From an uncultured Colwellia sp. (GTDB lineage: Bacteria > Pseudomonadota > Gammaproteobacteria > Enterobacterales > Alteromonadaceae), in contig CAJXQI010000011.1 in NCBI GenBank assembly GCA_913058395.1, positions 62,001-126,000 of the forward strand: a DNA stretch of 64,000 nucleotides, in the 5' to 3' direction. Each line of letters opens with the position of its first letter. The first letter of the stretch is position 1. Under the pieces are notes generated by a model, which did not search any database, was not told the DNA's origin, and saw nothing but the letters and a program-made list of their open reading frames with translations. A program made the position numbers and the translations under genes. This document shows, piece after piece, positions 1 to 64,000 of this stretch.

Positions 1-2
1 AT

Positions 3-137
3 ATGGTAATTCATGGCTGCCTGCATTTATTGGGCTTTGATCATATTGAAGATGATGAAGCCGATGAAATGGAAGCGTTAGAAACCAAAATCATTACTGC
101 GCTAGGTTTTCCAGCGCCGTATGAAATAAGTGAATGA
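3..137 (+). CDS. ybeY: YbeY, endoribonuclease (3' end only)
   Basis: The window opens inside this gene; only the last 44 codons are present and the stop is at 135-137. The visible peptide contains [11 protein letters not shown], the HGxLHLxGxDH metal-binding motif of the UPF0054/YbeY family, followed by the usual acidic tail. YbeY is a zinc-dependent RNase acting in 16S rRNA 3'-end maturation and ribosome quality control. The downstream order ybeY-corC-lnt is the standard gammaproteobacterial one, which supports the call. The start lies outside the window. Confidence 0.93.
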
Positions 138-314
138 ATAATTAAAGAATAATGATTGCTGTAATTAGCAAACCCTAATATTGACAAACATCAGTTAAAT
201 TGTAACTGAGTAATAAAATCTCGATATATTACTTGAAATAATTAAAAATCGGTTACAAACTAACCAACTACTTTAGCATTACAAATGCGAACTACAAGGA
301 TTTAACAAGGCTCT

Positions 315-1196
315 ATGAGCGACGACCAACCCCACTCTAGTAACGGTTCTTCTAATAAATCTATCTTGGATAAAATTGTTCAAGTTTTTACCGGAGAACC
401 GAGAAATAAAGAAGAGCTCGTAGACGTACTTAACGATGCTGAAGACCGCGAATTAATAAACCCTGAAATCAAGCAAATGATAGAAGGTGTGCTTGAAGTA
501 TCGGATATGCGAGTACGCGACATTATGATCCCTCGCTCGCAAATGGTGACTTTAGATATTAATGATGATTTCTTTGATAAATCATTGCCGATTATTATTG
601 AATCAGGCCACTCTCGATTCCCAGTAATTAATGACGACATTGATCACATTGAAGGAATTTTATTAGCGAAAGATCTACTGGCTTATGGTTTCAAGCAAAC
701 GGAAGAAGAATTTACTTTAGGAAAAATTATCCGCCCAGCGATAATTGTGCCTGAAAGTAAAAAGGTTGATCCGCTATTAAAAGAGTTTCGTCAGCAGCGC
801 TATCATATGGCGATTGTAGTTGATGAGTACGGTGGCGTTTCAGGGGTTGTTACCATCGAAGATATTTTAGAGCTAATTGTTGGTGAAATTGAAGATGAAA
901 CTGATGATGCCATTGAAGAAGATATCAAACACTTGGCAGGGCAAGTCTATCAAGTAAAAGCATTAACCGAGATAGCAGACTTTAACTGCTATTTTAACGT
1001 TAAATTTAATGAAGACGATGCCGACACTATTGGCGGTATAGCCTTGCAACATTTTGGTCACATGCCGAAGAAAACGGAACAAATTACCATCAATAAATTA
1101 GCATTTAAGGTAACGTCTGCAGATAACCGTCGCATTCAAACCTTACAAGTCACTATTCCGAAAGAACATGTAGTTACAGGTAAAATCGTTGACTAA
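315..1196 (+). CDS. corC: CorC/YbeX, CBS-domain protein of Mg/Co homeostasis
   Basis: The 293-residue protein has a short acidic cytoplasmic N-terminus, a tandem CBS pair (about residues 65-190, beginning VRDIMIPRSQM) and a C-terminal CorC_HlyC transporter-associated domain (about 205-285). There is no membrane segment, so this is the soluble CorC/YbeX type rather than the DUF21-bearing CorB type. The family is linked to Mg2+/Co2+ efflux and, in E. coli, to ribosome metabolism next to YbeY. The ATG at 315 has AAGG just upstream. It lies six bases before lnt and is probably co-transcribed with it; 177 bases separate it from ybeY. Confidence 0.93.
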   Translation: MSDDQPHSSNGSSNKSILDKIVQVFTGEPRNKEELVDVLNDAEDRELINPEIKQMIEGVLEVSDMRVRDIMIPRSQMVTLDINDDFFDKSLPIIIESGHSRFPVINDDIDHIEGILLAKDLLAYGFKQTEEEFTLGKIIRPAIIVPESKKVDPLLKEFRQQRYHMAIVVDEYGGVSGVVTIEDILELIVGEIEDETDDAIEEDIKHLAGQVYQVKALTEIADFNCYFNVKFNEDDADTIGGIALQHFGHMPKKTEQITINKLAFKVTSADNRRIQTLQVTIPKEHVVTGKIVD

Positions 1197-1202
1197 ATCT
1201 TC

Positions 1203-2756
1203 ATGCTAAAAAAACTAACCGCAAGCATTAAACAAAACTTAACCAGCAAAGAAAATGGCCTTAGTTTATTACTAGGGCTAGCTTTGGTGTTTTGTTATGC
1301 ACCATTTTCTTACTATGCTTTAATCGCCATTATATTGCCAACATGGCTATATACACTACAAGGTAAATCACCAAAATCTGCAGCAAAACAAGGCTTTGTT
1401 TTTGCCTTTGGTTGGTTTGCTGCCGGCATTAGCTGGGTGCATGTCAGTATTGATCAGTTTGGCGGCCTACCGTTGGCTATATCAATTTTATTAATGATAT
1501 TGCTTTGTTTATATTTAGCCTTATTTTTAGCCTTAGCTTGTTATCTTAGTGCCCGTTTTTCCGTAAATAAACAACTTAACTTATGGCTGTTATTACCCAT
1601 TTGGCTGCTTGCTGAATTTTTACGCGGAGTATTTTTAACTGGTTTTCCTTGGCTAACTTTAGGTTACAGCCAAATTGATAGTCCATTAGCTGCTTTTGCC
1701 CCAGTTATTGGTGAAAAGGGTCTTAGTGCGCTAGTTATTTTACTGAGTATCTCACTGGTATATATCGTCAAAAACAAGCAATGCTATTTACATAGCACCT
1801 TAATTGTCATTGTCGCTATGTCAGCATTAATATTGAATAAAGCAAGCTGGGTAGCGCCAACAGGAAAAACAGTAACAACAGCCATTGTTCAAGGTAATAT
1901 TGAACAAGATCTAAAGTGGTCGCCAGAGCAAGCTTGGCCAACCATGCTAAAGTATTTAGACCTAACCCGAAAAAATTACCCTGCTGATATAATTATTTGG
2001 CCTGAATCCGCCATTACTGCAGTTGAACCAAGCACGCAAGCACAAGACTTTCTAGACATTGCCCAAAGCTCAGCGTTACTTAATAACAGTGCGATAATTT
2101 CAGGCATTATTGATTACGACTTAAATAATCGACACTACTACAATAATTTAGTGGTAATGGGGAAATATAGCCAAGACGACAAGCTCGGAGGCTATCAATA
2201 TAACAATAGTAATCGTTACGCCAAACACCACTTATTACCAATTGGTGAGTTTATCCCTTTTGCCGATTTACTAAGGCCCATAGCGCCGCTATTTAATTTA
2301 CCGATGTCGTCATTTAGTCGCGGTGATTATGTGCAAAGTAATCTAGTCGCCAATGGTTACCACTTGCTGCCATTAATTTGTTTTGAAGTTGCCTTTGCAG
2401 AGCAGCTTAGCGCTAACTTTTCTGACCAAACCGACCTTTTACTCACCGTCAGTAACGACGCTTGGTTTGGCGACTCTCATGGCCCACACCAGCATTTAGA
2501 AATAGTGCGTATGCGAGCGCTTGAGTTTGGTCGACCATTTCTTCGCGCAACGAATAACGGTATCACTGCCGTTGTTAATCATCAGGGTGAGATAATAAAG
2601 CAAATCCCTCAGTTTGAAGAAGCAGTACTTAGTACTGAAGTATCACTTGTTAAAGGTATTACTCCATATGCAAGCAATACCAGACTGATCGACTTCGCCA
2701 TACCATTATTCTTTTTATTGTTGGCAGGCGTGCGTCGATGGAAGTTTAAATCGTAG
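1203..2756 (+). CDS. lnt: apolipoprotein N-acyltransferase
   Basis: Lnt transfers a fatty acyl chain from phospholipid to the N-terminal cysteine of apolipoproteins in the inner membrane, the last step of lipoprotein maturation. The 517 residues match the usual length. About six to eight hydrophobic helices fill residues 1-205, followed by a periplasmic nitrilase-fold domain and a C-terminal helix (about 492-510). The catalytic triad can be placed: Glu268 in IWPESA, Lys341 in KHHLLPIGEF, Cys393 in LICFEVAF. It follows corC by six bases, the normal gammaproteobacterial arrangement. Confidence 0.97.
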   Translation: MLKKLTASIKQNLTSKENGLSLLLGLALVFCYAPFSYYALIAIILPTWLYTLQGKSPKSAAKQGFVFAFGWFAAGISWVHVSIDQFGGLPLAISILLMILLCLYLALFLALACYLSARFSVNKQLNLWLLLPIWLLAEFLRGVFLTGFPWLTLGYSQIDSPLAAFAPVIGEKGLSALVILLSISLVYIVKNKQCYLHSTLIVIVAMSALILNKASWVAPTGKTVTTAIVQGNIEQDLKWSPEQAWPTMLKYLDLTRKNYPADIIIWPESAITAVEPSTQAQDFLDIAQSSALLNNSAIISGIIDYDLNNRHYYNNLVVMGKYSQDDKLGGYQYNNSNRYAKHHLLPIGEFIPFADLLRPIAPLFNLPMSSFSRGDYVQSNLVANGYHLLPLICFEVAFAEQLSANFSDQTDLLLTVSNDAWFGDSHGPHQHLEIVRMRALEFGRPFLRATNNGITAVVNHQGEIIKQIPQFEEAVLSTEVSLVKGITPYASNTRLIDFAIPLFFLLLAGVRRWKFKS

Positions 2757-3104
2757 CTACTCCAAAATACACCTAACCATTTCAAATTACTCCTAATGAC
2801 TTCTAGCAATGAAGATAAAGCGCTAATTGACAGCGCTTTATCACATTAGACAACCTACCTATTCTTTAACCTGTTATTCATTACAACTTTTTTACCTTTT
2901 ATTTTTCACTAAAAATACTCTGTAGGGCGCTAAAAGTCTGATAAGTTCTTTTTCACTGTATTCATCACTGATAAAGTAATAAGAATTAATCGCATTATTT
3001 TTAAACCTTTTTCACTTTAGCCACGACTTAAGTTTATGTTGGTGCCCTTTTAGCAAATGATCTTGCTAAAGATAACGCACTGACGTTGACATTCGGGGGA
3101 AGTC
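2757..3104. other. intergenic region after lnt
   Basis: These 348 bases hold no credible gene. The only clear structure is the 11-bp hairpin at 2814-2842. The rest is AT-rich and presumably carries the promoter for the efflux operon that starts at 3105, but no convincing -35/-10 pair stands out. Confidence 0.5.
2814..2842 (+). terminator. hairpin after lnt
   Basis: Perfect 11-bp stem (GATAAAGCGCT / AGCGCTTTATC) with a 7-nt loop, 58 bases after the lnt stop. No T-run follows on either strand, so it may be a weak terminator or a 3'-end stabilising structure. Confidence 0.5.
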
Positions 3105-4382
3105 ATGTCGATTAAAGATACCAGTGAACAAGATAGCCAAATAGTAAAAAACACATCACCTAAAAAACGTTGGGCAATTATTACCGTATCCGCCATTGTT
3201 GTTGCCAGTATTGTTTGGCAAGTTGCGCCTGCCGCTTCACGTTGGAGCAAAGCTCAACAGTCGGTTTCACTTGAACGTGTCAGGCTTGCCACAATTACTC
3301 AAGGTGATTTCACGCGTGATATTTCAGTACTTGGACGCGTAGTCGCGGCAGTGAGTCCAACCGTTTATAGCCCTGCTGATGGCACTATTACGTTAATGAT
3401 TGAAGCTGGCCATGAAGTTGAGCAAGGACAAGTTATCGCAAAGCTTGAAAGTCCAGAATTAAACAGCCGACTTTTTCAGCAGCAAGCATCTTTAGAAAGT
3501 CTTCAGTCAACTTTTGACCGTCAAAAAATTCAAGCGAAAAAGCAAAGATTGATCGATCAAAAAGCCGTTGATTTAGCCAATGTAAAACTTGTTACCGCGA
3601 AAAGAGAAAAACGCCGCGCTGATTTAGGCTTCAAAAAAAGCGCTATTAGCCAAATTGATTTTGAAAAAGCACAAGACGAATTAGAGCAAGCAAACTTGCA
3701 ACATAAGCATGCAGTACAAGACGCGGCGCTCAATATCGAAAGTTTAGACTTTGACAGCCAATCATTACAACTAGACATTAGACGCCAGAATTTATTAGTA
3801 AAAGAATTACAACGCCAAGTAGATGGGCTAAATATCGCATCTCCTGTCAATGGTATTGTTGGCAATCTAAGTACCGATAACAAAACGTTTTTAAGTAAAA
3901 ACCAAGCTATTTTAACCATAGTTGACCTATCGCAGTTTGAAGTTGAAATTGAAATACCTGAAAGCTACGCCGATGATTTGGCCATAGGTATGGAAGTAAA
4001 TATTCAATTTGAACAGCAACCCTTTCGTGCTCGCCTAGTAACAATTTCCCCCGAAATACTGAATAATCAGGTTACTGGGCGAGTGCGTTTCACTAAAGAA
4101 ATTCCCAAAAAACTACGCCAAAACCAACGTTTAAACACCCAAATCATTCTTGAGTACAAAGAAAACGTATTACAAGTTCAACGTGGTCAATTCTTAGATA
4201 GCAGCGGTGGCCGGTTTGCTTACAAAGTCAATAACGGCTTAGCTGAAAAAACGGCCATCACAACAGGTGCACGCAGCTTAAGTCACGTTGAAATATTACA
4301 GGGCTTAAGCGCTGGCGACCAAATTATTATCTCTGGTACCGATACCTTCAATGCCGCTGAACAAGTATTACTCAGCAATTAG
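3105..4382 (+). CDS. HlyD/MacA-type periplasmic adaptor of an ABC efflux system
   Basis: The 425-residue membrane-fusion protein has a basic cytoplasmic start and one membrane anchor at about residues 23-40. A biotinyl-lipoyl-like half motif (VYSPADGTITLMIEAGHEV) follows, then a long coiled-coil hairpin rich in Gln/Lys/Arg (about 115-245), the second lipoyl half (about 245-265) and beta-barrel and membrane-proximal domains. It should bridge the inner-membrane ABC pump encoded next to it to an outer-membrane TolC-type channel, which is not in the window. An ATPase and two permeases follow in one operon, the MacAB-like layout. The substrate cannot be read from the sequence. Confidence 0.87.
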   Translation: MSIKDTSEQDSQIVKNTSPKKRWAIITVSAIVVASIVWQVAPAASRWSKAQQSVSLERVRLATITQGDFTRDISVLGRVVAAVSPTVYSPADGTITLMIEAGHEVEQGQVIAKLESPELNSRLFQQQASLESLQSTFDRQKIQAKKQRLIDQKAVDLANVKLVTAKREKRRADLGFKKSAISQIDFEKAQDELEQANLQHKHAVQDAALNIESLDFDSQSLQLDIRRQNLLVKELQRQVDGLNIASPVNGIVGNLSTDNKTFLSKNQAILTIVDLSQFEVEIEIPESYADDLAIGMEVNIQFEQQPFRARLVTISPEILNNQVTGRVRFTKEIPKKLRQNQRLNTQIILEYKENVLQVQRGQFLDSSGGRFAYKVNNGLAEKTAITTGARSLSHVEILQGLSAGDQIIISGTDTFNAAEQVLLSN

Positions 4383-4480
4383 TCAGCCATTTATAAATCA
4401 CAAATTAACGCCGCTTCATGCACACATTGAAGCCATAACGATAAAACAGTTAACTGTTCATAAGATACAAGGGAATTCAC

Positions 4481-5182
4481 ATGCTAGTAATGAAAAACAT
4501 CAATAAAATATTTCAAACCGCTGACATTCAAACCCACGCGCTACGCGATTTTTGCTTACAAGTAAATGAAGGTGACTTTGTTAGTGTCACCGGCCCGTCA
4601 GGCTCAGGAAAAACCACCTTTTTAAATATTGCTGGCTTACTTGAAACTTATACCGATGGTGAGTTTTTACTTGATGGTGAAGATGTTGGCAAGCTCAATG
4701 ACAACGGTCGTTCACGGATGCGTAATCAAAAAATTGGTTTTATCTTTCAAGGCTTTAATTTAATTCCTGACTTAAACCTCTACGACAATGTTGACGTACC
4801 ACTGCGTTACCGCGGCTTTAATGCCAAAGAAAGAAAACGCCGTATTGAAGAGAACCTTGAGCGCGTTGGTTTGGCTTCACGAATGAAGCATTTACCAAGT
4901 CAATTATCGGGTGGTCAGCAGCAACGTGTCGCCATCGCTCGAGCACTTGCTACCGATCCTAGGTTTTTATTAGCCGATGAACCAACCGGAAACCTCGATT
5001 CAGAAATGGCAAAAGGTGTTTTAACTTTACTAGAAGAAATTAACCAGCAAGGCACCACCATTATTATGGTCACGCATGATGCAGAATTAGCTCAACGTGC
5101 CAAGCGCACTATTCAAGTTAAAGATGGCCGCGTAAGCGAACTAGAAATTGTCAGCCCGCAAATGAACCAAGCGATTGCTTAA
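4481..5182 (+). CDS. MacB/LolD-type ABC transporter ATPase
   Basis: The 233 residues have Walker A GPSGSGKTT at 38-46, signature LSGGQQQR at 142-149 and Walker B FLLADE at 162-167. The following PTGNLDSE stretch is diagnostic of the LolD/MacB/FtsE ATPases that pair with FtsX-fold permeases. It drives the efflux or mechanotransmission complex with the two permeases downstream. Start ATG 4481 has AAGGG seven bases upstream. It sits 98 bases after the adaptor and 21 before the first permease. Confidence 0.93.
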   Translation: MLVMKNINKIFQTADIQTHALRDFCLQVNEGDFVSVTGPSGSGKTTFLNIAGLLETYTDGEFLLDGEDVGKLNDNGRSRMRNQKIGFIFQGFNLIPDLNLYDNVDVPLRYRGFNAKERKRRIEENLERVGLASRMKHLPSQLSGGQQQRVAIARALATDPRFLLADEPTGNLDSEMAKGVLTLLEEINQQGTTIIMVTHDAELAQRAKRTIQVKDGRVSELEIVSPQMNQAIA

Positions 5183-5203
5183 AAACAGACAAAGGATACA
5201 TTT

Positions 5204-6514
5204 ATGTTTAGCTATTATTTACGACTTGCTTGGATCAGCATAGTACGGCATTGGGGCTTAAGCTTACTAATGGTTTGCGCTATTGGTTTAGGTATTGGCG
5301 CGGCAATGACCACAGTTACCGTTAACTACCTAATGTCTGCTAACCCTATTCCTGAAAAAAGTGAACAATTATATTATGTGCAACTTGATAGTTGGGATGT
5401 TAATGACCCATTTGACGATGGCTTGAATCCACCCGACCAATTAACGTTTACCGACTCAAGTAACTTAATGCGCGCACAAAAAGCTTTTCGCCAAAATGTA
5501 CAAGCCCAAGCGTTCGGCGTTATAGAACCTGAAGATCCTGAAATGCTGCCGCTTATTGTTAACGGTAGAGCAAATTCTGCAGACTTCTTCACCATGTTTA
5601 ATGTGCCATTTATTTACGGTAGTGGTTGGTCTAATCAAAGTGACGAAAGCAAAGAGTTTGTCGTGGTACTTAGCAAAGAAACTAACGATAAACTTTTTGG
5701 TGGTGAAGACTCTGTAGGTAAATCCATTAAGCTTGAAGGCAATATGTTTCGCGTTGTTGGCGTAGTTGATACTTGGCAGCCTAAACCGCGCTTTTACGAC
5801 ATCACAACCGGTGCCTTTAACGAATCAGAAGATATCTTTGTACCTTTTCATTTAATTGCAGATGAAAAAATATCACGTTCGGGTAATACCAATTGTTGGA
5901 AACCGACCGGCGATGGCTTTAAAGCTTTCCTTGCTTCAGAGTGTATTTGGACACAATTTTGGGTCGAACTTAAAACTGAACAAGAAAAAGAAGACTATTT
6001 ACAGTTTCTCAATGCCTATGTTGAAGAACAAAAACAATTTGGTCGTTTTCAACGTCCAGTGGATAACCGATTAAGTAATGTAATGGAATGGTTAGAAGTG
6101 CAAGAAGTCGTTGCTGACGACGCTCAAATGATGATGGCGATGTCATTTATGTTCTTAATTGTTTGTTTGCTAAATACCGTTGGTCTATTACTGGCAAAAT
6201 TTCTTGGTAAAGCGCCTGAAATTGGTTTACGACAAGCTTTAGGTGCAAGTAAAGCAACCTTGTTTAGTCAATATATTATTGAATCAGCCTGCATTGGCAT
6301 TCTCGGTGGAATACTTGGATTATTACTGGCTTATTTAGGTTTAAAAGGCGTTGAAGGCCTTTATGGTGACTATATGCAGGGCTTAGCGAGCTTAGACACT
6401 AACATGGCAATATTAGCCGTTGGACTTGCGCTAATATCAACCATTTTAGCTGGTTTATACCCAACGTGGCGCGCTTGTAATATTCAGCCTGCACAGCAAT
6501 TAAAAAGCCAATAA
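5204..6514 (+). CDS. FtsX-type ABC transporter permease (first)
   Basis: This 436-residue permease has one N-terminal helix (about 15-40), a large periplasmic MacB_PCD-type domain (about 45-300) and three C-terminal helices (from about 303). Between these lies the conserved EIGLRQALGASKATLF coupling segment of FtsX proteins. It forms the membrane part of the pump together with the second, non-identical permease at 6540. SD AAGGA precedes the ATG. Separate ATPase and permease polypeptides distinguish the system from true MacB, where they are fused. Confidence 0.9.
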   Translation: MFSYYLRLAWISIVRHWGLSLLMVCAIGLGIGAAMTTVTVNYLMSANPIPEKSEQLYYVQLDSWDVNDPFDDGLNPPDQLTFTDSSNLMRAQKAFRQNVQAQAFGVIEPEDPEMLPLIVNGRANSADFFTMFNVPFIYGSGWSNQSDESKEFVVVLSKETNDKLFGGEDSVGKSIKLEGNMFRVVGVVDTWQPKPRFYDITTGAFNESEDIFVPFHLIADEKISRSGNTNCWKPTGDGFKAFLASECIWTQFWVELKTEQEKEDYLQFLNAYVEEQKQFGRFQRPVDNRLSNVMEWLEVQEVVADDAQMMMAMSFMFLIVCLLNTVGLLLAKFLGKAPEIGLRQALGASKATLFSQYIIESACIGILGGILGLLLAYLGLKGVEGLYGDYMQGLASLDTNMAILAVGLALISTILAGLYPTWRACNIQPAQQLKSQ

Positions 6515-6539
6515 AGTTCAACTAAAGTAGGAAATAATT

Positions 6540-7754
6540 ATGTTAGAAACAGGACTTATTCTCCGCGCTTTAGCGCGTAATAAAATTGGTGCCTTACTTA
6601 TTGCACTACAAATTGCATTAACGATGACCATTATGGTCAACGCCATTTTTATGATCCAAGACCGTCAACAGCAAATGCAGCGAGACAGCGGCCTTGACGA
6701 AGCCAATACTTTTTATTTAACCAATACCGTGTTTGGTCAAGACTATAATATTCAAGCTCACCTACAAACTGATTTACACATGATTCGCAACACACCCGGC
6801 GTAATTGATGCAATCCAAATTAATGCTGTTCCGCTGAGTAGTAGTGGTTGGTCAATGGCGCTTCAGCATGAGCCAGGTGAAGATAAAGACGCGGTTGGCT
6901 CAGCGATATATATGGTTGATGAGCACGCAATAAACAGTATGGGACTAGAACTTATTGCGGGTATTAATTTTACTCAAGAAGATATTGAACTTCGTAAAGA
7001 TGGTCAGTCAACTTGGCCAGCAAAAACCATTATCACTAAAGCGTTTGCAGAAAACTTATACCCTGATGATTGGCAGTCAGCGGTTGGTAAAACAGTTTAT
7101 ATTTCACAAACTCAACCCATGCAAATTATTGGTATCGTCAAAGCCCTACAAGCACCATGGAATGGCTGGAATGGAGTTGAACGCAGCATGTTAGTGCCAT
7201 TTCACCGTGAATCTAAAGGTAGCTACTACTTTATTCGCACAGAAGAAGGCCGTCGTGATGCGCTAATGCCAATTATTGAAAAAGCCTTAGCAGAAAGCGA
7301 TAAAGAGCGAATTATTCGTCGCGTAACCACCGTTGAAGACACACGCAAACGCAGCTACCGTCAGCACAACGCCACCAATAAAACATTGACCACCGTCGTT
7401 ATCACATTAACCTTGATCACTGGCTTTGGTATTGTCGGTCTTGCTATATTTAGTATCAATCGACGTACTAAGCAAATAGGTACTCGACGTGCACTTGGTG
7501 CGACTAAAAGGCAAATCATGAGTTACTTTATGATGGAGAATTTTATTATTTCCGCCATTGGAAATGTTATCGGCTGCATTGGCGCTGTCGGGCTTAATAT
7601 GTGGTTAGTCAGTACCTTTAACTTATCGCCGATAAGCTTCGAATTAATTACTTTTGGTGTTGTTGCATTGTTTATTGTTGGCCAGCTTGCCGTACTTTAT
7701 CCTGCTAGAAAAGCAGCAATGATTGCACCAGCCACCGCAACAAGAACCATTTAA
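6540..7754 (+). CDS. FtsX-type ABC transporter permease (second)
   Basis: This 404-residue partner of the preceding permease has the same architecture: N-terminal helix (about 13-37), periplasmic domain and three C-terminal helices. The coupling segment reads QIGTRRALGATKRQIM. Sequence similarity to the first permease is limited, so a heterodimeric pump is likely. SD TAGGA lies eight bases before the ATG. It is the last gene of the operon, and a strong terminator follows 23 bases later. Confidence 0.9.
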   Translation: MLETGLILRALARNKIGALLIALQIALTMTIMVNAIFMIQDRQQQMQRDSGLDEANTFYLTNTVFGQDYNIQAHLQTDLHMIRNTPGVIDAIQINAVPLSSSGWSMALQHEPGEDKDAVGSAIYMVDEHAINSMGLELIAGINFTQEDIELRKDGQSTWPAKTIITKAFAENLYPDDWQSAVGKTVYISQTQPMQIIGIVKALQAPWNGWNGVERSMLVPFHRESKGSYYFIRTEEGRRDALMPIIEKALAESDKERIIRRVTTVEDTRKRSYRQHNATNKTLTTVVITLTLITGFGIVGLAIFSINRRTKQIGTRRALGATKRQIMSYFMMENFIISAIGNVIGCIGAVGLNMWLVSTFNLSPISFELITFGVVALFIVGQLAVLYPARKAAMIAPATATRTI

Positions 7755-7776
7755 CAATTCCCCCGTCATTTTAACT

Positions 7777-7799
7777 AGGGTCTTCGGACCCTTTTTTTT
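7777..7799 (+). terminator. rho-independent terminator of the efflux operon
   Basis: AGGGTC-TTCG-GACCCT stem with a UUCG tetraloop and an eight-base T-run. This is a textbook intrinsic terminator. Confidence 0.93.
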
Positions 7800-7899
7800 C
7801 CTTTTAACTTTTATTTTTACTTATGAAAAAGATAAAAAACTCATTATTTTTCATGCTAGTATTTGTCAATAATAAAAAGAAATATTAAAAGGAATTCTA

Positions 7900-9564
7900 A
7901 TGGCTAGCCTAGCATTATCAATCAAAACCGCACTGCTTTTAGCAACATTAAGTCCAGCACTCGTGTTTGCAAAAACCACCTTAATTAAAAACGTCCAAGG
8001 TTATACCATTGCAGGCGATAAGTTAGCGCAATTTGCTGCAATTCAATTCACTGATGATAAAATTGATAAACTGTATTTGGCAACCGAGCCACTGCCAAGC
8101 GCAAAAGAATTAACAATCATCGACGGCCAAGGAAAGACTTTAATTCCTGGTTTAATAGACGCTCATGGTCACATATTAAGTTACGGATTAAGCTTATTAC
8201 GTGCTGACTTAGTCAATAGTTCATCAGAGCAAGACGCGATCAACAAAACCTTAGCATACGCTAAAGCAAATGCTGGGCTAACATGGATACAAGGCCGTGG
8301 CTGGAATCAAACACAATGGCCAAGCAATGCCTTTCCAAGTGCAAAAAGCCTAGATAAAGCATTCCCTGATCAACCCGTTTGGCTTAAGCGTGTTGACGGT
8401 CATGCGGGTTGGGCAAACTCAAAAGCGATGGCACTAGCAGGTATCACCAAAGCAACATTATCACCTGAAGGTGGTGACATAATTAGAGATGAAAATGGCG
8501 AGCCAACGGGTGTTTTTATCGATAATGCTATGGCGCTTATCGATAACGGTATTGCACCACTAACCATGAAGCAGCAAAAACAAGTATTAGTAAAGGCAAT
8601 GGACTCACTTGCAAGCTACGGGCTAACCAGCGTTCATGATGCCGGTATCGACAGTAATAATATTACTGCTTTTAAAGAACTTAGCCAAGCAGGAGAAATG
8701 AGCATTCGTATCAATGCCATGCTGTACTTGCCTTCGAATAATTGGCAACAAACGTTGGCCGCAGGACAATACCAAAGTAATGATGACATGTTTACTTTTA
8801 ATAGTGTCAAGATACAAGCCGATGGCGCCTTAGGTAGCAGAGGCGCGGCGTTAATTGAAGATTACTCTGACCACCCTGGCCATAAAGGCTTATTACTGAA
8901 TACCCCTAAAGAATTTGAATACTTAGTCAAAACAGCAATGCAGCAAGGTTTTCAGGTCAATAGTCACGCTATTGGCGACAATGCCAATAAATTGGTGTTA
9001 GATACTTATGAGAAACAAATTAAAGCTAGTAAAAGCAAACAACTGCGTCACCGTGTTGAACATGCACAAGTGTTACGTTTAGCAGACATTCCACGCTTTG
9101 CAGAATTAGATATTATCGCGTCCATGCAAGCAACTCATGCAACCAGTGATAAAAACATGGCGCAAGGCAGGTTGGGCAAAGAAAGAATACTTGGCGCCTA
9201 TGCTTGGAGAAAATTACTTAATGCTAATGCTGTAATTGCTGCTGGCTCAGATTTTCCTGTTGAATCGCCAAACCCTTTTTACGGCCTACATGCTTCAATA
9301 ACACGACAAGATCATAACAATAGCCCGCAAGGTGGCTGGTTTGCTGAAGAAAAAATGACTCCACTTGAAGCATTTAGAAGCTTTACCGTTGATGCCGCTT
9401 ATTCAGGCCATCAAGAAGAAATCATTGGCAGCCTAGCAACAGGGAAAAAGGCAGATTTTGTTTTACTTGAGCAAAATCTATTTGAAATGCCAGAACAAGA
9501 TATTTGGCAAATGACGGTCGAAAAAACGTGGGTGAATGGCAAATTGGTATATCAAAAAAATTAA
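7900..9564 (+). CDS. exported amidohydrolase, YtcJ-like (amidohydrolase 3 family)
   Basis: The 554-residue metal-dependent hydrolase begins with a signal peptide (residues 1-24, ending LVFA). The metal-binding strand is GLIDAHGHI, and later family motifs include DGALGSRGAALIEDY, NSHAIGDNAN, HRVEHAQVL and AGSDFPVESPNPF. This matches the YtcJ/Amidohydro_3 group, whose members act on amides, carbamates or cyclic substrates; the true substrate is unknown. SD AAGGA is eight bases before the ATG. The VanZ-like gene begins directly at the base after its stop codon, so the two are translationally linked. Confidence 0.88.
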   Translation: MASLALSIKTALLLATLSPALVFAKTTLIKNVQGYTIAGDKLAQFAAIQFTDDKIDKLYLATEPLPSAKELTIIDGQGKTLIPGLIDAHGHILSYGLSLLRADLVNSSSEQDAINKTLAYAKANAGLTWIQGRGWNQTQWPSNAFPSAKSLDKAFPDQPVWLKRVDGHAGWANSKAMALAGITKATLSPEGGDIIRDENGEPTGVFIDNAMALIDNGIAPLTMKQQKQVLVKAMDSLASYGLTSVHDAGIDSNNITAFKELSQAGEMSIRINAMLYLPSNNWQQTLAAGQYQSNDDMFTFNSVKIQADGALGSRGAALIEDYSDHPGHKGLLLNTPKEFEYLVKTAMQQGFQVNSHAIGDNANKLVLDTYEKQIKASKSKQLRHRVEHAQVLRLADIPRFAELDIIASMQATHATSDKNMAQGRLGKERILGAYAWRKLLNANAVIAAGSDFPVESPNPFYGLHASITRQDHNNSPQGGWFAEEKMTPLEAFRSFTVDAAYSGHQEEIIGSLATGKKADFVLLEQNLFEMPEQDIWQMTVEKTWVNGKLVYQKN

Positions 9565-9927
9565 ATGACAACTTTAATCAACCTTATTAGCCGATTTTGG
9601 CAGAGCATTACCTTAATAGTTTTAACGCTTATAACGGTAGCTTCACTGTTTCCAGCTGAACATTTACCCGAAGTACCAGGTACAGATAAAACGCATCATT
9701 TTATTTCTTATTGTGCGTTAATGTTCCCTGCGGCTATTAGGAAACCTAAATATTGGTTCGCATTGGCTATTTTCTTCATAGTTTGGAGTGGTTTAATCGA
9801 ACTAATTCAGCCTTACGTAAACCGTTATGGCGAGTGGCTAGATATGCTAGCAAATATGGGAGGCGTTATTTTAGCGATAGTTATTGCACAAGCTATTCAT
9901 TGGTATATTGCACAGCAAAAGGCGTAA
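9565..9927 (+). CDS. VanZ-family membrane protein
   Basis: The 120-residue membrane protein has three to four hydrophobic segments (about 12-30, 45-60, 63-82, 92-112). The VanZ-like pattern PGTDKTHHFISYCALMF is followed by WSGLIELIQPYVNRYGEWLDMLANMGG. Small VanZ-like proteins of this type are common in proteobacteria and mostly uncharacterised; glycopeptide resistance should not be inferred. Its start codon abuts the stop of the amidohydrolase. A bidirectional terminator lies downstream. Confidence 0.85.
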   Translation: MTTLINLISRFWQSITLIVLTLITVASLFPAEHLPEVPGTDKTHHFISYCALMFPAAIRKPKYWFALAIFFIVWSGLIELIQPYVNRYGEWLDMLANMGGVILAIVIAQAIHWYIAQQKA

Positions 9928-10004
9928 TAGTTAAAACTATTCAATGACAAGGTTAATTTCTAATTTTTGGATCATATCTCTCTTCAAAATTAATATTTAA
10001 CCCC

Positions 10005-10030
10005 AAAAAAAGCCCTTACGGGCTTTTTTT
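10005..10030. terminator. bidirectional rho-independent terminator
   Basis: An A7-GCCC-TTAC-GGGC-T7 hairpin between the convergent VanZ-like gene (+) and the GGDEF gene (-). It has T-runs on both strands. Confidence 0.93.
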
Positions 10031-10051
10031 ATATTCAATCAATAAATATTA

Positions 10052-11008
10052 TTATTGATGAATAGTCACTTTATTTCGACCACTCTCTTTTGACTTATAT
10101 AAAGCATTATCAACATTTTCAAGCCAATGCGACACCGATTTAATTGATGAGCCCACTTCCGCTATGCCTAAACTTACAGTGTATTTAATTTCTATATCAT
10201 TATAAATAACCACTGATTCTTCTACTGTTTTTCGCAAGCGCTCGGCAAAAACCATAGCATCATCAATATGGGTGTCTGCCAATAAAATAACAAACTCTTC
10301 ACCACCATAACGGCCAGTAACATCTGTTTCTCTTACTTGTTCTCGAATTAACTTCGCTAAATGCCTTATTACGTCATCTCCAACTAAATGACCATAACTA
10401 TCATTAACTGCTTTAAAGTGATCGATATCTAGCATTACTAAGCTACTAGTATTTTGGCTACGGGTATAACGCTTAAACTCTGCTTCAATGCAATGTTGCC
10501 AGTGATTACGGTTAAACAGCTGAGTTAAACCATCAGTTTGACTAAGCACTGCCAAATCAGCATTCACTTGTTCTAATTCTTTTTTATGAACTGCATTATC
10601 AGTGACATCGTACACCAGTAAACACAGATGTGAGACCTCACCAGTCGTCGACATTAAGGGGATAAATGTCGTATTTTGATACATAAAATCTGCGGTACCA
10701 GTGATCGGCCGGTAGTTATTAAACTTAAACACATAAGGCCTTTGTTCCCAAATGGTAAAAGCCTTATTTTTTAACAAAAACACCGATTCGGCTTTACGAC
10801 GAAACCAGTCTTCAGGTATTTCATCGAAAAGATCAAACAATACCTGTCCCTTGGCTTCACGTGGCAATAAACCACTATGGTTTTCCATAAAACCATTCCA
10901 AATTTGAATATTGTAATCTCGATCAAGTACCACTAATCCTACATCAATGGTATGCAACATTTCCATCAACCAATGTAATTCATTTAACTGCTCTGTATGT
11001 ACTGACAT
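10052..11008 (-). CDS. PAS-GGDEF diguanylate cyclase
   Basis: The 318 residues divide into a PAS sensor domain (about 10-130) and a GGDEF domain (about 150-318). The active-site motif is intact as GGEEF (235-239) within RYGGEEFVILL, so it should make cyclic di-GMP from two GTP. There is no membrane segment; it is cytoplasmic. I see no RxxD inhibitory site directly before the motif. It starts three bases after the REC-CheC gene ends, with GGA eight bases before the ATG. The pair is surely co-transcribed and is likely one signalling unit. Confidence 0.93.
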   Translation of the reverse strand: MSVHTEQLNELHWLMEMLHTIDVGLVVLDRDYNIQIWNGFMENHSGLLPREAKGQVLFDLFDEIPEDWFRRKAESVFLLKNKAFTIWEQRPYVFKFNNYRPITGTADFMYQNTTFIPLMSTTGEVSHLCLLVYDVTDNAVHKKELEQVNADLAVLSQTDGLTQLFNRNHWQHCIEAEFKRYTRSQNTSSLVMLDIDHFKAVNDSYGHLVGDDVIRHLAKLIREQVRETDVTGRYGGEEFVILLADTHIDDAMVFAERLRKTVEESVVIYNDIEIKYTVSLGIAEVGSSIKSVSHWLENVDNALYKSKESGRNKVTIHQ

Positions 11009-11010
11009 GA

Positions 11011-12117
11011 TTAATCCAACAAGTAGGCTATTTTATTATTAAGTGTCTTTACTGACTCTTCAGTAAAAAGCAGCAGTAAATCACACTTAATCGGGTAGTT
11101 TTCAATACTATAACTAATCTCTATCGCCAGAGTTTTTTTCCACTTATTGGTGTTAGTTGCTATCAATTCTGAGATTTTTCTATGTTGACCTAAAACAACA
11201 GGGTGCCCTTGACTAAAAGACATATCAAGCTGCGTTGATATTCCACTTAAACAAGCACCTATAAGCAAGTTGGCCATATCCATTAGCAATTCTAGCTCAA
11301 TATTATTATCAAGCTCATGATGATAGTTCATCAATGACGCGACATCTTTGAAACTAGAGTCGTTTAAAATAAGTAGAGCTTCACCTGAAATACCTGCTCC
11401 AATAAAGCCCTGGCAAATACCTGATGTTTTCTCTTTCGACTCTACATCGGAAAGTGCCATTGTTAACTCACTAACTTCAATTAAGTTAACGTTGGGAATT
11501 GGTAATAGAACAAACACATCGAGTAATCGCGCTAATAAGTCACCTGCTTGTCCCATCGCAACATTAGCAATTTCTTGATAACAATCACGCATTTCACTAT
11601 CAAGCTCAATGGTAGATTCAAGAGGTTTTTCAAAAGTATCCGGGGTTGCCGAATCATGCTCCGCAATAGGCGGTAGTTCAGCTGGAATAGGTGAACTAGC
11701 CAAAGGCTCCGGCGTAGTATCAATGGCTTCATTACAAATCAGATCATCGGTATTAAAAACACCATAAGCTTGCAATATTTCAGTCAGCTTATTTTTATCG
11801 ACAGGTTTTTTAATGAAATCTAACGCACCAAGGCTTTTAACTCGTTGGTGCGCTTCAGGTTGAATATCACCAGAAATAACTACGGTAAGCGTTGGTAAGT
11901 CTTCTTTTAAAATTGTCTCTAATACTTGATAGCCATCCATTACAGGCATATTTAAATCAAGTAAGAGTACATCGCCTTTGCCTTCTTTTATTGCGGCTAT
12001 TCCTTCAGCTCCGTTGGTGGCGAAGGTTATTTCGACATCCCATCCATCGGGAAGCGAGCGCGCTACTTGCTTGCGCGCCATATTGGAATCATCACAAATT
12101 AACAAAGTTGTTGGCAT
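11011..12117 (-). CDS. response regulator with REC and CheC-type phosphatase domains
   Basis: I start at the ATG at 12117 (MPTTLLICDDSN); an in-frame TTG ten codons earlier only adds sequence unlike REC domains. The 368 residues carry a REC domain (1-118, phospho-acceptor Asp54 in LLLDLNMP), a Pro/Glu-rich linker (about 125-170) and a CheC/CheX-like domain (175-365). The CheC active motif DxxxExxN-x22-P is present once exactly (Asp178, Glu182, Asn185) and a second time with Glu and Asp at the first two positions (ELLMDMAN). This suggests a phosphatase acting on a phosphorylated REC, perhaps its own. The GGDEF gene follows after two bases. Confidence 0.85.
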   Translation of the reverse strand: MPTTLLICDDSNMARKQVARSLPDGWDVEITFATNGAEGIAAIKEGKGDVLLLDLNMPVMDGYQVLETILKEDLPTLTVVISGDIQPEAHQRVKSLGALDFIKKPVDKNKLTEILQAYGVFNTDDLICNEAIDTTPEPLASSPIPAELPPIAEHDSATPDTFEKPLESTIELDSEMRDCYQEIANVAMGQAGDLLARLLDVFVLLPIPNVNLIEVSELTMALSDVESKEKTSGICQGFIGAGISGEALLILNDSSFKDVASLMNYHHELDNNIELELLMDMANLLIGACLSGISTQLDMSFSQGHPVVLGQHRKISELIATNTNKWKKTLAIEISYSIENYPIKCDLLLLFTEESVKTLNNKIAYLLD

Positions 12118-12329
12118 AAAGGAAAAAACCCTAGGTTGCGTTATCAAAATTTAACAAAATAAAAAATTCAGCTAAATCAAATTATTCGGCAAGATATATT
12201 CACTAATACATATGCTAGTTACATTATAATAAACAATAGTTAGCTTTTGAAAATAAAACAGCTTTTATTCGCATTTTTTCTTACGCAAAGGTAAGCTTGA
12301 TCAATATTTTACCTGAGTTAAATGACCAA

Positions 12330-12977
12330 ATGATGAATATTTTAAAATTACCTTTAATTTCCACGCTTAGTGCATTAATTATGTTTTCTGCAACGGCTGA
12401 AATTGTGCCGACTAATTTAACAGAAACCACTAACTTAGTAATGGCAGGTAAAAAGTATGTCACCTTGCTTGGTAATCAAGTCAATTTGGGTGATAGCGCG
12501 CCAAACTTCAAAGTGGTAAATGAGTCATTTTCACCTATTACACTTGATGAATTTAAAGATAAAAATGTATTGATTTCAGTGGTACCAAGCCTAGATACTG
12601 GCGTTTGTTCAATACAAACTAAACGTTTTAATGACGAAGTAGCTAACTTACCTGAAAACGTCGTTATGTTAACGATAAGCAATGATTTACCTTTTGCACA
12701 AAAACGTTTTTGTAAAACTGAAAAAGTCGAAAGCATCAAAGTTTTATCTGATGCCGTTTGGCGTGATTTTGGCCAGAAATATGGCTTGTTGATTAAAGAT
12801 ATGGGGCTATTAACTCGTGCAATTTTCATCATCAATGCCGATGGTAAAATTGCCTATAAAGAGTTAGTTGGCAATATATCTCAGCATCCTGATTATGATG
12901 CAGCTTTAGCGAAATTAAAATCTTTTAGTCAGACGACTAGCTCAATTCAAAAAGTAGTAACTAAGCCATCAGAGTAA
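12330..12977 (+). CDS. exported thiol peroxidase (Tpx family peroxiredoxin)
   Basis: The Tpx core is unmistakable: NQVNLGDSAPNF, then SLDTGVCSIQTKRF with peroxidatic Cys93, then PFAQKRFCKTEKVESIKVLSD with resolving Cys128. Such enzymes reduce H2O2 and alkyl peroxides using thioredoxin-like donors. Unlike E. coli Tpx (168 aa), this 215-residue form begins with a signal-like segment (MMNILKLPLISTLSALIMFSATA), so it is probably periplasmic and would need a periplasmic thiol donor. A C-terminal tail of about 20 residues is also extra. An in-frame TTG at 12297 has a better Shine-Dalgarno (AAAGG) but would add an acidic N-terminus; the start is uncertain. Confidence 0.85.
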   Translation: MMNILKLPLISTLSALIMFSATAEIVPTNLTETTNLVMAGKKYVTLLGNQVNLGDSAPNFKVVNESFSPITLDEFKDKNVLISVVPSLDTGVCSIQTKRFNDEVANLPENVVMLTISNDLPFAQKRFCKTEKVESIKVLSDAVWRDFGQKYGLLIKDMGLLTRAIFIINADGKIAYKELVGNISQHPDYDAALAKLKSFSQTTSSIQKVVTKPSE

Positions 12978-12998
12978 TACTTATTACACTGCGCTATG

Positions 12999-13030
12999 AA
13001 AAAGCTAACAATTAACGTTAGCTTTTTTTT
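12999..13030 (+). terminator. rho-independent terminator after tpx
   Basis: AAAAAGCTAAC / GTTAGCTTTTT stem with a 7-nt loop and an eight-base T-run. Confidence 0.92.
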
Positions 13031-13103
13031 ACAATAAAAACCATATATATCAGCCTACTAAGTCAAACATCAAAAATAAAAATTAAATTAATTTCAATTT
13101 CCT

Positions 13104-13131
13104 CTTGAAAACAATTCCATCAATCCCATCT
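13104..13131 (+). promoter_or_regulatory. sigma-32 (heat-shock) promoter of ibpA
   Basis: The -35 CTTGAAA (13104-13110) is a full match to the RpoH consensus. The -10 is TCCCATCT (13124-13131, consensus CCCCATnT), with a 13-base spacer. It points at the Hsp20 gene 180 bases downstream, which is exactly the kind of gene RpoH controls. Confidence 0.8.
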
Positions 13132-13167
13132 TTATTATTGTAGTCGCCGATAGGGTCTACAATAACC

Positions 13168-13188
13168 GCCTGTTCAATATTGAAAGGC
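13168..13188 (+). promoter_or_regulatory. hairpin in the ibpA 5' leader
   Basis: GCCT-(G)-TTCAAT/ATTGAA-AGGC forms a 10-bp stem with one bulged G, and the palindrome TTCAATATTGAA at its core. It is about 125 bases upstream of the start codon, inside the predicted leader. The function is unknown; small heat-shock genes often have thermosensing leaders. Confidence 0.4.
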
Positions 13189-13310
13189 ACAATTAAACTC
13201 TGAGAATAGAAAGTTTCAGATGTAATAATTCGCAGCATAAGCTGGTATTAGCATCAGAAATATATTTGCAGAGACAACATATTGCTTAACTTAACATTAG
13301 GATATGAATT

Positions 13311-13778
13311 ATGCGTACATCTACAGATTTCAGCCCACTTTACCGCTCATTTATCGGATTTGATCACTTAGCTGGTTTAATAGATAAAGCCTCAAGAGCA
13401 GACAAACAATCTTCTTACCCTCCGTACAACGTTGAATTATTGGCGGAAGATAGATACCGCATTACCATGGCAATAGCCGGTTTTGCCGAAGAAGAATTAG
13501 ACATCGAATCAAAACAAAATACCTTAGTCGTTACTGGCACTAAAGCTGGCAATGCCGATAAAACAGAACGTAAATTTTTACATCAAGGTATTGCCGAACG
13601 TAACTTTGAACGTAAATTTCAATTAGGTGACCATGTAAAAGTAATTGGTGCCTTTATGGAACACGGTCTGTTGCATATAGATTTAGAAAGAGAAATACCA
13701 GAAGCCTTAAAGCCAAGAAAAATAGCGATTAATGGCAAAAGCTTATTACAACAAAGCGACAACGAGGTAGTAAGTTAA
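13311..13778 (+). CDS. ibpA: IbpA-type small heat-shock protein (Hsp20)
   Basis: The 155-residue holdase chaperone closely resembles E. coli IbpA across its length: DFSPLYRSFIGFDHL at the N-terminus, YPPYNVELL, YRITMAIAGFAEEELDI, and QGIAERNFERKFQL in the alpha-crystallin domain (about 42-130). The C-terminal ...IAIN anchoring motif (I-x-I/V) is present as KIAIN. It binds unfolding proteins at inclusion bodies and hands them to DnaK/ClpB. A sigma-32 promoter upstream and a terminator downstream make it a single-gene heat-shock unit. The ATG at 13311 has AGGAT eight bases before it. Confidence 0.95.
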   Translation: MRTSTDFSPLYRSFIGFDHLAGLIDKASRADKQSSYPPYNVELLAEDRYRITMAIAGFAEEELDIESKQNTLVVTGTKAGNADKTERKFLHQGIAERNFERKFQLGDHVKVIGAFMEHGLLHIDLEREIPEALKPRKIAINGKSLLQQSDNEVVS

Positions 13779-13816
13779 CCTCAAATATTTGACTAGTTTC
13801 TCCCTTATGTTTTTTT

Positions 13817-13842
13817 GCCCAGTCATTGACTGGGCTTTTTTT
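13817..13842 (+). terminator. rho-independent terminator after ibpA
   Basis: GCCCAGT-CATTG-ACTGGGC stem followed by a seven-base T-run. Confidence 0.93.
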
Positions 13843-13953
13843 GTTCATACCTTTGATTTTTAAGACTAATAAAGTTTTAAAATAATATCATATTTCACAT
13901 TAACCCCTAGTTCGAAAACCATAGCCTTGCCACTCGCCTTTTCTAGTATCATA

Positions 13954-13978
13954 ATAGCCATAAAGGTATTATGGCTAT
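13954..13978 (+). repeat. hairpin upstream of the solute-binding protein gene
   Basis: Perfect 10-bp inverted repeat ATAGCCATAA / TTATGGCTAT with a 5-nt loop, ending 24 bases before the ATG at 14003. It could be a leader stem-loop or an operator; no T-run follows. Confidence 0.55.
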
Positions 13979-14002
13979 GTGCAACAGGATTAATGCAAAA
14001 TA

Positions 14003-14782
14003 ATGCAATTCATCAGTAAACTCGTTATTGGGCTAATCATTACTTCGTTTGCTTTTAATAGTCAGGTTTCCGCTGCGAAATTAAGTATCGTTACAGAGCA
14101 CCTAGCCCCTTTTCAAATTGTCACTGAAAAATCTATTGGTGGTTTATCAACTGAAATTGTTACCGCTACATTACAAGCATCTAAACTTGATTACGCTCTG
14201 GAAGCACACCCTTGGTCACACTCATACAATAGAGCATTACACGTAGCCAACACCTGCATATACTCATTAGCATATATTCCTGAGCGCAAACCCAAATTTC
14301 AATGGGTAGGTCATATCACCAAAAGTACCATTTCACTCTATGCATTAAGCAAAAAGCCAATTGTGATAGAAAATTTAGCACAAGCTAAAAATTATAGAAT
14401 TGCCGTGATAAAAGATGATGTTACTCATCACTTTTTAATATCAAAAGGTTTTGTAGAGAATAAAAACCTATACGTGATGAATAATTACGACTCTTTACTC
14501 AAATTACTTGAAATACCTAGCCGTCAAATTGATTTAGTGGTGCTCAATGATGACCTTATCGCTAACAGAGTGCAGAACTCTGCAGAAGCTAAGAAATATA
14601 AAGGCGTGTTTATGTTGAAAGAACTAACACTAGACTTTTATTTTGCCTGCAGTTTAAACACTGATAAAGCGATTGTGGATACGCTGAAAAAAGCTATGGG
14701 TAAAATGGAACAGCAAGGCATCAACTCTGCCATCAAAAAAAAGTGGCAACAGCAAATGGTTAGCTTAATTGAGCTGAATTAG
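14003..14782 (+). CDS. periplasmic substrate-binding protein (PBP2/SBP_bac_3-like)
   Basis: The 259 residues start with a signal peptide (1-24, ending QVSA). The rest follows the two-lobe type-2 periplasmic binding fold: KLSIVTEHLAPFQIV at the first strand, LEAHPWSHSYNRAL, then YRIAVIKDDVTHHFL at the lobe crossover. Stand-alone members like this are frequent in Alteromonadales and Vibrio and are usually annotated as amino-acid ABC transporter binding proteins. No transporter genes are adjacent, so it may act as a sensor or an orphan. Ligand unknown. A 10-bp hairpin lies just upstream of its start. Confidence 0.75.
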   Translation: MQFISKLVIGLIITSFAFNSQVSAAKLSIVTEHLAPFQIVTEKSIGGLSTEIVTATLQASKLDYALEAHPWSHSYNRALHVANTCIYSLAYIPERKPKFQWVGHITKSTISLYALSKKPIVIENLAQAKNYRIAVIKDDVTHHFLISKGFVENKNLYVMNNYDSLLKLLEIPSRQIDLVVLNDDLIANRVQNSAEAKKYKGVFMLKELTLDFYFACSLNTDKAIVDTLKKAMGKMEQQGINSAIKKKWQQQMVSLIELN

Positions 14783-14800
14783 TATTTTAAAAAATGAATA

Positions 14801-14830
14801 AAAAAAGCACGAAAAGTTAATTCTCGTGCT
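14801..14830 (-). terminator. terminator of the M20 amidohydrolase gene
   Basis: On the minus strand an AGCACGA / TCGTGCT stem with an 11-nt loop is followed by a run of six or more T. It lies 20 bases past the stop at 14850. Confidence 0.85.
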
Positions 14831-14849
14831 CGTTAAAATAAAAAAACAT

Positions 14850-16187
14850 TTACTTTTTCATCACATCTAATAAAGCGTGAACAGTTGCTTCAACACCTGA
14901 CTTAATTGCTGGCTCAGGCGTAATTTTAAATTGTGGGCTGTGATGGCTTGGTACCTGTGCACCGCCTGCAGCCGCACGCTCAAAGTCAGCTTTTGGCGTA
15001 CCACCCACCTTAAAATAAACACTTGGAATATAAGGTTTACTGGTGAAGAAACCAAAATCTTCTGCACCCATGCCGGTTTCTGAAGGCTCTAACAAGGCAT
15101 CATTGCCCATTGCCTCACTCAACACTCCTTTTAAGCGCTTAGCGAGCTTTTGATCGTTAAAAGTTGGCGGAAAAGAAAACTCACTAACAACCACTTCTGG
15201 TAGCTTGTCTTCTGGCATTCCAGCAGTACGCGCTGTACCAATAGCAATGCGCTTAATGGCTGATAAAAGCTGTTCGCGTACTTCAGGAGTTAAGCTGCGT
15301 ACAGTAAGTTGTAGCTTAGCTTCATCAGAAATAATGTTATGCTTAGTGCCAGCATGAAAAGCACCAACAGTGATAACACCAGCGTAGCGTGGCGCTAATT
15401 CACGGCTAATAATTGTTTGCAGATTATTGACAATTTGCGCGCCGATCACGATAGGGTCCTTCCCTTGATGCGGCGATGCACCGTGAGCACCAATGCCATG
15501 AACGGTTATATCAACCGTATCAGCACCGGCATATGGCGAACCTTCATCAACAATAACTTTCCCCGCTTCCGCGTTTGCACTAACATGAAAAGCAAAAGCG
15601 TAATCTGGCTTACCAAAACGTTGCCATAAATTATCAGCCATCATTGCTGATGCTCCAGGGCCCTTTTCTTCTGCAGGCTGGCCTATTAACATCAAAGTAC
15701 CCGACCATTTATCCTTATTGGCAGCCATATAACGAGCGGTTCCGACTAAGCTCGTAATATGAACATCGTGACCACAAGCATGCATCACCCCCACTGTTTC
15801 ACCGTTCCAGTCTTTCATCTTTATTTTTGAGGCATTTGTTAAACCTGACTGCTCTACGACAGGTAAGCCGTCCATATCGGCACGCACCATCACCATAGGG
15901 CCGTCACCATTTTTCATTAATGCCACAATACCTGTGCCACCAACTTTTTCCGTCACCTCAAAACCTACAGCGCGTAATTCTTTTGCTAGACGTTTTGCTG
16001 TCTTTATCTCCATTAGCGATAGCTCAGGATTTTGATGAAAATGATCCCACAATGGCGCTAAATGCTGTTGGTAATCTTTAGCAATATAGTTTGCTGTTTG
16101 TTTTTCAAAAGCAAACGCATTCGACATAGATAACGACCCTAAGGTCAACGCTGTTGCGATCAAAACTGAAAGAGGTTTACGGTTCAT
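14850..16187 (-). CDS. exported M20 family amidohydrolase / aminoacylase
   Basis: I use the ATG at 16187: GGAG lies seven bases upstream and it yields a clean signal peptide (MNRKPLSVLIATALTLGSLS...AFA). The TTG 11 codons earlier is rejected. The 445 residues match the M20D group (IAA-amino acid hydrolase, hippurate hydrolase, N-acyl-amino acid amidohydrolases): HFHQNPELS, MHACGHDVHITSLVG with the metal-binding Cys/His, PAEEKGPGA, and the GIGAHGASPHQGKDP dimerisation segment. It should cleave N-acyl or amide-linked amino acids in the periplasm or outside. It is divergent from the tryptophan-degradation cluster. Confidence 0.87.
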   Translation of the reverse strand: MNRKPLSVLIATALTLGSLSMSNAFAFEKQTANYIAKDYQQHLAPLWDHFHQNPELSLMEIKTAKRLAKELRAVGFEVTEKVGGTGIVALMKNGDGPMVMVRADMDGLPVVEQSGLTNASKIKMKDWNGETVGVMHACGHDVHITSLVGTARYMAANKDKWSGTLMLIGQPAEEKGPGASAMMADNLWQRFGKPDYAFAFHVSANAEAGKVIVDEGSPYAGADTVDITVHGIGAHGASPHQGKDPIVIGAQIVNNLQTIISRELAPRYAGVITVGAFHAGTKHNIISDEAKLQLTVRSLTPEVREQLLSAIKRIAIGTARTAGMPEDKLPEVVVSEFSFPPTFNDQKLAKRLKGVLSEAMGNDALLEPSETGMGAEDFGFFTSKPYIPSVYFKVGGTPKADFERAAAGGAQVPSHHSPQFKITPEPAIKSGVEATVHALLDVMKK

Positions 16188-16564
16188 TTTTCGGCTCCAC
16201 TTATTGCCCCAAATAGACAATGAGCTGCCAAATTATTAGGGCCTAATTAATTATTATTTTATTAACTTACTGTACCTAGGCTACTTATCAAAGTCTTGCT
16301 ATTTTCGATATGGCGCATAATTCAGCGTTAGTTAGCGATAATTAGCCAACTATTAGTTGATTGATTTTTAGCTAATAGGTGTCAAATAAACACTCAATCA
16401 ACATCGGTTCAAATCACCATCAAAAAGAGCATATAAGCACCTACCTGCATAGCTAACATACAAAACCACATACTATTTGTTTATTTATTGATTTATGAAA
16501 CTCGGGGATAAGATTTTTTTATCAACACTTTAAGATTAATTAATCATCGGCAATTTAACATGAC

Positions 16565-16668
16565 ACTAGACCAACAAATTTGCACAATTTTTGTCAATAT
16601 TTTACTGACATTAAATTTTTTATTGTGCTAAAAAAGTCTAGTAAAAAAATGACGACTTAAATTTGTTG
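16565..16668. repeat. nested inverted repeats before the kynurenine operon
   Basis: Four inverted-repeat pairs are interleaved in 104 bases: ACTAGAC 16565-16571 with GTCTAGT 16636-16642; CAACAAATTT 16572-16581 with AAATTTGTTG 16659-16668; GCACAAT 16582-16588 with ATTGTGC 16622-16628; TGTCA 16592-16596 with TGACA 16606-16610. All arms match perfectly. The inner three pairs are nested; the outer two cross. Confidence 0.7.
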
Positions 16669-16688
16669 ATTAAAGTAAAGTAAATCTA

Positions 16689-16716
16689 TTGAGTAATTTA
16701 CTCACTGTTTTAATAC
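16689..16716 (+). promoter_or_regulatory. candidate promoter with palindrome
   Basis: TTGAGT (16689-16694) and TAATAC (16711-16716) are spaced by 16 bases. The perfect palindrome GAGTAA-T-TTACTC (16691-16703) overlaps the -35 and spacer, as a repressor operator would. It lies 52 bases before the first gene of the cluster. Confidence 0.35.
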
Positions 16717-16767
16717 TAATTCGTGAACAAATTAAGTACTAAATAATGATAATAAAAAAGGTCAGAA

Positions 16768-17556
16768 ATGGATATTAATTTAGCCTCTAAACGCGCTTTG
16801 GTATGCGGAAGTAGTCAAGGTATTGGTCGTGCATGTGCATTGGAACTTGCGAGTTTAGGCGCCAGCGTTACCTTATTCTCGCGCAACCAAGAAAAACTCA
16901 CAGCAGTACAACAAGAGCTTTGTACTGCTCAAGGGCAAAGTCATCGAACGCTCATCGCGGACTTCTCCAACTCCGAACAAGTTAATCAAGTAATTATTGC
17001 TGATATCGCTAAAAATGGCGGTTATGATATTTTAATCAATAACACCGGCGGCCCTGCTCCAGGTCCTGCTAGTACTAGCGATGTAAATGCCTTCATCGAC
17101 GCTTTTAATTTACACCTTGTGACTAATCACCATTTAGTACAAGCACTTTTACCGGCCATGAAAGAAAATCAATTCGGTAGAATTATTAATGTTATTTCCA
17201 CTTCAGTTAAGCAACCGATCCCTGGCTTAGGCGTATCAAATACTATACGTGGCGCTGTCGCAAGTTGGGCAAAAACGTTGGCAAATGAATTAGGCCCATA
17301 CGGCATTACTGTTAACAATGTACTACCCGGAGCAACAGCAACAGCCAGGTTAGATGCCATCATTGCAGGCAAAGCCAAAAAACAGGGTATATCAATCGAA
17401 CAAGCAACCATTAATGAAAAAGCACAAATTCCGATGCGCCGATTTGCAGCACCAGAAGAGTTTGCCGCTGTTGCGGCATTTTTAGCATCACCGGCAGCAG
17501 GCTATATTACTGGTATTAATTTACCTGTGGATGGCGGTCGTACAAGCTGTTTATAA
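16768..17556 (+). CDS. SDR-family oxidoreductase heading the kynurenine cluster
   Basis: This classical short-chain dehydrogenase (262 aa) has the NAD(P)-binding GSSQGIGRACA at 13-23 and NNTGG (family NNAG). After INVISTSV the catalytic region reads as a degenerate ...GLGVSNTIRGAVASWAK: the usual YxxxK tyrosine position is not obvious (SNTIRGAVA in place of YxxSKaA), as in some SDRs annotated as 3-oxoacyl reductase-like. The C-terminal LPVDGGRT is normal. It is first in the operon, ten bases before the semialdehyde dehydrogenase, but no textbook step from tryptophan to 4-oxalocrotonate needs it. Substrate unknown. Confidence 0.85.
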   Translation: MDINLASKRALVCGSSQGIGRACALELASLGASVTLFSRNQEKLTAVQQELCTAQGQSHRTLIADFSNSEQVNQVIIADIAKNGGYDILINNTGGPAPGPASTSDVNAFIDAFNLHLVTNHHLVQALLPAMKENQFGRIINVISTSVKQPIPGLGVSNTIRGAVASWAKTLANELGPYGITVNNVLPGATATARLDAIIAGKAKKQGISIEQATINEKAQIPMRRFAAPEEFAAVAAFLASPAAGYITGINLPVDGGRTSCL

Positions 17557-17566
17557 GGGCATTAAT

Positions 17567-19009
17567 ATGGATATCATTGCAAATTTTATTAACGGTCAAT
17601 ATCACGCACCACTAGGAGAAAACTATCTAGATAACATAGAGCCTGCAACCGGCTTGGTTTATGGGAAAATTCCCGATAGTGAAAAGGCAGATGTTGAACT
17701 TGCCGTAGCGGCAGCTAAAAAAGCGCTACCGGCATGGCAAGCGATGCCACTTGAGCAACGTGCGGATATGCTCAGCGCTATTGCTCAAGAAATTGAAGCA
17801 CGCAATGATGAATTAGCCATGGCTGAAGCCATTGATAATGGTAAACCGGTTGCGTTGGCGCGTATTGTTGATATCCCACGTGCCGCGAGTAATTTTAAAT
17901 TTTTTGCCCATGCCTGTTCGCAATTTGCTAGTGAATCTCACGCCATAGCCGGCACAGCAATTAATTACACCTTGCGCCAACCCGTTGGTATTGTTGGCTG
18001 TATTTCTCCGTGGAATTTACCCTTGTATCTATTTACTTGGAAAATAGCGCCAGCATTAGCAGCTGGAAATTGTGTTATTGCCAAGCCATCTGAAGTCACA
18101 CCAAAAACGGCAGCATTATTAGGCGAAATATGCCAGAAAGCGGGTTTACCTGCTGGAGTGTTAAACATTCTGCATGGTAGCGGTGCAAAGGTTGGCCAAG
18201 CCATTTGCCAACACCAAGAAATCAAAGCTATTTCATTTACGGGCGGCACAACTACAGGTGCCCAAATTGCGCAACTATTAGCGCCGACATTTAAAAAAAT
18301 ATCACTTGAACTTGGTGGAAAAAATCCCGCGTTGATCTTTGCTGACTGTGATTTTGATAATACTATTGAACAAGTTTTTCGAGCGAGCTTTGCCAATCAA
18401 GGGCAAATTTGTTTATGTGCTTCACGCCTTTATATTGAGCGCCCTATCTACGAGAAATTTAAACAAGCATTGGTGGATAAAGCAAAAGCATTACAGCCGA
18501 ACGATCCTTTACTCGATGATAGTCAAATGGGGGCTTTAGTTTCCAAAAGTCACCTTGAAAAAGTACTAGGTTATATTGAACTTGCGAAAGCAGAAGGTGG
18601 AAAAGTATTAGCCGGAGGCAAACAAGTTAACTTAGCTGGTCGTTGTCAAAAGGGTTATTTTTTACAACCTACGATTATTGAAAACTTAGACAATCAAGCA
18701 CAGTGTAATCAAGAAGAGATCTTTGGCCCAGTAATAACCTTACAGCCATTCGATACTGATGAAGAAGCGTTAACATTAGCTAATGACAGTAATTATGGCT
18801 TAGCGGCAACTATTTGGACTAACCATCTAGGGCGAGCACACCAATTGGCCGAAACACTAAATACCGGCATCGTTTGGATCAATTGTTGGTTATTACGAGA
18901 TTTACGCACCCCTTTTGGCGGCATGAACCATTCAGGGCTAGGCCGTGAAGGTGGCCATGAAGCGATGCGATTCTTTACCGAAAGCAAAAATGTTTGTGTC
19001 AAATACTAA
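17567..19009 (+). CDS. 2-aminomuconate 6-semialdehyde dehydrogenase
   Basis: I start at ATG 17567, which has AAGGG nine bases upstream; the upstream in-frame extension overlaps the SDR gene. This is a 480-residue NAD-dependent aldehyde dehydrogenase with PWNLPLYLFTWKIAPALAAGN, general base Glu248 in LELGGKNP, and catalytic Cys282 in NQGQICLC. Neighbouring 3-hydroxyanthranilate dioxygenase, ACMS decarboxylase and RidA deaminase genes point to oxidation of 2-aminomuconate semialdehyde to 2-aminomuconate (EC 1.2.1.32). The family also includes hydroxymuconic and betaine aldehyde dehydrogenases, so the specificity rests on context. Confidence 0.87.
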   Translation: MDIIANFINGQYHAPLGENYLDNIEPATGLVYGKIPDSEKADVELAVAAAKKALPAWQAMPLEQRADMLSAIAQEIEARNDELAMAEAIDNGKPVALARIVDIPRAASNFKFFAHACSQFASESHAIAGTAINYTLRQPVGIVGCISPWNLPLYLFTWKIAPALAAGNCVIAKPSEVTPKTAALLGEICQKAGLPAGVLNILHGSGAKVGQAICQHQEIKAISFTGGTTTGAQIAQLLAPTFKKISLELGGKNPALIFADCDFDNTIEQVFRASFANQGQICLCASRLYIERPIYEKFKQALVDKAKALQPNDPLLDDSQMGALVSKSHLEKVLGYIELAKAEGGKVLAGGKQVNLAGRCQKGYFLQPTIIENLDNQAQCNQEEIFGPVITLQPFDTDEEALTLANDSNYGLAATIWTNHLGRAHQLAETLNTGIVWINCWLLRDLRTPFGGMNHSGLGREGGHEAMRFFTESKNVCVKY

Positions 19010-19338
19010 CCGAGATAACTAACTAAAAATGAATCAAAGTTGTTGTAAATTTAAATCATCAGGAGCGATATTTGCCAGTGTATTAGGCTGCAAATGGACG
19101 TTGATCTGACCCTTCCCTCCGCTTCTTGAACTAGACTGTAATAATTACCGTTTATGCTTTTATGCTTGCAACTTTTGTGTTTTAAATTTTTTGAGAGCTC
19201 AGTCTTTAAAGACTCATCTAGGTCATCTCATGGCGATAACGCAAAAAGTGAATTACAGCATGAAATAACGCTTTATATTTGAGCAGCCACGTATACACAG
19301 CATAAACAGAACAAACACATATAAAAACAATAACTAAA
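19010..19338. other. intra-cluster gap between ALDH and RidA genes
   Basis: This 329-base gap is unusual inside an otherwise tight cluster and has no ORF of note. It holds a C/T-rich stretch at 19096-19130, less AT-rich than its surroundings and unlike the local intergenic DNA, and a perfect 14-bp palindrome AGTCTTTAAAGACT at 19201-19214. It may include a second promoter for the downstream genes or the remains of an inserted sequence. Confidence 0.5.
19201..19214. repeat. 14-bp perfect palindrome
   Basis: AGTCTTTAAAGACT is fully self-complementary and lies 138 bases before the RidA-type gene. It is a possible operator for an internal promoter. Confidence 0.4.
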
Positions 19339-19791
19339 ATGGAAAAAACTATGTCTGAATTATTTAACGCTGATCAAGCACCTAAACCCGTTGGTTTATA
19401 CCCGCACGCCCGTCAAGTGGGGAACTTACTATTCTTATCTGGTGTTGGCCCTCGTCAAGCTGGCAGCTCTGATATTCCTGGCGTTGAATTAAATCAAAAT
19501 GGCGAAATCATCAGTTATGACATTGCAGCACAATGCCACAGTGTTTTTCAAAATATAAGTACCATTTTAGCTGCGGCAAATGCAGATTGGATGGATTTGG
19601 TTGATGTCACTGTTTTTCTCACTAACATGAAAGATGATTTTGCTACTTATAATCGAATTTATGCTGAATATTTTTCAGAAAATATGCCATGTCGAACCAC
19701 GGTAGAAATTAATAAACTACCAACCCCTATTGCAATTGAATTGAAATGTATTGCTGCGCTGCCAGCAGCTAAAATAAAGAAAGAGGTGTAA
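19339..19791 (+). CDS. RidA-family 2-aminomuconate deaminase
   Basis: This 150-residue RidA/YjgF/Rid protein shows PVGLYPHARQVGNLLFLSGVGPRQ at the N-terminus, the VDVTVFLTNMKDDFATYNRIYAEYF core, and RTTVEINKLPTPIAIELKCIA, where the Arg and Glu of the Rid active cleft sit. In 2-nitrobenzoate and 3-hydroxyanthranilate clusters this branch hydrolyses 2-aminomuconate to 4-oxalocrotonate plus ammonia (EC 3.5.99.5). Placement between the semialdehyde dehydrogenase and the dioxygenase gene supports that role over generic enamine deamination. A second ATG at 19351 is an alternative start. It ends three bases before the next gene. Confidence 0.83.
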   Translation: MEKTMSELFNADQAPKPVGLYPHARQVGNLLFLSGVGPRQAGSSDIPGVELNQNGEIISYDIAAQCHSVFQNISTILAAANADWMDLVDVTVFLTNMKDDFATYNRIYAEYFSENMPCRTTVEINKLPTPIAIELKCIAALPAAKIKKEV

Positions 19792-19794
19792 GTA

Positions 19795-20370
19795 ATGCCT
19801 AACTTTGCCATGCCCTTTAACCTTCAACAGTGGATTGATGATCACCGCGAACAGCTAAAGCCTCCGGTATGTAATAAACAAATATTCGAACAAGATGACT
19901 ACATTGTTATGGTCGTTGGTGGCCCTAATAATCGCAGCGACTTTCACTACAACGAAACACCGGAGCTATTTTTTCAACTAGAAGGCGAAATGGTTCTCAG
20001 CATTGTTAATAGTGAAGAACAAGACTGCTACCCCACGTTATGTAATGACACAGCGAAAAAGTCAGAAAAAACGGTTGAGTTTACTGATATTCCAATTAAA
20101 GCCGGAGAAATATTTCTACTGCCACCAAAAGTATTGCATTCACCGCAGCGCTTTGAAAATAGCGTCGGACTAGTGGTTGAACAAAAAAGAACTCAAGGCC
20201 AGCAAGATGCATTATTTTGGTTTTGCCCGCAATGTAAAGCCCCGTTATACAACGAGCAGTTTTGCCTAGACAATATCGAAACAGACTTGCCTATTATATT
20301 TGATAATTTTTATCGCAAAACCGAAAACTGTCAGTGCAAAAAATGTGGTTTCACAACAACAAAATCATAG
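19795..20370 (+). CDS. nbaC: 3-hydroxyanthranilate 3,4-dioxygenase
   Basis: This cupin-fold extradiol dioxygenase (EC 1.13.11.6) opens 3-hydroxyanthranilate to 2-amino-3-carboxymuconate semialdehyde. At 191 residues it has the bacterial length. Fe(II) ligands are recognisable in DFHYNETPELFFQLEGE (His, Glu) and in LHSPQRF (His). The extra C-terminal rubredoxin-like iron site of bacterial and fungal forms is present as CPQC...CKKC. The ATG at 19795 is three bases after the RidA stop, and the ACMS decarboxylase follows 21 bases later. Confidence 0.95.
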   Translation: MPNFAMPFNLQQWIDDHREQLKPPVCNKQIFEQDDYIVMVVGGPNNRSDFHYNETPELFFQLEGEMVLSIVNSEEQDCYPTLCNDTAKKSEKTVEFTDIPIKAGEIFLLPPKVLHSPQRFENSVGLVVEQKRTQGQQDALFWFCPQCKAPLYNEQFCLDNIETDLPIIFDNFYRKTENCQCKKCGFTTTKS

Positions 20371-20391
20371 TGGATAAAAGGAAGTAAACAT

Positions 20392-21402
20392 ATGTTAAAA
20401 ATTGATATCCACACCCATATTTTACCGAAAACTTGGCCAAATTTACGAGAAAAATATGGCTACGGTGGCTTTGTTAGCTTAGATCATCACAAATGCGGCT
20501 GTGCCCGTATGATGGTTGACGACAAATTTTTTCGTGAAATTGAGCACAACTGCTGGGACCCTAAAGTACGACTGCAAGACTGTCAGCAACATAATGTCGA
20601 TGTACAAGTACTTTCTACCGTTCCAGTAATGTTTAACTATTGGGCAAAACCCAACGATACCTTAGACCTAGCGAAATACTTAAATGATCATATCGCCGGC
20701 ATTGTTGCTGAGCATCCAAAACGCTTTGTTGGTTTAGGTACCGTGCCGATGCAAGCACCAGACTTAGCGATTAAAGAGTTAGAGCGTTGCGTGAAAGATA
20801 TAGGCTTAGCCGGTATTCAAATTGGCTCTCATATCAATGATATGAACTTAGATCACGAACAGTTGTTCCCAATATTTGAAGCCGCACAAGACCTTGGCGC
20901 CGCCGTATTCGTACACCCGTGGGACATGATGGCAAAAGAGAAAATGCCGAAGTATTGGTTACCGTGGTTAGTAGGTATGCCAGCAGAGTCAAGTTTAGCG
21001 ATGTGTTCAATGATATTTGGCGGTGTATTGCAGCGTTTACCTAAGTTGAAAATTGCCTTTGCCCACGGCGGTGGTTCATTTCCAGCAACCATAGGACGAA
21101 TTGAACATGGCTTTAATGTTCGACCTGATCTTTGCGCAGTTGACTGCCCTATTAACCCGCGTGATTTTCTTCCGCAAATCTATTTAGATTCATTAGTGCA
21201 CGACCCATTAGCTTTGAAATACTTGGTCGATTTGATGGGGCCAGACAATATTGCTCTTGGTACAGACTACCCATTTCCATTAGGTGAACTTAGCCCTGGA
21301 AAATTAATAGAATCCAGTAATTTTAGTGATGATATAAAAGCTAAGTTATTGCATGGCAGTGCGTTGAACTGGTTAGGATTAACTAAGGAGCAATTCTTAT
21401 GA
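20392..21402 (+). CDS. 2-amino-3-carboxymuconate-6-semialdehyde decarboxylase (ACMSD)
   Basis: This zinc amidohydrolase-fold decarboxylase (EC 4.1.1.45) has 336 residues. The N-terminal metal site is [14 protein letters not shown], with later ligands in [20 protein letters not shown] and [11 protein letters not shown], all typical of ACMSD. It converts ACMS to 2-aminomuconate semialdehyde. This diverts flux away from spontaneous quinolinate formation and thus marks the pathway as degradative rather than NAD-synthetic. SD GGAAG lies before the ATG. It is tightly spaced between the dioxygenase and cyclase-family genes. Confidence 0.95.
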
Positions 21403-21460
21403 TGTTACCTTCACCGCACCATCACATAATGACCGTAACGTTAAGTATTGAGGACGCGCT

Positions 21461-22306
21461 ATGCTAACCACAATTTCACTTGGCAACCAACATTATAATA
21501 TCAATACTGATTTTGCTCATTCTTTAGCGATTGCCGTTTGTTTTAACAATGCTGAACAGCAGCCAAATCACTTTGGAGCAACACCCGCTACCGCCATTCC
21601 TATGCAAGCAAATGGTTTTATTGGTGATACCGAGCAAGGCGGTAGCTGCAATGTCAATGAGCTCACCCTCAACCCACATTGCAATGGCACACACACTGAA
21701 ACTATCGCTCATATTTGCGATACAAGTAATGCACTAGCATTAAAAGTATCAGCGCTTAAAATACCACCACTAATGCCGTGCGCTCTAATATCAGTTACTC
21801 CCATTCCCGCCATGGGCTGTCACGATGAATATAGCCCTGGCTTTAATCCCGACGATTTTATTATCGACCGACAACAACTTGAGCAACACTTATCAAGCTA
21901 TAGCATTGAACAATTGCAATCTGTCGCTGTAAGAACATTGCCAAATACACCGAGTAAATGTCAGGAAAATTATAGCGCGAGTAATCAACCTGCCTTTTTT
22001 AGTCGAGAAGCTATTTTATATCTCAATGAGCTTGGCGTTGAGCACTTAATTCTAGATATTCCGTCGTTAGACAGATTGGATGATGACGGACTATTAACTT
22101 GTCATCATATTTTTTGGCAAGTTGCTGAAGGAGCACATCAGCCAAGTACAAATAGCTTGCTCAACAAAACCATTACTGAAATGGCTTATATCGATAACTC
22201 GATACCAGACGGTTTCTATTTCGCCAATATACAAACACCTGCGTTTGTTAATGACGCAGCGCCGAGTAGACCCATGTTGTATCAGGCTGAAGCACTACCC
22301 GATTAA
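21461..22306 (+). CDS. cyclase-family hydrolase, candidate kynurenine formamidase
   Basis: This is a 281-residue protein of the cyclase/KynB family (PF04199). The metal-binding signature HxGTHxDxPxH reads HCNGTHTETIAH here, so a Glu stands where most KynB enzymes have Asp. Flanking motifs DIPSLDR and HHIFW fit the family. In this cluster the missing step is N-formylkynurenine to kynurenine, which makes arylformamidase (EC 3.5.1.9) the best guess. It is clearly longer than classical KynB (about 210 aa), so a different amide or lactone substrate is possible. SD GAGGA precedes the ATG. Confidence 0.75.
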   Translation: MLTTISLGNQHYNINTDFAHSLAIAVCFNNAEQQPNHFGATPATAIPMQANGFIGDTEQGGSCNVNELTLNPHCNGTHTETIAHICDTSNALALKVSALKIPPLMPCALISVTPIPAMGCHDEYSPGFNPDDFIIDRQQLEQHLSSYSIEQLQSVAVRTLPNTPSKCQENYSASNQPAFFSREAILYLNELGVEHLILDIPSLDRLDDDGLLTCHHIFWQVAEGAHQPSTNSLLNKTITEMAYIDNSIPDGFYFANIQTPAFVNDAAPSRPMLYQAEALPD

Positions 22307-22433
22307 AGGCCTAAACCTAAGGTACAGCGTTACGTGAACGGTATTAAGTTTACCAAAGTAAAATAATAAAAAGCTTAATGTCGATTTATCGAACAACACA
22401 ATAATAAAAATAAGCACAAGAATAGGTACAACA

Positions 22434-23729
22434 ATGACTAACGAAACAACGCTAGATAAAAACATTACCACTTTAGCTTTTGCAAAAGCATTAGATGCAG
22501 CGGATCCAATCGCGAATATGCGTGAGCACTTTTCTATTCCCAAGCAAGCATCAGGCGAGAATGAATACTACTTCACCGGTAACTCTCTCGGTTTACAACC
22601 CAAACTTGCCCGTGAAGCTGTCATCGAATTGCTTGATGCTTGGCAACAACGTGGCGTTAAAGGGCATTTTGAAGGTGATTACCCTTGGATGCCTTACCAT
22701 GAATTCCTGACTGAGCAAGCCGCTGAAATTGTTGGCGCATTACCAAAAGAGGTGGTGATGATGAATTCGTTAACTGCCAATTTGCATTTTATGATGGCTA
22801 GTTTTTATCAGCCAACTCAACAACGCAGTAAAATATTGATTGAAGACCACGCTTTTCCGTCAGATCATTACGCGGTTGAATCACAACTTAAACATCACAA
22901 TAAAAACGTTGATGACAACCTGTTACTGTGGACACCTCGTGCAGGCGAAGAGCTACTGAATTATGACGATTTATGGCAAATCATTGAGCAACATGGCGAC
23001 GAAATTGCGCTAATTTTACTGCCTGGTGTGCAATATTACACAGGGCAAGTGCTCGATATGAAGCGCATTACAGAGGTGGCTCAAGCCAAAGGAATTAAGG
23101 TCGGGTTTGATCTCGCCCATGCCGCTGGAAATATCGAGCTATCTTTACATGACTGGCAAGTCGATTTTGCTTGTTGGTGTAGTTACAAATATTTAAACAG
23201 TGGCGCAGGCTCAATTGCTGGCTGCTTTGTTCATCAAAAGCATGTAGAAAATACTGAATTGAATCGTCTTGCTGGTTGGTGGGGACATGATAAATCTAGC
23301 CGCTTTAAAATGGAAAATACTTTCAAACCGATTCCAAGCGCCGAAGGTTGGCAATTATCAAATCCGCCAGTATTGTCACTGGCCGCTGTTAGGGGCTCTT
23401 TTGATACCATCAAGCTTGCGGGCGGCATGAAGCCTTTACGGGAAAAATCCTTAAAGCTTAGCCAGTACTTAATTGACTTAATCGCCGCAGAGCTCGGCAG
23501 TAAAATTCGTATTATTACACCGTTAGAAAACTCTCAACGTGGCTGTCAATTATCTCTAATGGTTAATGTTACAGGTTTAGATGGCAAAGCTATGTACAAC
23601 GCCCTAGAAGAAAACGGCGTAACTACGGATTGGCGAGAGCCAAATGTTATCCGTGTCGCTCCCGTACCTTTATATAATAGCTTTCAAGATGTTTATCATT
23701 TTGTCAGAATTTTGAAGGAGTGTATTTAA
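22434..23729 (+). CDS. kynU: kynureninase
   Basis: This PLP-dependent hydrolase (EC 3.7.1.3) cleaves 3-hydroxykynurenine or kynurenine to 3-hydroxyanthranilate or anthranilate plus alanine. Its 431 residues match the family. Seen motifs are YFTGNSLGLQPK, GHFEGDYPWMPYHE, ILLPGVQYYTGQVLD, and GFDLAHAAGN containing the PLP-pairing Asp. The Schiff-base Lys252 lies in CWCSYKYLNSGAGS. It follows the cyclase-family gene by 127 bases, which hold the 12-bp palindrome TCGATTTATCGA at 22381. Its stop codon shares one base with the start of the monooxygenase gene. Confidence 0.97.
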   Translation: MTNETTLDKNITTLAFAKALDAADPIANMREHFSIPKQASGENEYYFTGNSLGLQPKLAREAVIELLDAWQQRGVKGHFEGDYPWMPYHEFLTEQAAEIVGALPKEVVMMNSLTANLHFMMASFYQPTQQRSKILIEDHAFPSDHYAVESQLKHHNKNVDDNLLLWTPRAGEELLNYDDLWQIIEQHGDEIALILLPGVQYYTGQVLDMKRITEVAQAKGIKVGFDLAHAAGNIELSLHDWQVDFACWCSYKYLNSGAGSIAGCFVHQKHVENTELNRLAGWWGHDKSSRFKMENTFKPIPSAEGWQLSNPPVLSLAAVRGSFDTIKLAGGMKPLREKSLKLSQYLIDLIAAELGSKIRIITPLENSQRGCQLSLMVNVTGLDGKAMYNALEENGVTTDWREPNVIRVAPVPLYNSFQDVYHFVRILKECI

Positions 23730-25153
23730 TGGCTAATACACAGTTGAAAAAAAATACCGCGAAAGAAAAAATAACCATAGCTGGTGCAGGTCCAGTCGGT
23801 GCATTACTGGCAGTGATATTAGCCCGACATGGCCACCCTGTTAACTTATGCGAGTCGCGCCCAGACTCAAGAAAACATAGTGTTTATCAAGGTAAATCAA
23901 TCAATATAGCGTTGTCAGATAGAGGATGGTTAGCCTTAGAAGCGGTTGGTATTGCCGAACAAGTTAAACAAAATGCTATCGCGATGAAAAAACGTGTTAT
24001 GCATGCTGTAGATGGCACAATTACCGAACAAGCTTATGGTAAAGAAGGCCAAGCAATATGGTCAGTTTCCCGTGCAGGCATTAACGAACAGTTACTTGAT
24101 TTAGCCGAAAAAGAATCACTTATTAATATTGAGTTTGAACAACGTCTTATAGATGTTGACTTTAACAGCGCATCTGCAAGCTTTAGCCATGAGCATGCAA
24201 TAAATAAAGTCAGTGGTGATATTCTGTTTGGTGCTGACGGCGCTTACTCTAAGGTTCGCCGTTTAGCACAAGAAACCCCGCGCTTTAGTTATAGTCAGTC
24301 ATATATGCCGCAAAGCTATATTGAATTGCATATTCCTGCCAATGCAGACGGTTCTTTTAAAATGGACAAGGACGCACTGCATATTTGGCCTCGTAAAGAC
24401 TTTATGCTGATTGCACTTCCTAATCCTGACGGAACATTTACTTGTACTTTATTTCTCGACTTCCAAGGTGAAGTTTCATTTTCGTCTTTAACACGACGCA
24501 GTGATGTCAGTGAATTTTTCCAACAAAACTTTGCCGATGCCATGTCATTACTTGAAAACCCTGTTGATGAATTTATGGAGAAAACAGCTAATCCTTTATC
24601 ATTGGTTAGTGTTGCCCCTTGGGTGATTAATAACAAAGTTGCTTTAATTGGTGATGCAGCACATGCCATGGTGCCATTTTTTGGCCAAGGTATGAATTGT
24701 GGTTTTGAAGATTGTCGCGTACTCGGTGAATTAATTAGCCAATATAACAATGACTGGTCGCAAATTTTCCCTGCTTACCAAGGCGCTAGAAAAATTAATG
24801 CCGATGCCATCACAGAGTTAGCCAAACGCAACTTTATCGAAATGAGTGAGTATTCAGGGCAGGCATCATTTTTATTACAAAAGAAAATAGAAGCAGAGTT
24901 TCATCAACGCCAACCAAAGCTTTGGACACCACTTTACTCTATGGTGACCTTTTCACCTTTATTGCCCTATTCAGAAGCCCTAGCAATTGGTGACATTCAA
25001 CAAAAAATAATGCAACAAATCATGCGAATACCTGATATCGAACATTGCTGGCAAGAAGACTTTGTATATCAAAAATTGCAGAAACTAGCAGAAGCAGTAT
25101 TTAAAGGGGTAAATAATGAAGCTGTAATACACGCTAGAGGTGAAAATAAATGA
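23729..25153 (+). CDS. kmo: kynurenine 3-monooxygenase
   Basis: This FAD- and NADPH-dependent hydroxylase (EC 1.14.13.9) makes 3-hydroxykynurenine. I start at ATG 23729: GAAGGAG lies about eight bases upstream and the codon overlaps the kynU stop (TAATG). The 474 residues show GAGPVGALLA (FAD, about 16-25), NIALSDRGW, the GADGAYSKVR segment and LIGDAAHAMVPFFGQGMNCGFEDC. The C-terminal third is the hydrophobic membrane-associated tail region of KMO. The stop overlaps the following ATG (ATGA), so translation is coupled. Confidence 0.95.
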   Translation: MANTQLKKNTAKEKITIAGAGPVGALLAVILARHGHPVNLCESRPDSRKHSVYQGKSINIALSDRGWLALEAVGIAEQVKQNAIAMKKRVMHAVDGTITEQAYGKEGQAIWSVSRAGINEQLLDLAEKESLINIEFEQRLIDVDFNSASASFSHEHAINKVSGDILFGADGAYSKVRRLAQETPRFSYSQSYMPQSYIELHIPANADGSFKMDKDALHIWPRKDFMLIALPNPDGTFTCTLFLDFQGEVSFSSLTRRSDVSEFFQQNFADAMSLLENPVDEFMEKTANPLSLVSVAPWVINNKVALIGDAAHAMVPFFGQGMNCGFEDCRVLGELISQYNNDWSQIFPAYQGARKINADAITELAKRNFIEMSEYSGQASFLLQKKIEAEFHQRQPKLWTPLYSMVTFSPLLPYSEALAIGDIQQKIMQQIMRIPDIEHCWQEDFVYQKLQKLAEAVFKGVNNEAVIHARGENK

Positions 25154-25164
25154 GGGTAATTAAA

Positions 25165-26076
25165 ATGACTAAAAAAACGCAAGAAAAAAGTCAGGAAAGC
25201 AAAAACACGGGTTGCCCTTTTCATGCACAACCTAGTAATGAAAAAGAAAACTACCGAGCACTAGAAGACGGTATTCATCAAGACTTTAACGATGAAATGT
25301 CGTACAGCGATTACTTACAGTTAGAGCAAATATTGTCGGCTCAAAAGCCTATCAGTAATGAACATGACGAAATGCTGTTTATTGTCATTCATCAAAGTAG
25401 TGAATTGTGGTTAAAGCTAGCTGGGCATGAATTACAGCGCGCTGTAGAGCATATAAAGTCAGCTAACTTTGGCCCCGCATTTAAAGTTATCGCGCGAGTT
25501 AAGCAAATATTCCTGCAATTAACACAATCTTGGAATATATTATCTACGCTAACGCCAAGTGACTACTTAAAGTTTCGTGACGATTTAGGGCGTTCGTCAG
25601 GTTTTCAATCCTATGGCTACCGTAAGCTGGAGTTTTTATTAGGTAATAAGAATGCTGATATGCTCAGTGTTCACAAAGCTAACGACCCTGCACACCAAGA
25701 ACTAAGCCAGCTATTAAACTCGAACAGCCTTTACGATGAAGTCATCATTGCATTAGCAAATGCAGGCTTTGATATTGATGATAACGTGAAGCAACGCGAT
25801 ATTACACAACCTTATCAGCGTAACGATTCTGTGCTTGCCGCATGGCTAAATGTTTATCAACAACCTGAAACTTATTTTGAATTATATGAGTTAGCAGAAA
25901 AGTTGGTTGATATTGAAGATGCCTTTCAGCAGTGGCGCTTCAAGCATATGTATACCGTGCAACGTATTATTGGTTATAAACAAGGAACAGGTGGCTCATC
26001 TGGGGTAGGCTTTTTGAAAAAAGCTCTGGATGTCAGCTTTTTCCCAGAGCTTTTTGAAGTTAGAACACACTTATAA
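25165..26076 (+). CDS. kynA: tryptophan 2,3-dioxygenase
   Basis: This heme enzyme (EC 1.13.11.11) opens the indole ring to N-formylkynurenine. Key segments are MSYSDYLQLEQILSAQKP, FIVIHQSSELWLKL (substrate-binding His), FRDDLGRSSGFQS, and the proximal heme ligand His261 in RFKHMYTVQRIIG, followed by GTGGSSGVGFL. I prefer the ATG at 25165 because GAGGG sits eight bases upstream; the ATG at 25150 overlapping the kmo stop is possible. The 303-residue product has an N-terminal extension with Cys17-Pro18 in NTGCPFHAQ. It is the last gene of the cluster although it catalyses the first step. Confidence 0.96.
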   Translation: MTKKTQEKSQESKNTGCPFHAQPSNEKENYRALEDGIHQDFNDEMSYSDYLQLEQILSAQKPISNEHDEMLFIVIHQSSELWLKLAGHELQRAVEHIKSANFGPAFKVIARVKQIFLQLTQSWNILSTLTPSDYLKFRDDLGRSSGFQSYGYRKLEFLLGNKNADMLSVHKANDPAHQELSQLLNSNSLYDEVIIALANAGFDIDDNVKQRDITQPYQRNDSVLAAWLNVYQQPETYFELYELAEKLVDIEDAFQQWRFKHMYTVQRIIGYKQGTGGSSGVGFLKKALDVSFFPELFEVRTHL

Positions 26077-26098
26077 TTTGCTGTGATTCCTGTGATAT

Positions 26099-26129
26099 AA
26101 GCACCTCTAGCTAATTGGTTTTGGTGCTT
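26099..26129 (+). terminator. hairpin after kynA
   Basis: AAGCACC / GGTGCTT stem with a 17-nt loop, 23 bases past the stop, followed by a short TAT-rich tail. This is a weak terminator candidate lying before the convergent ATL gene. Confidence 0.5.
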
Positions 26130-26145
26130 TATATTAACAAAAATA

Positions 26146-26523
26146 TTAATGCTCTAAAACAAACAATAATTCAGCTAAATCAGGCAACCATTGAAACTCT
26201 TTTAGTTTAACCCGTGCTCCAATAACAACCACTTGCTCATCTTGTAATAAATTTTTTTGCCGTTCAAAATTTTCACTGCCTATCGGAAATGAAATTTTCC
26301 CTTGTGAATTTAACACTCTATACCAAGGTACTACTTGCCCTCGCCAGCCTTCGTTAGGGACTGAACCCAATGCTTTACCAACCAGTCTTGCCCTTCCAGG
26401 TAAACCAGCAAGATCGGCTATTTGGCCGTAACATGCTATTTTCCCAACAGGAATGGCCTGCACGGTTTGCCATATTTTTATATGCTTTGGATTTGCGGGA
26501 GCTTTAATTTTTGTCACTGTCAT
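26146..26523 (-). CDS. alkyltransferase-like protein (ATL, MGMT homologue)
   Basis: This 125-residue protein matches the DNA-binding domain of O6-alkylguanine alkyltransferase: IPVGKIACYGQIADLAGLPGRARLVGKALG (helix-turn-helix with the arginine finger). The active-site PCHRV is replaced by PWYRV, with Trp67 in the position of the methyl-accepting Cys. ATL proteins bind O6-alkylguanine lesions without repairing them and direct nucleotide-excision repair. The C-terminal W-L-P end is usual. It lies convergent to kynA and is downstream of the SDR gene on the same strand. Confidence 0.9.
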   Translation of the reverse strand: MTVTKIKAPANPKHIKIWQTVQAIPVGKIACYGQIADLAGLPGRARLVGKALGSVPNEGWRGQVVPWYRVLNSQGKISFPIGSENFERQKNLLQDEQVVVIGARVKLKEFQWLPDLAELLFVLEH

Positions 26524-26588
26524 CTTAAACTCAGCGTGAGTAATGTTTTATTTATTTTAGTTAGCCAGAGAAGATACCGTAAATTAAC

Positions 26589-27254
26589 CTACCAAGGTAA
26601 CACTTCACCATTAGAGTGTCTGAATACGCCACTTTCATTAAGGTTAAGTTGATTAATTAACTTTACCAATCGCTGTGCAGATTCACTAGCACTGATATCA
26701 CCACCATAATTAACCATATCAGTTTGTACATAACCGGGATGATAAATACCAACTGCTATTTCTTGACTGGCAAGATCATGCGACAAAGACATTGCTGCCG
26801 CGTTTAAAGCCGCTTTCGACATTCTGTATCCGTAACGTCCACCAGAACTATTATCAGCAATAGAACCCATTCTCGATGTAATAAGCGCTATTTTTGCACC
26901 TTGTTGTAGTTGCTGCTGTAAACTGGCTACAACATTTAGCGGCGCCAAGGCATTAATTTCAAATTGTTCTCGTATGGTGTCGAGGTTTAAATCATTTAAA
27001 CTTTCATCACGTAAAATACCGGCATTACAAACTAAAACATCAATATTAACTTTCGCTAAAGCGGTAGCCATATGTTTAATACCTAGCTCGGTAGCTACGT
27101 CGACATGTTCAATCACATTTACCTGCAGGGTATTCAATTCATCAGAGGTTTGACGGCAAAGTGCAAAAACGTTATCGCCTTGGGCTTGAAAGTGTTTAGT
27201 CATAGCTAAACCAATACCACGGTTAGCGCCTGTAATAACAATATTCTTATTCAT
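26589..27254 (-). CDS. SDR-family oxidoreductase (C-factor-like)
   Basis: This 221-residue short-chain dehydrogenase has GANRGIGLAMTKHF (cofactor, 8-21), VCNAGIL, the catalytic Ser in ITSRMGSI, and Tyr/Lys in YGYRMSKAALN. The C-terminus HPGYVQTDM resembles the CsgA/C-factor and sniffer-like group. Substrate unknown. It is read towards the ATL gene (65 bases apart) and is separated from the repeat-protein gene upstream by a strong terminator. Confidence 0.88.
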   Translation of the reverse strand: MNKNIVITGANRGIGLAMTKHFQAQGDNVFALCRQTSDELNTLQVNVIEHVDVATELGIKHMATALAKVNIDVLVCNAGILRDESLNDLNLDTIREQFEINALAPLNVVASLQQQLQQGAKIALITSRMGSIADNSSGGRYGYRMSKAALNAAAMSLSHDLASQEIAVGIYHPGYVQTDMVNYGGDISASESAQRLVKLINQLNLNESGVFRHSNGEVLPW

Positions 27255-27298
27255 TAACGCTCCTTTAAATCCAAATTTTTATTAAGAGTACTAAAACT

Positions 27299-27329
27299 AA
27301 AAAAACCACTTCAAAGAAGTGGTTTTTTT
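27299..27329 (-). terminator. terminator of the GKCGE-repeat protein gene
   Basis: A 14-bp stem (A7-CCACTTC / GAAGTGG-T7) with an AAA loop. T-runs on both strands make it efficient in either direction; it lies 38 bases beyond the repeat gene's stop. Confidence 0.92.
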
Positions 27330-27367
27330 ATGGCAATACTAATAAAAGTGCTTACAAGGCTGATGCC

Positions 27368-27790
27368 TTATTCGCCACATTTACCTTCTTTTTTAGCTTT
27401 ACCTTCGCCACATTTGCCTTCGCCGCACTTACCTTTGGCTTTAGCTTTCATTTTACTTTCACCACATTTGCCTTCACCACACTTACCTTTGGCTTTAGCT
27501 TTCATTTTACTTTCGCCACATTTGCCTTCGCCGCACTTACCTTTGGCTTTAGCTTTTGATTCGCCACATTTGCCTTCGCCACACTTACCTTTGGCTTTGG
27601 CTTTCATTTTACCTTCGCCACACTTGCCTTCACCACATTTGCCTTTTTCGTGGTCATCAGCAGAGACAATAGTCATTACTTCTTGTGTAGCAAACGGGTT
27701 AACTTCAGCTTTTGCTGGCATAGTTACCGCGACTGCCAATGTAAATAAGCCTAATAAAGCCGCAATTGAAGATTTTTTGATTAATTTCAT
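27368..27790 (-). CDS. exported GKCGE-repeat protein, HvfA/bufferin-like (EGKCG type)
   Basis: The 140-residue protein has a signal peptide (1-28, ending MPAKA) and a short spacer containing DDHEKGK. The rest is low complexity: eleven GKCGE units, mostly paired and separated by K/M/A-rich linkers such as SKMKAKAK. Six units read EGKCG and five KGKCG. This is the composition of HvfA-type precursors, whose EGKCG cysteines are reported to be modified by a DUF692 (MNIO) oxidase with a partner protein, giving copper-binding bufferin-type RiPPs. No DUF692 or partner gene is visible in this window, so modification is an inference. Eleven Cys suggest metal binding. Divergent from dusC. Confidence 0.82.
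   Translation of the reverse strand: MKLIKKSSIAALLGLFTLAVAVTMPAKAEVNPFATQEVMTIVSADDHEKGKCGEGKCGEGKMKAKAKGKCGEGKCGESKAKAKGKCGEGKCGESKMKAKAKGKCGEGKCGESKMKAKAKGKCGEGKCGEGKAKKEGKCGE
27371..27649 (-). repeat. in-gene tandem repeat coding GKCGE units
   Basis: Imperfect units of roughly 50-55 bases recur about five times; each encodes two GKCGE blocks plus a Lys/Ala linker. Units differ mostly at third positions and by indels of whole codons, as expected for selected protein repeats. Confidence 0.85.
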
Positions 27791-27948
27791 TATGTTTTCC
27801 TTTTAATATTTCAATTTGACACTACATCTATAAGTATAGCTAATTACAAAGACCATACACGGTGTAATTAAATTTCAAACGTTGTAAAATTTACTGCATA
27901 AATAAGTAGAAATTCGTTCTACAACTAAAAGAGCCTATCTTTATCTCC

Positions 27949-28902
27949 ATGAAACCTCAAGTAAAAAAAATCATACTGGCACCTATGGAAGGTGTAGCTG
28001 ATGAACTCATGCGTCATTTATTAACCTCGCTAAACAACTATGATTTTTGTATTACCGAATTTGTTCGTATTGTTGATGCTTTATTACCTAAGCATGTTTT
28101 TCAAAGAATATGCCCAGAACTAGATAATGGCTGCAAAACAAAAAGTGGCACGCCTCTTCGTATGCAGCTACTTGGTCAAGAGCCAGAATGGATGGCAGAG
28201 AACGCCGTTAGAGCGATAGAAATGGGCTCACACGGAATTGATATTAACTTTGGTTGCCCAGCAAAAGCGGTCAATAAAAGTAAAGGTGGCGCAGTTCTTT
28301 TAAATGAGCCAGAAAAAATTTATCAAATTCTCAGTAGCATACGCTCAGCCGTCGGTACGGATGATATTCTATCTGCCAAAATAAGGTTAGGTTTTACTGA
28401 TGCATCAAAATTGGATGAAATTGTTAGTGCGGTGGAGTCTGCAAATGCCAATCAGTTAACCATTCATGCTAGGACAAAACAAGATGGTTACCGCCCCCCT
28501 GCTTATTGGCACTTTATTGCAGAGATAAAAGCAAAATACGATATTGAAATATTTGCCAATGGCGAAATTTGGAATAAAGAAGATGCGTATAGCTGTATGT
28601 CTCAAAGTCAAACACCCAACTTAATGTTAGGTCGTGGGGCGCTTGCAATGCCCAATTTAGCCAATGTGATTAAGCTAGATGAAGCACCGATGCCTTGGCA
28701 CGAGTTAAGTTCACTATTAAAACAGTATAGTGACTTAGAATTACAAGGCGATAAAAGCTACTACTTTTCAAGTCGTTTAAAACAATGGTTACGTTATTTA
28801 AAACTGCAATATCCTCAGGCAAATACCCTGTTCAATGCGATTAAAGTATTAAAAAATAAAGATGAGATCCTCTACCAAATTGACTTAGTAGAAAATACCT
28901 AA
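27949..28902 (+). CDS. dusC: tRNA-dihydrouridine(16) synthase DusC
   Basis: This FMN enzyme reduces U16 of tRNA. The 317 residues follow E. coli DusC closely: ILAPMEGVADELMRHLLT, YDFCITEFVRIVDALLP, then GIDINFGCPAKAVNKSKGGA with catalytic Cys103, then HARTKQDGYR and FANGEIW. The C-terminal helical tRNA-binding domain carries LKQWLRYLK. Residues LLPKHVFQRICPEL are specific to DusC rather than DusA or DusB. It is divergent from the repeat-protein gene, with 158 bases between the two starts. Confidence 0.95.
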   Translation: MKPQVKKIILAPMEGVADELMRHLLTSLNNYDFCITEFVRIVDALLPKHVFQRICPELDNGCKTKSGTPLRMQLLGQEPEWMAENAVRAIEMGSHGIDINFGCPAKAVNKSKGGAVLLNEPEKIYQILSSIRSAVGTDDILSAKIRLGFTDASKLDEIVSAVESANANQLTIHARTKQDGYRPPAYWHFIAEIKAKYDIEIFANGEIWNKEDAYSCMSQSQTPNLMLGRGALAMPNLANVIKLDEAPMPWHELSSLLKQYSDLELQGDKSYYFSSRLKQWLRYLKLQYPQANTLFNAIKVLKNKDEILYQIDLVENT

Positions 28903-29042
28903 CACTTTATATATTTGTCGCTGTCATAGAGGAATAATGTAGAGAAATTTATTATTAGGCAGACGCAGCTTTTTATTAAACAACAGGGTAAGATATTTGT
29001 TAACAAATACAATGAATTTAACTTAGAGAAGAAGTAGCTAAA

Positions 29043-30020
29043 GTGAATAACGGTTCAGAGTTAAGAGCAAGATATAATGACGTAAATCGTGGTGTATATT
29101 TTATTGGAACAACGCCACCGAAAAACGATACTCCTATTGAGCAAGTGTCAGCAATTGCCGATAAATTGCTTGAACGTGTTAGTGACATCGACTTTGACGG
29201 CTTAATTGTTTATGACATTCAAAACGAAGATTCCCGCACTTCACAACCTCGGCCATTTCCATTTAAATCAACACATGACCCAAGGCTTTACGCTTCGCTT
29301 TTAAATCAAAAGTCTAACAGACCTGTCATCACCTATAAAAGTGTAGTGCAATCAAGCCGCAATGATTTTAATCAATGGGCAAATGAAGCGTGGCAAGATT
29401 ATGGAATTCGCGACATTGTATTAGTTGGCAGCCCATCGCAGCGCAATAATGTCAGTCTTCCTTTAGGTGATGCTTATAAAGCCCTAGTTGCTAATGAGAA
29501 TGATTTTTTTATTGGTGGTATCACCATTGCTGAGCGTCATGCCTCTAAAGGTAATGAACACGCAAAGCTTATTGAAAAGCATCAACAAGGTTGTGACTTC
29601 TTTATTTCTCAAGCTATTTACAATGCTCAAGCCACTATTGACATGTTGACTCGATACGCCATTGAATGTCAGCAACAAGGATTAAAACCACAGCGTATTA
29701 TTTTAACATTCTCTCCTTGTGGCAGTGAAAAAACCTTAGAGTTTATCGAATGGCTTGGTGTAAGTGTGCCAGAAGCAACAAGCTTGCGTATTTTAAATGC
29801 TAAAAAGCCTTTATATGAATCCATTCGAATTTGTAGCAATACTTTGGTGCAAATATTAGATGCAGTATTGCCATACAATTTGCCACTTGGTTTGAACATT
29901 GAAAGCTTAACTAACCGTAAAGAAGAAATTGATGGATCAATATTGCTCTATAAATTATTACGTTCAACCATGGATAATTATTTAGCGAAACAAGAACTCA
30001 GCAGTCTTAATGCAGTTTAA
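29043..30020 (+). CDS. methylenetetrahydrofolate reductase-like TIM-barrel protein
   Basis: The 325-residue soluble protein starts with GTG. Its layout recalls the MTHFR superfamily: FIGTTPPKNDTPIEQV at strand one, FDGLIVYDIQNEDSRT, then RPVITYKSVVQSS, IRDIVLVGSPSQ, the FFIGGITIAERH strand and GCDFFISQAIYNA, then a C-terminal helical tail. It is unlike E. coli MetF in length and motifs and resembles the divergent MTHFR-like proteins of some bacteria. I would not assign the methyl-THF reaction without a search. It stands alone between dusC and the small membrane-protein gene. Confidence 0.5.
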   Translation: MNNGSELRARYNDVNRGVYFIGTTPPKNDTPIEQVSAIADKLLERVSDIDFDGLIVYDIQNEDSRTSQPRPFPFKSTHDPRLYASLLNQKSNRPVITYKSVVQSSRNDFNQWANEAWQDYGIRDIVLVGSPSQRNNVSLPLGDAYKALVANENDFFIGGITIAERHASKGNEHAKLIEKHQQGCDFFISQAIYNAQATIDMLTRYAIECQQQGLKPQRIILTFSPCGSEKTLEFIEWLGVSVPEATSLRILNAKKPLYESIRICSNTLVQILDAVLPYNLPLGLNIESLTNRKEEIDGSILLYKLLRSTMDNYLAKQELSSLNAV

Positions 30021-30033
30021 TTAGCCATTTAAT

Positions 30034-30065
30034 TTGCCTTAAAGATCAGCTATGCTTTAAGGCAA
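30034..30065 (+). terminator. hairpin after the MTHFR-like gene
   Basis: Perfect 11-bp stem TTGCCTTAAAG / CTTTAAGGCAA with a 10-nt loop, 13 bases past the stop. There is no T-run, so terminator strength is uncertain. Confidence 0.55.
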
Positions 30066-30114
30066 TAAAGTGTTTGAAAAATCATTTAGTTTAATGTTTC
30101 AAAAGGAAAATTTT

Positions 30115-30357
30115 ATGTCTGGTACTGCGATGGTTGTAGCAATTGTCTTTATCTCTGTTGGTTTTGGCGTTATGTACGATATGTACAAAAAGCACTTAGA
30201 ATTTAAAGAGCGAACACTAAATCACAGTAGCGAAAGTGACGAAAAAGCCATTGCCACGCGAAAACAAGTTGAAGCACTTGAAGAACGTGTGCAAGTACTA
30301 GAAAAAATTGTCACTGACGAAGGCTACAACGTACAAAAAGAAATTAATAAACTGTAG
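30115..30357 (+). CDS. small membrane-anchored coiled-coil protein
   Basis: ATG 30115 is preceded by AAGGA (30103-30107); an in-frame GTG at 30070 lacks that and is rejected. The 80 residues comprise one N-terminal membrane helix (about 4-22) followed by a charged cytoplasmic part that ends in a heptad-rich coiled coil (QVEALEERVQVLEKIV). The layout recalls PspB and similar phage-shock envelope proteins, but the homology is not certain and no pspA, pspC or pspF gene is near. Treated as hypothetical. Confidence 0.7.
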   Translation: MSGTAMVVAIVFISVGFGVMYDMYKKHLEFKERTLNHSSESDEKAIATRKQVEALEERVQVLEKIVTDEGYNVQKEINKL

Positions 30358-30397
30358 ACCGTATTAATAACATGACAATAAATAGCTCAAATTTACT

Positions 30398-30601
30398 GTG
30401 AAACTGATCATGAGAAGCGAGTTTAATAACTTGCGAAAAAACCCTCTGCATAGCTATGAAAGTGATGTAAATGGTGCAAAGCAAGTGGTGAAAATTTTTC
30501 ATGGTGATGAACTTATTGCCAAAAAAGTGACGTTAAAAAAATCTATCCGCTATTTTGGTGCCAATGGCTACCAACAATTCCTTACTGACGAAACTGATTA
30601 A
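30398..30601 (+). CDS. small hypothetical protein
   Basis: This is a 67-residue reading frame starting GTG at 30398, or ATG at 30410 for 63 residues. It is rich in Lys and aromatic residues, with no signal peptide or membrane segment; KIFHGDELIAKKVTLKKSIRYFGANGY may form a small beta-rich domain. No clear Shine-Dalgarno. I do not recognise a family. It lies 40 bases after the coiled-coil gene on the same strand, which favours it being real. Confidence 0.45.
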   Translation: MKLIMRSEFNNLRKNPLHSYESDVNGAKQVVKIFHGDELIAKKVTLKKSIRYFGANGYQQFLTDETD

Positions 30602-30752
30602 TAACAAACACCTATCAATTCCTTGTTCATATAACTGCACACTGGCCTTATATTTCAAACGTTTTACATCTAGACACATAATTTACATTTGCACATTGTT
30701 TATTTTATAATCAACTCATTCTGACGCTATGCGTAAATTTTGAGGTAAACCG

Positions 30753-31040
30753 ATGAAAAACATTGTTGTAAGTTTTTTTGCTGTAATTCTATTATGTTCA
30801 TGTTCATCAAAGCCTCAAATTGCAAACTGGCAGGGCGAGTCATTAGGTAACTTAATCTTGGAATATGGCACACCTGCAAGTTTTCTCAGACTTGAAGACG
30901 GTAATAAAGTAATTCAGTATGATTACAGTACTTCGGCAAAATTAGCAGGTAATTATTGCCAACTCACTTTTATGATCGACGGCGCTAATAAAGTTCTTGG
31001 CGTGAATGGTCAAGGCAATGGCATAAGCTGTATTAATTGA
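30753..31040 (+). CDS. small lipoprotein
   Basis: The 95 residues have a lipoprotein signal peptide: MKNIVVSFFAVILLCSC, with LCSC at 14-17 and lipid attachment most likely at Cys17. The mature part (WQGESLGNLILEYGTPASFLRLEDGNKVIQYDY...) resembles the small BamE/SmpA-like domain that begins with a G-x-P turn and tests of the form 'GNKVIQYDY'. Two further Cys near the C-terminus could form a disulfide. SD GAGGT precedes the ATG. Function unknown. Confidence 0.75.
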   Translation: MKNIVVSFFAVILLCSCSSKPQIANWQGESLGNLILEYGTPASFLRLEDGNKVIQYDYSTSAKLAGNYCQLTFMIDGANKVLGVNGQGNGISCIN

Positions 31041-31125
31041 TAGAAGTTTGCGTATGCCCCTAGCTACAGTTAACAGTATGACGAATCTTTAATAATGAAA
31101 AGTTTGGTAACACTTAGAGAAACAT

Positions 31126-31141
31126 CAAGGCTAGTGCCTTG
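31126..31141 (+). repeat. small hairpin in a leader region
   Basis: CAAGGC-TAGT-GCCTTG, followed by TAAAAAGG, 44 bases before the ATG at 31185. It could end the lipoprotein transcript or act in the leader of the next gene. Confidence 0.35.
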
Positions 31142-31184
31142 TAAAAAGGTTTGCTAAGCTAAAACTAAATAAAGGAGTCATAGA

Positions 31185-31424
31185 ATGAATAAAGAACTTC
31201 AAGGTTTGTTTCTTTGTATAGCAGCACTAGGGTTGGCTTATACTATTTTGATGTTAATTTTAATGTTATTTACTGGCGTTAAGTTATTTAAAACTATTGC
31301 TATTGTGTTTACCTTATCGGCTTTACTGTTTACCTTAGGGCTGTCAAAAGATATTCGAGTACGCATTAAGCAGAAACTGTTAACGGCAATTTCACCGCAA
31401 AACAATCGCTATTCAGCTACTTAG
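31185..31424 (+). CDS. small integral membrane protein
   Basis: The 79-residue protein has two hydrophobic helices (about 7-30 and 34-54) and a basic cytoplasmic tail. AAAGGAG lies eight to nine bases before the ATG, a good ribosome site. No family recognised. It stands in a run of small plus-strand envelope genes and is followed by a 13-bp hairpin. Confidence 0.65.
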   Translation: MNKELQGLFLCIAALGLAYTILMLILMLFTGVKLFKTIAIVFTLSALLFTLGLSKDIRVRIKQKLLTAISPQNNRYSAT

Positions 31425-31441
31425 TCCCATATTATGAATAT

Positions 31442-31475
31442 CAAAGAACTTAATATTTAAAAATTAAGTTCTTTG
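31442..31475 (+). terminator. hairpin after the small membrane protein gene
   Basis: 13-bp perfect stem CAAAGAACTTAAT / ATTAAGTTCTTTG with an 8-nt loop, followed by TTTAG. It may serve both this gene and the convergent thioesterase gene. Confidence 0.65.
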
Positions 31476-31513
31476 TTTAGCTTCGTTAACTTCTATAGAA
31501 AAGTAAACAACAA

Positions 31514-31903
31514 CTAACCTTCAAACGGGTCGCCTAAAGACGCTAAAGTTTTTCCGTGTGGTATCGGTTGCTTGGTTTCTGGGTCAACTTGTACAAAAAC
31601 AATATCATCCGCTAAACAAATTGTTTTTTTAGTGGCTTTATTACGCATCACACACGTAATGGTAATTGAACTACGCCCCACCGCTTTGGTCGACAAACCA
31701 AACTCAACTACATCACCTTGCTGCGCTGGCGATTCAAAGTTAATAGCACCAATATGTTTAGTTACTAAACAATTAGTTTCAAGCTGGCAAATGGCATAAA
31801 TAGCGGCCTCTTCATCAATCCAAGCCAGTGCTCGTCCACCAAATAGTGAGTTTGCGTAGTTTAAATCATTAGGTAAAATTAACCGACGAGAAAGAAATCG
31901 CAT
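31514..31903 (-). CDS. acyl-CoA thioesterase, YciA-like hotdog protein
   Basis: The 129 residues form one hotdog domain: LPNDLNYANSLFGGRALAWIDEEAAIYA carries the Asn-Ala-...-GG and the acidic catalytic pattern of the YciA/BACH acyl-CoA hydrolases. VTKHIGAINFESPAQQGDVVEF and GRSSITITCVMRNK follow. It should hydrolyse acyl-CoA thioesters in the cytoplasm; chain preference unknown. It lies downstream of the KAS III-like gene on the same strand, 82 bases apart with a hairpin between. Confidence 0.87.
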   Translation of the reverse strand: MRFLSRRLILPNDLNYANSLFGGRALAWIDEEAAIYAICQLETNCLVTKHIGAINFESPAQQGDVVEFGLSTKAVGRSSITITCVMRNKATKKTICLADDIVFVQVDPETKQPIPHGKTLASLGDPFEG

Positions 31904-31931
31904 AGTTGTCCTTGCATTGAAAAAGAGCTGT

Positions 31932-31956
31932 GAGCCAACAATAAATATGTTAGCCC
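31932..31956 (-). terminator. imperfect hairpin after the KAS III-like gene
   Basis: On the minus strand GGGCTAACA / TGTTGGCTC pair with two G-U wobbles around a 7-nt loop, then ACAGCTCTTTTTC. Weak terminator candidate. Confidence 0.4.
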
Positions 31957-31985
31957 ATGATTATATATTGTGTAGTTGATTCAGA

Positions 31986-33065
31986 TTAGTTAGTGACGCT
32001 TTTCTTAGCATTGATAATATCAGTGACCAACTCTAAACCTGATTTATCACATTCAGGTAATTTAACATCGGTTGTTGCTAGTGCATGGTTTCTATTGCCC
32101 CATTTAACAACATGCGCACTCCATGTTAAACCGCCACCAAAAGCAGGTAATAATACATATGAGTCTTTAGCAATAAAACTTTCTTCAATAGCTTCAACAA
32201 ATGCAACGAGAGTAGTGGCTGCCGACATATTGCCATATTTATGAATATTGACAAAAACTTTTTCTTTGTCCATTTTCAAGCGCTTAACTAAAGTATCAAT
32301 GATGCGTAAATTAGCCTGGTGTGGCACAACACTGGTTATTTGCTCGGCACTTAATTCAGCTTTCGCCAATGCTTTATCACAAGCCTGTGCCATACCTGCG
32401 ACGGCTTTTTTAAATATTTCTTGACCTAAAAATGCCCAGTTAGTTTGACCAAGTACGCGTCCTTTGTTAGCGTACTTCATACCCCAACCTTCAACAGATA
32501 AAATATCTCGAGACTCGCCATAGCAGCCTAAAGCTTCAGTAATAACACCTGATTCTTCATCACTTTGTTCAAGATAAAGCGCAGCAGAGCCGTCACCAAA
32601 TAGTACCGCCACATCCCTATTTTCCCAATCCATAATCGGTGAAATAGTTTCAGCGCCAATCACTAATGCTGATTTAACAACACCACTTTTTATCATTGAG
32701 GTAGCAACACTTAAACTATACATACCACCAGTACATGCTGTACTGACGTCCATACAAGCAGCATTTTTAGCACCTAATAACCGCTGGACATTAGAGGCAG
32801 CATTAGGGCAAAGTTCATCAAAAGTTGTACTACCAAAAACAATTAAATCAACATCTTCGGCTGTTTTTCCTGCAGCGGCTAACGCTCTAGCGCAAGCAAC
32901 ATAAGCAAGCTCGCTGACGGTAACATGAGAAATTCTTCTTTCCTTCATGCCCGTACGGCTAGTTATCCACTCATCATCCGTTTCAAGAAATGTCGCTAAG
33001 TCATCATTTGTTAAAGTTGCTGGTGGTAAACACTTTCCCCAACCAGTAATTGCTGCATATGTCAT
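31986..33065 (-). CDS. 3-oxoacyl-ACP synthase III (FabH)-like enzyme
   Basis: I start at ATG 33065 (MTYAAITGWGKCLPP) with AAAGG seven bases upstream; the upstream extension has no family features. The 359 residues have the thiolase fold with the catalytic triad: Cys111 in DVSTACTGGMYSL, His in VVPHQANLRI, Asn in HKYGNMSAATTL. The substrate could be acetyl-CoA priming, as in FabH, or a specialised acyl chain, since true fabH usually sits in the fab cluster and this gene does not. The hotdog thioesterase gene lies downstream. Confidence 0.87.
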   Translation of the reverse strand: MTYAAITGWGKCLPPATLTNDDLATFLETDDEWITSRTGMKERRISHVTVSELAYVACARALAAAGKTAEDVDLIVFGSTTFDELCPNAASNVQRLLGAKNAACMDVSTACTGGMYSLSVATSMIKSGVVKSALVIGAETISPIMDWENRDVAVLFGDGSAALYLEQSDEESGVITEALGCYGESRDILSVEGWGMKYANKGRVLGQTNWAFLGQEIFKKAVAGMAQACDKALAKAELSAEQITSVVPHQANLRIIDTLVKRLKMDKEKVFVNIHKYGNMSAATTLVAFVEAIEESFIAKDSYVLLPAFGGGLTWSAHVVKWGNRNHALATTDVKLPECDKSGLELVTDIINAKKSVTN

Positions 33066-33135
33066 ATTAAAACCTTTATTCACTATAGTTTCGGCTACTA
33101 CAGCAGCCAAAATAGTCTTCACTTAATATTGGCAT

Positions 33136-33153
33136 CATACTATAAAAAGTATG
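33136..33153 (-). promoter_or_regulatory. palindrome upstream of the KAS III-like gene
   Basis: CATACT-N6-AGTATG, 70 bases before the start codon, overlapping an AT-rich TTTTTATAGTATG stretch on the minus strand that could be the -10 region. It is typical of a TetR- or GntR-sized operator; no regulator is identified. Confidence 0.4.
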
Positions 33154-33376
33154 TTTTTATCCTTCAAAAGCAACACTTTTTGCCATTTTAATAGCAAAAA
33201 TCAAGCAATGGTGAGATTTATTAAATTTAGATACAGAAATTAAATAACTTGATAACACTACAAATTTGCTCGGCTGTTTTTATGTTCGAAAAAAACGATA
33301 ATAGTGAATTAGAATAGAAAAAATTATGAAGTTTTTATTTTTAAATAGACAATGCATAAAAATATCGAATCAAATC

Positions 33377-33411
33377 TATAATGCTAGCTTCTATTGAAAA
33401 CTAGCATTATA
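33377..33411 (-). terminator. hairpin ending the keto-glycoside operon
   Basis: Perfect 11-bp stem TATAATGCTAG / CTAGCATTATA with a 13-nt loop, 45 bases past the last gene. No long T-run. Confidence 0.5.
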
Positions 33412-33455
33412 AGCACCGCTTCAATTATCTTTGCAATAAGTGCAAATTTTAATAT

Positions 33456-34196
33456 TTATAACGATAAGCCCAAGTTATCTAATACTTGATTTAAGTGCTG
33501 AATGGCCTCGTCGGTAGGTCCTGGATAATCGCCAGCTATTGGTACGTTACCAAGATAACCAATATCTTTTGTCCCTTCTGGGCTACAAAAAAATGCTGCT
33601 AACACTAACCTGCGTATACGAGCAAAGGCTAGCATTGGCTTAGCAAACTCCGCAGATAAATCTGCTTTATTATAGGCAATATCATCGACAATCATCAGTT
33701 GCTTAGCTGGACTAACATCAATAAATAAAGCATTAAAACGCAATATTGATTCATCATCAAGCCACGTGAGTATATTGAGAATGTATTCCTTATCAGCTTG
33801 TTGTCGTGAATATGGTGCGCTGACCCATTCATCGACCACATCAGGTACTTTTACCTCACTCGCCGATGGTACATTGCCCTCTCGAGGGACTATGATATCT
33901 GCGAGTACCGCTACTAATGTCAGTTGCTCTGTGGTTAATATTCTTGGCCAAACATTTTTTGGTGCAATAATAAGGTTTGGATCTTTACCATAGCCATTCG
34001 CGCTGACTGGAGAAAGACTAAGATTTGGCCAATGCCCTTTACTTGTATTTAGCTTTTTGCTCGAGCTTTGACAACCTATTAGTGCTGGAAAAGCAGCCGC
34101 GGTAGAAATAGCTCCAAGCCACTTCAATGCACCACGGCGTGTTAAAGAACTTTGATAAGGCTTAGAGCTAGAGTATTTGTTTTTCTTATCAGCCAT
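33456..34196 (-). CDS. gluconate 2-dehydrogenase subunit 3-like protein, Tat-exported
   Basis: ATG 34196 follows the GMC stop by one base with GGGG upstream; the earlier in-frame TTG is rejected. The 246 residues start with a twin-arginine signal (SLTRRGALKWLGAISTAAAFPAL) and continue as the subunit 3 family: LTAEQ-like ILTTEQLTLVAVLADIIVPREG and a C-terminal FFCSPEGTKDIGYLGN. In gluconate dehydrogenase and glucoside 3-dehydrogenase this small subunit carries the FAD subunit through Tat and supports its maturation. It pairs with the signal-less GMC protein encoded immediately upstream. Confidence 0.9.
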   Translation of the reverse strand: MADKKNKYSSSKPYQSSLTRRGALKWLGAISTAAAFPALIGCQSSSKKLNTSKGHWPNLSLSPVSANGYGKDPNLIIAPKNVWPRILTTEQLTLVAVLADIIVPREGNVPSASEVKVPDVVDEWVSAPYSRQQADKEYILNILTWLDDESILRFNALFIDVSPAKQLMIVDDIAYNKADLSAEFAKPMLAFARIRRLVLAAFFCSPEGTKDIGYLGNVPIAGDYPGPTDEAIQHLNQVLDNLGLSL

Positions 34197-34197
34197 C

Positions 34198-35880
34198 TTA
34201 CAATGCCCCTTTATCAAGTTGTGATGCTAACCAAGTCGCATTTCTCATCGCTAAGGTCATAATAGTTAACGTGCAATTTTTATGGGGGTTAGAGGCAAAA
34301 ACACCAGCGTCCATGACAAAAACATTTTTACAATCCCAAGTTTGCCCCCATTGGTTGGTAACAGAATTTTTAGACGAGTCGCCCATTCGAGTGCTTCCAA
34401 CTTCATGAATAATTTGTCCACCTTTGAGAATGGCATCTTCTGCTTTAGGCAAAGGTTTAGTAAAACTAGCCCCCATGGTTTCTAAAATTCTACGAGCAGT
34501 TTTCAAACCATGCTCAACTTGTTTAAGTTCATGCTCTGACCACTGCCAATGAAACTTAACAACAGGTATGCCCCATTGATCTTTTACATTCTGGTCAATT
34601 TCCATATAACAATGTTCATTTGGTAGCATTTCACCACGTAATGACAAACTGACATACGAACCATAAGCCTGCTTAGCAATATTTTTTAAGGGTTGACCAT
34701 AACCGTCTAAGTTGCCACTTACGCCAGCACCTGGAGCACGAAATCCAGAGCCTATTTCAAAATGGTAACCGCGTGGAAAATCTAACAGCTTTTCTTTGTG
34801 AAGTTGGTGCCCCCACCAAGGAATGAATAAATGGTTCGCTGTGTGGCCATCTTCGTTATATTTTGGTCGACCAGCTAGCGCGGGAATTAAAGCACCATAG
34901 CCAACTCCGGTTGAATCCATAATATTTTTCCCCACATGACCGCTAGAATTAGCTAAACCATTAGGGTGATGCTCACTCTTAGAATTTAACAATATTCGTG
35001 CTGATTCACAGGCACTTGCAGCCAATATGATGACTTTAGCTTCAAGGCTATGACTCTGCTTTGTCATTTTGTCGATGTAGGTAATGGCATTGACTTTACC
35101 ATGTTCATCAACATTTACTTCTTTGGCCATTGCGTTAGTGATCACCGTTAATAGCCCGGTGGCTTTGGCCATTGGAATAAGTGATGTTGTCGTTTGAAAT
35201 GCAGCGCCAATTGAACAACCGTGCCCACAAGGTGTGGCATAGAAACATGCTTGACGATCATCTTTAGGACGAGTGAGTACGGCTCGATGCATAGGAGCAG
35301 TGGCAATACCTAGTTTTTTAGCTGCGGCTGACACCAACAACTCAGGTATTCGAGGTTTAGGGGGCGGCTGTAAAATTCCTTCAGCGGAATCTGGCATATC
35401 GTCTAAACCGGTGTTTGTACCACAAATACCAACTAATTCTTCGGTTTTATCATACCAAGGGGCTAACTCTTCATACTCAAACGGCCAGTCAGCGCCTAAA
35501 CCGTCACGTGTAAATCCTTTAAAATCATGAGGGCTAAAGCGCAAGGCATAACGACCCCAATGATTGGTTCTACCGCCTAACATGCGAGAACGCCACCAAA
35601 GAAAGTCTGAACCTTCACCCGTTGTGTAGGGCTCACCAGGGACAGTCCAACCTCCGTCTACAGTCGCATCATAAAAGCCAAAATCTTTATCAACATTGCC
35701 TGAGCCCATTAATGGCGCTTGAGCATTAGTCTTAAACATGGGGGTTTCTGTTTTTGGGTTATAATCGCGCCCTGCTTCTAACATCAGCACTTTGTACCCT
35801 TGCTTGGTAAGCGTATATGCTGCCATCGCACCGCCAGCACCTGAGCCAACGATAATTACTTGATAGTCAAATGTAGCCAT
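34198..35880 (-). CDS. GMC-family FAD oxidoreductase, probable glycoside 3-dehydrogenase
   Basis: This 560-residue flavoprotein has the Rossmann FAD motif VGSGAGGAMAA at 11-21 and a GMC C-terminal domain: HEVGSTRMG, then DAGVFASNPHKNCTLTIMTLAMR with the catalytic His/Asn pair. It has no signal peptide, so it is likely co-exported with the Tat-dependent small subunit. Together with the 3-keto-disaccharide hydrolase gene just upstream, the best reading is oxidation of a sugar C3 hydroxyl in a glycoside. Its start overlaps the preceding stop by one base. Its natural electron acceptor, usually a cytochrome c subunit, is not encoded here. Confidence 0.88.
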   Translation of the reverse strand: MATFDYQVIIVGSGAGGAMAAYTLTKQGYKVLMLEAGRDYNPKTETPMFKTNAQAPLMGSGNVDKDFGFYDATVDGGWTVPGEPYTTGEGSDFLWWRSRMLGGRTNHWGRYALRFSPHDFKGFTRDGLGADWPFEYEELAPWYDKTEELVGICGTNTGLDDMPDSAEGILQPPPKPRIPELLVSAAAKKLGIATAPMHRAVLTRPKDDRQACFYATPCGHGCSIGAAFQTTTSLIPMAKATGLLTVITNAMAKEVNVDEHGKVNAITYIDKMTKQSHSLEAKVIILAASACESARILLNSKSEHHPNGLANSSGHVGKNIMDSTGVGYGALIPALAGRPKYNEDGHTANHLFIPWWGHQLHKEKLLDFPRGYHFEIGSGFRAPGAGVSGNLDGYGQPLKNIAKQAYGSYVSLSLRGEMLPNEHCYMEIDQNVKDQWGIPVVKFHWQWSEHELKQVEHGLKTARRILETMGASFTKPLPKAEDAILKGGQIIHEVGSTRMGDSSKNSVTNQWGQTWDCKNVFVMDAGVFASNPHKNCTLTIMTLAMRNATWLASQLDKGAL

Positions 35881-36605
35881 TATTTTAGCTCTTTTATTTT
35901 TATATTTTTAAACCAAACAGCATCACTGTGATCTTGCAAACCGATATGGCCCGTTGTCGTTTCTGCAAAACCTTGCCATGTACTAAATTTGCTCTTCGAC
36001 ACACGCTGCTGCCACTCTCTGCTCGCAATGACCGTATCGGCTGTTTTTATACCATTTTGCCATACCGTTAAAGCATTATTGCTGAGCCGAATACGCACTT
36101 GGTTCCACTGCCCTGCTGGCTTATGAGACGCCTTCGGAGACGCTAATATGTCATAGATTGAACCAGACAAATGTGAGCTAATTTTATTATCCGCATGCCG
36201 TTCGTTGTCGAGTATCTGCACTTCGATAGCATGTGAATATATTTGTTTACCTTGCTCATCTGCACGAATAAAAATACCGCTATTGCCAGCTTCTGATATT
36301 TTCCACTGTAATTTCAATTCAAAATTTTCATAGCGATTTTTACTCAACAAATCGCCGCCACCGCCTGCAGATAAATGCATAGCATTCTGATCAACAACCC
36401 ATTTAGCGTTAATATCATCACCTTTAAAATTACGCCATTGCGACATGTCTTTGCCATTAAAAAGTAATTGCCAACCCGATCTTCGCTCCTCGACCGACAA
36501 GGTATTTTCACCTGCAACACAAGCGCTGACGAATGCACAAAGCACTATACTCAAAAGCAATTTTCGTCCACTGTTGTTGATTAATCGTAAATGCAAATTT
36601 TTCAC
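35880..36605 (-). CDS. 3-keto-disaccharide hydrolase domain (DUF1080) lipoprotein
   Basis: GTG start at 36605 with GAGGTGA eight bases upstream. The 241 residues begin with a signal peptide and lipobox VSAC (Cys29), then one concanavalin-like PF06439 domain: GWQLLFNGKDMSQW at the start, then FELKLQWKISEAGNSGIFIR, EVQILDNERHAD, GSIYD and a C-terminal IGLQDHSDAVWFKNIKIKEL. Proteins of this domain were called DUF1080 and are now linked to cleavage of 3-keto-glycosides. It should act in the periplasm on the product of the GMC dehydrogenase. Confidence 0.9.
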   Translation of the reverse strand: MKNLHLRLINNSGRKLLLSIVLCAFVSACVAGENTLSVEERRSGWQLLFNGKDMSQWRNFKGDDINAKWVVDQNAMHLSAGGGGDLLSKNRYENFELKLQWKISEAGNSGIFIRADEQGKQIYSHAIEVQILDNERHADNKISSHLSGSIYDILASPKASHKPAGQWNQVRIRLSNNALTVWQNGIKTADTVIASREWQQRVSKSKFSTWQGFAETTTGHIGLQDHSDAVWFKNIKIKELK

Positions 36606-36623
36606 TTATCTCACCTCAATGCT

Positions 36624-37490
36624 TTATGTTCTAGGTTGCACTTGTTTAAGTATTTTATCTAAACCTTGTTTAGACTTTCTTACCGCTTGTAAAGGCGTTA
36701 AGCCATTAGGATATTCTTCCTGCTCTACAACCAGCCATAACGTACCGCCCACTGACATATTACTTTTTATAAGATTTAACCAGTCAATAGTGTCTTCTCC
36801 TATAATAGGCAGTTTGCCTTGGGTACCTTTTGGTAAGCTTGCTTTATAGTGGGTGGTCAAGGTTCTGCCAGGGTAACGTTCTACGTATTCAATCGGATTT
36901 TTTCCGGCGTAAGTCGTCCAACCAACATCTTGTTGTAGTACAACATCTTGAATAGTGTTTTTTGCCAAATAGTCCCAGTAAGTACTACCTTTAAAGTCAT
37001 TAAACTCGTCGTCATGATTATGAAAACCAAATTTAAAGCCTAAAGGGGCTAGCTTAGCTGACAATTGATTAAGTTCATTAACTACCGCTTTAATACCTTG
37101 CGGGTGAAAAGCTCTTTTATCAGACCCAACAATCAGTAACTTCGCATCTAAGTCTTGGTAAAAGGCCATTGATTTAGCATAGTTTTTATCATTAAATTGC
37201 TTAAAATTAACATGTGCTCCACTGGCTTTTAGGCCTAGTTCACTGAGAAATTTTTTTAGACCCTTGCCATTATTTTTATATGGACCAAAATAACCTGCAA
37301 ACTCAACGCCTTCAAACCCCATATCTGCCAGTTGTTTCAATGTGCCTTTAAAGTCACGTTTTAAATCATCTCTAACAGACCACAATTGCACACTTAATTT
37401 TGGTAATTGCATCTCCTTACCTTCATTTGCGTAATTGTTTGTTGATAGCAATAACGCTAACAACATCATGCTTAGCATAAGTTTCTTCAT
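36624..37490 (-). CDS. exported sugar isomerase/epimerase-type TIM barrel protein
   Basis: ATG 37490 gives a clean signal peptide (MKKLMLSMMLLALLLSTNNYA); an ATG 13 codons earlier would spoil it. The 288-residue mature part is an AP_endonuc_2/xylose-isomerase-like barrel: KLSVQLWSVRDDLKRDF, GFEGVEFAGYFG, KFGFHNHDDEFN and VVLQQDVGWTTYAG, carrying the Glu/His/Asp metal ligands. Exported members in keto-glycoside loci may handle 3-keto sugars in the periplasm. It is 18 bases from the hydrolase gene and follows the MFS gene. Confidence 0.85.
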   Translation of the reverse strand: MKKLMLSMMLLALLLSTNNYANEGKEMQLPKLSVQLWSVRDDLKRDFKGTLKQLADMGFEGVEFAGYFGPYKNNGKGLKKFLSELGLKASGAHVNFKQFNDKNYAKSMAFYQDLDAKLLIVGSDKRAFHPQGIKAVVNELNQLSAKLAPLGFKFGFHNHDDEFNDFKGSTYWDYLAKNTIQDVVLQQDVGWTTYAGKNPIEYVERYPGRTLTTHYKASLPKGTQGKLPIIGEDTIDWLNLIKSNMSVGGTLWLVVEQEEYPNGLTPLQAVRKSKQGLDKILKQVQPRT

Positions 37491-37530
37491 TATTATTTCT
37501 CTTTTTATTGTTATTACTGCGTCGTTCATT

Positions 37531-38736
37531 TCATTTTGATTGTTGCCTTTTCATGTATATGGCCAAACCGCTAAATACAACAACAAGTACCATAGGAAAG
37601 ATACTTAAATTTGCTAATGTGGTTTGTCCTGCCACCTGTTCTGCTATGGCGATGGTAGAGTTTTCAGCTAACGCTTTCTCTCTAGCTTCATCAATCCATT
37701 GACCAATAACAGGGTTCCATAAACTGACAGCAAACATACCGACACCGCCCATTATCGACATGCCTAACGCTCCAGATTGGGGAATATATTCAGCAACAAA
37801 TCCAATCATCGTTGGCCAAAAATAAGTAACACCAAGCGCAAATATCAAAGCAGAAATGTAGACCATGTTACCTGACGCTATACTCATGGTGAAGATACCA
37901 ATAGAGGTCATTATTGCTGAATAAAGTAGTACTCCAGCAGGATTAAACCTATGCACTAATGGTCCAGCAAAGTATCGACCAACGGCCATTACACCAGTAA
38001 CCATTGCCATAATTAGCATTGGTGAAGCGCCTGAAGAACCTAAAATTCGCTCAATCCATTGTTGCGTGCCCAACTCACTTGTCGCGGTTAGAGTCATACA
38101 CAAAGCCATAAATAAAAACAGTGGCGAAAAGAGCCCTTTAATATTATTAACAGTAGAAGTATCAATATGGCTCGTTTGAGGGAATTTCTGGCTAATGATA
38201 AAATAACCATATATTAAAGTAGGGATTAACATCACAGCAATTTGTGCTTGCCAGCCAAAACTCATGTCCGTCATATATTTTGAGATCAATGCTCCAATAA
38301 CAATGCCACCAGGAAACCAAACATGAAAACGATTTAACATTGTGGTTTGTTTTTTGTGATACAAATCAGCAATAAGTGGATTACAACCGGCTTCAACGGC
38401 GCCATTAGCAAAACCAATACAAAAACTCGACAGTAAAAGCAGCCAAAAGCCATCCGCTGAAATTGTTAACAACAAACCAAGTAGATGACCAATAAACGCA
38501 ATAATAACCAGTTTTTTTGCACCTAAAAAATTATAGAGCAAGCCCCCAAACATCGTAGCAACAGGAAAGCCTAGGAATGCCATCGCATTGATCCAACCTA
38601 ACTCACTATCAGATAAACCAAAGTCTTGGCTAAGTTGGCCTAAAATTCCGGCGCGAATGGCAAAGGTCATTGCGGTTACAGTTAACGCAATACAACTGGC
38701 GACAAATAACCTGTCGTGACTAGTTTGATCTGACAT
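37531..38736 (-). CDS. MFS transporter, sugar type
   Basis: This 401-residue permease has twelve predicted helices: first helix FVASCIALTVTAMTFAIRAGIL, then LGWINAMAFLGFPVATMFGGLLYN with the MFS loop 2 region, and a C-terminal helix IFPMVLVVVFSGLAIYM. Position among the keto-glycoside genes suggests that it brings the released sugar or keto sugar across the inner membrane. Substrate not determinable. It is tightly packed: eight bases after the preceding stop and two before the next possible start. Confidence 0.87.
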   Translation of the reverse strand: MSDQTSHDRLFVASCIALTVTAMTFAIRAGILGQLSQDFGLSDSELGWINAMAFLGFPVATMFGGLLYNFLGAKKLVIIAFIGHLLGLLLTISADGFWLLLLSSFCIGFANGAVEAGCNPLIADLYHKKQTTMLNRFHVWFPGGIVIGALISKYMTDMSFGWQAQIAVMLIPTLIYGYFIISQKFPQTSHIDTSTVNNIKGLFSPLFLFMALCMTLTATSELGTQQWIERILGSSGASPMLIMAMVTGVMAVGRYFAGPLVHRFNPAGVLLYSAIMTSIGIFTMSIASGNMVYISALIFALGVTYFWPTMIGFVAEYIPQSGALGMSIMGGVGMFAVSLWNPVIGQWIDEAREKALAENSTIAIAEQVAGQTTLANLSIFPMVLVVVFSGLAIYMKRQQSK

Positions 38737-38744
38737 ACGTCCTC

Positions 38745-39797
38745 CTAAAGTCCCAAAATACTGCGATTTAAAGATTGATCAGTACCGCTTGAAGCAAAGT
38801 CGTCAAAGGCATAATCAGGAGTGCGTATTAAGTGTTTTTCAATAAAGCTTGCCCCTTCTCTAGCGCCATCAGTTGGATGCTTAAGGCAACACTCCCATTC
38901 CAATACCGCCCATCCGTTGTAGCCATATTGCGTTAGCTTACTGAAAATTTGTTTAAAATCGATTTGTCCATCGCCAAGTGATCTAAAACGCCCCGGACGT
39001 TGTTGCCAATTTTGATAACCACCGTAGACACCACTACGACCATTAGGTCTGAATTCAGCGTCCTTGACATGAAACGCCTTAATTCGCTCATGATAAATAT
39101 CTATAAATGCCAAGTAATCAAGCTGCTGTAATAAGAAGTGACTTGGATCATAAAGAATATTAACGCGTTCGTGATTGCCCGTTGCCGCTAAAAATCGCTC
39201 AAAAGTAATGCCGTCATGTAAATCTTCCCCGGGATGAAGTTCATAGCAAACATCAACGCCCACATCTTCAAATTTATTCAGCAAGGGTAGCCAGCGTTTC
39301 GCTAACTCCGAAAAACCATCCTCCACTAAGCCAGGCGGTCGTTGTGGCCACGGGTATACGGTTTGCCATAACAAAGCTCCTGAAAAAGTAGCATGAGCAT
39401 TTAGCCCCAGTGATTGACTAACTTTTGCTGCCATTGAAACTTGTTCAATTGCCCATTGCGTTCGCGTCAGAGGCTTATTTTTAAATTCATCAGGCGAAAA
39501 ACCATCAAACTGTTTATCATAACAGGGATGAACCGCAATCAATTGACCTTGAAGGTGGGTCGACAATTCACTGATACTTAAGCCTGCATCACTAACAATT
39601 CCTTTAACTTCATCACAATAGGTTTCACTTTGATAGGCAAGTGTTAAGTCAAATAATCGTTTATCCCACGTAGGAATTTGTACTGCCTTATAGCCCAAGT
39701 TTGCCACCCAATGACAAATACTCTTTAAGTTATTAAATGGTGCATCGTCTTGACAAAATTGTGCGAGGAAAATGCCAGGCCCTTTAATCTGAGACAT
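38745..39797 (-). CDS. sugar phosphate isomerase/epimerase-type TIM barrel protein
   Basis: ATG 39797 is preceded by AGGGG nine bases upstream and lies one base after the Gfo/Idh stop. The 350-residue cytoplasmic protein is a xylose-isomerase-like barrel: GYKAVQIPTWD, VDVCYELHPGEDLHDG with the metal-binding Glu and His, VNILYDPSHFLLQ, then AFHVKDAEF and GWAVLEWECCLK. It resembles YcjR-type keto-sugar epimerases and is expected to work with the neighbouring oxidoreductase on 3-keto sugars. It has no signal peptide, unlike the second barrel protein of the locus. Confidence 0.85.
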   Translation of the reverse strand: MSQIKGPGIFLAQFCQDDAPFNNLKSICHWVANLGYKAVQIPTWDKRLFDLTLAYQSETYCDEVKGIVSDAGLSISELSTHLQGQLIAVHPCYDKQFDGFSPDEFKNKPLTRTQWAIEQVSMAAKVSQSLGLNAHATFSGALLWQTVYPWPQRPPGLVEDGFSELAKRWLPLLNKFEDVGVDVCYELHPGEDLHDGITFERFLAATGNHERVNILYDPSHFLLQQLDYLAFIDIYHERIKAFHVKDAEFRPNGRSGVYGGYQNWQQRPGRFRSLGDGQIDFKQIFSKLTQYGYNGWAVLEWECCLKHPTDGAREGASFIEKHLIRTPDYAFDDFASSGTDQSLNRSILGL

Positions 39798-39798
39798 G

Positions 39799-40977
39799 TT
39801 ATTTTTCCCCTGCAGAAAGTTCATTATCGATAATAAAAGGCCACCATTTTTCCTCAGAAATACTCGCTTTTACGACATTTTCGATAAATGCCATGCCCCT
39901 AACCGCTTCTTCTATTCCAGGCAAATCAAAATACTGGTTATCACAAGGTAACTGTGTTTTTTTAGCTCTGATTTGTTGAACAAAATTAGCGTAGATATTA
40001 GCAAATGCTTCAAGATATCCTTCTGGGTGCCCCGCAGGAGTTCGCATAGCTTGTTGGGCAGCCACACACATTTCTCCAATCCCAGCTCTGATCATTTCAC
40101 TTGCTTGGTTCTGAGATTTTAACCACAAGGTATTCGGCTCTAATTGTGACCATTCAAGACTTTTTTTATCTCCATAAATTCTTAGCTTAAGATTGTTCTC
40201 ATCGCCAAGTGATATTTGACTTGCTAATAAAACCCCTTTCGCACCATTTGAGAATTTTAGAAGTACTGTGCCATCGTCATCCAATGTTCGCCCGTTTACT
40301 GTGGACGTTAGATCCGCGCATAATTCAGTAATAGTCATGCCTGAGACGTACTCGGCTAAATTTGATGCATGCACACCAATATCGCCCATACAACAGCTTA
40401 ATCCTGATTTACTTTCATCTAAGCGCCAACTCGCTTGTTTACTATTTTCATCGGCTTTTAACGCCAACCAACCTTGGCTATACTCAACGACTATTTTAGT
40501 TATATTGCCCAACTCACCTTGCGCAACTAAATGCCTTGCCTGCTTAATAAGCGGGTAACCGGTGTACGTATGGGTCAGCGCGTAGAGCGTATTCTGTTGC
40601 GCTATTATTTTTTTGAGTTTCAGTGCTTCATTTAAGTTGATCGTGGCGGGTTTCTCAGACAAAACATGAAAGCCATATTCCATTGCCATTTTAGCAACAG
40701 GAAAATGTAAATGATTAGGAGTGACAATAACAACAAACTCCATACGCTGGCCTTCAGGAAGCGCGGCTTCGGCTTTAAACATATCTTGATAGGTGGCATA
40801 ACAACGCTGTTCAGCTATATAAAGTGATTTTCCCGACTCAATACAATGTTGATGATTAGAATTAAACGCACCACATATCAGCTCAATATCACCATCCATA
40901 AAAGCGGCGATGCGGTGTATTGCACCAATAAAGGCGCCTTTACCACCACCTACCATCCCCATTCTAATCTTCTTCAT
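39799..40977 (-). CDS. Gfo/Idh/MocA-family oxidoreductase
   Basis: The 392-residue NAD(P)-dependent sugar dehydrogenase has the Rossmann start IRMGMVGGGKGAFIG, VVIVTPNHLHFPVAKMAMEYG, the signature FHVLSEKPATIN (EKP), and a C-terminal substrate domain with CCMGDIGVHASNLAEY. In YcjS-type systems such enzymes reduce a 3-keto sugar to the free sugar, which would finish the pathway. It is the first gene of the minus-strand operon, divergent from the AraC regulator with 150 bases between them. Confidence 0.9.
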   Translation of the reverse strand: MKKIRMGMVGGGKGAFIGAIHRIAAFMDGDIELICGAFNSNHQHCIESGKSLYIAEQRCYATYQDMFKAEAALPEGQRMEFVVIVTPNHLHFPVAKMAMEYGFHVLSEKPATINLNEALKLKKIIAQQNTLYALTHTYTGYPLIKQARHLVAQGELGNITKIVVEYSQGWLALKADENSKQASWRLDESKSGLSCCMGDIGVHASNLAEYVSGMTITELCADLTSTVNGRTLDDDGTVLLKFSNGAKGVLLASQISLGDENNLKLRIYGDKKSLEWSQLEPNTLWLKSQNQASEMIRAGIGEMCVAAQQAMRTPAGHPEGYLEAFANIYANFVQQIRAKKTQLPCDNQYFDLPGIEEAVRGMAFIENVVKASISEEKWWPFIIDNELSAGEK

Positions 40978-41127
40978 AGCTTACCAATATTAAAAATACT
41001 GTTGAAAAATATAGCTCTACTATAGAAGTTAGAGGAAAAAATGTGTTATTAATAAATCGTTTGATGATGCAATAAATTCGGCGTTTACGTATTTAGCTTA
41101 AAGGTAGTTTTCAATAAGGATTCATTA

Positions 41128-41886
41128 ATGCCAACACAGATAGATCACAACTTTCTTAACCAAGTTGAAATTGAACAAATTATCAATATGTTTGATTTAC
41201 TACCGGGCGTGTTGTTCTGGATAAAAGATAGAAATCATGTTTTTCTTCATGCAAATCAGGCTTTTATTGAACACAAAAAAGTGAAGGGATTAAGTCAAAT
41301 AGTAGGTAAAACCGATCACGACTTCTCACCAGCCCATATTGCAAAACAGTTTATCCGTGACGACAAAAAAATACTTTCAGGACAATCAGTTACTGAACGT
41401 TTAGAAGTAAACATGACACAAACTGGTGATACCGCATGGTATGCGACATCGAAGCGATCGCTGTCAAATAAAACAGGAGAGATAATAGGCTCTTACGGCA
41501 TTACTCGACATTTACAAAAGCAAGCTATGGCTTTGACTGGTGTTGAAGCAATCAAAGTGCCCGTAGATTATGTTAGAGCAAATTATCAACAGCCCTTACT
41601 CATTGAAGAACTAGCAGAAATCGCGCATTTATCAGTTAGCGCGTTAGAAAGACGTTTTAAAAAATACCTCACGAAAACCCCTAAGCAATTTATCAATGAG
41701 GTGCGTTTAGAAAACGCACGTCGCTTACTAATTGAAAGTCATATCCCTATTTCACAAGTGGGCTATGAAACGGGCTTTACTGACCACAGTTATTTCAGCA
41801 AACAATTTCGTTTATTTTTTGGCGAATTGCCTTCTGAAGCACGAAGCAATTATCAAGCGTTAATTCAGCCTAACAATGAAAATTAG
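41128..41886 (+). CDS. PAS-AraC family transcriptional regulator
   Basis: The 252 residues divide into an N-terminal PAS-like domain (about 15-135; FDLLPGVLFWIKDRNHVFLHANQAF) and a C-terminal AraC DNA-binding domain (about 145-245) with two helix-turn-helix units, LLIEELAEIAHLSVSALERRFKKYL and ISQVGYETGFTDHSYFSKQFRLFFG. AAGGA precedes the ATG. Being divergent from the seven-gene keto-glycoside operon, it is its likely activator. The PAS domain in place of a cupin suggests a small-molecule ligand or redox cue other than direct arabinose-type sensing. Confidence 0.9.
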   Translation: MPTQIDHNFLNQVEIEQIINMFDLLPGVLFWIKDRNHVFLHANQAFIEHKKVKGLSQIVGKTDHDFSPAHIAKQFIRDDKKILSGQSVTERLEVNMTQTGDTAWYATSKRSLSNKTGEIIGSYGITRHLQKQAMALTGVEAIKVPVDYVRANYQQPLLIEELAEIAHLSVSALERRFKKYLTKTPKQFINEVRLENARRLLIESHIPISQVGYETGFTDHSYFSKQFRLFFGELPSEARSNYQALIQPNNEN

Positions 41887-41908
41887 GCGTAGTAGCTTGA
41901 GGAAATAA

Positions 41909-41941
41909 AAAACCGCTTACTTTAATAAAATAAGCGGTTTT
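41909..41941. terminator. bidirectional terminator
   Basis: AAAACCGCTTA / TAAGCGGTTTT, 11-bp stem with an 11-nt loop between convergent araC-type and ycaO genes. T-runs flank both sides, longer on the minus strand. Confidence 0.85.
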
Positions 41942-41971
41942 CAAAATTAAACTGCGTAGTATTTGCTTATG

Positions 41972-44155
41972 CTATTTAGCTGCAACTGCGCGCGCCTGAT
42001 GCAGCTTTTTATAGCTTTCAATTAAACGCTGATGTTTGTCTAAGCCTTCAAGGTTCATACTGGTTTTCGTTAAACCATGGAACTTAACTTCGCCGATAAT
42101 TGAACCAACAACATTTTCCATAACTTCTTTACCAAACATTCTATTGAAGCTTTCGATAAAATGTTCAAACTCCATATCATCGTCTAGTTCAACTTCAAGT
42201 ACTGCCTGCATCGCTTGGTAGAACAAGCCACGTGCTACCGTATTATCGTTAAATTGTAAAAACTCAGCGACTAACTCATTGGCATCTTCTAATGCGCCTA
42301 AAGCTAAGTAAATTAGAATTTTTAATTCAAGAATTGTCAGTTGGCCCCAAACGGTGTTTTCATCAAATTCAATGCCAATTAAAGTTCTAATATCAATGTA
42401 GTTATCTAACTGGCTGTCTTCTAAGCGTGTTACTAAACTTTCTAAAGCATCGTCATCAAGAATATGTAAATTTAGAATGTCTGCACGGTAATTTAGTGCC
42501 TTATTGGTGTTGTCCCAAATTAAATCTTCTACAGGGTAAACTTCTGAATAGTCAGGTACTAACATGCGACAAGCGGTAGCACCTAGCTCATCAAAAACAG
42601 CAACATAAACTTCTTTTCCTAAGCTTTCCATAATGGCGAACAAGGCAGTATTTTCTTCTTCACTGGTGCCAGAAAAGTCCCATTCAACAAACTCAAAGTC
42701 ATGTTGTGAACTAAAGAAGCGCCAAGAAATTACACCTGTTGAATCAATAAAGTGTTCAACAAAGTTTTCAGGCTCAGTAACCGCCATGCTATTAAACGTA
42801 GGACGAGGAACGTCATTTAAGCCTTCAAAACTGCGGCCTTGTAACAATTCAGTTAAGCTGCGCTCTAGCGCTACTTCAAAACTTGGGTGTGCACCAAACG
42901 AAGCGAATACACCACCAGTTCTTGGGTTCATCAAAGTTACACACATGACAGGGAATTGACCGCCTAATGATGCATCTTTAACGACTACCGGGAAACCTTG
43001 CTCTTCTAACGCTTCAATACCGGCTAGAATGCTTGGGTATTTTTCTAACACGCTTTTCGGTACATCAGGCAGTACAATTTCTTGTTCGATAATTTGACGT
43101 TTAACTGCACGTTCGAATATTTCAGACAAACACTGCACTTGCGCTTCAGCTAAATTATTACCAGCACTCATGCCGTTACTTAAGAATAAGTTTTCAATGA
43201 GATTCGACGGAAAGTAAACCGTTTCACCGTCTGAGTGGCGTGTATAAGGAATAGCACAAATACCGCGCTCTGCCATACCTGAGTTGGTGTCAATTAAATG
43301 AGAGCCACAAAGTTCATCGTCTGGATTATAAATATCTAAACAGTAGTCATCTAAAATACCTACTGGTAGCTCGTCATTTTCATTCGGCTTAAACCACTTT
43401 TCACTTGGGTAATGAACAAAATCGCTATTGGCAATTTCTTGTCCTAAAAATTGATCATTATAGAAAAAGTTACAATTTAAACGTTCAATAAACTCGCCTA
43501 ATGCTGAACATAATGCGCTTTCTTTGGTTGCACCTTTACCGTTAGTAAAACACATAGGTGACGCTGCATCACGAATATGCAGTGACCACACGTTAGGTAC
43601 AATATTACGCCAAGAAGCTATTTCGATTTTCATACCAAGATCAGCCAAAAGCGCAGTCATGTTGGCAATGGTTTCTTCTAGTGGTAAATCTTTACCTAAA
43701 ATAAAGGTGCTGGCGTCACTTTCAGTGTGACCCATTAACATGGCTTGCGCGTCTTCTTCTAAGTTTTCAACAATATCAACTTTAAACTCAGGGCCCGTTT
43801 GCACAACTTTTTTCACTGTACAACGGTCAATAGAGCGCATAATGCCTAAACGGTCTTTTTCAGAAACGCTTTCTGGTAATTCAACTTGAATTTGAAAAAT
43901 CTGGTTGTAGCGATTTTCAGGGTCAACAATATTATTTTGTGATAAGCGAATATTTTCTGTTGGAATATCGCGAGAGTTACAATAGACCTTAACAAAGTAT
44001 GCGGCACACATAGCTGAAGAAGCTAGAAAGTAATCAAATGGGCCAGGAGCAGAGCCATCACCTTTATAGCGAATAGGTTGATCGGCAACGACAGTAAAGT
44101 CGTCAAACTTAGCTTCAACTTTTAAGTTGTCGAGAAAATTAACTTTGATTTCCAT
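41972..44155 (-). CDS. ycaO: OsmC-YcaO fusion protein
   Basis: The 727-residue two-domain protein has an OsmC-like domain at about 1-135 (DYFLASSAMCAAYFVKVYC with the OsmC cysteines) and then a YcaO domain from about 165 with the ATP-binding YcaO motifs: SALCSALGEFIERLNCNFFYND, NNLAEAQVQCLSEIFERAVKRQ, GAHPSFEVALERSLTELLQG. YcaO enzymes phosphorylate amide backbones to make thioamides or azolines; E. coli YcaO is tied to modification of ribosomal protein S12. The fusion is a known family (TIGR03549). It stands alone, so its substrate cannot be read from neighbours. It also has a tail of about 150 residues past the YcaO core. Confidence 0.92.
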   Translation of the reverse strand: MEIKVNFLDNLKVEAKFDDFTVVADQPIRYKGDGSAPGPFDYFLASSAMCAAYFVKVYCNSRDIPTENIRLSQNNIVDPENRYNQIFQIQVELPESVSEKDRLGIMRSIDRCTVKKVVQTGPEFKVDIVENLEEDAQAMLMGHTESDASTFILGKDLPLEETIANMTALLADLGMKIEIASWRNIVPNVWSLHIRDAASPMCFTNGKGATKESALCSALGEFIERLNCNFFYNDQFLGQEIANSDFVHYPSEKWFKPNENDELPVGILDDYCLDIYNPDDELCGSHLIDTNSGMAERGICAIPYTRHSDGETVYFPSNLIENLFLSNGMSAGNNLAEAQVQCLSEIFERAVKRQIIEQEIVLPDVPKSVLEKYPSILAGIEALEEQGFPVVVKDASLGGQFPVMCVTLMNPRTGGVFASFGAHPSFEVALERSLTELLQGRSFEGLNDVPRPTFNSMAVTEPENFVEHFIDSTGVISWRFFSSQHDFEFVEWDFSGTSEEENTALFAIMESLGKEVYVAVFDELGATACRMLVPDYSEVYPVEDLIWDNTNKALNYRADILNLHILDDDALESLVTRLEDSQLDNYIDIRTLIGIEFDENTVWGQLTILELKILIYLALGALEDANELVAEFLQFNDNTVARGLFYQAMQAVLEVELDDDMEFEHFIESFNRMFGKEVMENVVGSIIGEVKFHGLTKTSMNLEGLDKHQRLIESYKKLHQARAVAAK

Positions 44156-44300
44156 TAACGGGGTCCACGTATAACTGCCACTACGGCAAAATAATTCAAT
44201 GTTGCTAATTATCGTGTTTTTCGTGCCAATAGTCTTGGATTAATTCAAGAAATAACCATTAAGATCAGAACAACAAACTCATATTGAAAGCCGTATGGCG

Positions 44301-45050
44301 TTACAACCCTAAATAACCCGCCGTAAAGCCACCAACAAAACCAAACATGGTACTGGCGAAAAAGAAACCTAAAATAGCTGCAGCAAACGACTTAACATAA
44401 GCCAATGGCCTATGTGGCAGGTATATGCGCGCAATAACAATAGCTGGATATATAACTGATAGAGTTAATAAGCCAATTTGGCAGTAAAGGTTGTTGTATT
44501 GACCAACCGCGAGTAAAACGATAGACAAAACCGTTAAATGGCCATTTAATAATAAATACGCCACATAAAGCTCAAAGGTATTATATTTTGCTTTTCTAAA
44601 AGCTAGTTTTGATGCTACAGCCATTAAAAACGCAGTAATAAAAAAGAAATACACTAAACTATTTTGCAAAATGCCTTTAATCGCATCAAAGTTCTCTGAG
44701 CCGAGTTCGCCCGACGTAAAGCTTTCCATGCTCGCTTCAACCATATTCACATTCAAAAATGACGCTAGCACCATAGAAAAAGTAACTAGCCAAAAAGCAT
44801 ACTTCGCAGGGTTGAAATAGTTAACACGTTTGCCATCAAGGTATTCTCGACAGGTCACCGCAGGCCTTAATGTTAAGCCGATAAACGTTTTTAATAACGG
44901 AGAACGCAGCTCTAAAGTACCGCGTTGAATGAGCAACAATAAATTTTTAAAGGTAATGCGCTGTGCTTTTTTCTGTCCGCAATGACCGCAAAACTCAGTG
45001 TTAAGTGTTTGGCCGCAATTAAGGCATTCGGTTTGATGACTAAATTCCAT
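44301..45050 (-). CDS. DUF3667-type membrane protein
   Basis: The 249-residue protein has an N-terminal zinc ribbon (CLNCGQTLNTEFCGHCGQKK) followed by the conserved segment GTLELRSPLLKTFIGLTLRPAVTCREYLDGKRVNYFNPAKYAF. Four to five membrane helices follow (about 88-107, 133-152, 162-185, 188-207, 222-243). This is the DUF3667 pattern, function unknown. It is read away from the glycosidase gene, which starts 207 bases to the right. Confidence 0.8.
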   Translation of the reverse strand: MEFSHQTECLNCGQTLNTEFCGHCGQKKAQRITFKNLLLLIQRGTLELRSPLLKTFIGLTLRPAVTCREYLDGKRVNYFNPAKYAFWLVTFSMVLASFLNVNMVEASMESFTSGELGSENFDAIKGILQNSLVYFFFITAFLMAVASKLAFRKAKYNTFELYVAYLLLNGHLTVLSIVLLAVGQYNNLYCQIGLLTLSVIYPAIVIARIYLPHRPLAYVKSFAAAILGFFFASTMFGFVGGFTAGYLGL

Positions 45051-45138
45051 TTAATTCAAAATTTCTCTATTTTTTCAACACAATAATAACTAATACGCTT
45101 ACTGTCAAAGTAACTTCATTGTTATTGAGTTATCCCAA

Positions 45139-45178
45139 AGTAACTTTTTAGTAACTTTTTAGTAACTTTTTAGTAACT
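45139..45178. repeat. 11-bp tandem repeat
   Basis: AGTAACTTTTT repeats 3.6 times without mismatch; a degenerate AAGTAACTT copy lies about 30 bases further left. The 11-bp period with T5 tracts in phase is near the helical repeat and should bend the DNA. It lies in the divergent region between the DUF3667 gene and the GH63-type gene. Confidence 0.9.
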
Positions 45179-45227
45179 GCCCCATCAAAACAAGGTATAA
45201 AATATACAATAAAAAAGTTAAAGTTAG

Positions 45228-47789
<2,562 letters not shown>

Positions 47790-47800
47790 CTAAAGCTAAT

Positions 47801-47840
47801 GAGCGATTTATAGCTGATAAATATCTCGGTAAAATCGCTC
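47801..47840. terminator. stem-loop between convergent genes
   Basis: GAGCGATTT / AAATCGCTC, 9-bp stem with a 22-nt loop, between the GH63-type gene (+) and the thioesterase gene (-). Weak bidirectional terminator candidate. Confidence 0.4.
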
Positions 47841-47858
47841 TACTTTACGAAAATGTCA

Positions 47859-48362
47859 CTAGTGACTCTGCACCATAGAGTCAGGCATTCTCACGGCTAC
47901 TACAGTGCCTTTGGCACAGACCCCATTATTTGCAGATACCGTTATTTCAATCACTATTTTATTTTCTTTTACTTCGGTAAAAGTCCCTATCAATTCAAGT
48001 TCAATACCCATTGGAGTTGGAGCTAAATAACTGATATCCAGTGCTGCTGTAACAAAGCGCATTGCGTGGCCAGTTCCCATTGTGCGAGATTCTTGTCGAT
48101 ACGCCATTGCTGCAGCACTACCGGTACCATGGCAATCTATAAGAGAAGCCAATAAACCACCATAAACAAAACCAGGAATAGCTATATGACATTGGTCAGG
48201 CACAAAGTGCGCGATAGTTTGCTCTGCAGCTAATTCACTAATATTTCCCTTATGAGTATGCCAATAACTTTTCAGCTGATGACCATCAATGTTATTTTTA
48301 CCACAGCCATAGCAATGACTCAGATCATCCGGGTAACAATTTTGAAAAGCGACTAGGTTCAT
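47859..48362 (-). CDS. hotdog thioesterase (PaaI-like)
   Basis: This 167-residue single hotdog domain has an N-terminal HCYGCGKNNIDGHQLKSYW and the PaaI-type core IPGFVYGGLLASLIDCHGTGSAAAMAY, then FVTAALDISYLAPTPMG. Such enzymes hydrolyse phenylacetyl-CoA or other acyl-CoA esters. AGGAGGT lies six to seven bases before the ATG. It is the last gene of the ABC/acyl-CoA ligase region but is separated from it by 176 bases with its own probable promoter. It may release CoA from over-accumulated products of the neighbouring ligases. Confidence 0.85.
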   Translation of the reverse strand: MNLVAFQNCYPDDLSHCYGCGKNNIDGHQLKSYWHTHKGNISELAAEQTIAHFVPDQCHIAIPGFVYGGLLASLIDCHGTGSAAAMAYRQESRTMGTGHAMRFVTAALDISYLAPTPMGIELELIGTFTEVKENKIVIEITVSANNGVCAKGTVVAVRMPDSMVQSH

Positions 48363-48384
48363 TTAGCACCTCCTTGTAAGCTTA

Positions 48385-48482
48385 TTGCACATAAGTAAAA
48401 TCAACACATGTGTTAAATCTATGTTAAGAATATTTATTTTTCAAGTGCAAATATTAAAATTATTGTACATAAGTAAAACCAA
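48385..48482. repeat. direct repeats and palindrome upstream of the thioesterase
   Basis: TTGCACATAAGTAAAATCAA (48385-48404) recurs as TTGTACATAAGTAAAACCAA (48463-48482): 18 of 20 bases identical, 78 bases apart. Between them is the perfect 12-bp palindrome AACACATGTGTT (48403-48414), which touches the first copy. All lie in the leader of the thioesterase gene, likely regulator sites. Confidence 0.6.
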
Positions 48483-48538
48483 TAAATAGGCTAAATTTCA
48501 ACCAAACATGCCAAGAGTTTACGTGAAATAGAACGTAC

Positions 48539-49789
48539 TTATGAAATAATCCTTTTATCATCAATTACCTTGCCATCATCTAGTAAGCTACCAACTTGTA
48601 CAAACTCAACGCTGCCATTAAGTTTAGTAAACTTTTTCAAGTCACTGGTAAGTTGAAAAAGTAACGTTTCGGTATTTACATCTGGTTTGTTTATATGGTT
48701 AAACTCACATTGTAAGTGCATTTTGTCTTGATGGTTTTGCTGAGTTATCGTCAAGCGCGCCTTGGGAAAGTCGTCTGTTGTTAATCGCACACGTTCAATT
48801 TGTTCAGGGTGAACAAACATACCTTTTACTTTAGTCGTTTGGTCAGCACGCCCTAACCAACCCTTAATACGCATATTGCTTCTGCCACAAGCACTTTTAC
48901 CAGGCTTTACCGCCGATAAATCACCAGTAGCAAAACGAATTAATGGATAATCGGTATTGAAACTTGTCACCACCACCTCTCCTACTTCGCCATCGGCTAC
49001 GGGCTCTAAACTGCCGGGGCGAACAATTTCGACAATAAGATCTTCAGCGATAATTAAGCCATCATCAGCAATACTTTCATAAGCGATTAAGCCGATATCA
49101 GCTGTTGCATAAGCTTGTAAAACATCAATGCCTGCATGAGTAAATTCCGCTCGTAGTGCTTTTGGTAACGCTTCTCCTGTGACTAACGCTTTTTTAATAC
49201 TAGTAATATCTCGACTTTGCACTTTCGCCTTATTAAGTAAAATATTAAGAAAAGATGGCGTGCCGCAATAGCCCTGTGGTTTTAAATCTTCTATAAGTTC
49301 AAGTTGTTGTTCTGTTTGTCCAGGACCTGCGGGAATAACCACACAACCGCAAGCACGTGCACCTGAATCAAGAATAAAACCACCCGGCGTTAAGTGATAC
49401 GACAAACAGTTTTGTACCAGATCGCCCTCTCTAAAGCCTGCGGCATAAAAAGCTTGTCCCATACGCCACCAATCTTGCTGGCAATTCTCTAGCTCATAAA
49501 TAGGCCCCGGCGATTGAAATATTCGACTAACATTGCCATTTTTAGTATTTAGCCCAGCCAACGGCGGACTTAACTTTTGTAAACGCAGTAAGTTCGACTT
49601 TCGCGTTATGGGTAGTTTTGCTAATTGCGCTCGAGAGTCAACATTGTCTGCATTAATATCAGCTAATAGCGCTTGATAATAACTAGACTGCTGCTTGGCA
49701 AGTGAAACAAACTCAGGCAAACGTGAAAACAAAGTTTGTTCACGAACATCTGCCGCTGTATTTTCTTTTTGATGATAAAAATCAGTCAT
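48539..49789 (-). CDS. PaaK-like phenylacetate-CoA ligase family enzyme
   Basis: This 416-residue AMP-forming ligase of the PaaK branch has FSRLPEFVSLAKQQSSYYQALL, LPITRKSNLLR, the glycine/proline-rich IFQSPGPIYELEN, then GTPSFLNILLNKAK, TGEALP, YATADIGLIAYE, and a C-terminal GRADQTTKVKGMFVHPEQIE. It makes an aryl- or acyl-CoA from acid, ATP and CoA. It is the fifth gene after the ABC importer components and may activate the imported acid. It sits 79 bases downstream of the LivF-type ATPase gene. Confidence 0.85.
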   Translation of the reverse strand: MTDFYHQKENTAADVREQTLFSRLPEFVSLAKQQSSYYQALLADINADNVDSRAQLAKLPITRKSNLLRLQKLSPPLAGLNTKNGNVSRIFQSPGPIYELENCQQDWWRMGQAFYAAGFREGDLVQNCLSYHLTPGGFILDSGARACGCVVIPAGPGQTEQQLELIEDLKPQGYCGTPSFLNILLNKAKVQSRDITSIKKALVTGEALPKALRAEFTHAGIDVLQAYATADIGLIAYESIADDGLIIAEDLIVEIVRPGSLEPVADGEVGEVVVTSFNTDYPLIRFATGDLSAVKPGKSACGRSNMRIKGWLGRADQTTKVKGMFVHPEQIERVRLTTDDFPKARLTITQQNHQDKMHLQCEFNHINKPDVNTETLLFQLTSDLKKFTKLNGSVEFVQVGSLLDDGKVIDDKRIIS

Positions 49790-49868
49790 AATGGCTCAAC
49801 AACGTTACAAAAAATGTGGTTTTAAAATAGTTATAAAATAGTTTTAACGACGATTAGATAGTGCTTTA

Positions 49869-50690
49869 TTACAACCATCGCTTACGACGTTTATAAGACT
49901 TCAAGCCCTTAAAGCTTTTCCGTTCTTCATTGCCACCACCTAAATAAAACTCTTTAACGTCTTCATTACTCATTAACTGTTCTTGGGTACCATCTAGAAC
50001 GATTTTCCCTGACTCCATAATGTAACCATAATTAGCTGCCCTTAATGCGTAGTTAGCATTTTGCTCAACCAGCAGCATGGTGATCCCTTGGTCGACATTA
50101 ATTTTTTTAATTATGCCAAATACTTCTTTTACCAAAAGTGGTGATAGGCCCATTGAAGGTTCATCAAGACAAATCATTTTCGGTCGTGCCATTAATGCAC
50201 GGCCAATGGCTAACATTTGCTGCTCACCACCTGATAAGTAACCCGCTAAGCCCGTGCGTTCTTTTAAACGAGGAAAGTAGTGATAAACCATCTCAATATC
50301 TTGATTTATTTGCGAGTCTTTACGAGTAAATGCGCCCAACTTAAGGTTTTCTAACGAGGTCATATCTTCGACAATACGGCGCCCTTCCATGACTTGAAAT
50401 AAGCCGCTTCGTACTACATCTTCAGCATTTTTACTGTCGATACGTTCGCCCATAAAAGTAATATCACCTTTAGTTACTTCACCATTTTCAGTTTTCAATA
50501 AACCCGATATAGCTTTTAAGGTGGTCGACTTTCCTGCGCCATTTGGCCCTAAAAGGGTGACAACTTCACCTTCAGGAACGTCTAAACTAACACCTCGAAG
50601 TACTTGTATAACTTCGTCGTATACGACTTCAATATTGTTCACTGTCAATATTGGTGATGCAGGTTGTAGTTTTGTAGCCGCTTGTGACAT
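49869..50690 (-). CDS. LivF-type ABC transporter ATPase
   Basis: The 273 residues have Walker A LLGPNGAGKSTT, signature LSGGEQQML, Walker B MICLDEPSMGLSPLL and the LivF-typical RRIVEDMTSLENLKLGA and FYLGG near the end. A basic tail (SFKGLKSYKRRKRWL) exceeds the usual LivF length by about 30 residues. It is one of two ATPases of the HAAT (branched-chain amino acid type) importer of this locus. CGGAG precedes the ATG. Confidence 0.92.
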   Translation of the reverse strand: MSQAATKLQPASPILTVNNIEVVYDEVIQVLRGVSLDVPEGEVVTLLGPNGAGKSTTLKAISGLLKTENGEVTKGDITFMGERIDSKNAEDVVRSGLFQVMEGRRIVEDMTSLENLKLGAFTRKDSQINQDIEMVYHYFPRLKERTGLAGYLSGGEQQMLAIGRALMARPKMICLDEPSMGLSPLLVKEVFGIIKKINVDQGITMLLVEQNANYALRAANYGYIMESGKIVLDGTQEQLMSNEDVKEFYLGGGNEERKSFKGLKSYKRRKRWL

Positions 50691-50765
50691 ACATACTCCG
50701 TAATAATATTTTTAGTGATGAATTTTTACTGCTAAATTCATGCTATTTAGTTCATACAAGAAAGT

Positions 50766-50801
50766 GGTTGTTGACCGAAGTTATTACTTTGCTCAACAAC
50801 C
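50766..50801 (-). promoter_or_regulatory. stem-loop between binding-protein and ATPase genes
   Basis: GGTTGTTGA / TCAACAACC, perfect 9-bp stem with an 18-nt loop, just beyond the stop of the binding-protein gene. No T-run. Such structures often protect a highly expressed binding-protein mRNA and lower downstream expression. Confidence 0.5.
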
Positions 50802-50823
50802 TAACATTAACGAAAAGAGTGAA

Positions 50824-52071
50824 TTAGTAGCCTAGCCAGTCTTCTCGGCGATCAAGGGTTACTTGCGAAACTTTCTCTACCGCAATATCACCACCGTTAT
50901 AGTTACCTTTGTAAATATTCACTTGGTTAATGCCACGATGATCTTCATTGCTCCAGTTAGCCGCTAAACAAACACCTTCAAGCCCCTCCGGAACCCAATT
51001 ATCACGGGCGTACATACCTTTCTTGATGTTTTCACCGGTAATACCACCGTTGTCTTTCGCCCATTCCATCGCTTCTTTCATAAAGAAAGTTGAACAAACA
51101 CCGCGAATATAATGATGAACTCGTTGTTCTTGTCCTGACTTATCTGACTGTTTAGATATTTCGCGCACCAGTTTCATACCCGGTACTTGGTCAGTCCAAA
51201 ATGGTGTCATGGTAGGGAAAACATAATCTTTAATCCCCTCACCTGCAGCGCTGAATATTTTCTTATCACCACCCCAGATATTCGACATAAACTGAATATC
51301 AGTGCCAACAGTGTTACAAGACTTAACTAATGAAAGCACCGAGCCACCTAAGTTGCCGATATAGCCATAATTTGAGCCTGAACTTTTCAAGCTCAAACAT
51401 TGCGCTTTAAAATCTCCAGGCTTCATCGAAATAACCACTGATGGTTGAACATCGAAACCTAGTTCACTTGCATACTCAGCACAGGCGGCTTTTGGCGCAT
51501 TAGGAAAAGGATGGTTAGCGCCAATATGGGTAAATTTAGGCTTGCCTTTGCTTCCTTTTTCTTGCCAGTCTTTTGCCGCCCACTGCACTAAGCCACGACA
51601 GGCGTCTGAATACGATGCGCCGTAAAAAAAGTTATAAGGTGCTGGCTTTTTAGTATGTGGATTTTTACCGGTTGGATCAGTTAAATGTCCTGAATATGAG
51701 GCTGAAAATACAGGCGTTTTATCTCTAGCAACAAAAGATATTAATGCTTCTGTATCTGCTGTTCCCCAGCCTTGCATCGCGACCATTTTTTTGCGTGAAT
51801 GCCATTTTTTATAAGAAGCAATCGCTTGTGGTACTTTGTAGGCATAGTCAATTGTTTCATATTCTAGTTTTGTGCCTTTAATACCGCCATTGGCATTTAT
51901 ATAAGCTAAAGAGTCTCGAACTCCATCAGCGTAATTTTTACCAACAAATGCTGTCGGACCAGACATATCAGCCAAATGGCCAACAAATACTGAATCTTGT
52001 GCGAAAACTTGACTGCTCATCCCCAAAGCACAGCATACGAATAGAGAACTTAATTTTGCTTTATGTTGCAT
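50824..52071 (-). CDS. LivK-type periplasmic substrate-binding protein
   Basis: The 415 residues carry a signal peptide (1-24, ending VFA) followed by a type-1 periplasmic binding fold: VGHLADMSGPTAFVGKNYADGVRDSLAYINANGGI and the IDYAYKVPQAIASYKKW strand-helix. The second lobe includes NYGYIGNLGGSVLSLVKSC. This subgroup is found in HAAT systems linked to acyl-CoA ligases, probably for carboxylic or aromatic acids rather than branched-chain amino acids. AAGGA precedes the ATG. Confidence 0.88.
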   Translation of the reverse strand: MQHKAKLSSLFVCCALGMSSQVFAQDSVFVGHLADMSGPTAFVGKNYADGVRDSLAYINANGGIKGTKLEYETIDYAYKVPQAIASYKKWHSRKKMVAMQGWGTADTEALISFVARDKTPVFSASYSGHLTDPTGKNPHTKKPAPYNFFYGASYSDACRGLVQWAAKDWQEKGSKGKPKFTHIGANHPFPNAPKAACAEYASELGFDVQPSVVISMKPGDFKAQCLSLKSSGSNYGYIGNLGGSVLSLVKSCNTVGTDIQFMSNIWGGDKKIFSAAGEGIKDYVFPTMTPFWTDQVPGMKLVREISKQSDKSGQEQRVHHYIRGVCSTFFMKEAMEWAKDNGGITGENIKKGMYARDNWVPEGLEGVCLAANWSNEDHRGINQVNIYKGNYNGGDIAVEKVSQVTLDRREDWLGY

Positions 52072-52115
52072 GACTATTTCCTTCTTCTTTTAAATGGCTA
52101 TATTGCCAATGACTT

Positions 52116-52151
52116 GTTGTATTAATCGTTGTACTAGTTGTTGCATTAATT
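52116..52151. repeat. degenerate 12-bp tandem repeat
   Basis: Three units, GTTGTATTAATC, GTTGTACTAGTT and GTTGCATTAATT, lie in the spacer between the binding-protein start and the LivM-type gene. Differences of two or three bases per unit. No function assigned. Confidence 0.6.
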
Positions 52152-52186
52152 TTTCATCTTTATTTTTTTACTTGTTATTCAATCTC

Positions 52187-53260
52187 TTAGTAAGAAAATG
52201 GGTAGAACTTCCAATAGTTTTTAATTTGTCCCCAACGATGTGCCATGCCTTCGGGTTCAAAAATAAGGAATAAAATAATCACTAAGCCTATCGCCATTTC
52301 TTTTATATAAGCTAAACCGTCAACTACCATAGGAATGTTGCCCCACTCGGTCATTTTCATTAGACCAACGCCACCTTCTAGTGCTTCAGGCAAAAACACC
52401 ATAAACACCACGCCCATTAAAGTGCCTTTAATTGAGCCCAAGCCGCCGATAATGATCATGGCGAGAAACTGTATTGACATGAAAAGTGTGAATCCTTCCG
52501 CTGAGACGTAACCCAAGTAATGAGCATATAAAGCGCCGCCAATACCGGCATAAAATGACGAAACACCAAACGATAACAAACGATACTTGTTTAGTTTAAT
52601 GCCCATTATTTCAGCGGAAAGGTAATGGTCACGTACAGCGATAAACGCACGTCCTTCTCGGCTACGCATTAAGTTACAGCCCCAAATATACATAAACACT
52701 AGGGCAAACAAGGCTACGTAAAAGAAGCTTTCGTCGGTATCAAAAGCGAAACCAAATAGGTTAATAGGATCAGCTGACGACCCTGCTGAGCCACCTGAAA
52801 ACCAATCTGCTCGGGCAAAAAAATCTTCTAAAATAAATTGCGCCGCCAGTGTTGCAATTGCTAGGTACAGGCCTTTAATGCGCGATGCCGGCAAACCAAA
52901 TACCATGCCCACTCCCATGGTTAAAAATCCCGCTAGTGGAATACAAAGTAATACCGGTATGCCAAATGAAATATTTAACCAAGCTGACGCAAACGCGCCA
53001 AAACCAAAGAATGCGCCATGGCCTAAGGATATTTGTCCGGTATAACCGACCAAAATATTTAAGCCTAACGCTGCAATGCCTAAATACGATATTTGAATAA
53101 ATAAAGTCAGGTAATATGCATCAACCAAATATGGTGCTGCACATAAGAAGGCAATAGCAATAATGGCTACATGCTTAATGTTTTTTGTTTCAAAAATAGT
53201 ATTATCTTGTTTATAGCTAGTGCGAAAATCTCCGCACGGACGCATCGTTAAACTCGACAT
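52187..53260 (-). CDS. LivM-type ABC permease
   Basis: This 357-residue permease has about ten helices, including YLVDAYYLTLFIQISYLGIAALGLNILVGYTGQISLGHGAFFGFGAF (the LivM signature GQISLGHGAFFG), AVRDHYLSAEIMGI, which follows the cytoplasmic coupling loop EGRAFIAVR, and the C-terminal VIILFLIFEPEGMAHRW. An N-terminal cytoplasmic extension of about 30 residues precedes the first helix. GGAG precedes the ATG. It is a membrane partner of the LivH-type protein. Confidence 0.92.
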   Translation of the reverse strand: MSSLTMRPCGDFRTSYKQDNTIFETKNIKHVAIIAIAFLCAAPYLVDAYYLTLFIQISYLGIAALGLNILVGYTGQISLGHGAFFGFGAFASAWLNISFGIPVLLCIPLAGFLTMGVGMVFGLPASRIKGLYLAIATLAAQFILEDFFARADWFSGGSAGSSADPINLFGFAFDTDESFFYVALFALVFMYIWGCNLMRSREGRAFIAVRDHYLSAEIMGIKLNKYRLLSFGVSSFYAGIGGALYAHYLGYVSAEGFTLFMSIQFLAMIIIGGLGSIKGTLMGVVFMVFLPEALEGGVGLMKMTEWGNIPMVVDGLAYIKEMAIGLVIILFLIFEPEGMAHRWGQIKNYWKFYPFSY

Positions 53261-53349
53261 AGTAAACTCCTAAAATTCAATATTGTTCGCTGTAAATTGG
53301 CGCTGCGTTAAGTACTCAGCGCCTTATGAATTGATAAAATGGCGAACCT

Positions 53350-54243
53350 TTAAATTCGTTCGATATCTTTAGTGCCAAATAAACCGTATGGCTTGAACCA
53401 AAGGATGATCAGCAAGACATAAAATGGTGCAATGTCATACATGTTGCCAATTTGCAGATACTGGCTATCAAAGAACTCAGCAACATTCTCTAAAACCCCG
53501 ATGATCAAACCACCAACAATGGCACCAACAATAGAGTCTAATCCGCCTAAAATAACCGCTGGAAACACTTTAATGCCCATCATTGAAAGCGAACTTGAAA
53601 CGCCACTGACCATAGCAATAACGACACCTGCTGTTGCTGATACTGTTGCGGCTATGCCCCAGCTCATAGCAAATACCTGCTTAACGGAAATACCTAAACT
53701 TTGCGCGATTTGTTGGTCAAAAGCGGTAGCTCGCATGGCTAAACCATATTTGGAATATTTGAAGAATAAATAGAACGCCACCATAATAATTAGCGCGATC
53801 ACCGTACTCATTAAGTAAGCAACTTCGATATTTAAACCTAGTATTTGAATACTTTCGGTTTCAAACACTTTTGGAAAGCTTTGTGCAGAAACACCAAATA
53901 TCCATTTCATCAAGGCTTGGAAAAATATCGATAAACCAATAGTCACCATGATGACTGAAATAATAGGCTCGCCAATCATCGGGCGTAGAACAATCATTTG
54001 CAGCAAAATGCCAAACACCGCCATAAATACCATGGTCAGTAAAAACCCGACAATAAAGGGCAGCTCCAAATAAATCAGTAGTGCCCAACAAATCCAGGCA
54101 CCGATCAATAAGAATTCACCTTGAGCAAAGTTAACAATTTGTGTTGATTTATAAACCAAGACAAAACACATGCCCACGACGCCATACAATAAGCCAACAA
54201 TTAAGCCGTTGACGATTAATTGAGTTAGTAATTCAAAGTTCAT
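53350..54243 (-). CDS. LivH-type ABC permease
   Basis: The 297-residue permease has about eight helices: LLTQLIVNGLIVGLLYGVVGMCFVLVYKSTQIVNFAQGEFLLIGAW is the conserved LivH start (NFAQGEF). The central AFDQQIAQSLGI coupling loop and VFPAVILGGLDSIVGAIVGGLIIGVLE follow. Its ATG overlaps the stop of the acyl-CoA ligase gene by four bases (ATGA), which ties transporter and ligase expression together. Confidence 0.92.
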   Translation of the reverse strand: MNFELLTQLIVNGLIVGLLYGVVGMCFVLVYKSTQIVNFAQGEFLLIGAWICWALLIYLELPFIVGFLLTMVFMAVFGILLQMIVLRPMIGEPIISVIMVTIGLSIFFQALMKWIFGVSAQSFPKVFETESIQILGLNIEVAYLMSTVIALIIMVAFYLFFKYSKYGLAMRATAFDQQIAQSLGISVKQVFAMSWGIAATVSATAGVVIAMVSGVSSSLSMMGIKVFPAVILGGLDSIVGAIVGGLIIGVLENVAEFFDSQYLQIGNMYDIAPFYVLLIILWFKPYGLFGTKDIERI

Positions 54244-56225
54244 GATGCTCTCCGTTCTATAATTTCTTGCTCAACAGTGCCGGTGTTTGACTGTGTATCT
54301 GACAAGCCATTTGACAGTAAGGACTTAACTCTAAGCTGAGTTTGAATACGGGTTTTTGTGCCATCTTGAAAAACCACTGTTGTGTCAATATCAACAACAT
54401 CTTTGTCGTCATAGATTGCAGAAATAATGTCACCGTACTTTTCAGCAATAACGCCACGACGAACCTTACGGGTGCGGGTTAGCTCACCATCATCAGCATC
54501 AAGCTCTTTATAAAGTAATAAGAATTTATGAATTTTTTGTGCCTCAGGAAGTGACTCATTTACCCGTGATATTTCTTCACTAAGCTTTTGATAAACCTCA
54601 GGCAAGGTAGATAGGTTGGTATAGTTAGTAAATGAATAGCCATTTTGCTCAGCCCATTTCGCCACAATGCTAAAGCGAATACAGATAATGGCTGACAAGT
54701 AAGGTTTATCTTTTCCTAGAATGACCGCTTCACCGATAAATGAAGAGAACTTCAATTTGTTTTCAATGTATTGCGGCGAGTACTGTGCACCATTGCTAGT
54801 ACAAGCCAGATCTTTGATTCGATCAATCACCACCAAGTGACCCGAAGGCTTAAAATAACCGGCGTCTCCTGTTTGCATCCAACCATCAACAACATCTTCG
54901 TCATAGGCTTGTTGATTGTTCAAATAGCCAGTAAACATACCGACGGTTTTAGAAATAATTTCGCCAACGCCAGCTTCGTCAGTATTAATCACTTTCACTT
55001 GCGCATTATCAAAAGCGACACCAACACTGTCGTAATCAACATCATCTTCCTGGTGAATGGTATAAGCACCACACATTTCAGTTTGGCCATAAAGCTGACG
55101 TAAAGGCACACCAATGGTTTGGAAAAATCTAAAGGTATCTGGCCCCATTGCTGCACCACCTGTTGCCGCCGATTTTAGAAATGAAAAACCTAAGCGATCA
55201 CGCAGTGCTTTCATCAATAACACGTCAGCTAACCAAGACTTTTTACCTTGTGCTTGACTCGCTTCTGCCAGCTTCATTGCGTAATTAAATAGTTTTCTTT
55301 TTAATGGCGTTGAGTCCATCATTCTGGCCTGTACATCAGCCAAAATTCCTTCCCAGACTCTTGGTGCTAATAAGACAAAACTTGGTCCTATTTCACGTAG
55401 GTCTGACATTAAGGTTTCTTGCTCTTCAACAAAGTTAACTATTTGGCGGGCAATCAGCGCTTGTCCTACGGCATAAACCTGTTCCATGATCCAAGGCAAT
55501 GGCAAAACAGAAACATAGTTATCACCGGCATTACGCGGATCTGCTCGAAGATATGAACTGCAATGCTTAACAAAATTGCCGCCATTAAGTAGTGCAATTT
55601 TGGGTTTAGAGGTTGTGCCTGAGGTCGTACAATAAATAGAGATATCATCAGGCGTAGTGGCAGCAAGTAATTCTTGATAGTGCTTTGGTTTTGCCTTATC
55701 AATTTCCTGACCTAGCTTATAAAGCACGTTGACATCAATCAGGCGTGAGTCGTTATATTTACGCATACCTCTTGGGTCGCAATAAACAATAAACTTAACT
55801 TGTGGAATATCATCACCAAGTTCAAGTAACTTATCACATTGCTCTTCATTTTCAGCAATTACTACCGTCGCGCCACTGCTATCAAGCAAGTACACCACTT
55901 CTTCGTGCATCGAGTCTTGGTAAATTCCTATGGAATAACAGCGCATCGCGTGAGCAGCAACTTCTCCCCACACCCACTCAGGGCGGTTATCACCCAGTAA
56001 AGCAATCGCATCACCTTGGCTTACGCCCATATCTAATAACGCTAGTGATAGCCATTTCACTCGATCGTTATAATCAGTCCAAGTGAACTCATTCCAAATA
56101 CCAAACTCTTTTTCTCGCATGGCAACATCGTTAGGCCAGAGCTGGGCGTTGTTTTGTAAAATTTTAGGAAAAGTATTTAACTCGCCCATTTCAAAGTCGT
56201 TCTGGTGTTGATTAATTGATGACAT
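54240..56225 (-). CDS. long-chain acyl-CoA synthetase-type AMP ligase (FadD15/ACSL-like)
   Basis: The 661-residue ANL ligase has the phosphate loop YCTTSGTTSKPKIALL, RQLYGQTEMCGAYTIHQ (motif with the adenine-binding segment), GWMQTGDAGYFKPSGHLVVIDRIKDL, and a C-terminal ELTRTRKVRR where the catalytic Lys is expected. This is the ACSL/FACL-type (FadD15-like) branch, acting on long-chain or arylalkanoic acids. It lies in the importer operon, TAATG-overlapping with the LivG-type gene upstream and ATGA-overlapping with the LivH-type gene downstream. It probably traps the imported acid as a CoA ester. Confidence 0.9.
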   Translation of the reverse strand: MSSINQHQNDFEMGELNTFPKILQNNAQLWPNDVAMREKEFGIWNEFTWTDYNDRVKWLSLALLDMGVSQGDAIALLGDNRPEWVWGEVAAHAMRCYSIGIYQDSMHEEVVYLLDSSGATVVIAENEEQCDKLLELGDDIPQVKFIVYCDPRGMRKYNDSRLIDVNVLYKLGQEIDKAKPKHYQELLAATTPDDISIYCTTSGTTSKPKIALLNGGNFVKHCSSYLRADPRNAGDNYVSVLPLPWIMEQVYAVGQALIARQIVNFVEEQETLMSDLREIGPSFVLLAPRVWEGILADVQARMMDSTPLKRKLFNYAMKLAEASQAQGKKSWLADVLLMKALRDRLGFSFLKSAATGGAAMGPDTFRFFQTIGVPLRQLYGQTEMCGAYTIHQEDDVDYDSVGVAFDNAQVKVINTDEAGVGEIISKTVGMFTGYLNNQQAYDEDVVDGWMQTGDAGYFKPSGHLVVIDRIKDLACTSNGAQYSPQYIENKLKFSSFIGEAVILGKDKPYLSAIICIRFSIVAKWAEQNGYSFTNYTNLSTLPEVYQKLSEEISRVNESLPEAQKIHKFLLLYKELDADDGELTRTRKVRRGVIAEKYGDIISAIYDDKDVVDIDTTVVFQDGTKTRIQTQLRVKSLLSNGLSDTQSNTGTVEQEIIERRAS

Positions 56226-57046
56226 TAGCTCACCTCCTCTAATTTCACATCAGCTTGCACCGTATCTTCAGCATCTTCTTCAAGCCCTAAATAAGCGCGT
56301 TTTACATAAGGGTCTGCCATCACTTCATCAGGTAAGCCAGAAATAAGCTTCTTACCAAAGTCGAGCACCATAACTTCGTGTGAGATATCCATTACCACGC
56401 CCATGTCATGCTCGATCATCACCACGGTAATACCGAACTCTTCATTTAGATCGAGTATGTATCTAGCCATGTCCTCTTTTTCTTCAAGGTTCATGCCTGC
56501 CATAGGTTCATCAAGTAAAATGAGTTTGGGGTTTAACGCCATTGCACGCGCTAATTCAACACGTTTACGTAAACCGTATGACAAGGTGCCAGCAACCGAT
56601 TTACGAATATGAGAAATTTCAAGAAAGTCGATAACCTCTTCCACTTTTCTTCGGTGAGCTAATTCTTCTTTTTGCGCGCCAGATGTCCAATATAAAGGCC
56701 CTGTAAGCCAATTATTTTTTAGTAAATGATGTCGACCAACCATGATGTTGTCTAATACCGACATATGACCAAATAAGGCTAAATTTTGAAAAGTACGCCC
56801 CATACCAAGATCCGCACGGTCATTCGGACGTAAGTGAGTTACCTCTTTACCGTCGAAAGTTATTTTGCCGCTATTAGGGCGGTAACGACCTGAAATACAA
56901 TTCAGCATCGAGGTTTTACCTGCACCATTTGGGCCGATAATGGAAAAAACGGAACCTTGTTTAACTGAAAAGCTAACGTCGGTTAAGGCTTTAACGCCGC
57001 CAAAAGCCAGTGATATTTGCTCAATATTGAGTATCGACGTGGTCAT
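56225..57046 (-). CDS. LivG-type ABC transporter ATPase
   Basis: ATG 57046 has AGGAGG seven bases upstream; the TTG two codons earlier would sit on the ribosome site. The 273 residues have Walker A IIGPNGAGKTSM, LSYGLRKRVELARAMA (a Tyr-containing variant of LSGGQ, usual in LivG), Walker B LILLDEPMAGMNLEE and MIEHDMGVVMDIS. It is the first gene of the importer operon. It follows the porin gene's terminator, so it likely has its own promoter in the 145-base gap. Confidence 0.92.
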   Translation of the reverse strand: MTTSILNIEQISLAFGGVKALTDVSFSVKQGSVFSIIGPNGAGKTSMLNCISGRYRPNSGKITFDGKEVTHLRPNDRADLGMGRTFQNLALFGHMSVLDNIMVGRHHLLKNNWLTGPLYWTSGAQKEELAHRRKVEEVIDFLEISHIRKSVAGTLSYGLRKRVELARAMALNPKLILLDEPMAGMNLEEKEDMARYILDLNEEFGITVVMIEHDMGVVMDISHEVMVLDFGKKLISGLPDEVMADPYVKRAYLGLEEDAEDTVQADVKLEEVS

Positions 57047-57100
57047 ACTCAACCTCCTAAATTCAAATGGGGATAAAAATTCCGAAAATTTAATATCTCA

Positions 57101-57127
57101 AAAAAATAGAGGGGGACAAGCCCCCTC
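57101..57127 (-). terminator. rho-independent terminator of the porin gene
   Basis: On the minus strand GAGGGGG-CTTGT-CCCCCTC (7-bp GC stem) is followed by TATTTTTT, 65 bases after the porin stop. Confidence 0.87.
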
Positions 57128-57191
57128 CTAAAAACGTAACAACGATTGGGAAAGTTACGAAAGTTTCAAACATTAAAAGGTCCTTAAGGGG

Positions 57192-58232
57192 TTACAGCAT
57201 GTATCTCATGGTTGCCTGTACGTAAGTAGAGTCTTTATCTAACTCATCAAGTGAAAAGTTACCTACTTCTATACCGACAGCTAATTCTTTAGTTAAGTCT
57301 TGAAACACGTTAACGCCCCACTGCGTGCGTTCACGGTCAGAAACATCACCTTCAACTTTCCCGTACAATACGGTTGAACGTAATGTTTCATTCCAAAAAT
57401 GGCGATAAGAGACAAGTACCGAAGTCAAATCTTCAACTTCTTCACCATAAAGGTCTTTGACGGCAGCCACACCAACATAGCGACCTAACTCACCTTTATG
57501 AATTTGAAAGCGAATATCATCTTTACCACCCGCTTTAATGCGACCAGCAATTGATGCACCGAATGCAGATTCGCTGTTGCCCAGTGTGGTATTTAATTGA
57601 CGAGCAAGACCAGAAACAGAAATGCTGCCCCAGTCGCCTTTAAAGTTATAACGTGCAACTACATCAGGTACGCTGTCGTTAGAGGTATCTCCGCCCCAGC
57701 TTTCAGGGTTTTCCAATGCCACTTGCAAGTTACCAACGTTGTAGCGTACTTGTCCTTGACGAATGAACACTAAGCCTGTTGTCGCTCCGGCAAAATCGGC
57801 AGATTCAGGAATTGCGCTGGTGTTCATAAAGGTTGACCAGGTTTGACCAACAGTTAAGTCTTTATATTTTACAAAGGCATGACGAATACGAGGATGGGCT
57901 GAATTAGATATCACCTCATTACCACCACCACCCCAGAAGTCCATTTCAATAAAACCAGTAACATCGCCGTGAACATACTTAGTATTAAAACGAGTTTCAT
58001 TAGCAAAAATTTTAAATTGCGAAGCATCTTCCGCCAATGGAGCACCATCGCCAACCCAAAAATCTCGATAAGCCACATCACCATCAACATAGCGGGCATC
58101 AATTTTTATATAGCCACCGAAAGTAAGTTTGTCGTTATCAGTTAAGTCAATTTCATAGCCAGCAAACGCCGAAGTAGTGGTTGCTAAAAATGAAGATGCA
58201 AGTAGTAGTTTTTTATAATTTGAATTGAACAT
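57192..58232 (-). CDS. DcaP-like outer-membrane porin
   Basis: The 346-residue protein has a signal peptide (1-24, ending AFA) and then alternating amphipathic strands throughout: YEIDLTDNDKLTFGGYIKIDARYVDG at the N-terminus is the DcaP signature, and it ends in ...TYVQATMRYML with an aromatic-Leu end typical of outer-membrane barrels. DcaP-type trimers admit dicarboxylic and aromatic acids, which fits the downstream importer and ligases. A CrbR-type box is 87 bases upstream. AGGGG precedes the ATG by ten bases. Confidence 0.85.
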   Translation of the reverse strand: MFNSNYKKLLLASSFLATTTSAFAGYEIDLTDNDKLTFGGYIKIDARYVDGDVAYRDFWVGDGAPLAEDASQFKIFANETRFNTKYVHGDVTGFIEMDFWGGGGNEVISNSAHPRIRHAFVKYKDLTVGQTWSTFMNTSAIPESADFAGATTGLVFIRQGQVRYNVGNLQVALENPESWGGDTSNDSVPDVVARYNFKGDWGSISVSGLARQLNTTLGNSESAFGASIAGRIKAGGKDDIRFQIHKGELGRYVGVAAVKDLYGEEVEDLTSVLVSYRHFWNETLRSTVLYGKVEGDVSDRERTQWGVNVFQDLTKELAVGIEVGNFSLDELDKDSTYVQATMRYML

Positions 58233-58318
58233 CTAGCTATTTCCCCTGTGTGTTGTGTGCAATCAATACTAAGCAAGTCGAAAAAATCAACAATTAGCAA
58301 TAAGACTTAGCACCATGC

Positions 58319-58335
58319 GCTTAGTCCTTTAGTCC
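58319..58335 (-). promoter_or_regulatory. direct-repeat box upstream of the porin and hybrid kinase
   Basis: On the minus strand it reads GGACTAAAGGACTAAGC: two GGACTAA/GGACTAA half sites 8 bases apart. The same box (16 of 17 bases) occurs at 62785-62801 upstream of the response regulator gene. It lies in the 201-base gap between the divergent porin and kinase genes. Candidate binding site of the LuxR-type regulator encoded here. Confidence 0.65.
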
Positions 58336-58433
58336 AATAGCATCTAATTGAACTTGTGAACAAAAATAGTCAGAGTTAAGATGATGAAAATTATAAAGTT
58401 CGTGATGAAATTACGAAGTAAAAGAAGAGTGCT

Positions 58434-61400
58434 ATGTTTTCAAATTGGTTATTGGTAACTGTCAGCATTGGCTATATTAGCTTACTGTTTCTAATTGCTT
58501 ATTTGGGGGGCAAATATCGCCATAAATTATTAGAAAAACAAAATGCTATTATCTATGCTCTTTCATTAGGGGTCTACTGTACTTCTTGGGGGTTTTTAGG
58601 CACATCAGCGCAAGCCGCTAATAATTCTTTCACTTACATTTCGGTATATTTAGCTCCCATTTTGCTGTTTGTCTTTGCATGGCCTTTTATTCAACGGATT
58701 ATAAAAACTAGTTTAAAATTAAAAATCACCTCCATTGCCGATTTACTCTCTTCACGTTTTGGTAAATCACAAAGTTTAGCGCTAATTGTAACCTTGGTGG
58801 TGTTGATCGGCACCTTGCCTTATATCGCCTTACAGCTTAAAGCGATTGTTTATTCGTATAAAATATTACAGCAAAATCAAGACCTTCCTATTTGGCAATT
58901 AGGCTTAATTGTCAGTTGTATTTTGGCTGGCTTTACCATTATTTTTGGTATTAGAACCATAGATGTTACCGAGCGTCACCCCGGTGTGATGATTGCCATT
59001 GCTTTTGAGTCAATGGTTAAGCTTATCGCCTTCTTGTTGGTGGGCGTTTTCGTCTCCTTTATTATTTATGATTCACCGATGGACATCTGGCAGCAATCAC
59101 AAAATAAGTTCACTATAGCGCAGCAATTTGAAAGCGAAAACTTATTAGGTATGGTTGGTTTACTGATCATCGTCATGTCAGCATTCTTGTGCTTACCGCG
59201 TCAATTTCAAGTGATGTTTGTCGAAATTAAAGAACAAAAAACCAGTAATTTAGCGCGATGGTTATTACCACTTTATATTTTAGTATTCGCTTTTTTTGCT
59301 GGCCCTATTGGCCTTGCTGGTACGTTAAATTATGGTCTGTCATTAGAGCCTGACGCTTATGTGTTATTCCTGCCTGCTTATAATGGCCAAGTGTGGCTTT
59401 CGCTTTTTGCTTTTCTCGGCGCTGTTTCGGCCGCCAGCTCCATGGTAATTGTTTCGACCATAGCGTTAAGTACTATGCTCAGTAACGAAATTGTCTTTCC
59501 ACTAATGTTTAAGCTTGCACCTAGAAAACACCATGACTTTTTGCATTTTCAATCACGACTATTGCTGATCAGAAAAGGCTTAGTCATCGCCGTCATTACC
59601 CTAAGCTACGGCATGTTACTATTATCCCCTCCTGATACTTTGGCTTCATTAGGTGAAGTTGCTTTTGGTGCGATAGCGCAAATAGGCCCCGCTTTAATCG
59701 CCGCTTTTTTCTGGCGCAGAGCGACTCAAAAAGGCGTACTTTGGGGGATAGCGAGTGGCTTTTCTATTTGGGCGTTATTCAACTTATTACCACAATTAGG
59801 TTTCTACCAACATCCTTTAGCTAACACTGGTTGGCCTGAAACAACGTTAGTAACATTATTCGGACTCTGTATTAATATTTTAGTGTTGTATGTTGTTTCT
59901 TTGCTCACACGGCAAAACATTCGAGAACAGATGCAAAGTAAATTCTTTTATACAGAAGTTCAACATCCACAATCACATTTACCCAAGCAACCCAAAATTG
60001 ATTTTCGCGAACTAGAGTACTTAGTCGCACGCTTTATCGGCCAAGAAAAGGCAACTGAGTGTTTTGTCACGTTTAATAAGACATATAAAAATAAAAAGCA
60101 CAAAACCTATAATGAGGCTTTATTGCTCCACGCGGAAAATACTCTCGCGAGTGTTATGGGGTCTGCATCAGCAAAATTAGTCATTTCTTTTGCGTTAGGC
60201 GGTCGGGATATAGCATTTGATCAAGTGGCTAAAATTGTTGAGGATAATTCAACTCAACAGCTTGAGTTTAGTCGCTCAGTGCTGCAAGGGGCAATTGAAA
60301 ATACCAGTGAAGGTATATCCGTTATTGATGGCAATTTAAACTTAGTGGCTTGGAATAAACAGTATTTAGATATTTTTAATTACCCTAAAGATTTCATCTA
60401 TATCGGTTGCCCTATAAGCCAACTTATTCGCTATAACTTAAGTAATCAAAAGCGTTATATTCATGATGTTGAAGTACAAGTTCAAAAACGTTTAAAGTTC
60501 ATTAGAGCGGGTAGCAAACATAAAACTGAACGACCATTACCAAATGGTAAAATCATCCATATCGAAGGAAACCCAATACCCGGTGGTGGCTTTGTGATGA
60601 TTTTTTCTGATATTACCGAGTTTCGCCGCGCAGAAAGTCACTTAAAGGAAGAGAATACCGACTTAGAAAGCCGTGTTCTTGCCCGCACCCAAGAGCTAGA
60701 AAAAGCGAATTTAGAACTAGAAAAAGCTAACCAAGAACTTGCAAGTGCACAACTTAAAGCGGAACAAGCACATTTAAAAAAGAGTCAATACTTACGCGCA
60801 TGTAGCCATGATTTATTGCAACCTCTTTCCGCCGCTCGTTTGTTTTCTTCAGCGGTAAGTTTGAGCTCAAAAGTTTCTCAGCAAGAGCGAATGCAAATAA
60901 AACAAATCGATAACTCACTGGAATTAGCCAACAACTTACTGCTAGATTTAAATGAAATTGCCCGTATTGAAAGTGGAAATATCAGCCCTGATATTGCAAT
61001 TTTTTCAGTGCAACAATTATTCTCCATGTTGCAGTCAGAGTTTTCGGCACTGACAAAAGACTATAAAATTGATTTTCATTGCCACTCAAGCAAACTCTAC
61101 ATCAAAAGTGATTTAACCTTATTATTAAGAGTCATACAAAACTTTCTCAGCAATGCCTTTCGTTATGCTAATCATGGAAAAGTGTTACTTGGCTGTCGTC
61201 GTAAAGGCCAGCACTTATGTATTCAAGTATTAGATAACGGCCCTGGCATTCCAGAAGATAAGCAACAACAAGTTTTTGAACAATTTACCCAGCTTTCAAC
61301 AAAGTTAGTCGGCCCAAAAGGATTAGGTTTAGGATTAAACATCGCACAAAGCTTAGCTAACATTTTACAGCATGACCTTGGCCTGACCTCAAAATCGGGT

Positions 61401-61973
61401 CATGGCTGCCTATTTAGTGTTAAAGTGCCAATTGCCAATGCTCCGAAACAAGAACAAGCTAACCCCATAAGAGCTAGTGCAAGCTTACAAGGCGTCGGCG
61501 TATTATGCATTGATAATGAAATTGACGTTATTTCAGGTATGAGTGAACTTTTATCGGCTTGGAAATGCCGAGTTTTTACTGCAACTAACGCTAAACAGGC
61601 ATTAGAAATATATCAAGCACATGAAGAAGATATAGATATTTTATTGGTTGATTATCAGCTAATAGAAGAAAAACGCGCACAATCAGAATCTAGTTCACAA
61701 TTTTTGTCAGAACAAACAAGTAATACAAGCCTAAAAAATGAAATGGCATTCAACGGTATTGAACTCATCAAAAGCATACGGAGTAAAAGCTGTTACCCAA
61801 TACCCGCCATTCTCATTACAGCAACAACAGATGAGTCGGTACAAGTGCAAGCGCAGCATGCAGATATTGGATATTTAAGAAAAATAATAAAGCCTTTAGC
61901 ATTGCGGGCCTTAATGAGCTCCTTGCTGACTAAGCAATTGGAACAAAATTATATTCCAGACAGTTTTCATTAA
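58434..61973 (+). CDS. CrbS/CbrA-like transporter-linked hybrid histidine kinase
   Basis: The 1179-residue protein joins an SLC5/SSF sodium-solute symporter-type membrane part (1 to about 505, 12-13 helices), a STAC-like linker (about 515-600), a PAS domain (615-735), a coiled coil, HisKA with phospho-acceptor His792 in SHDLLQPLSAAR, HATPase (about 895-1010; NFLSNAFRYANHG, DNGPGIP, GLGLGLNIAQ) and a REC domain (about 1022-1160, Asp1073). The domain order matches CrbS/MxtR/CbrA sensors of carbon supply. With the convergent LuxR-type regulator gene it forms a CrbS/CrbR-like pair. The REC domain has an insertion after Asp1073. Confidence 0.92.
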   Translation: MFSNWLLVTVSIGYISLLFLIAYLGGKYRHKLLEKQNAIIYALSLGVYCTSWGFLGTSAQAANNSFTYISVYLAPILLFVFAWPFIQRIIKTSLKLKITSIADLLSSRFGKSQSLALIVTLVVLIGTLPYIALQLKAIVYSYKILQQNQDLPIWQLGLIVSCILAGFTIIFGIRTIDVTERHPGVMIAIAFESMVKLIAFLLVGVFVSFIIYDSPMDIWQQSQNKFTIAQQFESENLLGMVGLLIIVMSAFLCLPRQFQVMFVEIKEQKTSNLARWLLPLYILVFAFFAGPIGLAGTLNYGLSLEPDAYVLFLPAYNGQVWLSLFAFLGAVSAASSMVIVSTIALSTMLSNEIVFPLMFKLAPRKHHDFLHFQSRLLLIRKGLVIAVITLSYGMLLLSPPDTLASLGEVAFGAIAQIGPALIAAFFWRRATQKGVLWGIASGFSIWALFNLLPQLGFYQHPLANTGWPETTLVTLFGLCINILVLYVVSLLTRQNIREQMQSKFFYTEVQHPQSHLPKQPKIDFRELEYLVARFIGQEKATECFVTFNKTYKNKKHKTYNEALLLHAENTLASVMGSASAKLVISFALGGRDIAFDQVAKIVEDNSTQQLEFSRSVLQGAIENTSEGISVIDGNLNLVAWNKQYLDIFNYPKDFIYIGCPISQLIRYNLSNQKRYIHDVEVQVQKRLKFIRAGSKHKTERPLPNGKIIHIEGNPIPGGGFVMIFSDITEFRRAESHLKEENTDLESRVLARTQELEKANLELEKANQELASAQLKAEQAHLKKSQYLRACSHDLLQPLSAARLFSSAVSLSSKVSQQERMQIKQIDNSLELANNLLLDLNEIARIESGNISPDIAIFSVQQLFSMLQSEFSALTKDYKIDFHCHSSKLYIKSDLTLLLRVIQNFLSNAFRYANHGKVLLGCRRKGQHLCIQVLDNGPGIPEDKQQQVFEQFTQLSTKLVGPKGLGLGLNIAQSLANILQHDLGLTSKSGHGCLFSVKVPIANAPKQEQANPIRASASLQGVGVLCIDNEIDVISGMSELLSAWKCRVFTATNAKQALEIYQAHEEDIDILLVDYQLIEEKRAQSESSSQFLSEQTSNTSLKNEMAFNGIELIKSIRSKSCYPIPAILITATTDESVQVQAQHADIGYLRKIIKPLALRALMSSLLTKQLEQNYIPDSFH

Positions 61974-62002
61974 TAGCAATTCCAGTCAATTCAGCATGTT
62001 GG

Positions 62003-62653
62003 CTAGGAGGTAAATGAAGCATTAGCCATTTTACGCTCATTTAGCATAATAACGGCTTGAGTACGGCTTTTAACGCCTAACTTTAAGAATATCGTACTCG
62101 CATGACTTTTAATCGTTGATTCTGACAGTGATAGCTCATAGGCAATTTGCTTATTGAGTAGACCTTCAGCAAACATCAGTAATATTTTATGTTGCTGTGG
62201 GGTTAGTGATGCTAATTTATCTTCCTGCTCTACGACTTGCTCTTCAGGGTTAAATTCACCATCAGGTACCCATAATTTTCCTTGGATAACGTCATTGATC
62301 GCTTTGATCATTTCAGGTACTGGTGTTGATTTTGGAATAAAACCAGCCGCACCTAAACTCATGGCTTTACGAATAGTATCTGCTTCTTCAAAACCTGAAA
62401 TAATAACAACAGCAATTTCAGGATATAAATTTCGGATACTGTGTAAGGTATTAAACCCCTCTGCCCCTGGAATATCGAGATCCAAAAGGATCAAATCAAT
62501 ATCAGTTATTGTTGCTAACTTCTCTTCCAACTGCGGGATTGTTTCAGCTTCAAGTAAACGGAAACAAACAAAGCTAGACTTGAGCATCAACGACAATGCT
62601 TGTCTAAATAATGGGTGATCATCAGCAATGATGATTTTGGTATTTGATGTCAT
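62003..62653 (-). CDS. LuxR/NarL-type response regulator (CrbR/ErdR-like)
   Basis: The 216 residues comprise a REC domain (1-125: IIIADDHPLFRQALSLML, LILLDLDIPG with the phospho-acceptor Asp, IVISGFEEADTIRKAMSLGAAGFIPKS) and a LuxR helix-turn-helix (145-205: LTPQQHKILLMFAEGLLNKQIAYELSLSESTIKSH). It is convergent with the hybrid kinase gene with 29 bases between. In CrbS/CrbR systems the regulator controls acs and other acetate/carbon genes. Its own upstream region carries the direct-repeat box also found near the kinase, suggesting autoregulation. Confidence 0.93.
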   Translation of the reverse strand: MTSNTKIIIADDHPLFRQALSLMLKSSFVCFRLLEAETIPQLEEKLATITDIDLILLDLDIPGAEGFNTLHSIRNLYPEIAVVIISGFEEADTIRKAMSLGAAGFIPKSTPVPEMIKAINDVIQGKLWVPDGEFNPEEQVVEQEDKLASLTPQQHKILLMFAEGLLNKQIAYELSLSESTIKSHASTIFLKLGVKSRTQAVIMLNERKMANASFTS

Positions 62654-62784
62654 TTTATTTTATAACCTAATATTTAGATTAATGATCTTTTAATATTAAC
62701 CAAGTAAACAAACGTAAATTAATTGATTTTAATCCAATAACGTAACAATTTTTTAAAAAACGTCAACGACAATTGTTACTAACT

Positions 62785-62801
62785 AGACTAAAGGACTAAG
62801 C
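62785..62801 (+). promoter_or_regulatory. direct-repeat box upstream of the response regulator gene
   Basis: AGACTAAAGGACTAAGC, 132 bases before the regulator's start, is the counterpart of the box at 58319-58335; the GACTAA half sites are 8 bases apart. Relative to its nearest gene it is oriented opposite to the porin-side copy. Candidate autoregulatory site. Confidence 0.6.
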
Positions 62802-62854
62802 CTATGACATTAGATTTTATGAATAGTGATAGTTCGGAAATTTATCAGTGCTAA

Positions 62855-63973
62855 TTAGCTATTAATAAACTTACCAGATAACGCTAAACCACTGCGGTTA
62901 TGCAATATACTATGGCACTGCGCAAGAATAGATAAAGCGATTGATTCAGGTAACTCACCACCTATATCAAAGCCAACAGGGCCATTGACAACACGGGCTA
63001 ACCAAGCTCTATCAGCAATGCCACTTAAGGTTTCAACATTACTTCGTCTTTCAAGCGGGCCAAGTAAACCAATATATTTAGCTTGATTAGTCGAATGTAA
63101 TAATTGCAACCAAGCAGCGTCTAAAGTTAAGTTATGTGTCATGAGTACTGCCGCATCAAGCTGCTGAAATAATTTCACCTGCTCGCTATTTTCTGACTTA
63201 AAAAAGTCATCAGGATGAACTCTAAAAATATCTGCTGCCTGTTTGAAAATGCTGTTACGTGCATAACTTGAACGATGATCTACAACGGTTACACGCCAGC
63301 CCAGCTGAGCCGCCATAGACACCAATGGAATAACATCTGAGCCGCCACCAAAAACCCATAAATTGAATGGTGCGGAAATTTTGGTCAGTGATAACTCATA
63401 CTTATCAAGAACTGTATTAATGTGTGATTTATCTAAGGCTATTGCTTTAGTTATTTTTTCATAATGAAACTTGTCACTTTGCGGATGAGTACTGACTAAA
63501 ATCTGACCTTTGCTATCAAGCATTGTCAGGGTATTTGACTGCGCTTGATTTTTATTTTCCGCTAGGTAGCTTTGCTGTAAATAACTTGAAACTCCACTTT
63601 GCATACGCTGTAACAGCTGAGCCAATAATGATTTATGTTCAGCTGTTAAGTACTGCAATAACACCCCTATTTTCCCTTTGCACCCTACGCCCAACTCAGC
63701 GGCATAGTCATCTTCTTCACGCATGTCATATTCAATATAATAGGCTTGTTTACTATCAAACACTTTTTTCGCGTGAAGGATAATGTTCGCTTCAAGACAA
63801 CCACCACTGACTAAGCCAAACGACTGGCCAACGCTGTTGATAAGCATAATAGCGCCAGGCGATCGGTAGCTAGACCCTTCTTTATTCACAATTGTTGCCA
63901 TTACCCAATCAAGTTCTTCACTTTGATTAAAGTAATGTTCAAGTAGAGCAAAGTGGGCGTGGTTATTTAGCAA
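62855..63973 (-). CDS. XdhC/CoxI-family protein
   Basis: The 372-residue protein starts with TTG at 63973; GAGG lies seven to eight bases before it and no nearby ATG is better. The N-terminal XdhC_CoxI domain has TIVNKEGSSYRSPGAIMLI and FGLVSGGCLEANI. The C-terminal Rossmann part has NLWVFGGGSDVIPLVSMAAQLGWRVTVVDHR and ends with GPVGFDIGGELPESIALSILAQC. XdhC proteins handle the molybdenum cofactor for xanthine-dehydrogenase-type enzymes, including sulfuration and insertion. Target molybdoenzyme genes are not in the window and probably lie beyond its end. Confidence 0.9.
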   Translation of the reverse strand: MLNNHAHFALLEHYFNQSEELDWVMATIVNKEGSSYRSPGAIMLINSVGQSFGLVSGGCLEANIILHAKKVFDSKQAYYIEYDMREEDDYAAELGVGCKGKIGVLLQYLTAEHKSLLAQLLQRMQSGVSSYLQQSYLAENKNQAQSNTLTMLDSKGQILVSTHPQSDKFHYEKITKAIALDKSHINTVLDKYELSLTKISAPFNLWVFGGGSDVIPLVSMAAQLGWRVTVVDHRSSYARNSIFKQAADIFRVHPDDFFKSENSEQVKLFQQLDAAVLMTHNLTLDAAWLQLLHSTNQAKYIGLLGPLERRSNVETLSGIADRAWLARVVNGPVGFDIGGELPESIALSILAQCHSILHNRSGLALSGKFINS

Positions 63974-64000
63974 TGAAAAACCTCTTTTTAGTAACGAATG

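Follow-up and report, generated by a model that had tools for sequence, protein, structure and literature searches.

What does a gene for a cysteine-rich precursor protein do where the enzymes that modify the products of its relatives are not encoded beside it? The question is raised by an ORF of the window, by which we mean the whole 64,000-nucleotide stretch of DNA from an uncultured Colwellia sp. that was analysed here. An earlier note on this DNA had offered three answers, namely that the modifying enzymes act in trans, that the peptide works unmodified as a Cys-rich metal buffer, or that a neighbouring SDR is a new partner, and the second of these fits best. Judging from the genome comparisons described below, it is probable that the gene is a former RiPP precursor gene that has outlived its enzymes, and that its product, induced by stress, now buffers metals in the periplasm with thiols that are not modified.

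The gene occupies positions 27368 to 27790 of the minus strand (the earlier note named no strand), starts with ATG and encodes the 140-aa protein with 11 KCGE units that had been described. Export of this protein is predicted by reading: residues 1-28 (27707-27790) resemble a Sec-type signal peptide, MKLIKKSS...MPAKA followed by EVNPF, which is conserved in the genus and is without the 'GAVVIGS'-type stretch of many precursors that are linked to an MNIO (DUF692) gene. The spacer of residues 29-49, EVNPFATQEVMTIVSADDHEK (27644-27706), keeps NPF and has no LxxGY, and the repeat region of residues 50-140 (27371-27643) is made up of five GKCGEGKCGE pairs and one terminal GKCGE with Lys/Ala linkers. 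Synonymous codons vary from unit to unit across the 11 GKCGE units, and an acidic residue precedes GKCG in 6 of the 11. The regularity of the pairs had been thought unusual, but paired EGKCG units in regular repeats are a known layout. AlphaFold2 modelling of the window protein and 8 relatives was uninformative (mean pLDDT 38) and gave no confirmation of a beta-helix such as has been reported for a relative. As had been claimed, the gene has an intrinsic terminator of its own, a 15-pair hairpin at 27330-27298 on the minus strand (-22.9 kcal/mol, z -6.9; 1 found against 0.5 expected in shuffles).

The proposed relation to the HvfA and bufferin families stands in its first part, and for its second no profile match was obtained. 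The window protein scores 90.3 bits, far above chance, with the NCBIfam model NF050137 (KCGExKCG_twice, HvfA family; cut-off 19.5), and the DUF2282 and BufA2 profiles of Pfam and NCBIfam gave no match to it at E up to 1, nor did a Pfam search as a whole at the same threshold. Its 71.9 bits with the equivalog model NF050188 (OxThioModRiPPHvfA) lie below the cut-off of 95, a miss that does not decide family membership since the three MNIO-linked relatives tested, at 65, 84 and 30 bits, fail this model as well. Judged by its locus and its domain, the window gene is a member of the HvfA/EGKCG family and an orthologue of hvfA. The name attached to NF050137, 'oxazolone/thioamide-modified RiPP metallophore', is probably wrong for proteins of the kind described here, which is a warning for their annotation.

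The genome that contains the window (4.39 Mb in 43 contigs, 99.96% complete, with the window on contig C11) was searched for DUF692 and DUF2063 genes, as the earlier note had proposed, and two of each were found, every DUF2063 gene lying beside an MNIO gene. Neither pair is encoded with the window precursor, in agreement with the claim that no MNIO gene is nearby; they are located on contigs C4 and C14, each accompanied by a DoxX gene and by a precursor gene of its own. On C4 the enzyme scores 394.8 bits with the BufB model, above the cut-off of 310, and the precursor passes the BufA2 model; the C14 enzyme falls just under the same BufB cut-off (298.9 bits), next to a precursor that scores 27.4 against a BufA2 cut-off of 60 yet has a DUF2282 match in Pfam. 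The HvfB model is passed by neither enzyme. The MNIOs of this genome thus belong to bufferins, and the window gene is therefore an orphan. Bufferins of the BufA2/DUF2282 type resemble the orphan in being exported Cys-rich precursors of copper buffers, and one of their two operons in this genome has a similar promoter, but they differ in the pattern of their cysteines and in having MNIO, DUF2063 and DoxX genes in their own operons. The presence of two MNIO and DUF2063 pairs allows for modification in trans, in which the bufferin-type enzymes encoded elsewhere would modify the orphan in addition to the precursors of their own operons; the failure of both enzymes with the HvfB model, together with the BufB scores, speaks against this explanation, which we regard as unlikely for the further reasons given below.

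The orphan gene is conserved in the window's genus, and the orphan state is the rule in the lineage. A match was obtained in each of the 17 genus genomes, 16 of these matches being read as the orphan type (the other, in G157, is cut by a contig end), and both MNIO and DUF2063 genes occur in the same 7 of the 17. In a sample of 147 genomes of the family, EGKCG proteins were found in 110 and MNIO in 107, with 23 genomes having the former and not the latter. The two samples together contain 31 MNIO-less genomes (23 from the family and 8 from the genus), of which 26 are at least 90% complete, 5 are below 90%, and 9 consist of one contig. Genes were read from 117 of the 121 matched genomes, the copies per genome being those among the matches listed; G025, G026 and G136, for which the place of the EGKCG match was not listed, were left out along with G157. 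All 30 readable genes from MNIO-less genomes are of the stand-alone, orphan type, and this type occurs also in 22 genomes that have MNIO elsewhere (22 of 52 orphan genomes). One genome of the latter kind, G156, carries both an MNIO-linked copy with LxxGY and an orphan without it. The earlier note had taken a constant lack of MNIO in the genomes of homologues to count against the proposed relation; many of them do lack one, but by locus and domain the gene is nonetheless an HvfA orthologue.

Names of further hosts were obtained from a scan in which the best 80 of 295 relatives were inspected, and which contained 20 stand-alone genes without LxxGY among the matches listed. Nineteen of these are in records named Colwellia, Cognaticolwellia, Thalassotalea or Litorilituus; the remaining record is Endozoicomonas sp. 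G2_1, which has a Colwellia-type orphan and whose genus name looks wrong, since G001, the sampled genome that seems to correspond to it, is placed by rpoB within the clade of orphans described below. Because at least 9 of the 20 are, to judge by length, contigs already present in the two genome samples, the scan serves to supply names more than to provide independent evidence.

Such a distribution bears directly on modification in trans, which appears unlikely because the orphans differ little in form between the genomes in which an MNIO is present and the 30 with a readable gene in which none was found. Some stand-alone genes do keep LxxGY, among them one in G036 and one in G077. In these two genomes, both outside the clade described below, the gene lies tens of kilobases from an MNIO gene on the same contig (G036:C6:3485681 and 3544848; G077:C18:33134 and 91628), for which reason trans action may exist in the family and the two genes are candidates for it; the other four genes among the six of this class (in G044, G051, G089 and G138) lie where their contigs end, and assembly splits may account for them.

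To place the orphans in a phylogeny we used a quick rpoB tree with a midpoint root, which covers 66 of 70 requested genomes (four, including the window's own, gave no rpoB). All 25 orphan genomes of the tree are in a single clade of 28 rows (SH-aLRT 100) that comprises Colwellia, Cognaticolwellia and Thalassotalea. The remaining three rows of the clade are G021 and G046, which have no match, and G025, with a weak and unread one; outside the clade are 31 genomes whose precursor is linked to an MNIO gene, together with G036 and its stand-alone LxxGY gene. The linked copy of G156 is thus found in a genome inside the clade.

The orphans of this clade share a place in the genome. Next to the window gene and divergent from it lies a gene for a Dus-family tRNA dihydrouridine synthase (27949-28902, plus strand; 'dusC', although the Pfam match is to Dus only), which marks the ancestral locus and adjoins the orphan in 44 of 52 genomes; the other 8 orphans belong to the genera g38 and g52 and have dnaX downstream (named by eye). 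Outside the clade, in the genera g18, g20 and g35, a divergent dusC is followed at the same place by hvfA-hvfB-hvfC (hvfC by eye), and in G098 this arrangement continues into apt-dnaX. Pseudoalteromonas is among the outside relatives with the full set, whereas in the clade hvfA stands by itself. The full arrangement of dusC and hvfA-hvfB-hvfC, followed by apt and dnaX, is likewise present in Shewanella atlantica, S. colwelliana and S. chilikensis, and in S. chilikensis an ORF that looks by eye like a response regulator precedes apt, as it does in several orphan genera. The window locus is orthologous to the canonical hvfABC operon, the same dusC, hvfA and apt-dnaX surroundings being found with hvfBC and without (hvfC and dnaX were named by eye in these loci). 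The simplest history would be that the stem of the clade lost hvfBC a single time at this locus, and it is favoured over a later gain since hvfBC would then have had to enter one and the same site more than once, in different lineages. According to this reconstruction, the ancestral hvfA would have specified the precursor of an MNIO-modified copper-binding peptide, and the stem lineage would have lost hvfB (the MNIO) and hvfC (the DUF2063 partner) from between hvfA and apt-dnaX.

A comparison of neighbours, also proposed in the earlier note, revealed no conserved local gene for modification, and besides dusC no conserved local partner was found among the neighbours of the orphans. Downstream of them are genes for a response regulator, apt, dnaX, ybaB, or an SDR gene together with an MGMT-like gene. 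The SDR gene of the window (26589-27254, minus strand) was suggested as encoding a new modification partner; it is on the same strand as the orphan and downstream of it in the majority of loci from the window's genus as well as in g34, g39 and g41, but it is absent from the locus in g4, g8, g12, g27, g38 and g52, it encodes an ordinary adh_short protein, and the terminator described above separates it from the orphan. We place it outside the system and consider a role for it extremely improbable, given that it is present in only part of the orphan clade and that its place is taken in other genera by a response regulator gene and apt-dnaX. As a separate observation, a single-domain response regulator separates the orphan from apt-dnaX in several genera (L111, L114, L116, L119 and others). 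Farther along the window, at 23720-26076, two adjacent genes read by eye as those for kynurenine 3-monooxygenase and tryptophan 2,3-dioxygenase.

The orphans also differ from linked precursors in the protein itself, which we compared between 60 readable linked precursors and 52 orphans (three further linked precursors have a leader that cannot be read, that of G043 being masked and those of G044 and G051 lying at contig ends), using motifs that were chosen after inspection of these same sequences. Just before the repeats the linked precursors have LxxGY (58 of 60) or LxxAY (2 of 60); LxxGY is found in none of the 52 orphans, the window protein included. The stretch G-[AG]-hydrophobic...-[ST] of the signal peptide occurs in 44 of 60 linked precursors but in none of the 48 orphan proteins compared. 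Units were counted in 50 orphans, leaving out genes with masked stretches or fewer than 90 aa (the orphans G120 and G112). Glu or Asp precedes GKCG in 664 of 664 cases in the linked precursors as against 270 of 503 in the orphans, only 3 of the 50 keeping the acid at every GKCG, and the residue before the first Cys of an orphan pair is mostly Lys instead of Glu (170 of 196 pairs). Orphans are also somewhat less regular, with 464 of 561 units paired versus 672 of 708, and more basic, with a net charge per 100 residues of about +17 versus +10. These changes are much the same whether or not the genome has an MNIO: the acid is present before GKCG at 159 of 289 sites (55%) in MNIO-less genomes and at 111 of 214 (52%) in MNIO-bearing ones. 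Considering the 30 MNIO-less genomes with a readable gene along with the lost features of linked precursors, the claim that enzymes act in trans on the orphan is unlikely to hold.

How these losses should be read depends on what the enzymes recognize. The accessible portions of the respective reports state that the signal peptide serves as leader for HvfBC (PMC13419390) and that the leader of MmrA is conserved and was modelled on its partner (PMC12538549), on which grounds a loss of enzyme recognition by the orphans is plausible. For FonA, Ala scans described in the part of the study that was available indicate that no single leader position is essential and that Glu is not strictly required (PMC13097082). 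LxxGY is not a universal mark of substrates either, as six MNIO-linked precursors in the scan of the best 80 of 295 relatives lack it. In that scan 44 of 54 linked precursors had LxxGY or LxxAY; the six without are from Agitococcus, Haemophilus, Mannheimia, Bibersteinia, Neisseria and a Bacteroidetes MAG, and the remainder comprise two with variants of the motif and two that are unreadable. Since the change probably happened once, the losses of features amount to one phylogenetic event, and they could be lineage drift unrelated to the loss of the enzymes.

What the orphans have kept is their cysteines. Six to 19 are present per orphan protein read (11 in the window protein), with 561 of 566 in the context KCG and 545 of 561 units reading KCGE. 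The number is odd in 26 of the 50 orphans, so that a strict pairing of the cysteines in disulfides looks unlikely. Within the genus the units are under constraint at the protein level: codons 51-59 from ATG have a pS of 0.62 and a pN of 0.04 (15 genes; one with a one-codon deletion was left out), and the last four codons a pS of 0.34 and a pN of 0 (16 genes). The values for the nine MNIO-less genus genes are 0.57 and 0.07 for codons 51-59 and 0.11 and 0 for the last four, and dN/dS in residues 1-46 is 0.11-0.13 in the genus, for pairs that are not independent. An exception within the genus is G155, in which a block without Cys occupies the position of the second unit of the others. Two alternatives are to be considered at this point. 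A functionless leftover gene on its way out might be suspected from the two genomes inside the clade that have no match (G021 and G046), but the gene was read in 25 of the 28 clade rows, with an unread match in one more (G025), and its constrained units and retained promoter make this very improbable. It is also possible, though doubtful, that a non-MNIO enzyme encoded elsewhere now modifies the orphan cysteines, as the nearly invariant KCG(E) context is what a sequence-reading enzyme would keep. Such an enzyme, recruited in trans after the loss of hvfBC and working without the old leader and Glu, would represent a non-MNIO route to a copper-binding protein with modified Cys, an outcome that we hold to be improbable; there is no conserved candidate adjoining the gene, and the downstream neighbours vary between genera, with the recurring ones looking like housekeeping genes.

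The promoter is a further feature that the orphans have in common with linked precursors. The earlier note claimed a promoter region for the window gene, and this holds in the form of an ECF-type element, TGAAAT-N17-GGTCT, at 27877-27850 of the minus strand, 59 nt before the ATG and within a block that is conserved in the genus; a sigma-70 promoter was not matched upstream of the gene. Among 50 orphans, 37 are preceded by TGAAA-N16-19-GGTCT, as are 43 of the 60 linked genes and 5 of the 6 stand-alone genes with LxxGY, whereas it occurs in 0 of 5488 background windows and 0 of 456 regions upstream of other genes in the larger loci. The form TGAAA...GGTCT suggests an ECF sigma factor. When applied to the whole genome that contains the window, the strict pattern lacks specificity, its 12 matches being barely above the 7 for a reversed control, and only two of the 12 fall outside ORFs of more than 150 aa. 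A closely similar element, TGAAAT-N17-GGTCA, precedes the C4-type bufferin operon in all 7 genus genomes with MNIO, for which reason the orphan and this operon may be co-expressed, a point in favour of modification in trans. The element was found before the C14-type operon in 0 of the 5 genus genomes inspected; of three clade genomes from outside the genus, two are without it, and in the third a match precedes what reads by eye as a thioredoxin-like gene located upstream of the bufferin genes.

The one copy in the window's genome, other than that of the orphan, which lies outside a long ORF is 103 nt upstream of a DUF417 gene (L345 562-1398; G000:C4 near 190189). This gene is a possible second member of the regulon. 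RclC of E. coli is a DUF417 protein that belongs to the resistance against reactive chlorine, and the gene near the promoter copy may be RclC-like. The main alternative to a metal buffer, that the unmodified protein is a sacrificial thiol or oxidant sink, draws in part on this likeness and may be entertained tentatively. It is in keeping with an operon of H. influenzae with DoxX, UPF0276 and DUF2063 genes that, according to the accessible text on this system, is under the control of the ECF factor RpoE2 and answers to hypochlorite (PMC7907618). On the other side, two promoter matches are a thin basis, in particular with a genome-wide pattern so close to its control, and a role in metal binding would agree equally with the repeated basic arrays of Cys and with the fact that modified relatives bind copper.

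We therefore return to the protein as an unmodified metal buffer. The gene has persisted in a lineage from which the enzyme genes belonging to it have disappeared, and this suggests that its product works unmodified. After the loss of hvfBC, the precursor would have lost its leader motif and the acid before each GKCG and kept its signal peptide, the KCGE cysteines and the stress promoter. Envelope stress would then most likely switch the gene on by way of an ECF sigma factor, Sec would export the protein to the periplasm, and unmodified Cys thiolates spaced along a highly basic chain would buffer soft metals there, Cu(I) first; we infer the binding of metal from composition. The occurrence of MNIO in 22 of the 52 orphan genomes, the completeness below 90% of 5 of the 31 MNIO-less ones, and the lack of a match in G021 and G046 of the clade are points that run counter to this reading. 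Metallothionein-like and copper storage proteins bind soft metals through many unmodified thiolates, and we liken the orphan to them purely as a working analogy.

Among known systems the closest are the precursors of the HvfA/oxazolin and Buf_EGKCG groups (FonA fontiphorin, MmrA), which have in common with the orphan a signal peptide (predicted by reading in the orphan), paired KCG units and a richness in Lys, Glu and Gly, and share with it the NPF-type spacer (in many), the dusC locus (in some relatives) and the type of promoter. Unlike those systems, the orphan locus has no HvfB and HvfC, and in 30 genomes no MNIO was found; the orphan differs also in the absence of LxxGY and of the GAVVIGS-type leader, in the Lys before the first Cys, in being more basic and in having more single units. 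Stand-alone and MNIO-less EGKCG genes are already known, as rare ones: the accessible part of Antoine et al. 2025 reports that 67 of 2583 genomes have Buf_EGKCG but lack an MNIO, describes single-gene units, and suggests that such peptides may act unmodified or have lost their function (PMC12452194). Where such genes are treated as rare in that portion of the paper, those described here form a conserved group of orthologues in one clade, with a changed leader, a mapped locus and a promoter. The Colwellia-type clade, the dusC locus, the lost features and the shared promoter were not found in the literature searched, which consisted mostly of non-subscription texts without supplements.

With a precursor kept, its promoter and cysteines conserved and its own enzymes gone, the clade represents a natural experiment on the purpose of thiooxazole modification, and the question of whether EGKCG proteins work unmodified becomes directly testable in MNIO-less marine bacteria. 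The contrast between the orthologues also offers candidate features for recognition by MNIO, namely GAVVIGS and LxxGY in the leader and the acid before GKCG.

Two minor observations concern the bufferin loci of the genome. A BufA2-type bufferin precursor of 157 aa (L003 4361-4834) combines two Cys-rich blocks in one protein. The second MNIO locus (L004 3420-10808) lies beside genes that read by eye as those for a thioredoxin-like protein, a small exported protein, a permease and an ArsR-like regulator, and may be a metal-response island.
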